Shown here piece by piece: positions 1 through 64,000 of a DNA stretch of 64,000 nt (within the stretch, counting starts at the first letter, position 1; each line of letters opens with the position of its first letter). The notes under the pieces are model-generated. The model had not been told where the DNA came from, searched no databases, and saw only the letters and a list, made by a program, of their open reading frames with translations. Both the position numbers and the translations under genes were made by a program. The stretch covers positions 1 through 64,000 of the forward strand of contig NZ_KB907930.1 of assembly GCF_000382285.1 (NCBI RefSeq). The letters run 5' to 3'. Origin of the DNA: Solimonas variicoloris DSM 15731 (lineage in GTDB: Bacteria > Pseudomonadota > Gammaproteobacteria > Nevskiales > Nevskiaceae).

Positions 1-170
1 AACAGATCCAGGCCTTCGATCGGGCGTCCCTGCCGGTCCTGACGGGCAAAGCACGGCGCCAGCGCCGATTCGATCTCGGCCCACGGCATGCGGGTTGCCA
101 ATACCGCGAGCGGGTGACGCAGATCGATCATCGCATCCAGCCGGGCGCGGAAAAAGTCCGGGGTGGTCAT
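1..170 (-). CDS. IS5-family transposase, N-terminal fragment (runs off the window)
   Basis: The minus-strand frame starts with ATG at 170-168 and stays open to the window edge, giving about 56 residues. The protein begins MTTPDFFRARLDAMIDLRHP and continues through LAVLATRMPWAEIESALAPC and a GRP-type turn. The pattern 'R LD M ID RHPL LA MPW' is typical of the N-terminal domain of IS5-group DDE transposases. The catalytic DDE residues lie further left, outside the window. The transposase acts on its own element ends in cut-and-paste or copy transposition. Whether this copy is intact cannot be seen here. Confidence 0.75.
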   Translation of the reverse strand, partial: MTTPDFFRARLDAMIDLRHPLAVLATRMPWAEIESALAPCFARQDRQGRPIEGLDL

Positions 171-292
171 TGAAAACCTGCGCTCCAAATCTTCCAGAAA
201 GTGAATGCGATTGCACTGGAAACTGGAGGATTCGGCAAGGCCTCAAGGGTGCTCAGCCCGCGCCGGGTAAGGGGCGGGCGGGTTGTTCAGGG
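1..292 (-). mobile_element. IS5-family insertion sequence, 5' part only
   Basis: The window opens inside an insertion sequence read on the minus strand. It contains the start of a transposase (1-170) and about 120 bases of element end. The outer border is placed near 292 because the sequence to the right reads directly into a TetR C-terminal coding region. On the minus strand the end begins roughly GGCCCTGAACAACC, which resembles the CTGAANAAC-type ends of many IS5-group elements (recalled, not searched). The other end and the target duplication lie outside the window, so the exact boundary is unproven. Confidence 0.6.
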
Positions 293-765
293 CCGACTAT
301 CTAGCCTGCCTGCGGCGCGCGCGCAGCAAGCTCGAAGACGGTATGAAGAATGCCGTCAGCGGCGACAGCGCCAAGGATGCCAGCCTGCAGCTGGAGCGCA
401 TGATCCGGACGTACTTCGAGTTCGTCGAAACGAACGGCGCCGCCTGGGACGTGCTGTTCGGCGGCGGCGCCGCCGTCGCCGGTCCCGCCGCCACCGAAGC
501 CCGCCGCCTGCGCTTCGTGACCGTGGGCCACATCGCGCAATTGCTCAAGGCGCATGTCACACCCGAGCTGGAGGACGCCGACCTGATGGCCTTCTCGCAC
601 ATCATGTCCGGCGGCGGTGAACAGCTGGCGAAATGGTGGCGGGAGCGCCCCGACCTGCCCCGCGAGCACATGGTCCGGTGCATGCATGCACTGTTCTGGT
701 TCGGGCTGCAGCGCATCGTGGTCGCCGCGCAGTCGGCAGCGAAGGACGGCGGCACACCCGCCTGA
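293..765 (+). pseudogene. TetR-family regulator, C-terminal remnant truncated by an IS
   Basis: The frame from about 293 to the TGA at 763-765 encodes about 157 residues of helical protein beginning DYLACLRRARSKLEDGMKNA. It matches the ligand-binding C-terminal region of TetR repressors (helices with LERMIRTYFEFVE and LMAFSHIMSGGGEQL). The N-terminal DNA-binding helix-turn-helix, about 50-60 residues, is absent, and the upstream sequence is the end of an IS5-type element. A TTG at 283 could start translation, but any product would lack the DNA-binding domain. I read it as an IS-inactivated regulator; its former targets are unknown and may lie to the left of the window. Confidence 0.65.
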
Positions 766-1016
766 ATCCGCCTTGGCGCGATGGCCGCGCCCCGCCGCCG
801 TCACGCACGAGCCCGCCGGCAAACCCTCACGCAAATTCCGGTGCCGAAGCCGCCCTCCGGGCGATCACGCGCGCCACCACGCTACTGCACTGCGAATCCG
901 GAAAGCGCCTCCCCGTGCGTAGCCGCTCATGGCGCAAGCCAGCCCCGTCGCCGCGCCGACCGATTGCTACGCTCGACGGCGCTCGAGATGCCGGCGCCCT
1001 GCCGGCAACCGGGACT
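766..1016. other. Intergenic region, no gene seen
   Basis: This GC-rich spacer lies between the broken TetR gene and the 3' end of thpR. Frames are open only because of high GC; none has a ribosome-binding site or a recognisable protein. No terminator hairpin with a T run is visible. Confidence 0.5.
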
Positions 1017-1610
1017 TCAGAAGCCGAGATCGAGCTGCGCGCGCACCGGCGCCGGGGCCGGCGGCGTGCCCGCGTCGCCGTCGAGCGGCCAGCGGCCGAG
1101 CACGTCGTAACGGACCGGCTGCAGATCGAGGCGGCTGCGGATCAGCGCGAACTCGCCGACGTCCCAGGCGATCGGCTCGATCGGCGTCGGCGGCAATGCC
1201 AGCTTGGCGTTGCGCACGATCGTCAGGTGCGGCACGAAGCGCATGCGCTCCAGCGGCACGTTGGCCTGCACCATCGCGTCGCGCAGCCGCGCGTACAGAC
1301 TGTTCAGCTCCGGCGGCAGCGTGCGCGCGCCGAGCCACCACGGAATCTCGCGATTGCGGAACGAGCTGGCATGGTCGAGCGTGAGCGTGAACGACGGCGC
1401 ATGGACCAGCGCCGCGGCCTTCAGCGCCGCATCCTGCCGCGCCGGCAGCACGCGGTCGCCGAGGAACAGCAGCGTGATGTGATAGCGCTCCGGCTTGCTC
1501 AGATAGCCGCCGGACGGCATGCGGATGTTGAGCTGCCGGGCCGCTGCCTGGCACGACGCGCGCACCGCTTCGCCGGGCCATAGCGCGAAGAACAGGCGGT
1601 TCGGTTCCAT
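1017..1610 (-). CDS. thpR: RNA 2',3'-cyclic phosphodiesterase (2H phosphoesterase)
   Basis: This 197-residue protein belongs to the LigT/ThpR family. It opens cyclic 2',3'-phosphodiesters on RNA ends and was first known as a 2'-5' RNA ligase. Both 2H signatures are visible: HITLLFLG in the N-terminal half and HLTI in the C-terminal half, each giving one catalytic His and one Thr. The length is normal for the family. The start is the ATG at 1610-1608, giving MEPNRLFFALWP, the usual N-terminus; the open frame runs further upstream but with no family resemblance. The next gene on this strand, pncC, lies 97 bases upstream, so the two may be cotranscribed. Confidence 0.85.
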   Translation of the reverse strand: MEPNRLFFALWPGEAVRASCQAAARQLNIRMPSGGYLSKPERYHITLLFLGDRVLPARQDAALKAAALVHAPSFTLTLDHASSFRNREIPWWLGARTLPPELNSLYARLRDAMVQANVPLERMRFVPHLTIVRNAKLALPPTPIEPIAWDVGEFALIRSRLDLQPVRYDVLGRWPLDGDAGTPPAPAPVRAQLDLGF

Positions 1611-1707
1611 GCGGGCGAGTCGGTCGGGTCGGCGGGACCTGCGCAGTGTACCTGCGCCGCCGCACCGTTCGAACCCGCCGCCGCCGCGCGACGCTTCCGG
1701 CCGCGGC

Positions 1708-2193
1708 TCAGGCCGCTTCGTGAATGCGGTACAGCAGGCCTTCGAGCGCGGCCTGCGCGGTCTGCTCGCGCACGCTGTCGCGACCGCCTTCGAAGAAGAA
1801 ACGATGCGTGTCCGGGGCGTGGCCGCGCTGGCTCCAGGCGATCCACACCGTGCCGACCGGCTTGTCGTCGCTGCCGCCGCCGGGCCCGGCGATGCCGGTG
1901 ACGGCGACGCCCCAGTCGACCGGCCCGGCGCGCAGCACGCCGCGCGCCATCGCCCGCGCACACTCGTCGCTGACCGCGCCATGCTCGGCGAGCACGGCGT
2001 CAGGCACGCCGAGCAGTTCCATCTTGGCGAGATTGGAATACGTGACGAGGCCGCGCTCGAACCAGCCCGACGAGCCGGGCAGATCAGTCAGCAGCTTGGC
2101 GATCAGGCCGCCGGTGCAGGATTCGGCGGTCGCCAGCCATTCGCCGCGCGCCAGCAGCGCCGCGGCGATACGTTCCACGAGTCGGTCGCTCAT
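1708..2193 (-). CDS. pncC: Nicotinamide-nucleotide amidohydrolase (CinA C-terminal domain type)
   Basis: This 161-residue stand-alone CinA C-terminal domain protein is predicted to deamidate nicotinamide mononucleotide to nicotinic acid mononucleotide, recycling NMN into NAD synthesis in the cytoplasm. Diagnostic segments are TAESCTGG near residue 25, which carries the catalytic Ser/Thr-rich loop, VTGIAGPGGG near 105, and KPVGTVWIA. No N-terminal molybdopterin-binding domain is fused, so this is the short PncC form. It sits between the leucine dehydrogenase gene and thpR on the same strand, with 47 bases separating it from the upstream gene, which suggests one transcript. Confidence 0.88.
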   Translation of the reverse strand: MSDRLVERIAAALLARGEWLATAESCTGGLIAKLLTDLPGSSGWFERGLVTYSNLAKMELLGVPDAVLAEHGAVSDECARAMARGVLRAGPVDWGVAVTGIAGPGGGSDDKPVGTVWIAWSQRGHAPDTHRFFFEGGRDSVREQTAQAALEGLLYRIHEAA

Positions 2194-2240
2194 GGCCGGA
2201 CTTTAGGCAATCCGCGCGGCGCTGTCGCGCCGCCACACCT

Positions 2241-3296
2241 TCAGCGCTTGCGGAAAATTTCCTCGGCCATGCGGTCGGCGACGCGGTAGGTCGGCAGGCC
2301 CTCGCGATCGGCACGCTCGAAGATCTCGGTCAGCGTCGTGCCGATGCGCTGCAGATGCGCTTCGACCGTCGCCCAGTCGTAGCCCGGACCTTCGTAGTAG
2401 ATGTCGATGATGCCGCCGGCGTTGATACAGTAGTCCGGCGCGTAGAGGATGCCGCGCGCGCGCAGCGCCTCGCCGTGCACGTCGGCGACGGCGAGCTGGT
2501 TGTTGGCGGCGCCGGCGACGACGCGTGCGCGGAGCTCGGCAATCGTCGTGTCGTTGAGGACCGCGCCGAGCGCGCAGGGCGCAAACACGTCGACGTCGAG
2601 CTTGTGGATCTCGTCCATCGGCACCGCGTGCGCGCCGAGCTCGGCGACGCAGCGCTCGACGGCCGGCGCGTAGAGATCGGTCACCCACAGCTCGGCGCCG
2701 GCTTCGTGCAGGTGCCGCGCGAGCCGCGAGCCGACGTTGCCGAGGCCCTGGATGGCGACCTTCAGGCCCTTGAGCGCGTCGCGCTGCAGCGCGTGGCGCA
2801 CCGCGGCCTTGAGGCCGATGAAGGTGCCGTAGGCAGTGGCCGGCGACGGATCGCCGGTGCGGCCGGCGGCGACCGAGGCGGCATCGGCGAGCCCGCCGAC
2901 GTGCGCGGTCTGCTCGGCCATCAGGCGGATGTCGGCGACGCTGGTGCCGGAATCCTCGGCGACCACGTAGGCGCCGCCGAGGCGGTTCACGGCGCGGCCC
3001 ATCGCCCGCATCAGTTCCGGCGTCTTGTCGCGACGCGGATCGCCGATGATCACGCTTTTGCCGCCGCCCTGCGGCAGGCCGGCGAGCGCAGCCTTGTAGG
3101 TCATGCCGCGCGACAGGCGCAGCACGTCGGTCAGCGCCTCGGCCTCGCTGCGGTACGGCCACATGCGGCAGCCGCCGAGGCCCTGGCCGAGATTCGTGTT
3201 GTGGACGGCGATGATCGCGCGCAGGCCAGTCTCGGCGTCGTGGCACCAGCTGACGGTTTCGTGGTGATCGAACTCGGGATGCGAGAACAGGGCCAT
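2241..3296 (-). CDS. ldh: Leucine dehydrogenase (Glu/Leu/Phe/Val dehydrogenase family)
   Basis: This 351-residue NAD-dependent amino-acid dehydrogenase oxidatively deaminates branched-chain amino acids to 2-keto acids in the cytoplasm. The substrate-binding domain has GGCRMWPY and the catalytic-lysine segment GLPQGGGKSVIIGDP near residues 75-90. The Rossmann domain has GLGNVG near 180, then APCALGAVLN and NNQLA, as in leucine and phenylalanine dehydrogenases. The length fits the short octameric Leu-DH class rather than glutamate dehydrogenase. The start chosen is the ATG giving MALFSHPEFDHHE; an upstream extension in the open frame is not family-like. It probably feeds branched-chain amino acids toward acyl-CoA catabolism. 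Confidence 0.85.
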   Translation of the reverse strand: MALFSHPEFDHHETVSWCHDAETGLRAIIAVHNTNLGQGLGGCRMWPYRSEAEALTDVLRLSRGMTYKAALAGLPQGGGKSVIIGDPRRDKTPELMRAMGRAVNRLGGAYVVAEDSGTSVADIRLMAEQTAHVGGLADAASVAAGRTGDPSPATAYGTFIGLKAAVRHALQRDALKGLKVAIQGLGNVGSRLARHLHEAGAELWVTDLYAPAVERCVAELGAHAVPMDEIHKLDVDVFAPCALGAVLNDTTIAELRARVVAGAANNQLAVADVHGEALRARGILYAPDYCINAGGIIDIYYEGPGYDWATVEAHLQRIGTTLTEIFERADREGLPTYRVADRMAEEIFRKR

Positions 3297-3488
3297 GGCG
3301 GCGTCCACTCCGGACAAAAACGGACGTGGATTGTAGCCAGCACCCCCGCGCCGACCAGCCGGGGCATTCCTCAGGCGGCCGCCGCGCCGCCGTGCACGAC
3401 GCGGCCCGGCAGCGCGCCGGCCGGCGCGCGCTAAAATGGCGGACTTTTCCATCCACGGGCGCCCGCGCCCAGCAGAGGAGCTTTGCGC

Positions 3489-4679
3489 ATGTCATCGTCT
3501 TCCGATCCGATCGTCATTACCGGCATCGCCCGCACGCCGATGGGCGGCATGCTCGGCATGCTGTCGGGCTTCTCGGGCAACCAGCTCGGCGCGCTGGCGA
3601 TCAAGGCGGCGGTCGAGCGCTCGGGCCTCGCCCCGGCCGACGTGCAAGAAGTGCTGATGGGCTGCGTGCTGCCGGCCGGCCAGGGCCAGGCGCCGGCGCG
3701 CCAGGCCTCGCGCGGCGCCGGCCTGCCGGACGCCTGCGGCGCCACCACGGTCAACAAGGTCTGCGGCTCGGGCATGAAGACCATCATGCTGGCGCACGAC
3801 CTGATCAAGGCCGGCAGCAACGACGTCGTCGTCGCCGGCGGCATGGAAAGCATGAGCAACGCGCCGTACCTGCTCGCCAAGGCGCGCGGCGGCTACCGCT
3901 TCGGTCACGGCGAACTGCTCGACCACATGGCGCTCGACGGTCTCGAGGACGCCTACGAGAAGCGCACGCCGATGGGCGTCTTCGCCGAGCGCACCGCCGA
4001 ACAGTACGGCTTCACGCGCGAGATGCAGGACGCGTTCGCGATCGAGTCGCTGGCGCGCGCCAAGAAGGCCAACGAGGACGGCAGCTTCGACTTCGAGGTC
4101 GTGCCGGTCGAAGTCGCCGGCAAGAAGGGCGTCGAGCGCATCAGCCGCGACGAAGGTCCGTTCAAGGCGATGCCCGAGAAGATCCCGACGCTCAAGCCGG
4201 CGTTCAAGAAGGACGGCACCGTCACCGCCGCCAACGCCAGCTCGATCTCCGACGGCGCCGCCGCGGTGGTGCTGATGCGCCAGTCGGAAGCCGCCCGCCG
4301 CGGCATCCAGCCGCTCGCCCGCATCGTCGCGCACGCCACGCACTCGCGCCTGCCGGCCGAGTTCACGATCGCGCCAGTGCAGGCCATCGAGAAGGTGCTG
4401 GCCAAGGCCGGCTGGAGCGTCGGCGACGTCGACCTCTGGGAGATCAACGAAGCCTTCGCGATCGTGACGATGGCGGCGATGAAGGAGCACCAGCTGCCGC
4501 ACGACAAGGTCAACGTGCACGGCGGCGCCTGCGCGCTCGGCCACCCGATCGGCGCGTCGGGCACGCGCATCGTCACCACGCTGATCGGCGCGCTGAAGAA
4601 GAGCGGCGGCAAGAAGGGCGTCGCCTCGCTGTGCATCGGCGGCGGCGAAGCCGTCGCGCTGGCGATCGAGATGCTGTAA
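3489..4679 (+). CDS. Acetyl-CoA C-acyltransferase (thiolase)
   Basis: This 396-residue thiolase condenses or cleaves acetyl-CoA with acyl-CoA in beta-oxidation or acetoacetyl-CoA metabolism. The nucleophile is Cys92 in NKVCGSGMK. The C-terminal catalytic elements are the His in GHPIGASGTR and the Cys in CIGGGEA, with NEAFA between them. GAGGAG at 3475-3480 sits 8 bases before the ATG at 3489 and fixes the start; a TTG at 3483 is less likely. The gene is divergent from the leucine dehydrogenase, sharing a spacer of about 190 bases. Substrate length (AtoB- or FadA-like) cannot be decided by eye. No 3-hydroxyacyl-CoA dehydrogenase partner is adjacent. Confidence 0.9.
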   Translation: MSSSSDPIVITGIARTPMGGMLGMLSGFSGNQLGALAIKAAVERSGLAPADVQEVLMGCVLPAGQGQAPARQASRGAGLPDACGATTVNKVCGSGMKTIMLAHDLIKAGSNDVVVAGGMESMSNAPYLLAKARGGYRFGHGELLDHMALDGLEDAYEKRTPMGVFAERTAEQYGFTREMQDAFAIESLARAKKANEDGSFDFEVVPVEVAGKKGVERISRDEGPFKAMPEKIPTLKPAFKKDGTVTAANASSISDGAAAVVLMRQSEAARRGIQPLARIVAHATHSRLPAEFTIAPVQAIEKVLAKAGWSVGDVDLWEINEAFAIVTMAAMKEHQLPHDKVNVHGGACALGHPIGASGTRIVTTLIGALKKSGGKKGVASLCIGGGEAVALAIEML

Positions 4680-4727
4680 GAAAGCCGTCGTGGCGCCGCA
4701 CCGGCGCCGGAGATCGGGGGATCTCTG

Positions 4728-5714
4728 ATGAACACGACAAAGGGGAAAACCGGAATCCGCAGGCTCGCCGCCTGCGGATTTCTTTTTGCGGCGGCCTGCT
4801 CCTCGCAGGGCGACCCGGCCGGCGGCGGCGAAGCGCCGGTCGATCCGGCGGCGCTGTGCGTCGCCAGCGACTGCGGCGAGAAGATCCCGCTGCTGACGAT
4901 CGCGGATGCCGAGAACCTGCGCTTCAGCGACGGCGGCCGCCTGTTCGTCTCCGGCGGCAGCAACGTCTACGAGGTGACGCGCGACGGCGACGGCTACGCG
5001 GCGACGCCGCTTTATGCCGGCAGCTGCAATTTCACCGGCCTGGCCATCGTCCGCGACACGCTGTACGCGAACTGCTTCGACGGCCGTCTCTACGCGGCGC
5101 CGCTCGACGCGCATCCGGCCCTGCAGCCGATCCACGATCTCGGCCTGCACGCGCCGAACGGCCTCGCCGAGGGACCGGACGGCGAGCTGTACGTCGCCAA
5201 CGGTCCGCTGGCGACGGACGCGCTGCCCGACCCGAAGATCGTGCGCCTGCGCCTGGACCCCGCCGATCCGCTGAAAGTGAGCGAGCAGAGCGACTGGCTC
5301 GCGAGCGGCCTGATCGCGCCGAACGGCCTGCAGCGGCGCGACCGCACACTGTACGTCAGCGATCTGGGCGTCGGCAGCCTCGGCGTGATTCGCGCAATCG
5401 CGATCGCGGCCGACGGCAGCGCCGGCGCGGTGACGCCGTTCGCGCGCTTCGGCGCCGTCCCGGACGACTTCAGCGTCGTCGGCGACGCACTGCTCGCGGC
5501 GTTCTACAGCAGCGGTCAGATCGCGCTGATCGGCGCCGACGGCACCGTGCAGTCGAAAACCGCGCCCTTCGGTTTCAGCTTCCCCTCGCAGGTCCGCGCC
5601 GGCCGCGCGCCGCTGTTCACGCCCGACGAACTGCTGGTCACCGAAAAAGGCATCCTCGGCGACACCACGAGCCCGATCGGCAACCGCCTGTCGGTGTTCC
5701 GGCGCAAGCCGTAG
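4728..5714 (+). CDS. Exported beta-propeller lipoprotein, SMP-30/gluconolactonase-like
   Basis: This 328-residue protein has a basic N-terminus, a hydrophobic segment and a lipobox ending FAAAC at Cys24, so it is probably a lipoprotein. The mature part has repeated motifs of the kind seen in six-bladed propellers: NLRFSDGGRLFVSGG, HAPNGLAEGPDGELYVANG, IAPNGLQRRDRTLYVSD and FSVVGDALLAAFY. The PNGL...LYV repeat is characteristic of SMP-30/strictosidine-synthase-like folds. The metal ligands of a true lactonase are not assured, so substrate and activity are unknown. The gene starts 48 bases after the thiolase and ends before a strong terminator at 5761. Two cysteines at about 44 and 49 may form a disulfide. 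Confidence 0.6.
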   Translation: MNTTKGKTGIRRLAACGFLFAAACSSQGDPAGGGEAPVDPAALCVASDCGEKIPLLTIADAENLRFSDGGRLFVSGGSNVYEVTRDGDGYAATPLYAGSCNFTGLAIVRDTLYANCFDGRLYAAPLDAHPALQPIHDLGLHAPNGLAEGPDGELYVANGPLATDALPDPKIVRLRLDPADPLKVSEQSDWLASGLIAPNGLQRRDRTLYVSDLGVGSLGVIRAIAIAADGSAGAVTPFARFGAVPDDFSVVGDALLAAFYSSGQIALIGADGTVQSKTAPFGFSFPSQVRAGRAPLFTPDELLVTEKGILGDTTSPIGNRLSVFRRKP

Positions 5715-5760
5715 GCCGGCGCCCCGGGCCACGCGCCTTCACTACAAAGCGGACACAAGA

Positions 5761-5790
5761 AGAGGGGCGCGCCATCCGGCGCGCCCCTCT
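5761..5790. terminator. Bidirectional intrinsic terminator
   Basis: A perfect 13-bp stem, AGAGGGGCGCGCC/GGCGCGCCCCTCT, encloses a 4-base loop (ATCC). It is followed by TTTCCCTT on the plus strand and preceded by A-rich sequence (ACACAAG) that gives a U-rich tail on the minus strand. It lies between the convergent ends of the beta-propeller lipoprotein gene and the S46 peptidase gene, so it can serve both. Confidence 0.8.
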
Positions 5791-5831
5791 TTCCCTTGCC
5801 GCCCCTTGCCGCGATCGAACGCGGGCGCGGC

Positions 5832-7886
5832 TTACCGGCCCTGCATTTCCTTGAGCAGGCCGGGCGCGCCGTAGATCTTGTCGAGCGCTTCGGCGATCGC
5901 CGCCGGATGCACGGCGACGCAGCGGTTGAGCTTGTCGTCGAACCAGAAAGCGCCGCCGTGCGAATGGGCGTTGCCGTCGAAGGCCAGACCGACGATCTCC
6001 GCCTTGCGGTTGATGATCGGGCTGCCGGAGTTGCCGCCGATGATGTCGTTGGTGGTCACGAAGTTGTACGGCGTGGCCAGATCCAGCCGGTCCCTGGCGG
6101 CGTTCCACGTCTTCGGCAGCTCGAACGGATCGCGGCCGGTCTGGCGCGCGAACGCCCCCGCGAGATCGGTGAACGGCGGCACCGGCGTGCCGTCCTCGTC
6201 CCAGCCCTTCACTTCGCCGTACGAGAAGCGCAGCGTGAAGGTCGCATCCGGGTAGACCGAGGTGCCGAGCTTGGCGAAGCGGACCTTGGCGATCGCCTCG
6301 GCGGCGCGCGACTCCGGCCCTTCGACCTCGGCCTCGAGCGTCTTGCGCTCGGCGCGTGCCGGCGCGTCGACGGCGCGGGCCAGGCGAATGAAGGGATCGT
6401 TCGAAGCCGCGATCGCCGCCGCCCCGCCGTCCCACAGCGCGCGGCGCACGGCCGGATCGGCAAGCTTGCTGCCGTCGATCAGATCGCGCGCCAGTTCGTC
6501 CGGCGACTGCTTGCCGAGCACCAGCTTGACCAGTGCGTCATCCGGGCCGACCGCCTCGCGCAGCTTGGTCAGCGACCAGGTCAGCTTGGCCTTCTCGTAC
6601 TCCGGATAGATCGGCGCCTTCGACATCACGCGCTGTTCGAGCGTCGGCAGCGCCGCGTCCTGGAACTCCGGCAGGCGCGCCTCGTTCGGCTTGCGCATTT
6701 CCTCGGCGTGGCGCACCAGCGCGCGGGCGATGCGGAAATGCTCGGAGAAGAAGGCCAGCGGCGCCCGCTTGCCCTCGAGCATCTGGTAGCGCGCGTAGTG
6801 ATTGCGCAGCACCGTCTCGGCGCGCGCGATCTCGTCCCACGGCGCGGTCGACGCCGCCGCCGCGCGCAGCACCGCCTCTTCATCGCGCTTGCGCTCGAAC
6901 ACCGCCGGATCGTGCAGCGCCTCGAGCTCGCCCCGGTAGACCTTGAGGCTGTTCTCGGTGTACGTCAGATCGGTCTGTGCCTGGCGCGCCGCTTCGTCGC
7001 CGATGCGGCTGTACTGCGACAGCATCGCGCGGCGTTCCGCGTAGTACAGCGCGCCGTCGAACAGGCGGTAGTCGCGCAGCGCTTCGAGCTGGGCGACGGT
7101 CAGCTGGCGCTCGGTCGAGCCCGGATGGCCGGTGACCATCGTCAGCTCGCCGACCGCTGCGCCCGCCGTGTTCAGCGGGAAGTAGTCCTTGATCTTCGCC
7201 GGCTTGCCGTTCTCGTAGGCGCGCAGCAGGCCCATGTCGAGGTTGTAGCGCGGGAAGTTGAAATTGTCCGGATCGCCGCCGAAGAACGCCGCCTGATACT
7301 CCGGCGAGAACACCAGGCGCACATCCTGGAAGCGGTGGTAGCGGTAGAGACCGTACTGGCCGCCGTTGTAGAGCTCGACGATGTCACAGCGCGTATGCGC
7401 GGCGTCGCGGCCGGTGCACTCGGACTCGATCGCCGCCTGCGCCGCCTGCTTGGCCTCGACGTAAGCCTGGCCGGTCTTGCCGGCGGTCGCCTTGGCGATG
7501 CGCGCACTGACGTCGGTGATCTGCTCGAGGCGGTTCAGCTCGACCGACGGACAGGCCAGCTCCTCCTCGCGCTTGCGGGCGACGAAACCTTCGTTGACCC
7601 GATCCTTCTCGCCGGACAGATTCTGCACGCAGTCGAGCACGCAGTGCGCGTTGGTGAGCACCAGCCCGTCCTTCGACACGAACGAGCCCGAGCAACCGCC
7701 GGCGAGACGCACCGACGCCTTCATCACGTGATCGACCCATTTCGCGTCCGGCTCGAAGCCGTAGCGCGCCTTGAGCTGGGCGCGCGGCAGATTGTCGAGC
7801 GTCCACATGCCTTCGGCGGCGCTCGCGGAAACGGTGCACAGGCTCAGTGCGGCGGCGAGCCAGGCCTGTGGATGGCGGAAGATCAT
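5832..7886 (-). CDS. S46-family dipeptidyl peptidase (DPP7-like), exported
   Basis: This 684-residue serine exopeptidase has a signal peptide (hydrophobic segment ending SASAAEG near residue 25). S46 enzymes release dipeptides from peptide N-termini in the periplasm. The catalytic His81 is in LTNAHC, and the catalytic Ser near 620 is in GGNSGSP. The position 18 residues after that Ser, in FDGN, is Gly. From what I recall of the family, Gly here marks DPP7 (hydrophobic P1) and Arg marks DPP11 (Asp/Glu P1), so DPP7-like specificity is inferred. Length is normal. The gene converges on the terminator at 5761 and is divergent from the membrane-protein gene at 7935. Confidence 0.88.
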   Translation of the reverse strand: MIFRHPQAWLAAALSLCTVSASAAEGMWTLDNLPRAQLKARYGFEPDAKWVDHVMKASVRLAGGCSGSFVSKDGLVLTNAHCVLDCVQNLSGEKDRVNEGFVARKREEELACPSVELNRLEQITDVSARIAKATAGKTGQAYVEAKQAAQAAIESECTGRDAAHTRCDIVELYNGGQYGLYRYHRFQDVRLVFSPEYQAAFFGGDPDNFNFPRYNLDMGLLRAYENGKPAKIKDYFPLNTAGAAVGELTMVTGHPGSTERQLTVAQLEALRDYRLFDGALYYAERRAMLSQYSRIGDEAARQAQTDLTYTENSLKVYRGELEALHDPAVFERKRDEEAVLRAAAASTAPWDEIARAETVLRNHYARYQMLEGKRAPLAFFSEHFRIARALVRHAEEMRKPNEARLPEFQDAALPTLEQRVMSKAPIYPEYEKAKLTWSLTKLREAVGPDDALVKLVLGKQSPDELARDLIDGSKLADPAVRRALWDGGAAAIAASNDPFIRLARAVDAPARAERKTLEAEVEGPESRAAEAIAKVRFAKLGTSVYPDATFTLRFSYGEVKGWDEDGTPVPPFTDLAGAFARQTGRDPFELPKTWNAARDRLDLATPYNFVTTNDIIGGNSGSPIINRKAEIVGLAFDGNAHSHGGAFWFDDKLNRCVAVHPAAIAEALDKIYGAPGLLKEMQGR

Positions 7887-7934
7887 GTCTGCTCCTTGTC
7901 GGGCGGCGAATCCGGCAAGGGTAAACTCCGCCGC

Positions 7935-8591
7935 ATGCGCGCTCCAGAGCGAATTCCCCTACGGCGCTACGCCTGGCTGGTCGCCGGCCTGCCGTTCCTC
8001 GCCGTGCATCTGGCCTACCTGCTGTCGATCCGCGAGGGCTACGCGCCGGCCTGCGTGCCGTACTTCGACGGCTGCACGTCGATCAGCCGCGCCGCGCGGC
8101 ACGGCAGCGCGAATCTGCTGTTCAAGCCGCTGATGCTGGTGCACGTGCTGATGCTCGCGCTGTTCTGGCGGCGCATCGCCGAACGGCTGCGCGCGCTGCG
8201 CCCGGACGCGCCGCGGCGCGTCGCGATGGTGCTCGCGCTCGGTCTGCTGGCGGCCGCCTTCCTGGCGCTGTACGCCAGCGTCCTCGGCGTCGAGGGCCGC
8301 ATCTACCAGTGGCTGCGCCGCTACGGCATCACGATCTACTTCGCCGGCACGGTGCTGGCGCAAATGCTGGCCGCCGTGCTGATCGAGAAAGCGCCCGCCG
8401 TGACGCGGCGCCAGCGCGCGCTGCTCGCGACCCTGTGCGCGGCCCTGCTCGGCCTCGGCCTGGCCAGCATTCCGCTGCGCGCCTTCGACGACGACGGCAG
8501 CCTGATCAACATCGTCGAATGGTGGTACGCGCTGCTGATGGGGGCCGGCTACGTGGCGATCGCCGCCGCTATGCCGCCGCCGCGACGCTGA
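7935..8591 (+). CDS. Six-pass membrane protein, possibly Frag1/DRAM-like
   Basis: This 218-residue protein has about six hydrophobic segments (near residues 12-28, 55-75, 88-108, 118-140, 150-170 and 195-212) separated by short loops. The first external loop contains C-x6-C and then SISRAARHG, a pattern reminiscent of Frag1/DRAM/Sfk1 proteins, where two Cys residues precede a SIS(x)R motif. That assignment is tentative. The role is unknown; eukaryotic relatives act in lipid and lysosome biology. The start is the ATG at 7935, 48 bases from the divergent S46 peptidase start. The 3' end overlaps the convergent amidohydrolase gene by 23 bases. Confidence 0.6.
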   Translation: MRAPERIPLRRYAWLVAGLPFLAVHLAYLLSIREGYAPACVPYFDGCTSISRAARHGSANLLFKPLMLVHVLMLALFWRRIAERLRALRPDAPRRVAMVLALGLLAAAFLALYASVLGVEGRIYQWLRRYGITIYFAGTVLAQMLAAVLIEKAPAVTRRQRALLATLCAALLGLGLASIPLRAFDDDGSLINIVEWWYALLMGAGYVAIAAAMPPPRR

Positions 8592-10365
8592 GCGGCGGCT
8601 CCGGCGCGGCCTTGCGGCCGTACGGCAGGAACACGCCGTAGCCGCGTTCGACACCGAGCGTCGGCGCGAAATCGCCGTTGCGGTAGGCGACGCGGCCGCC
8701 GATCAGCACGGCCTCGACCGCGCCGTCGCTGCGATTGACCATGCGCTGCAGACCGTCGAGCGCTTCCATCGGCGCCTCGTGGTAGGCCTCGAGCCGCGCA
8801 TCCAGCGCCTGCGGATCGACGACGACCAGATCGGCGCGATCGCCGACGCGCAGCGTGCCGGCGTCGACGCCGAACCACTGGCCCAGTTCGCCGGTCAGCC
8901 GCCAGACCGCATGCTCGATGCTCATGAACGGCCGCCCTTCGCGCTCGGCATCGCGCACCAGCTTGAGCATGCGCAGCGGGAAGTTGTAGAAGGCCATGTT
9001 GCGGATGTGCGCACCCGAATCGGCGAAGGTCACCAGCGTCGCCGGCTCGCGCAGGATGCGCTTGATGCCTTCGGGGCGATGGTTGGCGATCACCGTCTTC
9101 CAGCGCAGCTTGCGCCCGTGCTCGACGACGAGATCGAGGAACACGTCGACCGGATGCAGGCCGCGCGCATCGGCGATCGCGCCGAAGGTCTGGCCGACCA
9201 GGCTCGCATCCGGGCAGCCGACGATGGTCGCGTCGTGGAAGTTGCGATGCCAGACGCGCGGCTGCAGACGGTTCTCGTAATTGCGGCGGAACCAGCGCCG
9301 GTAGGCCTGGTCCTTGAACAGCGCGTTGCGCTCGACCTCGGTCTTCAGGTGCAGCGCGGCCTCGCCGGCGCCGAATTCCTCGAAGATCACCAGGTCAATG
9401 CCGTCGGCGTAGACCTCGAACGGCACCGGCAGCGCCTGCCAGCGGAAGTCCGCGTTGGCGAGCCGGTTCCACCACGTCGCCAGCGGCCCGACCGTGCGGT
9501 GCAGCAGCGGATTGGCCTTGACGTCCATCAGCGTGATCAGCGTCGTCTTCAGCTTGCGGCGCAGCCAGAAGCCGGCGCTCTCCAGCAGGAAGCCGACGAC
9601 GTTGACCTTGGTGACGATGTTCGGCGCGCCCTGGTGGATCGCGCCGCGGCGGCGCAGCACGCGGTTGAGGCGCCGGAACTCGCGCCAGCGCGCGTAGGTC
9701 GACGGCAGCGACTTCGACCACTGACGCTCGCCGTCGAGCTTGTCCCAGGTCGTCGTCATCGTCGACAGGCCGAGCAGGCCGGCGTCGACAGCCTCGTCGA
9801 GCAGCGTTTCCATCTTGCGCAGCTCGGGCTCCGTCGGCTGCGCCTGGGCGTCGACCGCGCGATCCAGGCCCAGCACATGCACGCGCAGGTCGGAGTGGCC
9901 GAGGAACGAGCACACGTTCGGCCCGAGCGGATGGCGCTGCAGGAAATCCACGTAGCCGCCGATCGTGTTCCAGCGTTTTTTCTGACGCAGCAACGGCAGC
10001 ACCTGCGTGCGCGGCACCGACTCGACGCGCGTGAACAGGTCCGAGCAGTCCTCCGGCTCGGACAGGATCATGCTGATCGAGCACGAACCGATCGTCACCG
10101 TCGTCACGCCGTGGCGCACGCTTTCCTTCAGCGAGGGTGCGGCGATCAGCTCCGCGTCGTAATGCGTATGCGTGTCGAGAAAGCCGGGCATCACCCAGCG
10201 GCCGCGCGCGTCGATCACCGTCGCGCAGCCGGCTTCGGCCAGCGGCACCTCCGAAACCGCGACGACGCGGCCGTCGCGCACGCCGATGTGCCGCGGCACG
10301 GCCGGCGCGCCGAGGCCGTCGAAGTAAAGTCCGTCGCGAATGATGATGTCGTAAGTCTGAGGCAT
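8569..10365 (-). CDS. Amidohydrolase, N-acyl-D-amino-acid deacylase family
   Basis: This 598-residue member of the amidohydrolase-3/D-aminoacylase group carries the metal-binding motif HTHYDAE near residue 66. GSCSIS lies near 97, GHSDLR near 150, IANHRPEG near 425 and FADSGAH near 445. The end has the usual return beta-sandwich with VGDRADLVVVDP. Family members hydrolyse N-acyl-D-amino acids or cyclic amides; this substrate is unknown. The start MPQTYDIIIRDG is supported by AGGAGGAGAGAGG ending 2 bases before the ATG. An in-frame extension further upstream would read through the MITE-like element at 10.4-10.6 kb and is rejected. No transporter or racemase lies next to it. Confidence 0.8.
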   Translation of the reverse strand: MPQTYDIIIRDGLYFDGLGAPAVPRHIGVRDGRVVAVSEVPLAEAGCATVIDARGRWVMPGFLDTHTHYDAELIAAPSLKESVRHGVTTVTIGSCSISMILSEPEDCSDLFTRVESVPRTQVLPLLRQKKRWNTIGGYVDFLQRHPLGPNVCSFLGHSDLRVHVLGLDRAVDAQAQPTEPELRKMETLLDEAVDAGLLGLSTMTTTWDKLDGERQWSKSLPSTYARWREFRRLNRVLRRRGAIHQGAPNIVTKVNVVGFLLESAGFWLRRKLKTTLITLMDVKANPLLHRTVGPLATWWNRLANADFRWQALPVPFEVYADGIDLVIFEEFGAGEAALHLKTEVERNALFKDQAYRRWFRRNYENRLQPRVWHRNFHDATIVGCPDASLVGQTFGAIADARGLHPVDVFLDLVVEHGRKLRWKTVIANHRPEGIKRILREPATLVTFADSGAHIRNMAFYNFPLRMLKLVRDAEREGRPFMSIEHAVWRLTGELGQWFGVDAGTLRVGDRADLVVVDPQALDARLEAYHEAPMEALDGLQRMVNRSDGAVEAVLIGGRVAYRNGDFAPTLGVERGYGVFLPYGRKAAPEPPLSVAAAA

Positions 10366-10413
10366 GGCCTCTCTCCTCCTCTCGTTCTTCAGCGGTTTCG
10401 CCAGCGACGCGGG

Positions 10414-10567
10414 CCTGAGGAAGCTCTGAAAAAACGCATCCATCGTCATCGCGAGGCGCCGCAGGCGACGAAGCCATCCGGCGGCGCGCGATGCACGCGG
10501 CGCCTCCGGATCGCCACGGCCGCTGCGCGGCCTCGCGATGACGGTGTTATTCAGACCTTGCCTGAAG
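10414..10567. repeat. Imperfect palindromic MITE-like element
   Basis: The two halves form a long imperfect inverted repeat. The inner arms CGTCATCGCGAGGC (10444-10457) and GCCTCGCGATGACG (10530-10543) match perfectly. The outer ends GAGGAAGCTCTGAAAAA and, reversed, CAGGCAAGGTCTGAATAA are also related. The CGTCATCGCGAGG core and the AAGCCATCCGG / CCGGATCG inner segments match a GC-rich version of a dispersed palindromic repeat known in many bacteria. The CTGAA(A/T)AA ends resemble IS5-group termini, so a non-autonomous element is likely. It lies upstream of both the amidohydrolase and the TetR gene. Confidence 0.65.
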
Positions 10568-10693
10568 CCCACGACACCGCCGTGTGCGGATGGCGCCGAC
10601 GCCGATCCTGATTCGGACCGGTCACCGTGGCCGTCGCGTTGTCCGCGCTTCTCCACCCGCCTTGCGGCGGATAGTGGCACATCCCCGGCCGAA

Positions 10694-10711
10694 AGTGAAA
10701 GACTCCTCACT
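10694..10711. promoter_or_regulatory. Candidate operator upstream of the TetR gene
   Basis: AGTGA-N8-TCACT is an inverted repeat 39 bases before the TetR start at 10750. TetR proteins usually bind dyads just upstream of their own genes, so this may be an autoregulatory site. No clear -35/-10 pair was found around it, and a 5-bp half-site can occur by chance. Confidence 0.3.
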
Positions 10712-10749
10712 AATGCTCGCGGCACAGGCGATCCGCTACCATCCGGCGC

Positions 10750-11388
10750 ATGTCCACCCGCTCTCGCCCTCCGCCGCATCCGGAAACGCGCCCGCGCCGC
10801 GGCGCGCCGACCGAAACGCGCGCACGCCTCGTCGCCGCCGCCGCCGAGTGCTTCAACGTGCATGGCTATTACGGCGTCGATGCCGGCGAGATCGCCCGGC
10901 ACGCCGGCTACGCGACCGGCACGTTCTACAAGCACTTCAAGGACAAGCGCGAAATCCTGCTGGCAGCCTGGGACTTCTGGATCACCGGCGAGTGGGACGT
11001 GATCAGCGCCGAGGCGCAGGCGCCCGGCTCGCCGACCGAAGTCGCCCGGCGCGTGCTGAAGTCCGCGCTCAAGCTGCACGTGCGCTGGTACGGCCTGCGC
11101 GCCTCGCTGCTGGGCCTGGTGCCGGCCGACGAGGGCGTGAAGGACTTCTACCGCAATCTGCAGCGCCGCCAGCTCGCCATCATCGCCGCGTTGCGCCAGC
11201 GGCTCGGCCGCGGCCGCACCGCGCGCGAGAGCGACGCGATGCTGCTGCTGACCGTCGAACGCGTGTTCGACGCCATCGCCCAGGGCGAGCTGCGCGACCT
11301 CAAGCTGCGCGAGCGCGAGATGCTGGCCCAGCTCACCGCCCTGCTCGCCGACTTCATCGGCAGCCCCGACCCCGGAGCCGCGCCATGA
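10750..11388 (+). CDS. TetR-family transcriptional regulator
   Basis: This 212-residue repressor has an N-terminal helix-turn-helix at about residues 22-68. The first helix reads ETRARLVAAAAECFNVHGY, and the recognition end has the signature ATGTFYKHFKDKREIL. The C-terminal domain is all-helical and binds an unknown ligand. It is the first gene of a three-gene operon in which the next start codon overlaps its stop (ATGA at 11385-11388). The partners are a hotdog-fold protein and a YnfA-like membrane protein, so the regulator probably controls them and itself in response to an acyl-type or hydrophobic ligand (inference). A candidate operator lies at 10694-10711. Confidence 0.85.
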   Translation: MSTRSRPPPHPETRPRRGAPTETRARLVAAAAECFNVHGYYGVDAGEIARHAGYATGTFYKHFKDKREILLAAWDFWITGEWDVISAEAQAPGSPTEVARRVLKSALKLHVRWYGLRASLLGLVPADEGVKDFYRNLQRRQLAIIAALRQRLGRGRTARESDAMLLLTVERVFDAIAQGELRDLKLREREMLAQLTALLADFIGSPDPGAAP

Positions 11389-11843
11389 ACCCGCGCCTGT
11401 TCCGCCTGCTGCTGAACCTCTACCCGCCCTATCTCTTCACCGGCATCCGCGTCGACCGCGTCAGCGCCGACTATTCGGAAATCGACGTCAGCATGACGCT
11501 GCGCTGGTACAACCGGAACGCGGTCGGCACGCAGTTCGGCGGCAGCCTTTACGCGATGGCCGATCCGTTCCTGATGCTGATGCTGATGCGCCAGATCGGC
11601 CCGGACCACATCGTCTGGGACAAGTCCGCGCGGATCGACTTCATCGCGCCGGGGCGCGGCACCGTCTACGCGCGCTTTCGCATGCCGCCCGCCGAGATCG
11701 AACGCCTGCGCCGCGAGGCCGCGCGCGGCCAGGCCGTGCTGCCGGAGTATCGCGTCGACATCACCGACGGTGACGGCAAGCTCGTCGCACGCGTGCTGAA
11801 GACGCTGTACGTGCGCCGCAAGAAGGAGCGCGCCGCGGCATGA
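11385..11843 (+). CDS. DUF4442 hotdog-fold protein, putative acyl-CoA thioesterase
   Basis: This 152-residue single-domain protein matches the DUF4442 (YiiD C-terminal-like) branch of hotdog thioesterases. The segment [23 protein letters not shown] at residues 42-64 holds the conserved N...GT.FGGSL.AM.D core, where the central helix carries the likely catalytic Asp. [15 protein letters not shown] and [12 protein letters not shown] follow in the usual strand order. It likely hydrolyses acyl-CoA or sequesters acyl chains; the substrate is unknown. The start overlaps the TetR stop by 4 bases and its own stop overlaps the next start in the same way, so translation is coupled across the operon. 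Confidence 0.75.
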
Positions 11844-12169
11844 ACATCCTGCAGGCGCTGCCGCTGTTCGTCGCCACCGCGCTCGCCGAGATCGTCGGCT
11901 GCTACCTGCCGTATCTGGTCCTGCGCGAACAGCGCACGCCGTGGCTGCTGCTGCCCGCCGCCGCCAGCCTCGCGCTGTTCGCCTGGCTGCTGACGCTGCA
12001 CCCGACCGCCGCCGGCCGCGTCTACGCCGCCTACGGCGGCATCTATATCGCCGTGGCGCTGATCTGGCTGTGGCGCGTCGACGGCATACGCCCGACGGCG
12101 ACCGACCTGCTCGGCGCCGCGCTGTGCCTCGCCGGCGCCGCCGTCATCGTGCTCGGCGCGCGGCGCTGA
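11840..12169 (+). CDS. ynfA: YnfA/UPF0060 family small membrane protein
   Basis: This 109-residue protein has four hydrophobic segments. Its motifs are typical of UPF0060: [15 protein letters not shown] in the first helix, [15 protein letters not shown] in the third, and [20 protein letters not shown] in the last. YnfA proteins are small inner-membrane proteins related to SMR multidrug transporters, and some have been linked to drug efflux. The start overlaps the DUF4442 stop (ATGA at 11840-11843), making it the last gene of the TetR operon. The arrangement suggests regulated export of a lipophilic compound, which is inference only. Confidence 0.85.
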
Positions 12170-12263
12170 TTGATCCGCTTCCACCCGAACGGCCGGGCCG
12201 CATTGCCGCGTTACCTCGGTCCCGGTCTAATCGAACAAGCCTGCAGCACTGAGAGGATTACGC

Positions 12264-12704
12264 GTGGATCATCAAGTCAGAGTGGGCGACATGAAAGATA
12301 AGCCGATCCTTTCGTTCGATCGACTCACAGAACCGGATGAAGACGGACTTGTCCTTGTCCGGATTCACGCAATGAACGATGTGATCGCCGCGACCGGCGA
12401 GGGCTATACATCAGCCCGGCAACTGATCTCATTTGCCGAGACGCTCGCTGTGTTCCCCGAGCAACTTCCCGCTTCAGCGTCCTTTTTAGCCGTCAGTGGC
12501 AGCTTCGATATTTCTGTCGATCTGGAAACCCTGGATCGCTCGGGCCACATTGGCGTCAGAGTCTCCGTAAGAGAGGGAGCCGGCCCCAGGGAAAATACCG
12601 CCGTTCTTTGGCTCCACACCGAGCCCAACGCACTCATGAATCTCGCCCGGGAATTGAAGTCCATGGCCGATCTGTCGTCGGAGTCGGCCGCGCTGTCAGC
12701 ATGA
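12264..12704 (+). CDS. Hypothetical protein, possibly a WapI-type immunity protein
   Basis: This is a 146-residue soluble protein from a GTG start at 12264, preceded by GAGAGG at 12251-12256; an alternative ATG lies at 12291. The layout runs: an N-terminal strand, an LISFAETLAVFPEQ helix, a central beta pattern with DRSGHIGVRVSVRE, and a final segment LWLHTEPNALMNLARELKSM. This resembles WapI-family immunity proteins of contact-dependent toxin systems, where a strand-rich core ends in a 'tep-L-f-L' helix. I hold that only loosely. Base composition is clearly lower in GC than its neighbours, suggesting recent acquisition. No toxin gene is adjacent. A possible remnant follows at 12701-12899. 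Confidence 0.5.
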   Translation: MDHQVRVGDMKDKPILSFDRLTEPDEDGLVLVRIHAMNDVIAATGEGYTSARQLISFAETLAVFPEQLPASASFLAVSGSFDISVDLETLDRSGHIGVRVSVREGAGPRENTAVLWLHTEPNALMNLARELKSMADLSSESAALSA

Positions 12705-13046
12705 GGCTCGAGCACGCATCTCGGTCGACGCTCTTGCCGCCGCTGCGCATCGACAAGCTCGCGGTCGAGCCTGGGAGCCAGACTTGAAGAAAGCGGAATA
12801 CAAGCCCTGTCTTGGCATCGTGCAGCAAGCTCTGCGCGAGCGGGATCCCTTGTTCACTCGCCGCCGAAAGATCGGGCCGCAGCTGAACCAGAGATGAAAA
12901 TGTAGGGCACTACGGATTCCCATAGGGCTGGCTCATCAAGCCTTAATCAGCGCACCCGGCCGACGAACTCCATAGGCGCATTCCGCTTCAGCGCGACTGC
13001 CGGAAGACTTGTCGGGTAATCTCACCGCATTCAGACAGGACATCGC
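12705..13046. other. Lower-GC intergenic region with a possible gene remnant
   Basis: No complete gene is seen. An ATG at 12701 overlaps the previous stop, but its frame ends after 28 codons. Another frame, about 12773-12898, reads AWEPDLKKAEYKPCLGIVQQ and continues to a TGA with codon use that looks coding, so a frameshifted remnant is possible. The rest, up to the map start at 13047, is non-coding and less GC-rich than its surroundings. Confidence 0.35.
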
Positions 13047-13793
13047 ATGACCATCGAAACGGAAAACGACGTCGTAGCACTCAAGCGCATCGGCAGGATC
13101 GTTTCATACGTGCTGCAGGAAATGCTCGATGCGGCCGAGCCCGGCATGACGACGCGCGAGCTGGACGCGATCGGCGAGCAGTTGCTGGCAAGGCATGGCG
13201 CGCGCTCGGCGCCGCAGCTGACGTATGACTTCCCGGGCGCGACCTGCATCAGCATCAACGAGCAGGCGGCACACGGCATCCCGGGCGACCGCGTGATCCG
13301 GGCCGGTGATGTATTGAACGTCGACGTTTCCGCCGAGCTGGACGGCTATTTCGCCGATACCGGCGGAACGAAAGTCGTGCCGCCGACCAATCCGCAGAAG
13401 ACGCGCCTGTGCCATGCCACCCGCACCGCTCTCGAGTACGCGATGAAGCAGGCCCGCGCCGGCCAGCCCGTCAACGGCATCGGCGCCGCCATCCAGCGCA
13501 CGGCGAAGACCTACGGCTTCAAGATCATCGAGAACCTCGGCAGCCACGGCGTGGGTCGTGCGCTCCATGAAGAGCCCGAGAGCATTGCCGGGTACTTCGA
13601 TCCGGCGGACCGGCGCATCCTGAAGGAAGGCATGGTCATCACCATCGAGCCCTTCCTCTCGACGAAGAGCCGCATCGTGACCGAGACCGACGATGGCTGG
13701 ACCCTGGTTGGCGCGCACGGCAACCTGTCGGCGCAGTACGAGCACACGATGATCATCACCAAGGGCGATCCGATCGTGGTCACTCAGCACTGA
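13047..13793 (+). CDS. map: Type I methionine aminopeptidase
   Basis: This 248-residue enzyme removes the initiator Met from nascent proteins. All five metal ligands of the pita-bread fold are present: Asp93 and Asp104 in NVDVSAELDGYFAD, His167 in GSHGVG, Glu201 in TIEPF and Glu232 in YEHT. The conserved His of NEQAAHGIPG is also there. The length fits a bacterial type Ia enzyme without an N-terminal extension. The usual neighbour rpsB is absent, so this may be a second, stand-alone map copy, which is common in Proteobacteria. It follows a lower-GC islet and has its own transcription context. Confidence 0.92.
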   Translation: MTIETENDVVALKRIGRIVSYVLQEMLDAAEPGMTTRELDAIGEQLLARHGARSAPQLTYDFPGATCISINEQAAHGIPGDRVIRAGDVLNVDVSAELDGYFADTGGTKVVPPTNPQKTRLCHATRTALEYAMKQARAGQPVNGIGAAIQRTAKTYGFKIIENLGSHGVGRALHEEPESIAGYFDPADRRILKEGMVITIEPFLSTKSRIVTETDDGWTLVGAHGNLSAQYEHTMIITKGDPIVVTQH

Positions 13794-13989
13794 GCTCCTT
13801 CGGGCGGGAGCCCGGCCTCGATCGAACGGCCGGCCCCGCCACGCGGGCACGCTCGGGCCTTGCCGCAGCGGCAAGGCTCGCGGCAGCGGAACACGCCCGA
13901 CCAGCGTCCATGACTGGCGCGCAGACCCGTCGCCCGCCGGCGTCCGCCCTCCCCTACAATCGCCGCCCTCGATCACGACGGATGCCCCG

Positions 13990-14433
13990 ATGGCGCGCCT
14001 GAACCTGCAGTTTCCCGAGGATGCCTACGTCTACCGCACGACGCTGACCGTGCGCATCACCGACATCAACGGCGCGAACCATCTGAGCAACGACGCGATG
14101 ATCTCGATGATCTCGGAAGCGCGCGCCCGCTTCCTGTTCGAGTTCGGCATCACGGAGCCGATGGATGCGCAGCTGGGCATCATCGTCACCGATCTGGCGA
14201 CGATGTATCGCGCCGAGGCCTATGCGCGCGACCAGCTGCTGTTCGAGGTCGGGGTAATGGACTTCAATCGCTACGGCGGCGACATCGTGTTCCGCATCAC
14301 GCGGCCGGCGGACGGCACGCTGATCGCGATGGCGAAGTCCGGCTTCGTGTTCTTCAACTACACGGCGAAGAAGGTCGAGGCGATGCCGGAGACCTTTCGC
14401 GCGCTGTTTCCGAAGGTGAATACGGCCGGCTGA
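13990..14433 (+). CDS. Hotdog-fold acyl-CoA thioesterase (4HBT type)
   Basis: This 147-residue protein has the 4-hydroxybenzoyl-CoA thioesterase fold: TTLTVRITDINGANHLSNDAMISMISEAR holds the D-x-N-x-x-NHLSND loop and central helix, followed by beta strands ending FVFFNYTAKKV. Such enzymes hydrolyse acyl-CoAs in the cytoplasm. In the D-[IM]-[DN]-x-x-x-H-[VL]-N motif the Asp is the usual catalytic residue. Substrate is unknown. The gene stands alone between map and a convergent alpha/beta hydrolase gene whose 3' end is 22 bases away. It is one of several thioesterase-type genes in the window, in keeping with heavy acyl-CoA traffic. Confidence 0.78.
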   Translation: MARLNLQFPEDAYVYRTTLTVRITDINGANHLSNDAMISMISEARARFLFEFGITEPMDAQLGIIVTDLATMYRAEAYARDQLLFEVGVMDFNRYGGDIVFRITRPADGTLIAMAKSGFVFFNYTAKKVEAMPETFRALFPKVNTAG

Positions 14434-14455
14434 GCACCGGCCGGCGCACAGCGGC

Positions 14456-15505
14456 TTAGCGCCTGACGGTGCGCGGCCGCTTGGCGGCGCGCTTCGTGCC
14501 GGCCTTGCCCGCCGCCGGCTTGCGAGCCGGCGCTTTGGCTTTAGCTTTGGCTGCGACTTTGACCTCGGCCGGCCGGGCCTTGCGCGCGGCTACGCGTTCG
14601 GCGGCGACCGCCGGCTTGCGCGCAGCCGGCTTGCGCGGCGCTGCGCGCGGCGCGTCCGCCACCACGGCAGCCGGCGCCGCTTCGGCGTCCAGCGCGGCGC
14701 GCATGAAGGCTTCGATCTGCGGCCAGAGACGCGCGGGCCGGGTGCGCAGCTCCAGGATGGATCTGGCCATCAGCAGCCGCGCATTCGGCAGTTGCGTGGC
14801 GAGCGAGCGAGCGTCGCGGTGCTCGTGCAGCTTGTCGCCGCTGTGGCCGATGATGAGCACCGGCATCGTCAGCCGGCGGCGTTCGGCCAGCGTCGGCACG
14901 ATGGGGCCAACCAGCACGCCGTGCAGGATCGCGGCGACGACGCGCGGGTCGTTGGAAATGGCGTTCATCGCGCTGGCGAGCCAGTCGACCGGCGGCCGCG
15001 GCAGGCGGCCGATCAGACGCGCGATGCGCGCCTGCACCGGCTGGTTGTAGCGCGAGGCGACGAGCAGCGGCGAGAGAATCAGCGCCGCCCACGGCGCCGA
15101 CCATTCCATCACCGGCATTTCGAGGAACAGCGCCGCGCAACGCTGCGGCGCCTTGACGGCGACCGTCAGCGCCGTGATGCAGCCGAGCGAGACGCCGCCG
15201 ACGACGGCGCGCGACCAGCCGAGATGGTCGAGCAGCGCCAGAACCTGATCGGCGTAGAAATCGACGCGGTGCTCCTTGGGATCGCGGCTGCGGTCGCTCT
15301 TGCCGTGGCCGAGCAGGTCGATCAGCGCGACCTGATAGCCGAGCGCGGCGAAGCGGCGCGCCAGCGCGCGGTTGAGCAGCGAGTCGAGCAGGATGCCGTG
15401 CACGAGGATGCAAGGCATGCCGCCGTCCGCACCGTAGAGCTCGTAGGCGAGCGTGTACTGCTGGTAGCGGAACTGGCCGCTGCGGACTTCGATCGGCGTC
15501 GACAT
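14456..15505 (-). CDS. Alpha/beta hydrolase with Lys/Ala-rich histone-H1-like tail
   Basis: This 349-residue protein has two parts. Residues 1 to about 283 form an alpha/beta hydrolase: HGILLDS gives the oxyanion loop, GGVSLGC the nucleophile elbow (Ser), and GHSGDKLHEHRD the late Asp/His region. Residues from about 284 to 349 form a low-complexity, highly basic tail rich in AARKPA, AKAKAKAP and KRAAKRP repeats, like bacterial H1-like and AlgP proteins. Such tails bind DNA, RNA or polyanions, or coat polyhydroxyalkanoate granules. A lipase-like enzyme tethered to a polyanion or granule is therefore possible (inference). The start is the ATG at 15505, giving MSTPIEVRSG; the frame is open further upstream without homology. 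Confidence 0.7.
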   Translation of the reverse strand: MSTPIEVRSGQFRYQQYTLAYELYGADGGMPCILVHGILLDSLLNRALARRFAALGYQVALIDLLGHGKSDRSRDPKEHRVDFYADQVLALLDHLGWSRAVVGGVSLGCITALTVAVKAPQRCAALFLEMPVMEWSAPWAALILSPLLVASRYNQPVQARIARLIGRLPRPPVDWLASAMNAISNDPRVVAAILHGVLVGPIVPTLAERRRLTMPVLIIGHSGDKLHEHRDARSLATQLPNARLLMARSILELRTRPARLWPQIEAFMRAALDAEAAPAAVVADAPRAAPRKPAARKPAVAAERVAARKARPAEVKVAAKAKAKAPARKPAAGKAGTKRAAKRPRTVRR

Positions 15506-15698
15506 GGCGGCGCTCCCCCGGATCTTGAAATGGCCGCCAGCATAGCGTCGGCGCTCCGGCCCGTTATGGCCGCAGACTCCGCGGTCCTGTCGCACCGGCG
15601 AATGCGCGCCCCGACCGGCGCCGCGGCCGGCGCCGCGGCCAATGGCAGCCGGCCGGCGCCTGCGCTAGCGTCGCCCACCACTCAAGGGGAACCGTTCG

Positions 15699-16265
15699 AT
15701 GATGATGCTCTGGCGCAGCCTCTGGATCTGGCTGAGCTTCCGCTGGCGCGGCCGGCTGGCCGTGCTCGATACGAGTCGCCTCGCGCTGCGCGTGTGGCCG
15801 GGCGATCTCGACATGAACCTGCACATGAACAACGGCCGCTACTTCTCGGTGGCCGATCTCGGCCGCCTCGATCTGGGCCTGCGCAGCGGCGTGTGGTGGA
15901 AGGCGCTGCGCCGCGGCTGGCGGCCGGTGGCCGGCGATTCCGACGCGCGCTTTTCAAGCTCGCTGCAGCCGTTCCAGACCTACGAGCTGCAGTCGCGCCT
16001 GCTCGGCTGGGATCAGAAGTGGACCTACGGCGAGCACCGCTTCGTGCGCGACGGCCGCGTCTGCGCGCTGGTGCTGGTGCGCTATCTGTTCGTCAGCAGC
16101 AAGGGCCCGGTGCCGCCGGCCAAGATCATGGAAGCCTGCGGCGGCGGCGAACAGACGCCGACGCTGCCGGAATGGGTGCTGCGCTGGAGCGAGAACCAGG
16201 ACCGCATCAGCGCCATGCTCAAGGCCGAGCACGCCGCCGCGGCCGCCGGCAACGACGCAGTGTAA
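15699..16265 (+). CDS. Acyl-CoA thioesterase, THEM6-like hotdog protein
   Basis: This 188-residue protein starts with a short hydrophobic/aromatic segment (MMLWRSLWIWLSF) that may associate with membrane, and continues with a hotdog domain. The sequence WPGDLDMNLHMNNGRYFSVADLGR is the diagnostic motif of the THEM6-like branch of thioesterases. FQTYELQSRLLGWDQKWTYGEHRFV supplies the following strands. The reaction is presumed acyl-CoA hydrolysis; substrate unknown. It ends 69 bases before the dienoyl-CoA reductase gene on the same strand, and the two may be cotranscribed. The start is the first ATG, after GGGGAA at about 15687. Confidence 0.75.
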   Translation: MMMLWRSLWIWLSFRWRGRLAVLDTSRLALRVWPGDLDMNLHMNNGRYFSVADLGRLDLGLRSGVWWKALRRGWRPVAGDSDARFSSSLQPFQTYELQSRLLGWDQKWTYGEHRFVRDGRVCALVLVRYLFVSSKGPVPPAKIMEACGGGEQTPTLPEWVLRWSENQDRISAMLKAEHAAAAAGNDAV

Positions 16266-18383
<2,118 letters not shown>

Positions 18384-18398
18384 GCCGCGGCGCGGCGC

Positions 18399-18755
18399 TC
18401 AGGCGGCGGCGAACAAGGCCGCCGCCGCGATCGCCTCGATCGCGAGGAACAGCAGCGCCCAGCCATTCGGCCGCTCGCGCAGCAGCGCAATGCCGCGGCC
18501 GGCCGCCATGCCGGCAAGCGCGGCGCCGACCGTGATGGCGACGCCGGCGCGCAGCTCGGGCCGCCACAGCGGCAGCAACAGCACGACGGCGACGGCCAGG
18601 CCGAAACCGCCGTAGACGGCCTGCACTTCGTTGCGCGCGGTCGGCGTCGTCGCCGGCAGCTCCAGCCGTGCGAGCAGGGTCCGCGGCGACGCGAACGCCG
18701 CCGCGCCCATCAGCGCGAACAACAGGGACACCGCGCTCAGCACGCCCATCGGCAT
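18399..18755 (-). CDS. DUF4345-like small membrane protein
   Basis: This 118-residue protein has four hydrophobic segments and a short polar stretch RNEVQAVYGGFGLA after the first. A charged position in ARNE(V)QAVYGG is the hallmark of the DUF4345 family. The function is unknown. It is convergent with fadH (15-base gap). The ATG at 18755, giving MPMGVLSAVSLL, is preferred. The open frame extends to 19061, but the extra N-terminus is Arg/Cys-rich and would overlap the promoter region of the next gene. Confidence 0.6.
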   Translation of the reverse strand: MPMGVLSAVSLLFALMGAAAFASPRTLLARLELPATTPTARNEVQAVYGGFGLAVAVVLLLPLWRPELRAGVAITVGAALAGMAAGRGIALLRERPNGWALLFLAIEAIAAAALFAAA

Positions 18756-19033
18756 CGCTCCGTCTGGTTTTCGCCCGGCTTGCAGCCCGGCGAAAAATGC
18801 GCCGCCGCGACGGCGCCGGCAATGACCTGCGAGGTCATCGGCGCGGCACGCCGCGATCACCGCTCTGCCGATGCACACCTCGACCGTCCGCCGCGAGCGG
18901 CGCGGCGAGCGGCGGCGAGGCCGCGGTCGCCGAGCTGACAGAGCCGTCATGCGGCAGGGGCAGAATCCCTCTCGCCAGCCCGTGCCGCAGCGGCTATGGT
19001 CGCGGCTTCCCTGATCGAATCCGGACCCACGGC

Positions 19034-19885
19034 ATGAACATCGGCAAGCGGCTGTGCGCAACCTTCACCGGCGGCTTCGCCGCGCTCCTGCTCGCCGGCG
19101 CCGCGAGCGCCGCCGGCGTCGACACGCACGCGCTGAAGGCCGCGATCGACGATCCGGCGCGGCCGGCGGAGCAGAAGGCACGCGATCGCTACCGCCATCC
19201 GCAGCAGACGCTGACGTTCTTCGGCATCGCGCCGCAGATGACGGTCGTCGAGATCTGGCCCGGCACCACCGGCTACACCGACATCCTCGCCGCCTACCTG
19301 CACGAGCACGGCCGCTACATCGCCGCGACGCCGGCGGCGAGCCTGCCGACGGCGTCCGACTACAGCAAGCGCAGCGTCGCCGCCTACCGGGCCAAGCTCG
19401 AAGCCGACCCGGCGCGTTTCGGCCAGGTGCTCGTCACCGAATTCGGTCCGCCGCAGCGCACCGCGATCGCGCCGCCCGGCAGCGCCGACGCGGTGCTGAC
19501 CTTCCGCAACGTGCACAACTGGGTCTCCGGCGGCTTCGAGCAGCAGGCCTTCGACGCGTTCTTCGCGGCGCTCAAGCCCGGCGGCGTGCTCGGCGTCGTC
19601 GAGCATCGCGCCCGGCCCGGCAGCACGCTGCAGCAGATGAAGGACAGCGGCTACGTCAACGAGGATTACGTGATCGCGCTCGCCCGCAACGCCGGCTTCG
19701 AGCTCGCCGCGCGCGCCGAGATCAACGCCAATCCGCAGGACAGCAAGGATCACCCGGCCGGCGTCTGGACGCTGCCGCCGACGCTGCGCCTGAAGGACCA
19801 GGACCGCGAGCGCTATCTCGCGATCGGCGAGTCGGACCGCATGACGTTGAAGTTCGTCAAGCCGCTCGCCGCCGCCGTGCCGTAG
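19034..19885 (+). CDS. Exported class I SAM-methyltransferase-like protein
   Basis: This 283-residue protein has a clear signal peptide (MNIGKRLCATF, then a hydrophobic run ending AGAASAAG near residue 26) followed by a Rossmann methyltransferase fold. Motif I reads VVEIWPGTTGYTDILAAYL, where Trp replaces the first Gly of the usual E-x-G-x-G. Later motifs include FRNVHNWV and ALKPGGVLGVVEHRA. The class resembles the predicted methyltransferases of COG4798. SAM is not expected in the periplasm, so either the fold has another role or the protein is not exported. It is followed after 64 bases by an S9 peptidase gene on the same strand. Confidence 0.7.
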   Translation: MNIGKRLCATFTGGFAALLLAGAASAAGVDTHALKAAIDDPARPAEQKARDRYRHPQQTLTFFGIAPQMTVVEIWPGTTGYTDILAAYLHEHGRYIAATPAASLPTASDYSKRSVAAYRAKLEADPARFGQVLVTEFGPPQRTAIAPPGSADAVLTFRNVHNWVSGGFEQQAFDAFFAALKPGGVLGVVEHRARPGSTLQQMKDSGYVNEDYVIALARNAGFELAARAEINANPQDSKDHPAGVWTLPPTLRLKDQDRERYLAIGESDRMTLKFVKPLAAAVP

Positions 19886-19949
19886 TCGCGCCGCTGCGCA
19901 AACCGCTGGCCCCGCCCGATCTCCGCCGCTCACCCTGCCGCCATCCGCC

Positions 19950-21908
<1,959 letters not shown>

Positions 21909-22102
21909 AGCGCGCCGCAACGCGCCGCCGGCGACCCTGGCCGGATTTACTACTCGACCGGGGCAGCGCCGGCGCCTAAGGTCGCGGGCGTCCGACGGCG
22001 TTTCGGGGAGCCGCCGCGGACACGGCGCAGACGACGCCAGCGACGATCCGGCCTAGCGGACGCATCGCATCCGACAACGAAGCTCTCCGGGGGAGATGCT
22101 TC

Positions 22103-24208
22103 GTGAAACGCCCGGTTCTCTACGCCTGCTGCGCGTCCGCGGCCCTGCTCGCCGCCTGCGGCCACTCCAGTTCCACCAGCGAGGCGCCGGTCGCCAAGGA
22201 CCGCTACGCGCTCGCCAACGGCTGCTTCGTGCTCCGCGACGACGGCAGCGGTCGCTACGTGCAGCGCAGCGGCGACACCTACGCGCTGACGCCGGACCTC
22301 TCGCGCGCCGAACCGTTCTTCTTCAAGCCGACCGCGCTCGGCCGCTACCTGCTCTACAGCCGCGATGCGCATTTCGTCGCGGCGCTGCCGCGCGCGCGCG
22401 GCGTCACCGCCGCGGCGAGCGCCGACGAATCGGCCGACTGGACGATCGACGGCGAGGCGCCGCTTTACACGCTGCGCTCCGACGAAGTCGACGCCAGCCT
22501 CGTCGCCGGCGAGGCCGGCCTGCAGCTCGCCGACGCCGGCAGCGACTTCCGCTTCGAGGCGGCGCAGGATTGCGCGAGCTTCCCCGAGATCGGCACCAAT
22601 GCCAGCGGCACGACCTACCGCGGCCGCGGCGCCGCACAGCCGGTGGTCGGCTTTGCCGACTCGCACCTGCACATCACCGCGACGGACTTCCTCGGTGGCA
22701 CGCACTACGGCCGACCGTTCCACCGCTACGGCGTCACCGAGGCGCTGAAGAACTGCACCGTGCAGCACGGCCCGGCCGGCACGCTTGATCTGGTCGGCAA
22801 TCTGTACGTCTACACCAACCCGCTGGCGACGCACGAAACGCAGGGCTGGCCAAGCTTCCACGACTGGCCGAGCTGGCAGTCGCTGACGCACGAGCAGACC
22901 TACTACAAGTGGCTGGAGCGCGCCTGGCTCGCCGGCCAGCGCCTGACCATCAACTTCCTCGTGCAGAACGAGACGCTGTGCAACATCGAGGCGAACACCG
23001 TCGGCCTGTCGCCCGGCGAGAACTGCAACGAGATGGACGCCGCGCGCCTGCAAGTGCAGCAGATCCACGATCTGCAGGACTACATCGACGCGCAGGAGGG
23101 CGGCCCCGGCAAGGGCTGGTTCCGCCTCGTCGATTCGCCGGCCGCGGCGCGGCGCGTCATCAACGAGGGCAAGATGGCGGTCGTGCTCGGCATCGAGAAC
23201 TCGCACCTGTTCGACTGCGCGCTGAAGATCGGCCTCCCGCAGTGCGACAAGGAGACGATCGACCGCGAACTCGACGAGTTCCACGCGCTCGGCGTGCGCG
23301 CGGTGTTCCCGATGCACGAGTTCAACAATGCGCTCGGCGGCAACGGCCTGTTCAACGGCTCGATCCTCAACGTCGGCAACTTCATCGACACCGGCAGCTT
23401 CTGGCAGACCTACGACTGCCCGGACCAGCCCTATCTCTATCAGGGCGGCACGAAGATGACCGGCGTGCCGCTGGTGCTGCTCAACGGCAACGATCCGCTG
23501 TCGCTGTTCGTGCAGAACGTGCTGAACGGCTCGCCGGTCGGCCTGCCGGTGTACGACACCAGCACCAATCAGTGCAACACGCGCACGCTGACCGATCTCG
23601 GCCGCTACCTGATCCAGCGTCTGATCGACAAGAAGGTGATGATCGAAGTCGACCACATGGAGCTGAAGATGAAGAGCGAGGTGCTCGACATCGCCGAAGC
23701 GCAGACGCCGAGCTATCCGGTGATGTCGAGCCACGGCGGCCACGGCGGCGTCAGCATCGAGCAGGCGCAGCGCATCTTCCGCACCGGCGGCCTGATCTTC
23801 GACTACAAGGGCAACGGCCAGGGTTACGTCGAGGCCCTGCAGAAGACCGAACCGCTGCGCGATCCGCGCTACTTCTTCGGCTTCGGCTTCGGCGCCGACA
23901 CCAACGGCATGGGCAGCCAGGCGCGCCCGCGCAACGAGCAGAAGAAGGCGCCGGTGCAGTATCCGTTCACGCTGTTCCAGGGAGCGGACTGGGGGCCGCA
24001 GTTCAACGGCTTCAAGCCGGTGATCTTCGATCACCAGCAGAGCGGCGAGCGCGTCTACGACACCGACGTCGACGGCTTCGCGCACTACGGCATGATGGCC
24101 GACTTCGTCGAGGAAGTGCGCATCGAAGGCGGCAAGCCGGCGCTCGATGCGCTCTACAACAGCGCCGAAGCCTATCTGCAGATGTGGGAACGGGCCGAGA
24201 ACCGCTGA
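22103..24208 (+). CDS. Large lipoprotein with a membrane-dipeptidase-like (M19-type) domain
   Basis: This 701-residue lipoprotein has a short signal peptide and lipobox LLAAC at Cys19. The first 160 residues are a domain without an obvious match. From about residue 190 the sequence resembles amidohydrolase/M19 proteins: GFADSHLHIT carries an H-x-H metal motif, VVLGIENSHLFD and IEVDHMELKMKSEVLDIAE lie in the middle, and VMSSHGGHGG gives a later His pair. FGFGFGADTNGMGSQ resembles the late GSDFDG-type loop. A metal-dependent hydrolase at the outer membrane or periplasm is the best guess; the substrate is unknown. Several Cys pairs suggest disulfides. The start ATG follows GGGGGAG at 22089-22095. 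Confidence 0.55.
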   Translation: MKRPVLYACCASAALLAACGHSSSTSEAPVAKDRYALANGCFVLRDDGSGRYVQRSGDTYALTPDLSRAEPFFFKPTALGRYLLYSRDAHFVAALPRARGVTAAASADESADWTIDGEAPLYTLRSDEVDASLVAGEAGLQLADAGSDFRFEAAQDCASFPEIGTNASGTTYRGRGAAQPVVGFADSHLHITATDFLGGTHYGRPFHRYGVTEALKNCTVQHGPAGTLDLVGNLYVYTNPLATHETQGWPSFHDWPSWQSLTHEQTYYKWLERAWLAGQRLTINFLVQNETLCNIEANTVGLSPGENCNEMDAARLQVQQIHDLQDYIDAQEGGPGKGWFRLVDSPAAARRVINEGKMAVVLGIENSHLFDCALKIGLPQCDKETIDRELDEFHALGVRAVFPMHEFNNALGGNGLFNGSILNVGNFIDTGSFWQTYDCPDQPYLYQGGTKMTGVPLVLLNGNDPLSLFVQNVLNGSPVGLPVYDTSTNQCNTRTLTDLGRYLIQRLIDKKVMIEVDHMELKMKSEVLDIAEAQTPSYPVMSSHGGHGGVSIEQAQRIFRTGGLIFDYKGNGQGYVEALQKTEPLRDPRYFFGFGFGADTNGMGSQARPRNEQKKAPVQYPFTLFQGADWGPQFNGFKPVIFDHQQSGERVYDTDVDGFAHYGMMADFVEEVRIEGGKPALDALYNSAEAYLQMWERAENR

Positions 24209-24582
24209 ACGCCGCCAGCGCTCAGGAGCCTCGCGCCGCGGCGCCCGCCGGGAGGCCGTACGCGAATGCGGCCCGCCCGGGGGCCGCGCGCCCGGCGGCG
24301 AGCGTCGCCGCCGGGCGCACCGCCGATGCCCGGAAGGGTCATGCCTGCCGCGGCGCGCGGCTCGATGGCGCACGGCCGTGCCCGCTGCCATCACCGCCCG
24401 CGCCTCGGGCAAGGCCCCGGACGCGCTGTCGCGGCAAGGCCATAGGGGGATCTGGTTCACAGTCCTTGCTAGCGACACCCCCCGATCGGGGGCGACAGAC
24501 GGCGGCCGGGGCCTGACACTCCCGAGGCGTCACCGGCCTTTCGCATCGGCCGGCCCGATCTCTCGACACTGGGGGTGTTGAT
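24209..24582. other. GC-rich leader region of the collagen-like gene
   Basis: No gene is seen in these 374 bases. The region contains a perfect palindrome CCCCCGATCGGGGG at 24479-24492, about 90 bases before the collagen-like start. It also has several G-runs, including GGGGGTG just before the ATG at 24583 that may serve as the ribosome-binding site. No clear -35/-10 pair could be assigned. Confidence 0.4.
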
Positions 24583-26370
24583 ATGACTGCAGCTCGGATA
24601 ACGCCGCAACTCGCGGTGCTCGCGTCACCTTCGTTGCCGTGGACGCGCCGGCAGCGCTCATGGATGGGGATCGCCGCACTCGCCTGCGCGGCGCTGCTCA
24701 GCGCCTGCGAAGGCGATGACGGCACCAATGGCGCCATGGGCCTGCAAGGGCCGCAGGGCGAACAGGGCCCACAAGGCGAACAGGGGCCGGTGGGCGAAAC
24801 CGGCCCGGCGGGGCCCGCAGGCCCCGCCGGCGCGACCGGTCCTCAGGGCGTTCCGGGGCCGCAGGGTCCGGCGGGCGCGACGGGCCCGGCGGGGCCCACA
24901 GGCGCGGTCGGTCCGATCGGCGCCACCGGCGCGACCGGTGCCACGGGCCCGCAAGGCGCCAAGGGCGACAAAGGGGACCCCGGCCTGCTGTATCGCGCGG
25001 CCTGGAGCGGCGCGACCGTCTACAACAGCAACGACGCCGTCAGCTACAACGGTTCCAGCTACGTCGCGCTCTCCGGCAACAGCAACAAGCAGCCGGACAC
25101 CAACGCGGCGATCTGGGCGGTGCTCGCGCAGCGCGGCGACACCGGCGCGACCGGCGCCACCGGGGCGCAGGGGCCGACCGGCCCGCAGGGCGCGACGGGC
25201 GCGACCGGCCCGCAAGGCATTCCGGGGCCGCAGGGGCCGCAAGGCGCGACCGGGCCGGCAGGTCCGACAGGGCCCGTCGGCGCGACCGGCGCGACCGGTG
25301 CGACGGGTCCGCAAGGTCCGCAGGGCCCCGTCGGACCCGCGGGTCCGGCGTTCAGCCTGCCGTACAGCGCTTCAGCATCCGTGTCGGGTCCGTTGCTGAG
25401 CCTGACGAACACCATCGCGGACAACAGCGGTGGCGGCATCGCCATCACCGTCGACGGCCCGAGCTCGGTCGCAGATCCGCTGCCCGCCGGCAGCTTCAAG
25501 ATCAACAACAGCAACTCGGTGGCGGCCGCGGTCAAGGGCGAGGTCAACACGATCTTCGCCAACTTCGGTGCCGCCGCCGTGTACGGCGTGTCTTCCGGCA
25601 CCGGCGGCTACGGCGGCCTCTTCTACGCTTCCAACGCGGCCGGCAACGGCCCGGCGCTAATCGCCATCAGCGACGGCAACGGCAACGGCATCACGGCCAA
25701 CGCCGGCGGCACCGGCGATGGCGTCGAGACCACCGCCGATGGCACCGGTGCCGCGATCTATGCCTGGACGCCGAGCTTCGGCACCGGTCGCGCCGCCCGC
25801 TTCGTCAACTACAACACGGCCAACGCCAATCCCGTGCTCACGGCCGAGAACCACGGCAGCGGCGCGATCGCGGTGTTCAGAGCGGGCAACCCGGGGGCCG
25901 TGAACGTCGCCCGCATCGACGCGAACGGCAAGGGCTTCTTCAATGGCGGCACGCAGGTCGGCGGCGCCGACCTCGCGGAGTTCGTGCCGACGCGCGGCCG
26001 CACGCCGCAGCTCGCCGAGGTCGTGGAGATCGATCCGGATCATCCGGGCCACTTCCGCCTGTCGACCCAGGCCAACAGCACGCGCGTCGCCGGCATCATC
26101 TCGACGGCCCCTGGCGTCACCCTCAACGCCAAGGACGGCGCCGTTCGCGACGTCAGCGGCCCGGCGCTGGCGCTGGCCGGCCGCGTGCCGGTGAAGGTGA
26201 CGCGCGAGGGCGGCGCGATCCACGCCGGCGATCTGCTCGTCGCCTCGTCGACGCCGGGTCACGCGATGCGCGCCGCCGACTCGCCGAAGCCGGGCACGGT
26301 GATCGGCAAGGCGATGGAGAACTTCGACCGCGACCAGGGCCTGGTCGAAGCGCTGGTGATGCTGCGCTGA
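24583..26370 (+). CDS. Collagen-repeat lipoprotein with an inserted carbohydrate-binding-like module
   Basis: This 595-residue protein has a lipobox LLSAC at Cys42; an in-frame ATG at 24664 would give a shorter, more standard signal. Residues 46-134 and 185-256 are uninterrupted collagen-type Gly-X-Y triplets rich in GPQ, GAT and GPA. Between them, residues 135-182 form a globular module ([27 protein letters not shown]) that looks like a type 5/12 carbohydrate-binding or chitin-binding module. The C-terminal part resembles beta-rich stalk or tail-fibre proteins and ends VIGKAMENF...LVEALVMLR, a motif seen at the end of such proteins. A trimeric cell-surface stalk with sugar-binding ability is inferred. 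It is convergent with the acyl-CoA dehydrogenase gene across a terminator. Confidence 0.75.
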
Positions 26371-26410
26371 ACGAGACGGCCGCCGGCGGCGGCGCGGATC
26401 ACGCCGCAGC

Positions 26411-26444
26411 AACGAACAAGGCGCCATTCGGCGCCTTGTTCGTT
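26411..26444. terminator. Bidirectional intrinsic terminator
   Basis: A perfect 15-bp stem, AACGAACAAGGCGCC/GGCGCCTTGTTCGTT, has a 4-base loop ATTC. The stem arms themselves give T-rich 3' ends in both directions. It lies between the convergent ends of the collagen-like gene (stop at 26370) and the acyl-CoA dehydrogenase gene (stop at 26466). Confidence 0.75.
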
Positions 26445-26465
26445 TCCGCTCGCCGCGTGTCGCGT

Positions 26466-28283
26466 TTACTCGAACATGAAGCTTTCGACCGGCAGCTTGG
26501 TCAGCGACTTGCTCGGCTTGATCATCGAGCTGGCGTGGCCCTTGGCGCGCGGCAGCAGGTGATCGAAGTAGAAGCGCGCGGTGGTGATCTTGGCCTTGTA
26601 GAACTCCGGCTTCTCGTCGCCGCCTTCCGCGAGCTTCTTGCTGGCGACCGCCGCCTGCAGCGCCCAGAAGTAGGCCATCGTCACGTAACCCGAGTACATC
26701 AGGAAGTGATGGCTGGCGGCGCTGACGACGTCGCGATCCTTGCGCGCGGTGAGCATGATGCGCATCGTCAGCAGGTTCCACTCGGCGGCGTACTTGGCCA
26801 GCACCGTCGCGTAGCGGCGCAGCTTGGCGTCGCGCATGTGCTCGACGGCGAACTTGGCGATCATCGAGGTGAACTCGCGAACCGCGCCGCCGCGGGTCAT
26901 GATCAGCACCTTGCGGCCGAGCAGGTCGAGCGCCTGGATGCCGGTCGTGCCTTCATAGAGCGTCGAGATGCGCGCGTCGCGCGCGATCTGCTCCATGCCG
27001 TGCTCCTTGATGTAGCCGTGGCCGCCGAACACCTGGATGCCGTGGTTCGCCGCTTCGAGGCCCATCTCGGTGAGGAAGCCCTTCATGATCGGCGTGAAGA
27101 AGCCGAGCTTGTCGTCCCAGTGCTTGTACTTCTTCTGGTCGCCTTCGATGATGCCGTTGGTCATGTGGTCGGCATACTGGGCGGCGAAGTAGATCATCGC
27201 CCGGCCGCCTTCGGCGAAGGCCTTCTGCGTCAGCAGCATGCGGCGCACGTCGGCGTGGTGGATGATCGCGTCGGCGACCTTTTCCGGCTCCTTCTTGCCG
27301 GACAGCGCGCGCATCGAGCGGCGTTCCTTGGCATAGGCCAGCGCGCCCTGGAACGACAGCTCGGCGTGGCAGACGCCCTGGATCGCGGTGCCGATGCGCG
27401 CGGTGTTCATGAACGTGAACATCGCTTCGAGACCCTTGTTCGGCTCGGCGATCATCCAGCCGGTCGCCTCCTCGAAGTTGAGCACGGCGGTCGCCGAGGC
27501 CTTGATGCCCATCTTGTGCTCGATCGCGCTGCAGACGACCTGGTTGAACTCGCCGACCGAGCCGTCCGCCGCCGGGCGGAACTTGGGCACGATGAACAGC
27601 GAGATGCCGCGCGTGCCGGCCGGCGCGTCCGGCAGGCGCGCGAGCACGACATGAATGATGTTCTCGGCCAGATCGTGCTCGCCGGCGGAGATGAAGATCT
27701 TGGTGCCGCTGATCTTGTAGGTGCCGTCGGCCTGCGGCTCGGCCTTGGTCTTGACCTGGCCGAGATCGGTACCGCACTGCGGCTCGGTCAGGCACATGGT
27801 GCCGGTCCAGCGGCCTTCGGTCAGCGGCGGCATGTAGATCGCCTTCAGCTCATCCGAGGCGTGCTGCATGATCGTGTTCATGGCGCCGAGCGACAGGCCC
27901 GGATACATGTTGAACGACCAGTTGGCGGTGCCCATCATCTCGGTCTTGAACAGGCCCATCGACATCGGCATGCCCTGGCCGCCGTACTCGGTCGGGTGCG
28001 ACAGGCCCTGCCAGCCGCCGGCGACGTACTGCTCGTAGGCTTCCTTGAAGCCCTTCGGCGTGGTGACCTTGCCGTCCTGTAGGCGGCAGCCTTCCTCGTC
28101 GCCCGACAGGTTCAGCGGCGCCAGCACTTCCTCGCAGAACTTCGCGCCCTCTTCGAGGATCGCGGCGACCGTCTCGGGATCGGCGTCCTTGCCGTTCGAC
28201 AGCGACGCGTAGTGCGCCGGGTAATCGAAGACTTCGTTGATCAGGAAGCGCATGTCGCGCAGCGGAGCTTTATAGGCGGGCAT
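26466..28283 (-). CDS. Acyl-CoA dehydrogenase with C-terminal extension (DmdC/FadE-like)
   Basis: This 605-residue flavoprotein oxidises acyl-CoAs to 2-enoyl-CoAs. Motifs in order are CLTEPQCGTDLGQVKTKA near residue 170, KIFISAGEHDLAENIIH near 200, the substrate/FAD region GHGYIKEHGMEQIARDARI near 430, and the catalytic-Glu segment LYEGTTGIQALDLLGRKV near 450. The approximately 130-residue C-terminal domain is typical of the long group that includes 3-methylmercaptopropionyl-CoA dehydrogenase DmdC, where many members handle ordinary fatty acyl-CoAs. Substrate cannot be fixed by sequence. The gene is monocistronic by layout and ends at a strong terminator. Confidence 0.88.
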   Translation of the reverse strand: MPAYKAPLRDMRFLINEVFDYPAHYASLSNGKDADPETVAAILEEGAKFCEEVLAPLNLSGDEEGCRLQDGKVTTPKGFKEAYEQYVAGGWQGLSHPTEYGGQGMPMSMGLFKTEMMGTANWSFNMYPGLSLGAMNTIMQHASDELKAIYMPPLTEGRWTGTMCLTEPQCGTDLGQVKTKAEPQADGTYKISGTKIFISAGEHDLAENIIHVVLARLPDAPAGTRGISLFIVPKFRPAADGSVGEFNQVVCSAIEHKMGIKASATAVLNFEEATGWMIAEPNKGLEAMFTFMNTARIGTAIQGVCHAELSFQGALAYAKERRSMRALSGKKEPEKVADAIIHHADVRRMLLTQKAFAEGGRAMIYFAAQYADHMTNGIIEGDQKKYKHWDDKLGFFTPIMKGFLTEMGLEAANHGIQVFGGHGYIKEHGMEQIARDARISTLYEGTTGIQALDLLGRKVLIMTRGGAVREFTSMIAKFAVEHMRDAKLRRYATVLAKYAAEWNLLTMRIMLTARKDRDVVSAASHHFLMYSGYVTMAYFWALQAAVASKKLAEGGDEKPEFYKAKITTARFYFDHLLPRAKGHASSMIKPSKSLTKLPVESFMFE

Positions 28284-28483
28284 AGGGGATTACCGATAAG
28301 GAACGGCGCGGATTGTGGCGGTGCAACATCGACCCGCCATTGGCCTGAATGACTGCGCCCGCAGGCAGTTGCGCACAGCCGCCGGTGCCGCGACCGGCGG
28401 TCGGCCGGGGCCCGCCGTCCGCCTGGATTCCGCTGCCCGCGCGCGGCATGCTGGCGGCCCGCCCCGCCTCGGAAGACCACGCC

Positions 28484-28885
28484 ATGAGCCTCAGCATCGT
28501 CCGCCTCGGCACGCCGCGCCGCGCCGGCGAAGGCCTGCGCATCGGCACCGTGCGGCGCCCGCCGCGCGGCGTCGCCAAGGCCGATTTCGCCCGGCTCGAC
28601 TGGTACGACGTGTGGCTGCCGATCCTGGCGCCAAGCGAGGCCCTGGTGAAGCAGGCGCACGCCGCGACGGACGCCAGCGACTGGGCACGCTTCATGCGCC
28701 AGTACCGGCGCGAGATGGCAGCCCCCGACGCGGCGCACACGCTCGACCTGCTGGCGGCGCTGTCGCAGCACTCCGATCTGGCGGTCGGCTGCTATTGCGA
28801 AGACGAACATCACTGCCATCGCAGCGTGCTGCGCGAACTGCTCGCCGCGCGCGGCGCGCGCATGGCCGAACGGGCGGGTCCATGA
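28484..28885 (+). CDS. DUF488 family protein
   Basis: This 133-residue protein of the DUF488 family (YeaO-like) is short and soluble. Its characteristic parts are a start with TVRRPPRGVAKADFARLDWYDVWLPILAPS, a middle helix WARFMRQYRREM, and the Cys/His-rich end GCYCEDEHHCHRSVLRELL. That cluster suggests a metal or thiol site; the biochemical role is not established. It is first in a three-gene operon with a mutarotase-like gene and a DsbA-like isomerase gene, joined by ATGA overlaps. The ATG at 28484 is chosen over an upstream in-frame ATG at 28448 because the family begins at this point. Confidence 0.75.
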   Translation: MSLSIVRLGTPRRAGEGLRIGTVRRPPRGVAKADFARLDWYDVWLPILAPSEALVKQAHAATDASDWARFMRQYRREMAAPDAAHTLDLLAALSQHSDLAVGCYCEDEHHCHRSVLRELLAARGARMAERAGP

Positions 28886-29736
28886 GCCCCGCTCCGCAGC
28901 CATCCTTTGCGACCCTCGAACTGCGCGCCGCCGACGGCGCGCGCGCGCTGGTCTCGCCGCACGGCGCCCAGCTCTGCGCCTGGCAGCCGGCGCGCGGCGG
29001 CGAACGCCTGTACCTGAGCGCTCGCACCCAGGCCGGTCCCGGCCGGGCGATCCGCGGCGGCGTGCCGCTGATCTTTCCGCAGTTCGCCGCCGAGGGCCCG
29101 CTGCCGAAGCATGGTTTCGCACGCGATCGCGAATGGCGCCTCGCCGCGCACGGCCGGCGCGACGACGGCCGCGCGTACTGCGCATTCACGCTGCGCGACG
29201 ACGCCGCGACGCGCGCGCTCTGGCCGCACGCCTTCCAGGCCGAGCTGACGGTCGAGCTGCAGGGCGACGAGATCGAGGTGGCGCTGGCGGTCGTCAACCT
29301 CGACGGCGCGGCGTTCACGTTCACCGCGGCGCTGCACACCTATCTGCGCGTCGCCGACATCGCCGCGGCGCGCGTGCTCGGTCTGCAGGGCCTGCACTAC
29401 CGCGACGCGGCGCGCGGCGAACACGGCCACGGCGAGCCGGGCCGCGTCGAAGCCGCCGCGGCGCTGGCGATCGACGGCGAGGTCGACCGCATTTATTTCC
29501 ACGCGCCGGCGCAGATCGAACTGCGCGACGGCGACGCGCGCCTGCTCGTGCAGAACCGCAATTTCCCCGACCTCGTGGTCTGGAATCCCGGCGCGACCAA
29601 GGCCGCCGCGCTCGCCGATCTCGATCCGGACGGCTGGCGCCGGATGCTGTGCCTGGAGGCAGCGGCGATCGGCCAGCCGGTGCACCTGGCACCGGGCGCA
29701 CGCTGGCAGGCCGCGCAGCGGCTGGTGGCCGCATGA
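28882..29736 (+). CDS. yeaD: D-hexose-6-phosphate mutarotase-like (YeaD) protein
   Basis: This 284-residue aldose-1-epimerase-like beta-sandwich protein is of the YeaD class, which interconverts the alpha and beta anomers of glucose-6-phosphate. It shows HGAQLCAWQP near residue 30, GGVPLIFPQF near 60, PKHGFARDREW near 75 (catalytic His), ALHTYLRVADI near 155 (second His) and NPGATKAAALADLDPDGWRRMLCLEAA near 240. The length is normal. The ATG overlaps the DUF488 stop, and its own stop overlaps the next start. Some family members act on other sugar phosphates, so the substrate is presumed. Confidence 0.85.
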   Translation: MSPAPQPSFATLELRAADGARALVSPHGAQLCAWQPARGGERLYLSARTQAGPGRAIRGGVPLIFPQFAAEGPLPKHGFARDREWRLAAHGRRDDGRAYCAFTLRDDAATRALWPHAFQAELTVELQGDEIEVALAVVNLDGAAFTFTAALHTYLRVADIAAARVLGLQGLHYRDAARGEHGHGEPGRVEAAAALAIDGEVDRIYFHAPAQIELRDGDARLLVQNRNFPDLVVWNPGATKAAALADLDPDGWRRMLCLEAAAIGQPVHLAPGARWQAAQRLVAA

Positions 29737-30353
29737 GCGCGACGCACAGCGGCACCGCGCGCGTCGAATTCTGGTTCGAGTTCGCCAGCACGTACTCCTA
29801 TCCGGCGGCAATGCGCGTCGAGGCGGCGGCGCGGGCTGCCGGCGTCACGCTCGACTGGAAGCCGTTCCTGCTCGGCCCGATCTTCCAGCGCCAGGGCTAC
29901 GAGAGCTCGCCGTTCCTCGCCCACGCCGACAAGGGCCGCTACATGTGGCGCGACGTCGAGCGCCTGTGCGCCAAGCACGGCCTCGCCTGGCGGATGCCGA
30001 GTGCGTTTCCGCGCACCAGCGTGCTCGCCGCGCGCGTCGCCTGCAGCCATGCCGACGCGCCGTGGCTGCCGGATTTCGTGCGCACGATCTACGCCGCCAA
30101 CTTCGCCGAGGATCGCGACATCGGCGCACCGGAGGTCGTGCGCGACGCACTGGTCGGCGCCGGTGTCGCCGATCCGGACGCGGCGCTCGCGTTCGCGCAG
30201 CGCGACGACGAGAAGCCGAAGCTGCGCGGCAATACCGAGGCGGCGCAGACGCGCGGCATCTTCGGCGCGCCGAGCTTCGTCGTCGGCGAGGAGCTGTTCT
30301 GGGGCAACGACCGGCTCGAGGACGCGCTCGACTGGGCACGGCGCGCCCGCTAG
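29733..30353 (+). CDS. 2-hydroxychromene-2-carboxylate isomerase-like (DsbA-fold) protein
   Basis: This 206-residue thioredoxin-fold protein of the HCCA isomerase/kappa-GST class has FWFEFASTYSYPA at residues 13-25 in place of a CxxC active site. The Ser in this loop is the usual glutathione-activating residue. The family pattern continues with KPFLLGPIFQRQG and ends IFGAPSFVVGEELFWGNDRLEDAL. HCCA isomerases act in naphthalene-type aromatic degradation, but relatives are widespread and many have unknown substrates. No aromatic-ring genes lie near it. It is the last gene of the DUF488/mutarotase operon and is convergent with the sterol-desaturase-like gene. Confidence 0.8.
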   Translation: MSATHSGTARVEFWFEFASTYSYPAAMRVEAAARAAGVTLDWKPFLLGPIFQRQGYESSPFLAHADKGRYMWRDVERLCAKHGLAWRMPSAFPRTSVLAARVACSHADAPWLPDFVRTIYAANFAEDRDIGAPEVVRDALVGAGVADPDAALAFAQRDDEKPKLRGNTEAAQTRGIFGAPSFVVGEELFWGNDRLEDALDWARRAR

Positions 30354-30365
30354 GGCCTGTTCGCG

Positions 30366-31166
30366 CTAATGGCGCCGCAGCGGCTGCAGCAGCAGCGCGC
30401 GCAGGTGCTGCGCGTCGGCGTCGCGGAAGCGCGGCAGACCGATCGGCATCTGCTCGTGACCGCCGCGCGGCTGCGCACAATGGCTGCCGAACAGATGGTC
30501 CCAGCCCGAGAAGATCGTCCCGAAGTTGCGGTTGCCCTCGTCGAACTCGACCGAGTGGTGCACGCGGTGCAGATCGGGCGTCACGAACAGCACGCGCAGC
30601 GCCCGGTCGACTCGCAGCGGCAGGCGCAGGTTGGCGTGCACCAGCAGCGCCGCGACACCGGTCACCGCCTCGAACGCGAACACCCCGAGCGGCGGCGCGC
30701 CGAGCAGCACGATCGCCGCCCACTTCCACAGCATCGCGACCAGCAGCTCGGCCGGATGAAAGCGCAGCGCCGTGGTGGCGTCGAATTCGATGTCGCTGTG
30801 GTGGACACGGTGCAGGCGCCAGAGCCAGGCCGGGCCGTGCATCGCGCGGTGCTGCCAGTACATCGCCAGATCGAGGGCGACGACGCTGAGACCGATCTGC
30901 AACATCGCCGGCAGCGGCAGCAGTGCGAACAGGCCGAGGCCCTGCGTGCGCGCCCAGGCCGCGACGCCGATCGAGGCGACCGGCAGCGCCGCCAGCAGCA
31001 GCCCCGCGCAGGCCAGCAGCGCGATGTTCCGCAACCAGCGCCACCCGCGCTGCGGTCGGCGCCGCGGCCACAGCGCTTCGGCCGTCAGCAGCGCGCCGAG
31101 CGCGAGTGCCGTCGCGCCCAGGCGGACGGCCTGCGGATCGGCGAACAGGGCATGCGGCAGCACCAT
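30366..31166 (-). CDS. Fatty acid hydroxylase/sterol desaturase superfamily membrane protein
   Basis: This 266-residue membrane protein has about four to five hydrophobic segments and the di-iron histidine boxes of the superfamily. These are WQHRAMH (HxxxH) near residue 103, HRVHHS (HxxHH) near 120, and a second HRVHHS near 203, with ALRFHPAE between. It probably introduces oxygen or a double bond into a lipid in the inner membrane; substrate unknown. The start ATG at 31166 gives MVLPHALFADP. It is convergent with the isomerase gene (12-base gap). Upstream, at 31167-31357, there is a spacer without an evident gene. Confidence 0.82.
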   Translation of the reverse strand: MVLPHALFADPQAVRLGATALALGALLTAEALWPRRRPQRGWRWLRNIALLACAGLLLAALPVASIGVAAWARTQGLGLFALLPLPAMLQIGLSVVALDLAMYWQHRAMHGPAWLWRLHRVHHSDIEFDATTALRFHPAELLVAMLWKWAAIVLLGAPPLGVFAFEAVTGVAALLVHANLRLPLRVDRALRVLFVTPDLHRVHHSVEFDEGNRNFGTIFSGWDHLFGSHCAQPRGGHEQMPIGLPRFRDADAQHLRALLLQPLRRH

Positions 31167-31357
31167 CGCGCCGTTCTAGGCGCGCCGCCGTGAACGGCCG
31201 GTGAATCGGCGCCGCCCCGGACCGCCGATGAAGAGACTTTCATCCGGACCGGCAGCGGCGCATCGCCGCGCCGCTCAGAAAACCGGCGCCCACCCGCCGG
31301 AATTGGCGGGAAGAGCATCCTGCGCCGCGGTTCCGTGCAGGCGTCGCAGCGGGGAAC

Positions 31358-32884
31358 CTAGTCGGCGCATTCCCAGAACGGCGCCTCGCCGCCGGCGCCG
31401 AGCGCCGCGGCCAGCGCGTTGGCGCGCCGCAGCGCGTCCGGATCGGTCTGCAGCAGCGCGGCGAGCGTGTCGCGGAACGCCACCGCCATCGGCCCGAGCG
31501 CCTCGCGCGCGATTTGCGTGTCGTCGTCGGCCGCGGTGTGGAAGTACGGATTGGTGCCGTTCATGCCGACCGTCGGAATGCCCTTGGCGTACGGCGCGCG
31601 GTTCTCGCCGGGAATGAACAGCGACGGCGGGAATGCGTAGTAGGGCTTGAGCACCGGATCGGCGAACGCGGGGTCAGCCGCGTCGTGCAGCAGATTGTTC
31701 TCGGAGATCGCCAGCGTGCGCGCGACCGACAGCTTGCCGGTCGCCTGCGGCTCGCCGTCGAGGCCATCGCGATAGCCCGGATAGACGAGCCCCGAACCGA
31801 GATGGAGGTAAGCCATGATCTGCTCGGCCGGCAGGCACGACAGGTAGCGGTCGACGCCGACCGCGTAGATCTCGTGGCCGCCGGTGCCGGCGAAGTCGAT
31901 CGTGTACGGCAGCGGACCGTTGTTGCGGGCCAGCTCGGCGAAGTAGCGCGCCAGGTAGACGAGGATGCCGACGCCCGGCGCGCGCTCGCCGCCGACGCTG
32001 AGCCAGCCGTTGATCGGGGTGCCGACGACGATGACATGCGAGGGATCGGCGCCCGGCAGGCGCGCGACGACGTTCTGGCTGCTGCCGTCGGCGGTGTCGG
32101 CGACGACCGTGACGCGCGCCGTGCGGCCGGCCCAGCCGGCGATGCGCTCGCCGTCCTGCTTGCCGACGATCAGCGTCGGCAGCGCGCGCGAGCCGTTGCG
32201 GATGTCGTAGTTCTGCGCGGCGATCAGATTGGCCGGCGCGTCGGTGGCGACGATCGCGGCGATCGCGCCCTTGTCCTGGATCTGCTGCAGGCGATCGTCG
32301 GACTGCCCGGCCTCGGCGTTCAGCGTCAGCGAGATCTTCAGGTACGCGACCTTGCCCTGCAGGCTGCCGGCGAGCAGCTGCGACAGCACGCTGCCGTCGC
32401 CGAGATCGACGATCGCGCCGGCGACGCCGCCGGCCGGCGTGGTGCCGCGGTAGTACCAGGGGAAGGCCGGAACCGCGACCGAACCGGCGTCGGTGTCGAC
32501 GCGCAGATCGTAGGCGCGCGGCCGGAAGCCGGGAATCGCGAAGGTCTGCAGGCGCACGCCGCTGAGCCCGTCGGTCGCCGCGAGCTGCGCGCGCAGCCAT
32601 TCGGCGACGGCCTTGCCGAGCGTCGAGCCCGAGCGCGGCCCGCGCAGGCACTTCCACGGTTCGGCCGCGGCGTCGGACGTCAGGCACTCGTCGAACTTCG
32701 GCGAGTGCTCGACGACATCCAGGTAGGCGCGCGCAGCCGCCCAGGCCTCGGCATCCGGCGTGCCGACCGGCCCGTCGACCACCGTGCCGGCCGGCGACGA
32801 CGAACTGCCGCCGCAGCCGGCGAGGATGGCCAGCACCACGCCGCCGACCAGATTGCGCATCGCGCGTCGCTGCTTCGCCCTCAT
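31358..32884 (-). CDS. M28-like lipoprotein with PA domain, apparently missing metal ligands
   Basis: This 508-residue lipoprotein (lipobox LAGC at Cys24) has a protease-associated domain (residues 130-260, with LQQIQDKGAIAAIVATD) and an M28-type peptidase layout. Where M28 enzymes have an H-x-D zinc site, this protein reads VIVVGTPINGWL. Where they have a second Asp/Glu region it reads DFAGTGGHEIYAVG, and the late His region reads GIPTVGMNGTNPYFHTAADD. The first His/Asp pair and the bridging Asp seem lost, so the protein may not be a zinc peptidase. A binding or scaffold role is possible. The ATG at 32884 follows an AGGGGGATGAG ribosome-binding site. Confidence 0.6.
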   Translation of the reverse strand: MRAKQRRAMRNLVGGVVLAILAGCGGSSSSPAGTVVDGPVGTPDAEAWAAARAYLDVVEHSPKFDECLTSDAAAEPWKCLRGPRSGSTLGKAVAEWLRAQLAATDGLSGVRLQTFAIPGFRPRAYDLRVDTDAGSVAVPAFPWYYRGTTPAGGVAGAIVDLGDGSVLSQLLAGSLQGKVAYLKISLTLNAEAGQSDDRLQQIQDKGAIAAIVATDAPANLIAAQNYDIRNGSRALPTLIVGKQDGERIAGWAGRTARVTVVADTADGSSQNVVARLPGADPSHVIVVGTPINGWLSVGGERAPGVGILVYLARYFAELARNNGPLPYTIDFAGTGGHEIYAVGVDRYLSCLPAEQIMAYLHLGSGLVYPGYRDGLDGEPQATGKLSVARTLAISENNLLHDAADPAFADPVLKPYYAFPPSLFIPGENRAPYAKGIPTVGMNGTNPYFHTAADDDTQIAREALGPMAVAFRDTLAALLQTDPDALRRANALAAALGAGGEAPFWECAD

Positions 32885-32977
32885 CTCATCCCCCTGTTGC
32901 GCCGCGCTGCCGCGACCCGTCCGCACGCTAGCACGCGGCGCGTGACAGCACGATGGTAACGACGGCCCTGCCCGGCC

Positions 32978-34642
<1,665 letters not shown>

Positions 34643-34774
34643 GGTTTCTCCTCGTCGTTTCGTTCTGGGTACCGCAGCCGCGATTATTCCCGATCGTCGC
34701 GGCGATGGGAATCGTCCGTCCGGCGCGGCCGAGCGCGTACACTGCGCAACAAAAATCCGGGGAAGGAGTCCGCC

Positions 34775-35228
<454 letters not shown>

Positions 35229-35232
<4 letters not shown>

Positions 35233-36368
35233 AAGTGCGCGCGGCGGTGCTGCGCGAGATGGGCCGCGCCGCGCCGTACGCCGACTCGCGGCCGCTGGCG
35301 ATCGAGACCGTGGAGCTCGACCCGCCGGGTCCCGGCGAGCTGCTGGTGAAGATCCGCGCCGCCGGCCTCTGCCATTCCGACCTGTCCGTGATCGACGGCT
35401 CGCGGCCGCGCGTGCTGCCGATGGTGCTCGGCCACGAGGCGGCCGGCGAGGTGCTGGCGATCGGCGCCGACGTGCGCGATTTCGCGCCGGGCGACGCCGT
35501 GGTCTTTTCGTTCGTGCCGGTCTGCGGCCATTGCGCCTACTGCGCCGAGGGTCGCGCCGCGCTGTGCGAGCCCGGCGCGCGCGCCAATACCGCCGGCACG
35601 CTGCTGTCCGGCGCGCAGCGCTGGCATGCCGACGGTGCGCCGCTGCACCACCACCTCGGCGTCTCGGCTTTCGCCGAGGCGACGGTCGTCTCGGCGCGCT
35701 CGGCGGTGAAGATCGGCACGCCGGGCGAACCGCGACCGGACTGGGCGATCGCCGCGCTGTTCGGCTGCGCGGTGATGACCGGCGTCGGCGCCGTCGTCAA
35801 CACCGCGCGTGTCGCGCCGGGCGACAGCGTCGCGATCTTCGGGCTCGGCGGCGTCGGCCTGGCGGCGCTGCTCGGCGCGGTCGCCGCCGGCGCCGAGCCG
35901 CTGATCGCGGTCGACGTGCTGCCGGCCAAGCTCGAACTGGCGCGCAGCCTCGGCGCCACGCACACGATCCTGGCGACCGAGCCGGACGCCATGGCGCGCC
36001 TGCGCGAGCTGACGCGCGGCGGCGTGCGCTACGCGATCGAAACCGCCGGCAGCGAAGTGGCGCTGGCCGCCGCCTACGCGGCGACGCGGCGCGGCGGCAC
36101 GACGATCACCGCCGGCCTGCCGGACCCGTCGCGCGAGTTCCGCGTGCCGGCGGTCAGCCTGGTCGCCGAGGAACGCACGGTGAAGGGCTCGTACATGGGC
36201 TCGGCGGTGCCGGCCCGCGACCTGCCGCGCTACCTCGCCCTGCACCGCGCCGGGCGTCTGCCGGTCGAGCGCCTGCTGACCCATCGGCTCGCCCTGGACG
36301 ACATCAACGCCGCCTTCGACCGCCTGGCGCGCGGCGCGGCGGTGCGCCAGGTCATCGAATTTCCGTGA
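35229..36368 (+). CDS. Zinc-dependent medium-chain alcohol dehydrogenase
   Basis: This 379-residue dehydrogenase oxidises an alcohol with NAD(P). The catalytic zinc ligands are Cys in GLCHSDLS near residue 47 and His in LGHEAAGEV near 70. The structural zinc site CGHCAYCAEGRAALC is intact near 100, and the cofactor motif FGLGGVGLAALLGA is near 205. The Asp after it, in IAVDVLPAKLELA, favours NAD over NADP. Length and order fit class III/benzyl-alcohol-type enzymes. It starts with GTG at 35229, whose GTGA overlaps the stop of the thioesterase, so the two were probably cotranscribed. Substrate is unknown; an acyl or aryl alcohol is suggested by context. Confidence 0.88.
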
Positions 36369-36453
36369 CGCGCTAGCAAACTGCGGTCCGGACCCGGAAG
36401 CGCACGCCGCGTCAAGACTGTTGTCGCGGCAAGCCATCGCTACACTTGTCCGG

Positions 36454-37728
36454 ATGCGTCCCGACCTTACCGAAGACCGCCTCGCCGACTGGTTCCAGTC
36501 CGGCGTCGAGCCGGCCGACGTCCCTGCCCTGCACGCGCTGGGCGGTGCCCGTCCGACCCTGCAGGCGCTGATCGCGCTGTTCACCGGCACCGAAGCCGCC
36601 GTGATGATCCGTCTGCTCGTCCTGCACGAGCTGGCGGCGCGCACCGAGCCGTTCGTCAGCGCCGGCGAGCTGCGCCAGCAGTTCCCGTACCTCGACGAAG
36701 GCAAGCTCGAACACCTGATCGGCCGCCTGCGCGTGCACGGCCTGCTGGCCTGGGATTCGGAAACCTCGCGCTACGCCGTCAGTCCGCTCGGCCGCATGGC
36801 GGTCGCCGCGCTCGCCGCGCTGCTGAAGTTCGGCGAGGCGGGCGAGGATCTCGGCTACCTGGCGGCGCAGGTCGCCGGCAGCGGCGCGCTCGGCACGCTC
36901 GCCAAACCGGAGCTGCAGCACCTACTGGCGCGCCTGCTGGAGCTGAAGGACGAATTCGAGCGCGCGATCCTGTCCGGGTCGGAATCGCGCATCCGCGCCG
37001 CCGAGAGCAAGCTCGCCGCCGCCTGGACCTGGGTCGACAAGGGCAGCGACGTGCTGCGCGAGATCACCGACGGCGACACGCTCGACGGGCCGACGCACCG
37101 CCTCGCGCAGCGCATCGGCCAGGTGCAGAGCGAGCTGCTGCGCATGAGCGGCGCCTTCCAGCGCGCGCTCAACCAGCTGGAAAAACAGAAGGTGCCTCTC
37201 GGCGCCAGCGGCCTGTCGTCCTCGGACGTCAACGCCTGGCTGCGCGGCCTCGGCCAGGAACGCCTCGCCGGCCTGCTGCACGGCACGGTGAGCCCGGTGC
37301 CGGACTTCGCGTTCGCGCTCGGCGACATCGCGCTCGACGTCGCCGAGTTCGAGCTGGTCGACAAGCTGCGTCCCGAGAAGCTCGACGCCACGCTGCCGCC
37401 GGCCAGCGACGCGCCGCAGGGCGACGTGCACCTGGAGCCGCCGGACTACGCCGAGCTGGAGCGCTGGCTCGGCGATCTGCGCGTCGCACCGGACGGCTGG
37501 CCGCTGCACGAGGCCGTGCCGCTGCGCGACTACGAGCTGTCGAGCTATCGCCTGTCGCTGCTGGCGCTGCTCGGCGACCGCGAGTCGGCGTCGCTGGCCG
37601 GGCCGGTGGCCGATCTCGCACGCATCGACCGGCGCCTGAAGCTGGGCGACGACATCATCAAAGTGGGACGTGACGGCGTCGCCGAAATGAGCGCCGGACA
37701 CCTGGAGGCTTCGCCGCGTGGAACGTGA
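36454..37728 (+). CDS. Condensin-like subunit A: winged-helix and helical protein, kleisin candidate
   Basis: This 424-residue cytoplasmic protein is not confidently assignable by sequence alone. Residues 55-125 form a winged helix (VMIRLLVLHELAART, ELRQQFPYLDEGKLEHLIGRLRVHGLL, then a YAVSPLGRMAV wing). Residues 150-260 are long helices with heptad-like Leu/Gln spacing, and the C-terminus returns to a mixed fold. That layout matches MukF/MksF/JetA kleisins. The gene precedes a 263-residue winged-helix protein and an SMC-like ATPase in the order MksF-MksE-MksB, overlapping the next gene by 11 bases. The ATG at 36454 is preferred to a TTG at 36421. Kleisin status is inferred from fold pattern and context. 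Confidence 0.6.
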   Translation: MRPDLTEDRLADWFQSGVEPADVPALHALGGARPTLQALIALFTGTEAAVMIRLLVLHELAARTEPFVSAGELRQQFPYLDEGKLEHLIGRLRVHGLLAWDSETSRYAVSPLGRMAVAALAALLKFGEAGEDLGYLAAQVAGSGALGTLAKPELQHLLARLLELKDEFERAILSGSESRIRAAESKLAAAWTWVDKGSDVLREITDGDTLDGPTHRLAQRIGQVQSELLRMSGAFQRALNQLEKQKVPLGASGLSSSDVNAWLRGLGQERLAGLLHGTVSPVPDFAFALGDIALDVAEFELVDKLRPEKLDATLPPASDAPQGDVHLEPPDYAELERWLGDLRVAPDGWPLHEAVPLRDYELSSYRLSLLALLGDRESASLAGPVADLARIDRRLKLGDDIIKVGRDGVAEMSAGHLEASPRGT

Positions 37729-38509
37729 GCTGCAAACCCTGGTCGCGCGCCTGTCCGCGCACCGCGTGCTGTCGCGCAAGGACCCGATGGTCCGCAGGGC
37801 GCTGACCGACGATCTGTTCTACAACGCGCTCAGCGAGCGGCTGGCGGCCTGCGGCCTCGAATTCGTCGAGCATCCGTACGCCGACCACGTCACCCTGCGC
37901 ATCCGCCGCGAGTTCGAGCAGCCGGTGTTCGGCAGCGACGACGCCTGGCTGTCGAACAACCTCGAACTCAAGCGCGACCAGATCGCGCTGCTGGTCGTGC
38001 TGTGGGCGCTGCTGATCCTGCCCAAGCGGCAGCGCCAGATCGAGCGGCAGACCGAACTCGAACGGCTGCGCCAGTCGGAAATGTTCGCCGAGGCCAAGCC
38101 GATCCCGACTGCCGCCGAGCTCGGCATCAACGTCGCCGAGGCGACGCTGCTCGCCGATTTCGGCGAGCGCCTCGGCGGCCGCACGCGCATCAAGAATTTC
38201 GGCCTGCCGGTGCTGTCGCGCCTCGGCTTCATCGAGCGCCGCGACGGTCGCATCTACGAAGGTCCGCTGCTCGACCTCGTGCTCGACTACAAGCGCATGG
38301 CCGAACGCATCCTCAACGGCACGCTGTCCGAGCTGTTCGGCGGCGCCGCCAACGACGCCGACGACGAACTGCCGCCGCCCGCCAACGACGACGACGCGCC
38401 GTCCGACGTCGAACTCGACGCCGACGCCGGCAGCGCCGACGAATTCGCCGCCAACGACGCCGGCGGCGCGCCCCACGACGTGGCCGACGCGCCGCGCCAC
38501 GACGACTAG
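37718..38509 (+). CDS. Condensin-like subunit B: MukE/MksE/JetB-type winged-helix protein candidate
   Basis: This 263-residue protein starts with GTG at 37718 inside the end of the previous gene, so translation is coupled. Residues 1-115 contain a first helical/strand region (MVRRALTDDLFYNALSERL, a beta pattern, then LKRDQIALLVVLWALLI). Residues 125-205 contain a second winged helix with LPVLSRLGFIERRDGRIYEGPLL. Two tandem winged helices are the layout of KITE-type subunits such as MukE, MksE and JetB. The last 54 residues are a strongly acidic, disordered tail (DADDELPPPAN, APSDVELDADAG). It is followed after 11 bases by the SMC-like gene. No direct sequence match is claimed. Confidence 0.6.
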   Translation: MERELQTLVARLSAHRVLSRKDPMVRRALTDDLFYNALSERLAACGLEFVEHPYADHVTLRIRREFEQPVFGSDDAWLSNNLELKRDQIALLVVLWALLILPKRQRQIERQTELERLRQSEMFAEAKPIPTAAELGINVAEATLLADFGERLGGRTRIKNFGLPVLSRLGFIERRDGRIYEGPLLDLVLDYKRMAERILNGTLSELFGGAANDADDELPPPANDDDAPSDVELDADAGSADEFAANDAGGAPHDVADAPRHDD

Positions 38510-38520
38510 ACCAGAACCCG

Positions 38521-41313
38521 ATGTTCAGCTTCCACAAGATCGAAATCGTCCACTGGGACTGGTGGGAACGCTTCACGTTGCCGCTCGACGCCAACATCGT
38601 CACCGTCGTCGGCCCGAACGGCTCGGGCAAGACGACGCTGCTCGACGCGCTGCGCACGCTGCTGGCGATCAACTGTTCGCAGGGCCGCGACTACAAGCGC
38701 TACGTGCGCCGCGCCGATCGTCCGTCGGCGTGGCTGCGCGCGACGGTCTCGAACCCGCGCCGCAGCAACGGCCAGCTGGCGTTCTGGCCGATCACCGACG
38801 AGACCGTCACCCTGTTCTGCCGCATCCGCAAGAAGGGCGGCGACTGGGAACGCAGCTACGGGATCGGCGCCGGCGACGTGCCGGTCGAAGCTGCCGAGAG
38901 CAGCGAGGCGGTGACCTGGATCGGCGTGCGCCAGTATGAATCGCAGCTCGAGAACGCCGGCCTGACGCGCGCGATCAAGCGCGTGCTGGCGCTCGACCAG
39001 GGCCACACCGACAAGCTCTGCGAATACTCGCCGCGCCAGCTGCTCGACCTCGTGTTCGACGTGTTCGGCGATCAGGAAGTGCTCGACAACTACCAGAAGG
39101 CGCGCGAGGACCAGCTGGCCTGCGCGCGCGAGCTCGACGAACTCAAGACCCAGCTGGCGCGCCTGCACACCCAGCTGCAGGCCGCCGAAGCCGACGTCAA
39201 CTCGTACCGCGAGTACGAGCGCCTGCTCGGCGAGCTCGCCGATCTCACCGGCCAGTGGCTGCCGCGCCTGCAGCTCGCCGAGCTGCTCGACAGCCTGCGC
39301 GGCGGCCGCGCCCAGCTGCTCGGCAAGCGCCGCGAAGTCGCCGAACTCGGCGCCCAGCTCGCACGCCTCGCCGACGAGCATGGCGCGCTGGTCCGCGAGC
39401 GCGAAGACACCGAAGCCGCCGAAGCCGACAGCAAGGCGCAAATGGAAAGCCTGCAGAAGCAGGAGCGCCAGATCGAACGCCCGCTCGGCAAGGCGCAGGC
39501 CGTGCTCGAACAGCGCAAGCGCCTGCTCGACCAGCTCGCCGAGCAGGGCGAAGGGCTCGACACCGAAGCCGCGCTGCGCGAACAGGAAAAGCTCGGCCGG
39601 CGCCGCTACGAGCTGCAAGGCCAGATCGACGGCGTCGACCGCGAGATCGGCGAGCTGCAGTCGCGCATCGCCGCGCTCGACAGCGGCCGCCGCCCGGAGC
39701 CACGCGAAGTCAGCGCGTTCTCGCAGGCGCTGCGCGATGCCGGCATCGCCCACTGCATGCTCGGCGACATCGTCGAGATCACCGACGACACCTGGCAGCT
39801 CGCGGTCGAATCGGTGCTCGCTGGCGTGCGCCATCTGGTGCTGCTGGAGAAGCCCGGCGACCGCGCCGCGGCCTGGCGTCTCGGCGAGCAGCACCGCTAT
39901 CGCCATTACGTCGTGCCCGACCGCGCGCCGGCGCCGCTGCCGCAGCGCGGCTCGCTCCTCGAATGCGTGCGCTTTCACGCCGATCCGCCGGTGTGGCTGG
40001 CCAAGCTGCTCGACGGCATCCAGCGCGTCGACAGCACCGAGGATGGCGCGCGCCTGCCGGAGAGCCAGTCGTGGATCACGCCGCGCGCCTATCAGCGCGA
40101 GCGCCGCGGCGGCCGCGACATCAGCGTCGCCGACGTGCACTTCGGCCGCAACGCGGTCGCCGATGCACGCCGCCGCCTCGAAGAGCTGAAGGACCAGCGC
40201 GAGGGTCTGCGCGAAGCGCTGGCGATCGCCACGCGCAAGCTCGCCGACGTGCAGTCGGCGCTAGCCGGCGTCGACGCCACGCGCGAGATCGCGGCGCGCG
40301 CACCGGAATTCGAGGCCGCCGAAGCCGAAGCCGCGCGCCTCGCGCAGGAACTCGAGGACATCAGCGCGGCGCGCGCCGCAGCAGCGGCGCGCTACTACGA
40401 GATGTCGCAGGCGCTGCACCGCCTCACCTCGCGGCACGACCGCACCGAGGAAGCCTTGCAGAAGACGCGCGGCCGCCAGCAGCAGCTGCAGGCCGAGTTC
40501 GAGCAGTCGCGCCGCGCCTACGCCGCGCACGTGCTCGAATGGCGGCGCCTGCGGCGCGGCAAGCCGGCCGACTGGCGCAGCGCGGCGGCGATGGCAGAGG
40601 CGCGCGCCCGCTACGACTCCAGCGGCGCGGTCGAGCGCGAGATGGAGCGCCTGCACCGGCGCCGCGACGACGGCCGCTGGAACACCGACGCCAATTGCGT
40701 CGCGATCCGTGACAAGCTCGATGCCGAGCATCGCCAGCTCGAATCGCGCATCACCGACCAGGACGTGCATCTCGAACGCGCGCGCAGCAGCACCGATCGC
40801 GCGCGCAGCCAGTACATCGGCGTGCTGCGCGCAACGGTGCGCCGCTACGCACAGAACCTGCGCCACCTCGGCGCGCTGGCCGGCATCGACGTCGAAGTCG
40901 AGCCGCCGCAGCTGACCAACGACGACCTCACGCTGTCGCAGGCGCGCCTCGAAGTGCAGTTCAACTTCGACCAGAAGGGCATGATCGGCCTCAACGACGG
41001 CGAGGCGTCCGGCGGCCAGCAGGTGATGAAGTCGATGATCCTGCTCGTCGGCCTGCTGATGGACGAGGACCAGAGCGGCGGCTTCGTGTTCATCGACGAA
41101 CCGTTCGCGCACCTCGACATCTTCAACATCGACAAGGTCGGCGCCTTCCTGCAGGCGACGCGCGCGCAGTACATCGTGACGACGCCGAACACGCACAACG
41201 TCAACGTCTTCAAGCCGTCCGGCCTGACGCTGGTCACGCAGAAGAAGCGCGGCACGACCAAGTACGCACCGCCGATCGCCTTCCTGCGCCGCGACACCGC
41301 GCCGGCGCCCTGA
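38521..41313 (+). CDS. SMC-like ATPase, MksB/JetC-type condensin motor candidate
   Basis: This 930-residue protein has the SMC layout. An N-terminal ATPase half has Walker A GPNGSGKTT at 31-39. A long coiled coil runs over about 185-390, and a globular hinge-like middle over about 395-560 (FSQALRDAGIAHCMLGDIVEI, QLAVESVLAGVRHLVLL). A returning coiled coil covers about 565-790. The C-terminal half has the ABC signature ASGGQQ near 829-833 and Walker B FVFIDEPFAHLD near 857-868. The length fits the short-armed MksB group better than MukB. SGGQQ is a less usual signature than the SGGE or SGGQK of other SMCs. It ends a three-gene operon; a convergent aldehyde dehydrogenase follows, and no JetD-type gene is present. 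Confidence 0.75.
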   Translation: MFSFHKIEIVHWDWWERFTLPLDANIVTVVGPNGSGKTTLLDALRTLLAINCSQGRDYKRYVRRADRPSAWLRATVSNPRRSNGQLAFWPITDETVTLFCRIRKKGGDWERSYGIGAGDVPVEAAESSEAVTWIGVRQYESQLENAGLTRAIKRVLALDQGHTDKLCEYSPRQLLDLVFDVFGDQEVLDNYQKAREDQLACARELDELKTQLARLHTQLQAAEADVNSYREYERLLGELADLTGQWLPRLQLAELLDSLRGGRAQLLGKRREVAELGAQLARLADEHGALVREREDTEAAEADSKAQMESLQKQERQIERPLGKAQAVLEQRKRLLDQLAEQGEGLDTEAALREQEKLGRRRYELQGQIDGVDREIGELQSRIAALDSGRRPEPREVSAFSQALRDAGIAHCMLGDIVEITDDTWQLAVESVLAGVRHLVLLEKPGDRAAAWRLGEQHRYRHYVVPDRAPAPLPQRGSLLECVRFHADPPVWLAKLLDGIQRVDSTEDGARLPESQSWITPRAYQRERRGGRDISVADVHFGRNAVADARRRLEELKDQREGLREALAIATRKLADVQSALAGVDATREIAARAPEFEAAEAEAARLAQELEDISAARAAAAARYYEMSQALHRLTSRHDRTEEALQKTRGRQQQLQAEFEQSRRAYAAHVLEWRRLRRGKPADWRSAAAMAEARARYDSSGAVEREMERLHRRRDDGRWNTDANCVAIRDKLDAEHRQLESRITDQDVHLERARSSTDRARSQYIGVLRATVRRYAQNLRHLGALAGIDVEVEPPQLTNDDLTLSQARLEVQFNFDQKGMIGLNDGEASGGQQVMKSMILLVGLLMDEDQSGGFVFIDEPFAHLDIFNIDKVGAFLQATRAQYIVTTPNTHNVNVFKPSGLTLVTQKKRGTTKYAPPIAFLRRDTAPAP

Positions 41314-41356
41314 GCCGGCCGCGGCGGCGCCTCGGCGCGGCCACGCCGCGCGCCGT

Positions 41357-42787
41357 TCAGGCCGGCGAGCGCACGACCAGCAGGCGCGGCTCGGTCAGGT
41401 GCTCGATCGCGTAGGCCACGCCTTCGCGACCGAGCCCGGACTGCTTCACGCCGCCGTAGGGCATATGGTCGACGCGGAAGCTCGGCACGTCGCCGATCAC
41501 GACGCCGCCGACTTCGAGGCGGTTCCAGGCCTTCTCGATGCGGCCCAGGTCGCGTGTGAACACGCCGGCCTGCAGGCCGTAGTCGCTGGCGTTGACGGCA
41601 TCGAGCGCGGCATCGAAATCGTCGAACGCGGCGAGCATCGCGACCGGGCCGAACGCCTCCTTGGTCGACAGCTCGCAATCGGCCGGCACGTTTTCGAGCA
41701 GCGCCGGCGACAGCATCGCCCCGCGCCGCTCGCCGCCGCACAGCAGCCGCGCGCCGCGCTGCTGCGCCGCGCCGATCCAGCGCTCGAGCCGCTGCGCCTC
41801 GGACTCGGCGATCATCGGCCCGATGAACGTGTCCTCCTGCTTCGGATCGCCGCACTTGAGCGCGCGTACCGCGGCCGTCAGCTTCTCGCGCAGCGCCGCG
41901 TACAGCGAAGCGTGCGCGTAGATGCGCTGTACGCTGATGCACGACTGTCCGGACTGGTAGTAGGCGCCGAACACGAGGCGCGACACGACGAAATCGAGAT
42001 CGCTGCCCTCGTCGACGATGCAGCCGGCGTTGCCGCCGAGTTCGAGGATCACCGGCTTGCGTCCGGCGCGCGCCTTCATGTCCCAGCCGACCGCCGGCGA
42101 GCCGGTGAACGACAGCAGCTTGAGGCGCTCGTCGCGGACCAGCGCGTCGGCGTCCGCCGCCCGGCACGGCAGGATCGAGAACGCCCCGGCCGGCAGCGCG
42201 GTTTCGGCGAGCACCTCGCCGATCAGCAGCGCGCCGACCGGCGTCGCGCTCGCCGGCTTGAGCACGAACGGGCACCCGGCAGCGATCGCCGGCGCGATCT
42301 TGTGCGCGGCGAGGTTCAGCGGAAAGTTGAACGGGCTGATGAACGAAACCGGCCCGACCGGCACCCGCTTGAGCAGCGACCAGTAGCCTTTCGCGCGCGG
42401 CCCGATGTCGAGCGGCCGATAGTCGCCATGCTGGCGCACCGCTTCGCCGGCGGCGTAGCGGAAGGTGTCGATCAGGCGCGTGACTTCGCCGCGCGCATCG
42501 CGGATCGGCTTGCCGGCTTCGACGCACAGCGCCTGCGCGAATTCCTCGGCGCGCGCCTCGAAGCGCCGCGCGCAGTGTTCGAGCACCGCCTGGCGTTCGT
42601 AGGCCGGCCATTCGGCCATCGGCCGCGCCGCGGCGGCCGCGGCGGCGATCGCCTCGTCGAGCAGCGCCGCGTCGGCGAGCGCGACGCGGGTCGCCAGCGC
42701 GCCGGAGTACTTGTCGCTGACGTCCAGCGTGCGCCCGCTTTCACGCGGGCGATTGGCGAGATAGAGCGGATAGTGGGACTTGAGCAC
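41357..42787 (-). CDS. NAD(P)-dependent aldehyde dehydrogenase
   Basis: This 476-residue aldehyde dehydrogenase oxidises an aldehyde to the acid. The catalytic Cys is in YYQSGQSCISVQR near residue 287. The Glu general base is in ILELGGNAGCIV near 253. The oxyanion Asn is in FISPFNFPLN near 150, and GVKQSGLGREG lies near the end. The chosen GTG start at 42787 gives MLKSHYPLYLANRP and the usual family length, with GGAG upstream; the open frame reaches 42979 but the extra part is Arg/Ala-rich and unlike the family. It resembles the lactaldehyde/glyceraldehyde-type clade, but the substrate is undetermined. It is convergent with the SMC-like gene. Confidence 0.87.
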   Translation of the reverse strand: MLKSHYPLYLANRPRESGRTLDVSDKYSGALATRVALADAALLDEAIAAAAAAARPMAEWPAYERQAVLEHCARRFEARAEEFAQALCVEAGKPIRDARGEVTRLIDTFRYAAGEAVRQHGDYRPLDIGPRAKGYWSLLKRVPVGPVSFISPFNFPLNLAAHKIAPAIAAGCPFVLKPASATPVGALLIGEVLAETALPAGAFSILPCRAADADALVRDERLKLLSFTGSPAVGWDMKARAGRKPVILELGGNAGCIVDEGSDLDFVVSRLVFGAYYQSGQSCISVQRIYAHASLYAALREKLTAAVRALKCGDPKQEDTFIGPMIAESEAQRLERWIGAAQQRGARLLCGGERRGAMLSPALLENVPADCELSTKEAFGPVAMLAAFDDFDAALDAVNASDYGLQAGVFTRDLGRIEKAWNRLEVGGVVIGDVPSFRVDHMPYGGVKQSGLGREGVAYAIEHLTEPRLLVVRSPA

Positions 42788-43363
42788 GCGCGTTCTCCGG
42801 CCGACGTCGGGGACCGCGACCTTAGCGCAGCGGCCCGCGCAGCGCGCGGCCGCGTTGCGGCACCTCAAGACTGGACCTGACCGCGCACGGCGGGTCCGTG
42901 GACCAGCCGAGCCCGCCGCAGGCCCGACGCTGCCGCGCAATGCCGCGCGCCGTACGGGTTCGGCAGGTGCAGCACCCATGCAGTTCGGCGGGAGAATCGG
43001 CGAGCGCGCTCGAACGGCGAGCGCCGCCGCGATCGTCGAGCCGGCCTTCGCGGCGCGCGACGGGCGGCATCGTCTTGCCGTCCGGCCCGTACTCGCCGCC
43101 GCGCTCGACCGACTCTTCGCCGCGCAAGCAAGGTTTAGCTGGGTTGAACCTCGTCTGGCCGTCTGCGCCGAGCAGACGCGGTGAAAATCATCTGGTGCCG
43201 GTGCCAGGAGTGCCGCGTGGCCGCTGCGGCCATCCTTCGTTCACTCCCGAAGTGCTGCGTCCTGCCTCCGGAGCCGCGTCGACGGCCGCGAACGCCGGCG
43301 TCTCCGGGCTCGGTAGCGCATTGATTATTCGCAGGAATATCCGGAGAAACCCGGACGGAGAAT
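42788..43363. other. Long intergenic region, no protein gene seen
   Basis: These 576 bases lie upstream of the aldehyde dehydrogenase start and downstream (on the minus strand) of the sRNA terminator. Open frames here are Arg-rich by-products of high GC and lack ribosome-binding sites. The stretch 43310-43363 turns A+T-rich toward the terminator. I see nothing else assignable. Confidence 0.5.
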
Positions 43364-43470
43364 AAAAAAAAGCCACCTGATCCAGGTGGCTTTAAAGAGA
43401 CCCCTTGTGGGATCTGGAGGAGACCGTTGGCAGCGGGAGGCTTCGTTTCGAAGTGCCGTCCGGCTGGCGT
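43364..43470 (-). ncRNA. Candidate small RNA with an exposed CUCCUCC motif
   Basis: On the minus strand a promoter-like pair (43477-43505) precedes about 107 bases that end in a strong intrinsic terminator (43369-43393). No coding frame fits. The predicted RNA has three local hairpins: CUUCG-AAA-CGAAG, then AGAUCCC-ACAA-GGGGUCU, then the terminator. Between the first two lies CUCCUCC (complement of 43416-43422), which could pair with Shine-Dalgarno sequences. Single-stranded CCUCC motifs flanked by hairpins are typical of anti-Shine-Dalgarno regulatory RNAs in Proteobacteria. I cannot name a family; expression is unproven. Confidence 0.5.
43369..43393 (-). terminator. Strong intrinsic terminator of the candidate small RNA
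   Basis: An 11-bp stem (43369-43379 with 43383-43393) with a three-base loop reads AGCCACCTGGATCAGGTGGCT on the minus strand, followed by a run of about seven T's. In the plus direction the tail is only TTTAAAG, so the efficient direction is minus. No protein gene ends nearby on the minus strand. Confidence 0.8.
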
Positions 43471-43476
43471 GGGAGT

Positions 43477-43505
43477 ATTAAAGCGCGCTTGCTGCGTCGC
43501 AACAA
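43477..43505 (-). promoter_or_regulatory. Candidate sigma-70 promoter for the small RNA
   Basis: On the minus strand TTGTTG (43505-43500) and TTTAAT (43482-43477) are separated by 17 bases. The -10 box matches TATAAT at five of six positions; the -35 matches at three of six. A start near 43470 would give an RNA of about 107 nt up to the terminator. The upstream flank is A+T-rich for this genome. Confidence 0.4.
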
Positions 43506-43660
43506 TTGATTTTTTCTTGCCTCGATGCTTAGAAAAACTAAACAAAGCGCTCGCGAGTACCCGTCATCCGTTCGGACTGCGCCGCCCTCCGCCCCGCCCG
43601 CTAAGGTCCTCGCAAGCCACGTCCGGAACGGAACCCGGCGCCAGAACATGAGGAGACTGC

Positions 43661-44170
43661 ATGACCGCCACTGACACCGCCGACCTCCTGCGCCGCATCC
43701 AGCGCCTTGAGGCGATCCGCGAGATCGAACAGCTGAAGTATCGCTACTGGCGCGCCTGCGACCGCAAGGATCCGGATGCCTTCCGTGAATGCTTCGTGCG
43801 CGAGGGCGCCGACATCGACTACGGCGTCATCGGCAAGTTCAGCGACCGCGAGCCGCTGGTGCAGGTCTTCGCCCAGATCGCGACCGCCCGGACCGCGCAG
43901 GGGACGTGGCTGGTGCACGACATCCACCACGGCAAGCATCCGACGGTCGAGCTGCTCGACGAGCGCAGTGCCACCGGCGAGTGGACGCTGTGGTTCATGC
44001 AGGTGAACAACCAGGACAAGACCGTCACCCAGCTGTCGATGGAGTACCGCGACACCTACGTGATCGAGGACGGGCGCTGGAAGATCGCCAAATCGCACGT
44101 CACGCCGATGTCGACGCTCAGCTTCCCGCTGCCGGAGGGCGCCTTCACCGTCTCGATTCCGGTGCGCTGA
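43661..44170 (+). CDS. SnoaL-like/NTF2-fold protein
   Basis: This 169-residue protein of the SnoaL_4-like NTF2 fold begins with a helix (LLRRIQRLEAIREIEQLKYRYWRACDRKDPDAF), then DGR-type turns and a central sheet with VHDIHHGKHPTVELLD and the closing YVIEDGRWKIAKSHV. Members include dehydratases, isomerases and hydroxylases acting on steroids and polyketides. The two His in HDIHHGKHP could be catalytic, but I cannot say which reaction occurs. The start is the ATG at 43661, after GAGGAG-like GAGGAGACTGC at 43648-43658. It is convergent with the large transglutaminase gene (33-base gap). Confidence 0.72.
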   Translation: MTATDTADLLRRIQRLEAIREIEQLKYRYWRACDRKDPDAFRECFVREGADIDYGVIGKFSDREPLVQVFAQIATARTAQGTWLVHDIHHGKHPTVELLDERSATGEWTLWFMQVNNQDKTVTQLSMEYRDTYVIEDGRWKIAKSHVTPMSTLSFPLPEGAFTVSIPVR

Positions 44171-44203
44171 ACGCGGTGCCCGACGCCGCGCCCGCGCGCG
44201 GCC

Positions 44204-47200
44204 TTACGGCCGGCGCAGGTCGAGCGTGCACGGAAAGTCCGGATTGGGACTTTCGACGCCGAGCGCATAGCGGCCCGGCGTATGGCCGATCGCCTCGAAA
44301 CGCGCGATGCGGCGCGCCTCGGCCTCGAACGCGTTGACCGGGAAGGTGTCGTAGTTGCGACCGGCCGGGTGCGCGACATGGTAGGTGCAGCCGGCCAGCG
44401 CGCGACCGCTCCAGCGGTCGTACAGATCGAACACCAGCGGCGTGTGCACGCCGATCGTCGGATGCAGACAGGCATACGGCCGCCAGGCGCGGTAGCGCAG
44501 CCCGGCGACGGTCTCGCCGCGCACGCCGGTCTCGCGCATCGGCAGCGGACGACCGTTGCAGGCGACAACGTAGCGGCCCGGAACAAGATTCTTCGCGCGG
44601 ATCTGCAGGCGCTCGACCGAGGAATCGACGAAGCGCGTCGTGCCGCCGCCGCCCGGCTCCTCGCCGAGCACCGGCCAGGGCTCGAGCGCGTGGCGCAGCT
44701 CGACCTCGACGTCCTCGTAGCGAAACACACCGTGGCGCGGAAAGCGGAACTCGAAGTGCGGCGCGAACCAGTCGTGCTCGAACGCGAAGCCGGCGCCACG
44801 GAGATCGGCAACGACCTCGCCGAGATCGCGCCAGTTGTCGTACGGCAGCATCCAGCGGTCGTGCAGCGCCGTGCCCCAGCGGATCAGCGGCTTGGTGTAC
44901 GGCTCGCGCCAGAACCAGGCGATCAGCGCGCGCACCAATAGCTGCTGCACGAGACTCATGCGCGCGTGCGGCGGCATCTCGAAGCCGCGCAGCTCGACCA
45001 GACCGAGGCGGCCGGTCGGGCTGTCCGGCGAGTACAGCTTGTCGATGCAGAGCTCGGCGCGGTGCGTGTTGCCGGTCAGATCGACCAGCAGGTTGCGCAG
45101 CGTGCGGTCGACGATCCAGTGCGGCACCTGCCAGCCCTTGGCCGGCAGCTGCGCCAGCGCGATCTCCAGTTCGTAGAGCTGCGTATCGCGCGCCTCGTCG
45201 ACGCGCGGGTGCTGCGAAGTCGGGCCGATGAACAGGCCGGAGAACAGGTACGACAGCGACGGATGGTTCTGCCAGTAGCGGATCATGCTGCCGAGCACGT
45301 CCGGCCGGCGCAGGAACGGCGAGTCTTCGGTGCGCGCGCCGCCGACGACGACGTGATTGCCGCCGCCGGTGCCGACGGCACGGCCGTCGATCAGGAACTT
45401 CTCGGTCGACAACCGCGCCTGGAACGCGGCTTCGTATAGCGTCACGGTGTTGTCGCGCAATTCCGGCCACGAGCGGGCCGGCTGCACGTTGACCTCGATG
45501 ACGCCGGGATCGGGCGTGATCTTGAGGATCTCCAGACGCGGATCGTGCGGCGGCGCGTAACCTTCGATGCGCACCGGCAGCCGCGTCTCGGCGGCGACGT
45601 CCTCGATCGCCGCGACCAGATCAAGAAAATCCTCGGTGCGCGCAACCGGCGGCAGGAAGACGTTGATCCAGCCTTCGCGCGGCTCGACCGCGAGCGCGGT
45701 GCGCACGTTGCTGCCGTTGAGAAACAGGCCGCTCGCCCGCTGCGGCGGCTGTTCCGGCCGCCAGCGCTGGCCGCCGGCCAGCGCGCGCGGCTCCTCGCGA
45801 CCCTGCAGCTGCAGGAAGGGCTGGCGGCGCGGATCGGTCTCCGGCAGCGTCTCCGGCACCGAGTACGGATCGGCCGGATACGTCACCGGCACACCGCCGC
45901 TCGACGTGGCCGGCAGCGATTCGAGCGGCAGGCGCAGGCCGATCGGCGAATCGCCCGGAAGCAGGAACAGCTTGCCGGTGCGCAACAGCCAGCGCTCGCT
46001 CATCCAGCGCGCGGCCGCCTGCCAGCGCTGGATCGGCAGCGCATAGCCGCGCGGCGCGCCGAGGCCACGCTCGAACACCTGCGTCAGGCGCGCCCGCTCC
46101 TCAGGGTCCTTCAGGCGGTTGTCGGTCGGATCGAGATTGATCGGCAGCTTGCGCTCCCGGACCAGGTAATGCAGCGCGTCCTCATAGGCCTCGACCACAT
46201 TGCGCGGATCGACTTCGAGACGCTCGGCGAGGCTCAGCGTGAACTGATTGGCCTGCAGCAGCGTCGGCGCACGCGCTGCGTCGGGTTTGACGACCGGCGC
46301 GCGCCACAGCGGCTGTCCGTCGCGTCGCCAGTACAGCGTGTAGACCCAGCGCGGCAGCGATTCGCCCGGATACCACTTGCCCTGGCCATAGGTCAGCAGG
46401 CCCTGCGGCGCGTAGTGATCGCGCAGGCGCAGCGCCAGATCGAGCGCGCGGTTCGACTTGGTCGGACCGACCGCCGAGGTGTTCCACTCCTCGCCCTGCG
46501 GGTCGTCGGCGGCGACGAAGGTCGGCTCGCCGCCCATCGTCAGGCGCACGTCGTCGACACGCAGCTGATGGTCGACGCGATCGCCGAGCGCATCGATCGC
46601 CTGCCACTGCGCGTCGCTGTACGGCTTGGTGACGCGCGGCGTCTCGAAGATGCGGGTCACGCCCATCTCGTGGCCGAACTCGACCTCGCACTCGTCGACG
46701 AGGCCGGTGATCGGGGCGGCCGACGACGGCTCCGGCGTCGCCGACAGCGGAATGTGCCCTTCGCCGGCGAACAGGCCGGAGGTCGGATCGAGGCCCAGCC
46801 AGCCGGCGCCCGGAATGTAGACCTCGGCCCAGGCGTGCAGATCGGTGAAGTCTTCCGCGGCGCCGGCCGGGCCTTCGAGCGGCTTGACGTCGGGCTTGAG
46901 CTGGATGAGGTAGCCGGACACGAAACGCGCCGCCAGGCCGAGCTGACGCAGGATCTGCACCAGCAGCCACGACGAGTCGCGGCACGAGCCGGACTGCTTC
47001 TCCAGCGTTTCCTCCGGCGTCTGCACGCCGGGTTCCATGCGGATCAGATAGCCGATGTGCAGCTGCAGATTGCGGTTGAGCTCGACGATGAAATCGACGA
47101 TCGACTTCGCCTCGCGCGGCACCGCAGCCATGTACTGCGCCAGCAGCGGTCCGGCCGGGTCCGGCGTCAGATAGGGCTTGAGCTCCGCCTTGAGCCCGGG

Positions 47201-47521
47201 CTCGTACTCGAACGGGTACGTCTCGGCGTATTTCTCGACGAAGAAATCGAACGGATTGATGACGGCGAGATTGGCGACCAGATCGACCGTCACCTCGAAC
47301 TCGGTCACTTGCTCCGGAAAGACGACGCGCGCCTGCCAATTACCGAACGGATCCTGCTGCCAGTTCAGGAAGTGCGGATCGGGCTGCACCTTCAGCGAGT
47401 AGCTCAGCACCTCGGTGCGCGTGTGCGGCGCCGGGCGCAGACGGATCAGCTGCGGCGACAGCGACACCCGCCGGTCGTAGCGGTAGATCGTCTTGTGGTG
47501 CAGCGCGGCGTGGATCGACAT
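44204..47521 (-). CDS. Large transglutaminase-like protein with DUF2126 domain
   Basis: This 1105-residue protein fuses two parts. The N-terminus (1-290) is a bacterial transglutaminase-like domain with its beta-rich lead (MSIHAALHHKTIYRYDRRV) and the Cys-His-Asp triad: Cys180 in GSCRDSSW, His229 in DLHAWAEV and Asp245 in LGLDPTSG. The rest (about 320-1105) is DUF2126, including GEPTFVAADDPQGEEWN, GKWYPGESLPRWVYTLYWR, TGGGNHVVVGGA and GGRNYDTFPVNAFEAEARRIARF-type blocks. Such proteins are usually encoded beside alpha-E and circularly-permuted ATP-grasp partners in peptide-ligation-like loci; none is here, so it stands alone. The start is the ATG at 47521; no ribosome-binding site is obvious. 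Confidence 0.85.
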   Translation of the reverse strand: MSIHAALHHKTIYRYDRRVSLSPQLIRLRPAPHTRTEVLSYSLKVQPDPHFLNWQQDPFGNWQARVVFPEQVTEFEVTVDLVANLAVINPFDFFVEKYAETYPFEYEPGLKAELKPYLTPDPAGPLLAQYMAAVPREAKSIVDFIVELNRNLQLHIGYLIRMEPGVQTPEETLEKQSGSCRDSSWLLVQILRQLGLAARFVSGYLIQLKPDVKPLEGPAGAAEDFTDLHAWAEVYIPGAGWLGLDPTSGLFAGEGHIPLSATPEPSSAAPITGLVDECEVEFGHEMGVTRIFETPRVTKPYSDAQWQAIDALGDRVDHQLRVDDVRLTMGGEPTFVAADDPQGEEWNTSAVGPTKSNRALDLALRLRDHYAPQGLLTYGQGKWYPGESLPRWVYTLYWRRDGQPLWRAPVVKPDAARAPTLLQANQFTLSLAERLEVDPRNVVEAYEDALHYLVRERKLPINLDPTDNRLKDPEERARLTQVFERGLGAPRGYALPIQRWQAAARWMSERWLLRTGKLFLLPGDSPIGLRLPLESLPATSSGGVPVTYPADPYSVPETLPETDPRRQPFLQLQGREEPRALAGGQRWRPEQPPQRASGLFLNGSNVRTALAVEPREGWINVFLPPVARTEDFLDLVAAIEDVAAETRLPVRIEGYAPPHDPRLEILKITPDPGVIEVNVQPARSWPELRDNTVTLYEAAFQARLSTEKFLIDGRAVGTGGGNHVVVGGARTEDSPFLRRPDVLGSMIRYWQNHPSLSYLFSGLFIGPTSQHPRVDEARDTQLYELEIALAQLPAKGWQVPHWIVDRTLRNLLVDLTGNTHRAELCIDKLYSPDSPTGRLGLVELRGFEMPPHARMSLVQQLLVRALIAWFWREPYTKPLIRWGTALHDRWMLPYDNWRDLGEVVADLRGAGFAFEHDWFAPHFEFRFPRHGVFRYEDVEVELRHALEPWPVLGEEPGGGGTTRFVDSSVERLQIRAKNLVPGRYVVACNGRPLPMRETGVRGETVAGLRYRAWRPYACLHPTIGVHTPLVFDLYDRWSGRALAGCTYHVAHPAGRNYDTFPVNAFEAEARRIARFEAIGHTPGRYALGVESPNPDFPCTLDLRRP

Positions 47522-47605
47522 GGCTCTCTTCGGTTTTCGCGAATCTGCTGGCAAAAGCGATGCCATGGTCCGGCACCGCACGCCTCCTATACTGTCGTCT
47601 CACCG

Positions 47606-48484
47606 ATGATCATGACCGCCGTGCCTGCCAGCCGCTCCGAGTTCGTCCGCATCCGCGGCCTGCGCTACCACGTCCGCCGCTGGGGCGACCCACGCCAGCC
47701 GCTGCTGATCCTCGGCCATGGCTTTCTCGATGCATCGGCCACGTTCGCGCCGCTGGTGCCGCCGCTGCTCGACGTCTGCCAGGTCCTGATGCCCGACTGG
47801 CGCGGCCTCGGCTACACGCAGTGGCCGGTCGACGGCTACTGGTTCGCCGATTACGTCGCCGACCTCGACGCACTGGTCGAGCACTATGCCGGCGAATCGG
47901 CGCCGCTCTGGCTGGCCGGACACAGCATGGGCGCACAGGTCGCCAGCCTTTACGCCGGCCTGCGCCCGGAGCGCGTCTCGCGGCTGATCCTGCTCGACGG
48001 ACTGTTCACGCCGGACATGCCGCCGACGCTGGCCGCCGACCGCTATCGCCGCTGGCTGCGGCAACTGCGTCTGCCGATGCGCGCCAAGACCTACGCCTCC
48101 TTCGAGGCGCTCGCCGAGCGCATCCGCCTCCAGCATCCGCAGCTCAGCGTGGCGCAGGCCCTGTTCGTCGCCCGCGGCTGGGCCGCCGACGACGGTCGCG
48201 GCCGCGTGCGCCTGCTCGCCGACCCGCGGCATCGCCTCAACATGCCGACGCTGTACCGCGCCGCCGAATCGATGGCGATCTGGCGCCAGATCCGCGCCCC
48301 GACGCTGTTCATCGACGGCAGCGCCTCGAACCTGCACGCCCTGATCAGCGCCGAAGAACGCGCCGCGCGCCGCGCCTGCTTCGCGCAACGCGAAGAATCG
48401 ATCGTCGAAGGCGCCGGCCACATGCTGCACTTCGACGCACCGCAGCGCACCGGCGAGCGGATGGCGGACTTCCTGCGCCGCTGA
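47606..48484 (+). CDS. Alpha/beta hydrolase
   Basis: This 292-residue soluble alpha/beta hydrolase has HGFLDAS for the oxyanion loop and DWRGLGYTQWPVDGYW after the second strand. The nucleophile elbow is AGHSMGAQVA (Ser near residue 112), followed by a helical lid. FIDGSASNLHALI is the late Asp region and EGAGHMLHFDAPQ the catalytic His. Members of this type hydrolyse esters or epoxides; the substrate is unknown. Two ATGs at 47606 and 47612 are possible starts. The gene is divergent from the transglutaminase gene and convergent with cysH. It resembles the second alpha/beta hydrolase at 49318 only in fold. Confidence 0.8.
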   Translation: MIMTAVPASRSEFVRIRGLRYHVRRWGDPRQPLLILGHGFLDASATFAPLVPPLLDVCQVLMPDWRGLGYTQWPVDGYWFADYVADLDALVEHYAGESAPLWLAGHSMGAQVASLYAGLRPERVSRLILLDGLFTPDMPPTLAADRYRRWLRQLRLPMRAKTYASFEALAERIRLQHPQLSVAQALFVARGWAADDGRGRVRLLADPRHRLNMPTLYRAAESMAIWRQIRAPTLFIDGSASNLHALISAEERAARRACFAQREESIVEGAGHMLHFDAPQRTGERMADFLRR

Positions 48485-48550
48485 GCGCCGCCGCGGGCGT
48501 CGCCGGCGCGCCGAGCCGGCTGCTGGCCACGCCGCCGGCGTCAACCGGCC

Positions 48551-49171
48551 CTAATGGGCGACGTGCAGCCCGCACTCCTGCGCCGGGTCGGGCTTGGTCG
48601 GGTCAACGTAGTCCCAGTTGTTCGGCAGGCCGTGCTGCTGCAGGTAATGATGCAGATCGCGCGAGGTCCAGTGCAGCAGCGGCGCCACCTTGAGAATGCC
48701 GTCGGCATTGCGCTCGACCTGCGCCATGGTCGCGCGCTGCGCGGTATCCGAGGCGCGCACGCCGTTGAACCAGACCTTCGGCCGCAACTCGGCGAGCGCC
48801 CGCTCGAATGGTTCCAGCTTGACCTCGCGCACGAAGTCGTCGAAGCGCGGGTCGTCGGCGCCCGGCGGCGGACCGTCGAGCGCCTCGCGCCGCGCCCGCG
48901 TCCGGCGCGGCGTGTAGACACGCAGGTTCAGGTCCAGCTGCGCGCGCAGCGCCTCGGCGTGCCGATAGGTTTCGGCGGTGTTGTAGCCGCTGTCCATCCA
49001 GACGACCGGGATCGTCGGCGCGACCCGCGTCACCAGATGCAGCATGACGGCGGCGAACGGCCGGAAGTTGCTGGTGACGATCGCCGGCTCGCCGCTGCGC
49101 AGACTCTCCTCGATCAGCGCCAGCGCCTCGGAGGGACCTTGCGGATTCAAGGCGAACAGGTCGGACGACAT
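48551..49171 (-). CDS. cysH: Phosphoadenylyl-sulfate reductase (PAPS type)
   Basis: This 206-residue thioredoxin-dependent reductase makes sulfite from 3'-phosphoadenylyl sulfate in sulfate assimilation. Matches to the family are the PP-loop-like start (TSNFRPFAAVMLHLVTRVAP), VVWMDSGYNTAETYRHAE near residue 60, WFNGVRASDTAQRATM near 135, and the C-terminal ECGLH with catalytic Cys200. The Cys-Cys iron-sulfur motifs that mark APS reductases are absent. The region where they would lie reads PRRTRARREALDG, so PAPS is the likely substrate. It is convergent with the alpha/beta hydrolase at 47606. The rest of the cysteine pathway is not in the window. Confidence 0.88.
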   Translation of the reverse strand: MSSDLFALNPQGPSEALALIEESLRSGEPAIVTSNFRPFAAVMLHLVTRVAPTIPVVWMDSGYNTAETYRHAEALRAQLDLNLRVYTPRRTRARREALDGPPPGADDPRFDDFVREVKLEPFERALAELRPKVWFNGVRASDTAQRATMAQVERNADGILKVAPLLHWTSRDLHHYLQQHGLPNNWDYVDPTKPDPAQECGLHVAH

Positions 49172-49317
49172 CGTCAGTCTCCAGAAAAGCGATCTCCACA
49201 ATATGGGGATGCGCCGGGCTTTTCCCGATACCCGCCAGTTTCGTTCCAAGCATAGCGCCGGGCGGCATAAGGCGGCGGCGATTTGCTAGGCTGCGCGCCC
49301 CCTGCCGATCGTCCGCC

Positions 49318-50205
49318 ATGAGCCCTCCCGTTCCCGAGCATTTCCACGAACTGACTGCCTGGCAATCGTCGGCCGGCACCGGGCCGGTCCTGCGTGGCCG
49401 GCGCCACGACGGCCCGCCGACGACCCTGCACTTCGTGCACGGCAACGGCTTCTGCGGCGGCGTCTACTGGCCGATGCTGCGCCCGCTCGCCGCCCGCTAC
49501 GGGCTGTTCTGCCATGACTTCGAAGGCCACGGCGACAGCGACGCGCCGCAGCGCTTCGCCGGCCCGGCAGCGCTGGCCGCGCGCATCCCGCAGGTGATCG
49601 CCGAACAGCAGCTCTCCGCCGGAGCGCTGATCGGCATCGGCCACAGCTACGGCGCGGCGCTGACGGTGCGGGCCGCGATCGCACAACCGAACCTGTTCCG
49701 CGCGCTGGTGCTGCTCGACCCGATCCTGATGCCCGGCCCGATCTATGCGCTCACGCGCCTGCTCGCGCTGACGCGGCGCAATCCGCTGTCGCACGGCGCG
49801 CGCCGCCGGCGTGACCGCTGGCCATCGCGCCAGGCCGCCTGGGACCGCCTGCATGACCGCGGCATCTATCACGACTGGCTCGACGCCGCGTTCGACTGCT
49901 TCATCGACTACGCGACGCACGACGACGGCGGCGAACGCGTGCTGTCGTGCCCGAAATGGCTGGAGGCCGAGATCTTCGACCATCCGGTATTTCCGTGGGC
50001 GGGCCTGCGCGAGCTGCGCTGCCCGGTGCTGTTCCTGCACGGCGAGCAGACCTATCCCTTCGTCGCCAATGCCGCCCGCCTCGCCCGCCGCCGCCTGCCG
50101 TCGATCGAGGTGCGCACGCAGCCCGGCGGACACTGCTTCATGCAGGAGGATCCGCGCAGCACCGCCGACACGGTCCTGCGCTTCCTTCGCCTGCACGGGC
50201 TGTAG
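49318..50205 (+). CDS. Alpha/beta hydrolase
   Basis: This 295-residue alpha/beta hydrolase has HGNGFCGGVYW as oxyanion loop, HDFEGHGDSD after strand two and the nucleophile elbow GIGHSYGAAL (Ser near residue 109). A cap follows, then LFLHGEQTYPF and the catalytic His in QPGGHCFMQEDP. The sequence could be a lipase/esterase or an epoxide-hydrolase-like enzyme; substrate unknown. The start ATG at 49318 is divergent from cysH (146 bases apart). It is followed after 162 bases by the DUF1302 gene, a spacing consistent with separate transcription. Confidence 0.8.
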   Translation: MSPPVPEHFHELTAWQSSAGTGPVLRGRRHDGPPTTLHFVHGNGFCGGVYWPMLRPLAARYGLFCHDFEGHGDSDAPQRFAGPAALAARIPQVIAEQQLSAGALIGIGHSYGAALTVRAAIAQPNLFRALVLLDPILMPGPIYALTRLLALTRRNPLSHGARRRRDRWPSRQAAWDRLHDRGIYHDWLDAAFDCFIDYATHDDGGERVLSCPKWLEAEIFDHPVFPWAGLRELRCPVLFLHGEQTYPFVANAARLARRRLPSIEVRTQPGGHCFMQEDPRSTADTVLRFLRLHGL

Positions 50206-50367
50206 CGACGCCGCAGACGGCATCGCGAGCTGCCGCGGTGCCACGCGCAGGCACGCGTACGGCCATTTTTTTTGCTCCGCGTCCATGCTACGTTCGCGGC
50301 CATTACCGTGGTGCAGTCCCTCGCCCGCGGCACGCAGAATCCTGGGACAAATTGGGGAGAAAACTTG

Positions 50368-52884
50368 ATGGACGCATGGAAAGCGACCGTTCGCTGCTCG
50401 GGCCTGTTCCTGGCCTGCGCCAGCGCGCCGGCGTTCGCACTCGGCTTCGATCTGTTCGACGGTGACGTCACCGGCACCTTGAACACCACCGCCAGTTTCG
50501 GCGCCGCGATGCGCATGGAGCAGCAATCGAAGGATCTCGTCGGCAAGGCCAGCCTCGACCCCAACGGTTGCGGCCGCCAGTTCCAGACCTGCCAGGGCCT
50601 GTTCGCCGAACAGACCTACCCGTCGGAACAGCTGGCACGCATGCGCGGCCAGTACTCGATGCGCGCCGACGACGGCAACCTGAACTACGACAAGCACGAC
50701 CTCACGCAGGCCGTCGCCAAGGTCACCCAGGATCTCACGCTGAACTGGCAGGACTACGGCTTCTTCGCGAAGTGGCTGTACTTCTACGACTTCGTCAACA
50801 ACGATTTCACCGAAACGCATCCGAACATCATCACGCCGGAGAACGTCGACCGCGTCGGCCGCACCGGCGATCCGGTTGCCAACCGCTACTTCACGCACGT
50901 CTACGGCCCCGGCGCCCGCGAGCGCATCAAGCGCAACGACGGCGAGACGCTGCGCCAGATCGGCACCGACTTCCAGCTGCTCGACATCAACGTCTACGGC
51001 CGCGTGCCGATCCCGGGCTGGGAAGACCACGAGCTGAGCTTCAAGATCGGCCGCCAGACGGTGAACTGGGGCGAGTCGACGCTGCTGGCGATCAACAGCA
51101 TCAACCAGGCCAATCCGGTCAACGCCAACAACCTCTACCGCGTCGGCACGCAGGTCGAGGAAGTGTTCACGCCGGTCGGCATGGCCTTCGCGAGCATCGA
51201 GCCGTTCAGCAACGCGACGATCGAAGCCTTCTACCAGTTCGAATGGCAGCCGCTCGACGCGCCGCCGCCGGGCAGTTATTTCGCGACCAACGACCTCGGC
51301 ACCAAGAACGCCGGCCGCTCGGTGAATTTCAGCTTCGGCGCCACGGCCGACGATCCGTACCGCGCGTTCGACGGCGACACCGCGAACAGCCGCAAGGGCT
51401 ATCTCGACAATCCGCTGACGCTGATCACGCCGACCACCGGCACGCTGCTGCGCGAGCGCGACATGGACGCCAGCAATCAGGGCCAGTGGGGCGCGGCGTT
51501 CAAGTACTACGCGGAGAATCTCGGCAGCGGCACCGAGTTCGGCGCGTACTTCATGAACTACCACTCGAAGCTGCCGTACATCAGCTTCTTCTCGGCGCCG
51601 ACCACCTGCAGCCATCTGCCGCGCGTCCAGAACACCGTCACCTTCTTCCAGTCCTGCGGCAACATCCCGGCGGTCTCCGACGCCAATGCCCGCCAGCAGC
51701 TGACGGTCGATTCGCTGACGCTGATCGCCAACCGGCCCGGCGTGCTCGGCGATCTCGGCGTGTTCAGCAATCCGATCGCCGGCCTCGAAACGCTCAAGGG
51801 CCTGCTGCTCGGCGGCGACCCCAATGCGCCGCTGTCCGACAGCGCCGCGCTCGACGAGCCGCGCATCGTCTTCGAGTACCCGGAGAACATCCACCTGTTC
51901 GGCCTGAGCTTCAACACCTCGCTCGGCGACTACTCGATCCAGGGCGAAGTCGCCTACCGTCCGAATCTGCCGCTGCAGGTGTCGATCACCGACCTCGGCT
52001 TCGCAGCGCTCGCGCCGACGCTCAACAGCTGCGGCAACACGGGCAACTGCCGCGGCACGACCGCCGGCTACGGCTGGGCGGAGGACGGCACGCGCACCTT
52101 CTACGGCAGCAGCGACATCGATCCGTCCCACCCGGACACGATCAATCTGCTGGTCGGCCACCTGCCGGGCTCGGCGCGCTCGTACCCGAGCTTCATCATC
52201 CCGTATCGCGGCGGCATGGTCGGCGAGAATCCGGGGACCGATTACAGCAAGCCGCTGAACCGCAAGAACCCGGGCTACATCCGCGGTTATGAGGAGTTCG
52301 AGGTCTACCAGTTCAACCTCGGCTTCACGCGCGTGCTGGGCGCCACCGACAACTTCATCGGCGCCGATCAGATCCAGATGGTCGGCGAGTTCGGCGCGAC
52401 CTGGATTCCGGGCCTGCCGAGCCTCGACCGTCTGCAGATCGACGCGCCGGGTGTCTACCTGCATGCCTCGGCCGGCGCCGATGGCAGCGGCGCCGACGGC
52501 TCGCGCCAGGCCTGCTCGACCAACCAGTACTGCGCGATGGGCGGCGACGGCCTGCGCTTCAATCCGCATCAGGCCGATCTCGACGCCTTCGTCGACAAGT
52601 TCTCGTGGGGTTATCGCCTGATCAACATCATCAAGTACGAGAGCGTGCTGCCGGGCATCAGTCTGCAGCCGTTCCTGGTCTGGTCGCAGGACGTCAAGGG
52701 CACCTCGCCCGGCCCGGCGGAGAACTTCGTCGAAGGCCGCAAATCGATGATCGCCAACGTCGAAACCCGCTACAAGGACTTCCTGTCGCTGACGCTCGGC
52801 TACACCTGGTTCTTCGGCGGCGGCGACAACAACCTGCTGCGCGACCGCGATTTCGCGCAGGCCTTCTTCCGCGTCCAGTTCTAG
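50368..52884 (+). CDS. DUF1302 family outer-membrane-type protein
   Basis: This 838-residue exported protein begins with a signal peptide (hydrophobic region ending SAPAFALG near residue 26) and the DUF1302 hallmark LFDGDVTGTLNTTASFGAAMRM. The mature protein is strand-rich with alternating aromatic residues (WLYFYDFVNNDF, GRQTVNWGES, KIGRQTVNW) and ends in Phe, as in outer-membrane beta-barrels. Members occur beside DUF1329 and RND/MMPL-type exporters in hydrocarbon- and lipid-degrading Gammaproteobacteria. Neither partner is seen here. A role in handling or exporting lipophilic compounds is inferred. The ATG follows GGGGAGAAAACTTG at 50354-50367. It ends 20 bases before an intrinsic terminator. 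Confidence 0.8.
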   Translation: MDAWKATVRCSGLFLACASAPAFALGFDLFDGDVTGTLNTTASFGAAMRMEQQSKDLVGKASLDPNGCGRQFQTCQGLFAEQTYPSEQLARMRGQYSMRADDGNLNYDKHDLTQAVAKVTQDLTLNWQDYGFFAKWLYFYDFVNNDFTETHPNIITPENVDRVGRTGDPVANRYFTHVYGPGARERIKRNDGETLRQIGTDFQLLDINVYGRVPIPGWEDHELSFKIGRQTVNWGESTLLAINSINQANPVNANNLYRVGTQVEEVFTPVGMAFASIEPFSNATIEAFYQFEWQPLDAPPPGSYFATNDLGTKNAGRSVNFSFGATADDPYRAFDGDTANSRKGYLDNPLTLITPTTGTLLRERDMDASNQGQWGAAFKYYAENLGSGTEFGAYFMNYHSKLPYISFFSAPTTCSHLPRVQNTVTFFQSCGNIPAVSDANARQQLTVDSLTLIANRPGVLGDLGVFSNPIAGLETLKGLLLGGDPNAPLSDSAALDEPRIVFEYPENIHLFGLSFNTSLGDYSIQGEVAYRPNLPLQVSITDLGFAALAPTLNSCGNTGNCRGTTAGYGWAEDGTRTFYGSSDIDPSHPDTINLLVGHLPGSARSYPSFIIPYRGGMVGENPGTDYSKPLNRKNPGYIRGYEEFEVYQFNLGFTRVLGATDNFIGADQIQMVGEFGATWIPGLPSLDRLQIDAPGVYLHASAGADGSGADGSRQACSTNQYCAMGGDGLRFNPHQADLDAFVDKFSWGYRLINIIKYESVLPGISLQPFLVWSQDVKGTSPGPAENFVEGRKSMIANVETRYKDFLSLTLGYTWFFGGGDNNLLRDRDFAQAFFRVQF

Positions 52885-52903
52885 ACCAGCGATTCGAGAG
52901 CAA

Positions 52904-52940
52904 CCCGCCGCGCGCGATACGCGCGGCGGGTTTTTCTTTT
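52904..52940 (+). terminator. Intrinsic terminator of the DUF1302 gene
   Basis: An 11-bp GC stem, CCCGCCGCGCG/CGCGCGGCGGG, with loop CGATA is followed by TTTTTCTTTT. It begins 20 bases after the DUF1302 stop codon. Confidence 0.88.
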
Positions 52941-53191
52941 GTGAGGCGTATCGCACTGCAACATGTTTATCAGCGCATTCCCAGCATTCAATGTCAGCAT
53001 TTTCCTACCTGAGCCGCTCTTCTTTTCATCTAAAATTTACATAGCGGCCATAAATGGGCCGAAAGCCAGGGAAATTTGCTCCTCATTGGTGCGAATTTCT
53101 TTAGCGCCCCGCGGTGAAGCGCATCGAATTCTTTGCAGCTGAACATTCGGGACGCCCTCGGCTCAGGGAGTTGCAACAAACGAAGTCACAC
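52941..53191. other. A+T-rich upstream region of the OmpA-like gene
   Basis: This 251-base stretch is the most A+T-rich part of the window, with CATCTAAAATTTACATAG around 53024-53041 and a partly palindromic CGGCCATAAATGGGCCG at 53045-53061. It likely contains the promoter of the strongly expressed outer-membrane gene downstream. No convincing -35/-10 pair could be fixed, and no gene is seen. Confidence 0.4.
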
Positions 53192-53249
53192 GCCGGCATC
53201 GGGTTCGCCCGGGGACAGTGATGTCCGCCGGCAAACGGGGGAATCCCCC
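53192..53249 (+). ncRNA. Structured 5' leader with a three-way-junction fold upstream of ompA
   Basis: The 5' leader just before the OmpA-like start can fold compactly. P1 pairs GCCGGC (53192-53197) with GCCGGC (53227-53232). Inside it are P2, CGGG-UUCG-CCCG (53200-53211), closed by a UUCG tetraloop, and P3, GGACA-GUGA-UGUCC (53213-53226), closed by a GNRA tetraloop. A separate hairpin GGGGG-AAU-CCCCC follows (53237-53249). It ends just before AAGGA and GGAG sequences and the start codon at 53269. Two stable tetraloops in one junction are unlikely by chance. It could control mRNA stability or translation, or be a ligand or protein sensor. No known riboswitch consensus was recognised. Confidence 0.5.
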
Positions 53250-53268
53250 AAGGAACAGTGGAGTTCTC

Positions 53269-54402
53269 ATGAAGACTGCATATGGCTTGTTGGGTGCGGC
53301 GGCGGTTCTGGCGGCCGCGTCGGCTTACGCACAGGACGCCGCCACGGATCCGCTCGCGGAAACCGGCGTCGAAAGCACCGATACCAGCACGACGACGGTC
53401 GAAACGACCGAGCTGGTTGCGCCGAGCTACATCGGCATCCAGGGCCTTTACACCGACCCGGACAGCGAGCGCAGCTTCGGGCTGGCCGACATCAACCGCG
53501 GCGTCGGCGTCGACCTGCTCTACGGCTGGCAGAGCCAGAAGCGCTGGGGTTACGAACTGCATGGCTGGGCGCAGACCTTCGAGACCGGCGATGACCTCCG
53601 CACCGATTTCTATCACTACGGCCTCGGCGCGGATCTGTTCTACGCCTTCGGTGACCGCTCGCACTTCACGCCGTTCATCCTGATCGGCGGCGGCGCGACC
53701 TACAACGACATCTATCCGAATGGCGCCGAGGACGACGGCTACGACTGGTTCGCCAACGGCGGCGTCGGCTTCGTGACCGGCCCGTTCACGAAGGTCGGCC
53801 AGCTGCGCCTGCGCGGTGAAGTCCGCTACGTGTACGACGGTTTCGCCGACGGCTACGGCGACATCCGCTACGCGCTCGGCATCGAAATCCCGCTGTTCAA
53901 GGAGAAGGCGATCGAGATGGCCGCGGCGACCGAGACGACCAAGATCGTCGAAGTGCCGACCGGTCTGACTGACAGCGACGGCGACGGCGTGGTCGACGAG
54001 AAGGACAAGTGCCCGGATACGCCGGCTGGCTCGCGCGTCGACGGCGACGGCTGCCCGTTCGAGAAGGTCATCAATCTCAAGGGCGTCACCTTCGAGTTCA
54101 ACAAGACGCGCCTGCGTCCGGACGCGCAGACCATCCTCGACTGGGCGGTCGGCGTGCTGAAGAAGTATCCGGACATGAACGTCGAGATCGCCGGTAACAC
54201 CGACAGCGTCGGCTCGGACGAGTACAACCAGAAGCTCTCGGAAGGCCGCGCGCAGTCCGTCATGCAGTACTTCGTCGAGCACGGCGTGCCGGAGTCGCAG
54301 CTGACGGCCAAGGGTTATGGCGAATCGCAGCCGATCGCCGACAACAAGACCGACGAAGGCCGTGAACTCAACCGCCGCGTCGAGCTGCGCATCCTGAACT
54401 AA
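53269..54402 (+). CDS. ompA: OmpA-family outer membrane protein
   Basis: This 377-residue protein has a signal peptide ending ASAYAQD near residue 21, an N-terminal eight-strand barrel-like domain (residues 50-215, with IGIQGLYTDPDSERSFG and YGLGADLFYAFGD), and thrombospondin-3-type Asp repeats (DSDGDGVVDEKDKCPDTPAGSRVDGDGCP, near 240-265). The C-terminal OmpA-like domain has FEFNKTRLRPDAQ, GNTDSVGSDEYN and LSEGRAQSV, then a RELNRRVE end that binds peptidoglycan. It anchors the outer membrane to the wall. The ATG at 53269 directly begins the signal peptide; an in-frame upstream GTG lies inside the leader fold. The lipoprotein gene follows after 20 bases. Confidence 0.92.
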   Translation: MKTAYGLLGAAAVLAAASAYAQDAATDPLAETGVESTDTSTTTVETTELVAPSYIGIQGLYTDPDSERSFGLADINRGVGVDLLYGWQSQKRWGYELHGWAQTFETGDDLRTDFYHYGLGADLFYAFGDRSHFTPFILIGGGATYNDIYPNGAEDDGYDWFANGGVGFVTGPFTKVGQLRLRGEVRYVYDGFADGYGDIRYALGIEIPLFKEKAIEMAAATETTKIVEVPTGLTDSDGDGVVDEKDKCPDTPAGSRVDGDGCPFEKVINLKGVTFEFNKTRLRPDAQTILDWAVGVLKKYPDMNVEIAGNTDSVGSDEYNQKLSEGRAQSVMQYFVEHGVPESQLTAKGYGESQPIADNKTDEGRELNRRVELRILN

Positions 54403-54422
54403 GGACGATGGAGTCCCCCGCA

Positions 54423-55223
54423 ATGAACACGTTTGATCTTATGAAGAAGACCCTGCTCGCCGCGATGGTCGCGACGAGCTTCGGCCTGGGCGCCTGCTCG
54501 GCCGACGGCAATGGCACCGAGAGCGGCGGCATCGTCGACGACGGCGGCGACAACGGCGGTTTCGGCCCCAACGATGGCTCGACGCCGACCAATGTCGGCG
54601 AAGACACCGACGGTGACGGCCAGACCGATACCCCCATCAGCGGCAACTTCATCTGCCAGCAGGGCGCCAAGGCCTACGGCGATGTCTCGACGGAGGTTGG
54701 CGCGAACGGCCTGGTCGGCGGCTTGCTCAGCACGCTGCTGAACCTGCTCGGCGGCAACACGGCGACGACGCTGCTGAACAGCGTCACCGAGCCGGATTAC
54801 GCGGTCGACGGCCATCTGGCGACCTACTCGACGTTCAGCCTGACGGTCGGCCTGCTCGGCGGCCTGCTCAGCTCCGTCGATGAATCGGTGGTGTTCCCGT
54901 CGCAGGTGCCGGCCGGCACCTTCGCGGTGTTCGGCGTCTCGTTCCCGACCGCGACCGTCGATCTGAGCCTGTTCAACCAGATCTCGGTGACGACCTACCT
55001 CGGCGATACCGAGCAGGAAACGACGACCTACTCGCAGTCCGATCTCGACCTGCTCGGCCTGACCGCCGACCAGCCGGCGTTCATCGGCCTGAAGTCGCAC
55101 AAGGCTTTCGATCGCGTCACGATCGGCCTGACGCCGGGGCTGCTCAGCGTCAACGTCGGCGACGCCATGCACGTGCACGAGCTGTGCACGGGCGGCAAGT
55201 TCGTGACGGCGCCGAGCACCTGA
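54423..55223 (+). CDS. Lipoprotein of unknown function following ompA
   Basis: This 266-residue protein has a signal peptide with lipobox GLGAC (Cys25), then a Gly/Asp-rich linker with DTDGDGQTD, a calcium-binding-like repeat. A domain rich in Leu/Gly/Ser/Thr follows (residues 75-266). The repeats GLVGGLLSTLLNLLGG and VGLLGGLLSSV are hydrophobic and may insert into or pack against a membrane. Two cysteines remain at about 77 and 256. I do not recognise the family. It begins 20 bases after ompA and ends at a strong terminator, so the two are probably cotranscribed and may act together at the outer membrane. The start could also be the ATG at 54441. Confidence 0.65.
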   Translation: MNTFDLMKKTLLAAMVATSFGLGACSADGNGTESGGIVDDGGDNGGFGPNDGSTPTNVGEDTDGDGQTDTPISGNFICQQGAKAYGDVSTEVGANGLVGGLLSTLLNLLGGNTATTLLNSVTEPDYAVDGHLATYSTFSLTVGLLGGLLSSVDESVVFPSQVPAGTFAVFGVSFPTATVDLSLFNQISVTTYLGDTEQETTTYSQSDLDLLGLTADQPAFIGLKSHKAFDRVTIGLTPGLLSVNVGDAMHVHELCTGGKFVTAPST

Positions 55224-55243
55224 GAGGCAACGCTTTTCCCCTG

Positions 55244-55274
55244 GGGCGCGGCGGTGACGCCGCGCCCTTTTTTT
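55244..55274 (+). terminator. Intrinsic terminator of the ompA-lipoprotein unit
   Basis: A perfect 10-bp stem, GGGCGCGGCG/CGCCGCGCCC, with the loop GTGA (a GNRA-type tetraloop) is followed by seven T's. It begins 20 bases after the lipoprotein stop. Confidence 0.92.
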
Positions 55275-55355
55275 GTCCGCCGCCCGCTCGCGTCACCAAA
55301 GCTTCATCCCGCCGTCATCTGCGGATCACCGCGCCGCGCGACAGTCGCACGCGCC

Positions 55356-56201
55356 ATGAAAGACGCTCCGCGCAAAGCCAAGTCCCGCAAGCCGGCCGAC
55401 GACGGCAAGCATCGCTACCGCACGATCTGGGTCTCCGACGTGCATCTCGGCACGCCGGGCTGCAAGGCCGAGCATCTCGCCAATTTCCTCAAGCACAACA
55501 GCTGCGAGAAGCTGTATCTGGTCGGCGACATCATCGATGGATGGAAGCTGCGCTCCGGCTGGTTCTGGCCGCAGGAACACACCAACGTGGTGCGCAAGAT
55601 CCTGACCAAGGCCAAGCGCGGCACCCAGGTCTTCTACGTGACCGGCAACCACGACGAGTTCCTGCGCAAATTCGTCGGCTACGAGCTCGAGATCGGCAAC
55701 ATCCGCCTCGTCAACGAGCACGTGCACGAGACGGCCGACGGCCGCCGGCTGCTGGTCGTGCACGGCGATTTCTTCGACGTCATCACCCGCTACCACAAGT
55801 GGATCGCGCTGGCCGGCGACGCGCTGTACGAAGGCACGATGCGCTTCAACTACTGGTTCAACCGCGGCCGCTCGCTGCTCGGCATGCGCTACTGGTCGCT
55901 GTCGGCGTTCGCCAAGCAGCACGTCAAGACGGCAGTCAACATCGTCTCGACCTTCGAGGAGTCGCTGGCCCACGAATGCCGCCGCCGCGAGCTCGACGGC
56001 GTCGTCTGCGGTCACATCCACCACGCCGACGCCCGCGACATCAATGGGGTCACCTATTACAACTGCGGCGACTGGGTCGAGAGCTGCACGGCGCTCGCCG
56101 AAGACTTCAACGGTCGCATCCACGTGATCCGCTGGGTCGAGCTCGACCACCTGAACCAGAGCACGACGGTCACGCCGCTGCGGCGCCGCGCGACCGCCTG
56201 A
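55356..56201 (+). CDS. LpxH-like metallophosphoesterase (copy 1 of tandem pair)
   Basis: This 281-residue calcineurin-like phosphoesterase is in the group annotated as UDP-2,3-diacylglucosamine hydrolases. Metal-binding motifs run in family order: WVSDVHLG near 25-32, LVGDIIDGW near 57, VTGNHDEFLRK near 90, VVHGDFFD near 130, and CGHIHHADARDINGVTYYNCGDW near 213-235. It begins with a short basic tail (KDAPRKAKSRKPADD). The classical LpxH substrate is UDP-diacylglucosamine in lipid A synthesis, but this longer GDIIDGW branch is a separate clade whose true substrate is unsure. The closely related gene at 56344 follows 142 bases downstream. Confidence 0.78.
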   Translation: MKDAPRKAKSRKPADDGKHRYRTIWVSDVHLGTPGCKAEHLANFLKHNSCEKLYLVGDIIDGWKLRSGWFWPQEHTNVVRKILTKAKRGTQVFYVTGNHDEFLRKFVGYELEIGNIRLVNEHVHETADGRRLLVVHGDFFDVITRYHKWIALAGDALYEGTMRFNYWFNRGRSLLGMRYWSLSAFAKQHVKTAVNIVSTFEESLAHECRRRELDGVVCGHIHHADARDINGVTYYNCGDWVESCTALAEDFNGRIHVIRWVELDHLNQSTTVTPLRRRATA

Positions 56202-56343
56202 TCGGCGCACCGCGCGCCGCCAGCCGTGCGGCGCATCACGGCCGGCGGCGGTCGCGATCCGGCTTGGCCACGTGCGTGGCAAGAAACTTGCTGCCCCACA
56301 AGCGACGCGGCCTGCGCCGGGCCGCGGCGGAAGCGGGGGCACG

Positions 56344-57159
56344 ATGCGCTATCGCACGCTGTGGGTTTCCGACGTCCATCTCGGGCGGCCCGGCTGCCAG
56401 GCCGAGCTCCTCGCCGACTTCCTGCGCCGCCACGACTGCGAGCGCCTCTATCTGGTCGGCGACATCATCGACGGCTGGAAACTGCATCAGAGCTGGTACT
56501 GGCCGCAGGCGCACGCCAACGTCGTGCGCGAGATCCTCAGCAAGGCGGAGGCCGGCACCGCCGTCTACTACATCACCGGCAACCACGACGAATTCCTGCG
56601 CCGCTACGTCGATCACGCGATGCACTTCGGCAACATCTCGATCGCCAACGAAGCGATCCACCACACGGCCGACGGCCGCCGCCTGCTGGTCCTGCACGGC
56701 GACGCCTTCGACATGATCACCCGCTACTTCCGGCGCATCGCCATCGCCGGCGACACGGCCTATCAGACGCTGCTGCGCGCCAATGTGCTGATCAATCGCG
56801 TGCGCGCCAGGCTCGACAAGCCGCACTGGTCGCTGTCGGCCTACGCCAAGCACCAGGTCAAGCGCGCGGTCAACTTCGTATCGGCCTTCGAGGACGCGGT
56901 GGCCCGCGACTGCCGGCGCCGGCAGCTCGACGGCGTGATCTGCGGCCATATCCATCACGCCGAGATCCGCAGCATCCACGGCATCCAGTACTACAACTGC
57001 GGCGACTGGGTCGAGAGCTGCACGGCGCTGGCCGAGGATCTCAACGGCCGCATCGAGATCGTCCGCTGGGCCGAGCTGCACGAGGGCGAAGCGGGCTCGG
57101 ACAAGGTCACGCCGCTGCCGACGCCCCGGCGCGGCGCGGACGCCGCGCGACGGCGCTGA
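56344..57159 (+). CDS. LpxH-like metallophosphoesterase (copy 2 of tandem pair)
   Basis: This 271-residue paralogue of the preceding gene keeps every metal motif: WVSDVHLG near 6, LVGDIIDGW near 38, ITGNHDEFLRR near 71, VLHGDAFD near 111 and CGHIHHAEIRSIHGIQYYNCGDW near 194. The similarity is high enough for tandem duplication; the two differ mainly in the N-terminal tail (absent here) and in surface loops. The start is the ATG at 56344, giving MRYRTLWVSDVHLG; the open frame upstream is not family-like. Lipid A or another envelope glycolipid step is inferred. Its 3' end is 34 bases from the convergent pmbA gene. Confidence 0.78.
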   Translation: MRYRTLWVSDVHLGRPGCQAELLADFLRRHDCERLYLVGDIIDGWKLHQSWYWPQAHANVVREILSKAEAGTAVYYITGNHDEFLRRYVDHAMHFGNISIANEAIHHTADGRRLLVLHGDAFDMITRYFRRIAIAGDTAYQTLLRANVLINRVRARLDKPHWSLSAYAKHQVKRAVNFVSAFEDAVARDCRRRQLDGVICGHIHHAEIRSIHGIQYYNCGDWVESCTALAEDLNGRIEIVRWAELHEGEAGSDKVTPLPTPRRGADAARRR

Positions 57160-57193
57160 CGCCAGCGGCGCGGCGCGCCGATCCGGCGCCGCT

Positions 57194-58558
57194 TCAGTGC
57201 CCGGCGATCGTCATGCCGTCGATCAGCACCGAGCCGGTGCGGATGCCGGCATGCGGATCGACATCGCGACCGACGGCGACGACGCCGCGGAACATCTCGG
57301 CGAGATTGCCGGCGATGGTCAGCTCATCGACCGGATAGGCGATCTCGCCGTTCTCGATCCAGAAGCCGGCGGCGCCGCGCGAGTAGTCGCCATTGACCAG
57401 ATTGGCGCCGTGACCGAGCAGTTCGGTGACGAGCAGACCCTCGCCCATTTCCAGCATCAGCCCGGGCAGATCGAAGGCGCCCGGTTCGACGACGAGGTTG
57501 AACACGCCGCCGGCATTGCCTGTGGTCTGCAGGCCGAGCTTGCGCGCCGAGTAGCTCGACAGCAGCCAGCCCTCGAGCCGGCCCTGCTCAACCAGCGTGC
57601 GCTCGTGCGTGGCGACGCCCTCGTGGTCGTAGGCAGCGCTCGCCGCGCCGCGCCGCAGGTGCGGCTGCTGGCGCAGCGTGACGGCACGCGAGAACACGGT
57701 TTCGCCGAGCTTGTCGACCAGAAAGCTGGCCTTGCGGTACAGGGCGCCGCCGGAAATCGCGCCGGTGAAGTGGCCCCAGAAGCCGCGCGCCAGCTCCGGC
57801 GGCAGCAGCACCGGCGCGCGCCGCGTCGCCAGCTTGCGCGCGCCGAGGCGCGCCGCTGCGCGGCGGCCGGCCTTGTCGCCGATCGCCTCCGGCGTCATCA
57901 GCTCGCCCGGCACGCGGGCGTTGCTGTACCAGTAGTCGCGCTGCATGTCCTCGCCGGCGCTGGCGACCACCGCGCAGCTGAGACTGTGCTGCGTGCCGCG
58001 GCGCGCACCGAAGAAGCCGTGCGTGTTCGCGTAGGCGGAGATGCCGCGATGGCTCGACACGCTGGCGCCCTCGCTGCCGGTGATGCGCGGATCGGCAGCG
58101 AACGCCGCCGCCTCGCAGGCGCGCGCCAGATCGACGGCCGCCTCGGCCGACAGATCCCAGGGATGATCGAGATCGAGGTCCGGGAACTCGCGCGCCATCA
58201 GCGCCGGATCGGCCAGGCCGTTGCAGGGGTCCTCGCCGGTCGCGGCGGCGATCGCCAGCGCCGCGTCCACCGCCTGCGCGATGCCGGCGTCGCTCCAGTC
58301 GCCGGTGGTCGCGTGGCCCTTGCGCTGGCCGATGTAGACGGTCAGGCCCAGTTCGCGGTCCTGCTGGAACTCCAGACTCTCGACTTCCTTCTGGCGGACG
58401 TTGACGGTCAGGCCGCGGCTCGCCGAAACACTGGCTTCGGCCGCGCTCGCCCCGCCACGGCGCGCATGGGACAGGGCCACGTCGAGGCGCGCCTGGAGCA
58501 GCTCGGCGGACGGCAGGCCGGCATCGGCGGCGGGCATCGGACTCGGATTCATGCTCAT
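57194..58558 (-). CDS. pmbA: Metalloprotease PmbA/TldE
   Basis: This 454-residue protein of the TldD/PmbA family partners with TldD to form a protease acting on modified peptides (for example antibiotic precursors and the CcdA antitoxin in E. coli). Characteristic segments are EVESLEFQQDRELGLTVYIGQRKGHATTGDWS near residue 60, the HRGISAYANTHGFFGARRGTQHSLSCAVVA block near 160, and TELLGHGANLVNGDYSRGAAGFWIENGEI near the end. PmbA itself lacks the metal motif of TldD, and I see none here. The start is the ATG at 58558 (an ATG at 58552 is also possible). The upstream murU gene ends only 11 bases away. Confidence 0.9.
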   Translation of the reverse strand: MSMNPSPMPAADAGLPSAELLQARLDVALSHARRGGASAAEASVSASRGLTVNVRQKEVESLEFQQDRELGLTVYIGQRKGHATTGDWSDAGIAQAVDAALAIAAATGEDPCNGLADPALMAREFPDLDLDHPWDLSAEAAVDLARACEAAAFAADPRITGSEGASVSSHRGISAYANTHGFFGARRGTQHSLSCAVVASAGEDMQRDYWYSNARVPGELMTPEAIGDKAGRRAAARLGARKLATRRAPVLLPPELARGFWGHFTGAISGGALYRKASFLVDKLGETVFSRAVTLRQQPHLRRGAASAAYDHEGVATHERTLVEQGRLEGWLLSSYSARKLGLQTTGNAGGVFNLVVEPGAFDLPGLMLEMGEGLLVTELLGHGANLVNGDYSRGAAGFWIENGEIAYPVDELTIAGNLAEMFRGVVAVGRDVDPHAGIRTGSVLIDGMTIAGH

Positions 58559-58569
58559 GGTCTCAAGGC

Positions 58570-62647
<4,078 letters not shown>

Positions 62648-62732
62648 GGCCGGCAGTAGGTATCGCCGCCGGCTCTGGGCGATAATCCCGGACTTGCGTT
62701 CCCATTCCGTCTTTCCAGCCAACGGTCCCATC

Positions 62733-64000
62733 ATGCCGTCGCGTCCCCTCCCGCTGCGTCTCGCGCTTTCGTTCCTCCTCGCGCTCGTCACCACGCTCGC
62801 GCTGGCGCCGGCCGCCCGCGCCGCCCCGCAGGATCTCGACCGCATCATCGTCGTCGTCAACGACGGCGTGATCCTGCAGAGCGAGCTCGACCAGTCGATG
62901 GACGACGCGCGCCTGCAGATCAGCAAGCGCGGCCTGACGTCGCCGCCCGACGCCGCACTGCGCGCGCAGGTGCTCGAACGGCTGATCCTGACGCGCGTGC
63001 AGACCCAGCGCGCCGCGCAGGCCGGCATCCGCATCGATGACCGCGAGCTCAACGAAGTGCTGACCAGCATCGCCAAGCAGAACGGCCTGAGCCTGGCGGC
63101 TTTCGCCGATGTGGTGCGCAGCGAGGGTCTGGACTATCTCAATCTGCGCGAGCAGATTCGCGACGAGGTGACGCTGCAGCGCCTGCGCAACCGCGAGGTC
63201 GACAGCCGCGTCGTGGTCACCGAGCAGGACGTCGACGCCTTCCTCGCCAGTGAAGGCGCCAACAGCGACAAGGAATACCGCCTCTCGCACATCCTGATCG
63301 CCGTGCCGGACGGCGCCAGCCAGCAGGTCCGCGACCAGGCGCGCGCCAAGATCGCCGACCTGCTCAAGCGCATCCGCGCCGGCGAGGACTTCGCGCAGCT
63401 GGCGATCGCCAACTCCAACGGCCAGCAGGCCCTGCAGGGCGGCGATCTCGACTGGCGCAAGGGCGGCGACCTGCCGAGCGCGTTCGCCAGCGCCGCCGGC
63501 AAGCTCAAGGTCGGCGAGACCAGCGAGGTCTTCGAGACCGGCAGCGGCTATCACCTCATCAAGCTGGCCGACATGCGCGGCGGCGACGAGCGCAAGACCG
63601 TCACCGAGACGCATGCCCGCCACATCCTGATCCAGACCAACGCGATCCGCGACGACGAACAGGCCCGCGCCCAGGCGCGCGAGCTGTACAACCGCCTGCA
63701 GGCCGGCGAGGACTTCGCCAAGCTCGCCAAGGAGCACTCGGATGACCCGGGCTCCAAGAACAGCGGCGGCGACCTCGGCTTCCAGCCGCCCGGCGTGTTC
63801 GTTCCGGAATTCCAGTCGCGCCTCGACCAGCTCAAGCCGAACGAGATCTCGCCGCCATTCCGCACCCAGTTCGGCTGGCACATCGCGCAGCTGCTTGAGC
63901 GTCGCGATCGCGACGTCACCGAAGAGCAGAAGCGCGCCCGCGCCCGCACCGCGATCGGCACGCGCAAGGCCGCCGAGGAATACGACATCTGGCTGCGCCG
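62733..64000 (+). CDS. surA: Periplasmic chaperone and peptidyl-prolyl isomerase SurA, C-terminus cut by the window end
   Basis: About 422 residues of SurA are visible; only the last residues are missing. A signal peptide ends ARAAPQD near residue 31. The N-terminal chaperone domain follows (LDRIIVVVNDGVILQSELD, VLERLILTRVQTQ). Next come two parvulin PPIase domains: the first from EYRLSHILIAVPDG near 188, the second from THARHILIQTNAI near 295, with NSGGDLGFQPPGVFVPEF near 345. A C-terminal helix begins before the edge. SurA escorts unfolded outer-membrane proteins such as LptD through the periplasm. The ATG lies 85 bases after lptD, whose assembly depends on it. Confidence 0.93.
   Translation, partial: MPSRPLPLRLALSFLLALVTTLALAPAARAAPQDLDRIIVVVNDGVILQSELDQSMDDARLQISKRGLTSPPDAALRAQVLERLILTRVQTQRAAQAGIRIDDRELNEVLTSIAKQNGLSLAAFADVVRSEGLDYLNLREQIRDEVTLQRLRNREVDSRVVVTEQDVDAFLASEGANSDKEYRLSHILIAVPDGASQQVRDQARAKIADLLKRIRAGEDFAQLAIANSNGQQALQGGDLDWRKGGDLPSAFASAAGKLKVGETSEVFETGSGYHLIKLADMRGGDERKTVTETHARHILIQTNAIRDDEQARAQARELYNRLQAGEDFAKLAKEHSDDPGSKNSGGDLGFQPPGVFVPEFQSRLDQLKPNEISPPFRTQFGWHIAQLLERRDRDVTEEQKRARARTAIGTRKAAEEYDIWLR

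Follow-up and report, generated by a model that had tools for sequence, protein, structure and literature searches.

A deep Wadjet-related SMC lineage that has probably dropped its nuclease repeatedly, leaving a putative second condensin in Solimonas variicoloris

What does an operon resembling a plasmid-cutting SMC system do when no nuclease gene accompanies it? This question is raised by three genes, here called A, B and C, in the window, that is, the 64,000 nucleotides of Solimonas variicoloris DSM 15731 that were analysed (contig NZ_KB907930.1, positions 1 to 64,000). The reading favoured here, with a probability of about 0.6, is that they belong to a lineage of the Wadjet/Mks superfamily from which the nuclease was lost repeatedly, and that what is left is probably a second, loop-extruding condensin beside Smc.

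The positions of the genes and of their main features are presented in Table 1. Genes A and B overlap by 11 bases and a gap of 11 bases separates B from C; for gene A, an alternative TTG start upstream at 36421 would give a protein of 435 aa. The A-B-C cassette was intact and in the same order at all 28 loci taken for study, which had been selected for being intact; two weak or broken copies had been put aside (including a degraded one in genome G111). As the same three genes recur in this order, the operon is not a chance arrangement, and its reality, sizes and spacing are as given in the preliminary description of this DNA.

Table 1. Features of the A-B-C operon in the window (positions are those of the window)
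Feature	Position	Strand	Details
Gene A, candidate kleisin (JetA/MksF position)	36454..37728	+	424 aa; first gene in 28/28 loci
Gene B, candidate KITE (JetB/MksE position)	37718..38509	+	263 aa; GTG start; second gene in 28/28 loci
Acidic, probably disordered C-terminal tail of B, residues 210-263	38345..38506	+	18/54 D/E, 1 K/R
Gene C, SMC ATPase (JetC/MksB position)	38521..41313	+	930 aa; SMC_N and JetC profile matches
Walker A of C, GPNGSGKT	38611..38634	+	invariant except for the proline in 28 aligned C proteins
Tested hinge region of C (residues 385-560)	39673..40200	+	profile matches to Smc and JetC hinges
ABC signature of C, SGGQQ	41008..41022	+	invariant, 28/28
Walker B of C, FVFIDE	41083..41100	+	invariant, 28/28

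The identity of gene C was the clearest of the three. The Walker A, signature and Walker B motifs that had been read from its sequence were all present, in the stretches GPNGSGKTTL, SGGQQV and FVFIDEPFAHL. The signature had been thought unusual; this did not hold, as SGGQ occurs in 12 of the 18 JetC proteins of a type I-like set. The full-length protein matched Pfam SMC_N (E 1.1e-14), its best PADLOC model was JetC (1.4e-21, with the best stretch in the coil and hinge) and a profile-profile comparison with JetC (hhalign) gave 100% and E 4e-40, all of these full-length scores being inflated by coiled coils. The middle of the protein, described earlier as hinge-like, proved to match SMC hinges by profile: 99.0% (E 4.7e-18) for the JetC hinge and 97.9% (E 3.9e-13) for that of Smc, against 0.1% and 0.3%, respectively, for the shuffled controls, 1.4% for each of the MksB and MukB middles and 0.1% for SbcC. 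Judged by these motifs and profiles, C belongs to the SMC proteins: its ATPase motifs are intact and its hinge is a true SMC hinge.

Two other identities for C were considered and rejected. The best NCBIfam model was Smc itself (TIGR02168), at 106 bits under a cut-off of 567, and a genuine Smc is encoded elsewhere in the same genome. Lamassu was set aside as LmuB was only the second-ranked PADLOC model (6.5e-18) and A and B matched no PADLOC model, so that LmuA and LmuC were unaccounted for. A third possibility, that C is a repair ATPase of the Rad50/SbcC or RecN type with two unrelated neighbours, has in its favour the weak matches of C to general AAA and Rad50 models. Against it are the SMC hinge, the absence of a CxxC zinc hook from all 28 C proteins examined, the linkage of A and B to C at every locus studied and the head phylogeny, in which the C head fell apart from Smc, RecN and SbcC with moderate support (72/83); this explanation is extremely improbable.

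In the same head tree (supports taken from the unrooted tree under a second model, Q.pfam+G4), the C family was monophyletic (100/100), and JetC types I, II and III, MksB and MukB grouped together to its exclusion (83/87), which rejects membership of C in any of them. On this phylogeny the C head is a separate deep branch beside the MukB/MksB/JetC group, outside every sampled JetC type. The proposal that the operon encodes an Mks/Jet condensin was thus upheld for C by its JetC profile match, hinge and head, and failed as a placement inside the named families.

Genes A and B were far less tractable. Pfam, PADLOC and NCBIfam gave nothing useful for either: A had no Pfam family over the cut-off and no PADLOC or NCBIfam match, B did not match PF21980 (MksE), a Pfam scan at E<=10 listing three other families, and neither protein matched the MukF, MukE, MksE, DUF3375 or DUF4194 models. 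An absence of kleisin and KITE profile matches had been named beforehand as evidence against the condensin assignment, and it was indeed found. For A, this result has no power: its hhalign comparisons with JetA, MksF and MukF sets reached at most 1.9%, and MukF and the JetA groups that were sampled likewise miss each other, so the profile tests are uninformative. When profiles of A and of the JetD-like protein described below were searched against the PDB, all matches were at chance level. The AF2 models of A and B, built from three near-identical sequences, were too poor for use (mean pLDDT 38.8 and 44.8); that of A had winged-helix-like patterns at residues 47-124 and, with pLDDT under 50, at residues 360-404.

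For B, a weak collinear match to JetB was obtained with hhalign (10.7%, P 0.003, 154 columns). Among six JetB/MksE/MukE sets, one gave a collinear match of 11.2% with a score of 28.2, compared with a maximum of 18.2 in five shuffles, and the remaining five gave 0.2-3.0%. The 54-residue acidic tail of B noted earlier is present, but it is not distinctive; its length ranged over 9-74 residues in the 28 loci, three relatives having only 9 residues with 1 acidic, so it cannot serve to define the family. By their positions in the operon, A is a candidate kleisin and B a candidate KITE subunit.

The preliminary description had noted that no JetD gene adjoins the operon, and this was borne out at the locus. 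As a separate observation, absent from that account, jetD lies directly after C in close relatives. A JetD-like gene was found directly 3' of C in 6 of the 28 loci. The encoded proteins matched the PADLOC JetD model (E down to 3.9e-11) and JetD by hhalign (96.9%, E 1.3e-10), and they keep the TOPRIM residues EN, DxD and EQE; by these matches the fourth gene is a divergent JetD nuclease. A seven-member profile of this sister family (E<=0.001) matched exactly the six genomes having jetD after C, and gave no match in the other 22, the window genome included.

A JetD-like nuclease might be encoded elsewhere and have been missed by the profiles used. The window genome is a draft assembly in 48 contigs (99.35% complete), and two genomes with JetD-less loci (G005 and G006) carry a DUF2399 gene elsewhere, though within an apparent separate type III Wadjet. 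The genome-wide search that had been suggested found none in the window genome with the sister profile, PF09983 or PF09664, and the sister profile and PF09664 also gave no match in either of the two Solimonas relatives. The sole sub-threshold match in the window genome, with a three-member JetD profile, was at chance level (E 0.03) and covered residues 112-193, outside the TOPRIM part. A hidden nuclease is therefore quite improbable.

One JetD-less locus, L063, was compared with the JetD-bearing L066, their C proteins being 94% identical. The DNA similarity continued for 33 bases beyond the C stop into the start of jetD, and restarted at the jetD end. As a protein match the remnant was not significant alone (E 0.11), a chance match in another locus, L060, being better (E 0.035); on the frame, the place and the DNA comparison, L063 retains a small piece of the start of jetD.

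In the A-B-C tree, the window clade was sister to two JetD-bearing loci (L014 and L015, support 85) and then to a third (L016, support 100), and the branching order of the JetD tree agreed with it. The A-B-C tree was also compared with that of canonical Smc for the 26 genomes that remained of the 28 after exclusion of G008 and G009, whose Smc was in pieces. The two distance sets were strongly correlated (Mantel 0.953, a value reached by 0 of 999 permutations) and 15 of 23 splits were common; 8 of 23 were in conflict, some of them fully supported. These conflicts indicate that horizontal transfer of the cassette probably occurred, which makes loss and gain of jetD ambiguous at several nodes and weakens an explanation by vertical loss only. 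On the A-B-C tree, Fitch parsimony required the jetD state to change at least 5 times, and Dollo parsimony with midpoint rooting gave 8 losses, a count probably complicated by horizontal transfer.

The operon may alternatively be a functionless, decaying Wadjet-like remnant, as has been suggested for the jetD-less Wadjet I of Stenotrophomonas. The nuclease is missing, and decay does happen, as the broken G111 copy with pieces of A and JetD demonstrates. However, 22 of the 28 loci lack jetD and are still open with intact ATPase motifs (the 28 having been selected as intact), and in the seven JetD-less pairs for which NG86 dN/dS was computed, its value for C was 0.04-0.14. Between the window and S. 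marina the ratios were 0.21, 0.23 and 0.11 for A, B and C, with a higher value for B against S. flava (0.41). Estimated from these substitution ratios, A, B and C remain under purifying selection without the nuclease, and decay is very improbable.

A further alternative is that the nuclease-free complex still acts against plasmids or phages, sensing small circular DNA by loop extrusion and then silencing, sequestering or mis-segregating it, or recruiting a host nuclease. The four-gene relatives resemble complete Wadjet systems, and in the Solimonas pairs the evolution of A and B is faster than that of C. The cassette is also patchy, being found in 11 of 85 genomes of the order; a match in genome G404 covered 58 residues (E 2.1e-5). 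This patchiness also fits a dispensable defence module and counts against the condensin reading. On the other side, no defence genes were found among the five neighbouring window proteins scanned (AMP-binding, ADH, aldehyde dehydrogenase, SnoaL-like and DUF2126), and plasmid cleavage in Wadjet is tied to JetD in the sections of a review that bear on it (PMC10586767). Several JetD-less copies adjoin genes that read as folE, or as ispA and dxs; the folE site of many JetD-less copies is shared by the JetD-bearing L066 and L067, so this context does not separate the two roles. A search of plasmids gave 3 records for JetD and none for gene A, and one of viral contigs gave a single weak locus for C and none for JetD or A. 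Continued activity against foreign DNA is considered unlikely.

In the favoured reading, that of a nuclease-free second condensin, the operon would encode a three-subunit SMC complex, in which a dimer of the ATPase C is closed by A, the probable kleisin, with B as the probable KITE. The ancestral or an alternative form of the lineage would be a cassette of four genes, the last of them encoding a TOPRIM nuclease of the JetD type, and this nuclease appears to have gone from the lineage of the window. What remains of the complex most likely still loads onto DNA and uses ATP hydrolysis to extrude loops, and would act as a non-essential condensin with a putative role in chromosome organisation next to the host Smc, which was present in 28 of 28 genomes (at 141955-145416 of contig C2 in the window genome, G000). 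This suggests that a defence machine was converted to, or retained as, a DNA organiser that does no harm. A bolder version, held tentatively and at somewhat less than even odds, is that of a fourth deep Wadjet-like lineage that flips between two forms, one with four genes that cuts plasmids and one with three genes that is a nuclease-free condensin, with L063 caught just after the loss. If this were true, a single detachable gene would decide whether the same motor works in defence or in organising the chromosome. Closely related loci that differ in having the nuclease, such as L063 and L066, make the change from the one role to the other open to direct testing. No PADLOC model recognises A or B, which shows that systems of this kind can escape a standard defence library.

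Loss of the nuclease is not in itself a new idea; it was proposed earlier for MksBEF of Pseudomonas, and Wadjet I of Stenotrophomonas is a reported case. A proposal in part of the review cited above is that MukBEF and MksBEF may have grown from plasmid-defence SMC systems (PMC10586767). The lineage, the jetD remnant and the selection evidence look new. According to excerpts of a study of Stenotrophomonas maltophilia, Wadjet I occurs in 82% of strains, the jetD-less variant being the more frequent; jetABC is highly conserved, and the jetD-less form is called probably inactive by its authors (PMC11680222). That system differs from the present one in lying with recBCD between yfcA and mlaF (same excerpts), an arrangement that inspection by eye did not pick out among the listed loci.

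The lineage would stand beside Wadjet JetABC, MksBEF and MukBEF, and is not filed in the libraries searched. With MukBEF it shares the order F-E-B and, with A and B as candidate kleisin and KITE, the kleisin-KITE-SMC operon logic. It differs in the canonical Smc of the window genome, in the length of C (930 aa against 1486), in a match of C to the MukB N model of only 16.7 bits (cut-off 23), and in A and B matching no Muk model. Wadjet (JetABCD, types I-III) has the same order, A-B-C(-D), C matches JetC including the hinge, and the sister loci have a TOPRIM JetD straight after C. In contrast, the window lacks JetD, which is present in only 6 of the 28 family genomes; C is shorter than the 1115-1223 aa of JetC in the type I-like set, its head lies outside sampled JetC I, II and III, and A and B have no DUF3375 or DUF4194 match. 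MksBEF, sampled here through the MksE family PF21980 from family f165, differs in the Walker A of MksB (GANNLGKS), in a signature stretch that lacks SGG (located by eye), in heads that join MukB (69.9/83) and not C, and in B having no PF21980 match; in a search run without a positive control, the C family was not found in 148 f165 genomes (E<=1e-20). MksBEF also has three genes, the MksB length is 933-946 aa in 12 of 14, near that of C, and no JetD-like gene was seen by eye beside those 12. Like MksBEF, the window lineage presents a three-gene condensin-type operon without a nuclease and with Smc in the same genome.

The three genes of the operon (A, candidate kleisin; B, candidate KITE; C, SMC ATPase) are co-directional, with an overlap of 11 bases between A and B and a gap of 11 bases between B and C. 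An aldehyde dehydrogenase gene lies downstream of C on the opposite strand. No sigma-70-like promoter was found in 36300-41450 by a pattern scan, which is a weakly informative test. The closest named copies of gene A were those of Solimonas flava (97%), which belongs to the order Nevskiales, and S. marina (88%).

Table. Coordinates of the operon and of other genes in the window
Feature	Position	Strand	Description
Gene A	36454-37728	+	open reading frame
Gene B	37718-38509	+	open reading frame, GTG start
Gene C	38521-41313	+	open reading frame
Zinc alcohol dehydrogenase	35229-36368	+	upstream neighbour, same strand as A-B-C
Fusion gene	44204-47581	-	large transglutaminase + DUF2126 amidoligase-like gene, unconnected with A-B-C

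The ATPase C was matched by SMC_N (E 1.1e-14). The top PADLOC model was JetC (1.4e-21, with the best stretch in the coil and hinge) and the second was LmuB of Lamassu (6.5e-18); the top NCBIfam model was Smc, at 106 bits, far below its cut-off of 567. A profile of C built from 28 relatives matched 16 JetC proteins at 100% (E 4e-40, 545 columns), and its matches to MukB (82.5% over 98 columns) and MksB (92.6% over 57) were narrower than that to JetC. Because coiled coils inflate full-length profile scores, the hinge and head of C were examined separately. The middle of C (residues 385-560) matched the hinges of JetC (99.0%, E 4.7e-18; column-shuffled control 0.1%) and Smc (97.9%, E 3.9e-13; control 0.3%); the values were 1.4% each for the MksB and MukB middles, the limits of which were guessed, and 0.1% for SbcC. 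CxxC was present in none of the 28 C proteins. A phylogeny of 54 head pieces over 286 columns placed the C family in a single clade (support 100/100), grouped JetC I/II/III, MksB and MukB with C excluded (83/87) and put Smc, RecN and SbcC on the opposite side from C (72/83), so that the grouping with SbcC or RecN named in the preliminary description as contrary evidence was not observed. From the hinge matches and the head tree, C is therefore a Muk/Mks/Jet-like SMC that nevertheless branches off deeply on its own, with moderate support at the deeper nodes. The earlier assignment to the Mks/Jet superfamily thus stood for C in its JetC profile, its hinge and its side of the head tree, but not as membership of JetC I/II/III, MksB or MukB.

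No library model matched A or B above its cut-off. B aligned weakly but collinearly with one of six JetB/MksE/MukE sets, scoring 28.2 (shuffled maximum 18.2), and reached 0.2-3.0% with the remaining five. The A profile matched no known kleisin, a comparison without power because the sampled JetA groups and MukF equally fail to match each other. The AF2 models of both proteins were of unusable quality. Position, size and low-confidence winged-helix-like secondary structure make A a candidate kleisin and B a candidate KITE; the acidic tail of B was variable across relatives.

With the window's own genome counted, A was found, across overlapping samples, in 11/85 genomes of the order, 3/369 of the class (one degraded), 14/200 of the order to which genome G448 belongs, and 7/398 of the phylum sample (one weak), giving 30 genomes when combined. 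Twenty-eight were studied, after removal of G404 (a match of 58 residues) and G111 (A in pieces, JetD fragments). In all 28, A, B and C were open and in order, with intergene gaps of -17 to +27 bases except for 273 bases between B and C in locus L070. The G111 copy (L037 2342-5757) is a degraded operon with A across several frames and JetD fragments, and the cassette therefore also decays.

A gene of 396-420 amino acids, whose start lies between 4 bases upstream and 7 bases downstream of the C terminus of the C gene, directly followed C in 6 of the 28 loci (L014, L015, L016, L036, L066 and L067). PADLOC JetD models matched the three scanned, L014, L015 and L016, with best E values of 3.9e-11, 5.3e-11 and 4.2e-8, and Pfam DUF2399 was below its cut-off in two of the proteins. 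A profile of seven members, including one plasmid copy, matched JetD at 96.9% (E 1.3e-10). The EN, DxD and C-terminal EQE residues were retained, and the family formed its own branch next to JetD I-III (support 100). On Variovorax sp. RA8 plasmid 2 (L071 7499-10050), a cut-down C gene and a JetD gene, both belonging to this lineage, adjoin an IS1071 transposase, followed by an xseA/xseB pair. The seven-member profile (E<=0.001) matched in exactly the six JetD-bearing genomes and in none of the other 22. The statement that the operon lacks a nuclease partner was borne out genome-wide, as this profile, PF09983 and PF09664 all gave no match in the S. variicoloris genome. PF09664 did match at other sites in G005, G006 and G477, and below its cut-off in G448; the genes of G005 and G006 read as separate type III Wadjet operons (L192, L193) and that of G477 as a separate type II operon (L194). 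These three genomes carry a JetD-less cassette plus a separate Wadjet operon.

In the A-B-C tree, the window clade was sister to L014/L015 (85), with L016 next out (100), all three being JetD-bearing, and the JetD tree gave the same order for these loci. The JetD-less L063 was sister to the JetD-bearing L066 (100). Their DNA was similar from C to 33 bases beyond its stop, into the L066 jetD start, and similarity resumed within 3 bases of the jetD end, inside the same downstream gene. In the L063 remnant a start codon is kept at the corresponding position, and an in-frame segment resembles the first JetD residues (46% over 28 residues); as a protein match alone this resemblance is not significant (E 0.11; a chance match in L060 scored 0.035). 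Neither the window nor any other JetD-less locus showed a recognisable remnant of this kind. The gene immediately after C in L063 (14209-14619) and after JetD in L066 (4074-4484) encodes a small protein resembling a DUF5615/PIN-like toxin family. Of 23 splits in the A-B-C tree, 8 contradict the Smc tree (26 genomes), including G576 with G600 (100) and G049/G051/G052 beside Solimonas (100), and these conflicts speak against a purely vertical history of the cassette.

The dN/dS ratios (NG86) of A, B and C were 0.21, 0.23 and 0.11 between the window and S. marina, and 0.14, 0.41 and 0.04 between the window and S. flava. For the JetD-bearing pair L014/L015 they were 0.13, 0.15 and 0.13, with 0.28 for jetD. 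Across seven JetD-less pairs, C ranged from 0.04 to 0.14. The motor is kept by selection in the absence of the nuclease, and constraint on A and B may be somewhat looser in Solimonas.

Canonical Smc was above its cut-off in all 28 genomes (in pieces in two). With neighbours named by eye, the operon follows a gene reading as folE at seven loci of genus groups g311 and g328, including the JetD-bearing L066 and L067, and lies between genes reading as ispA and dxs at three loci of g10. The A-B-C cassette is a new lineage of a known machine type with a detachable nuclease, and that of the window is at present most likely a nuclease-free second condensin. This lineage was named in no title or abstract opening among the matches listed, the subscription literature lying mostly outside the search. 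Loss of the nuclease has been proposed before for the MksBEF of Pseudomonas, and plasmid cleavage is tied to JetD in PMC10586767. The MksG nuclease is discussed in PMC10123090, and a highly conserved jetD-less Wadjet I is termed probably inactive by the authors of PMC11680222. The MksB proteins of family f165 (L145-L156) are unlike C, with GANNLGKS as Walker A and a presumed signature without SGG.
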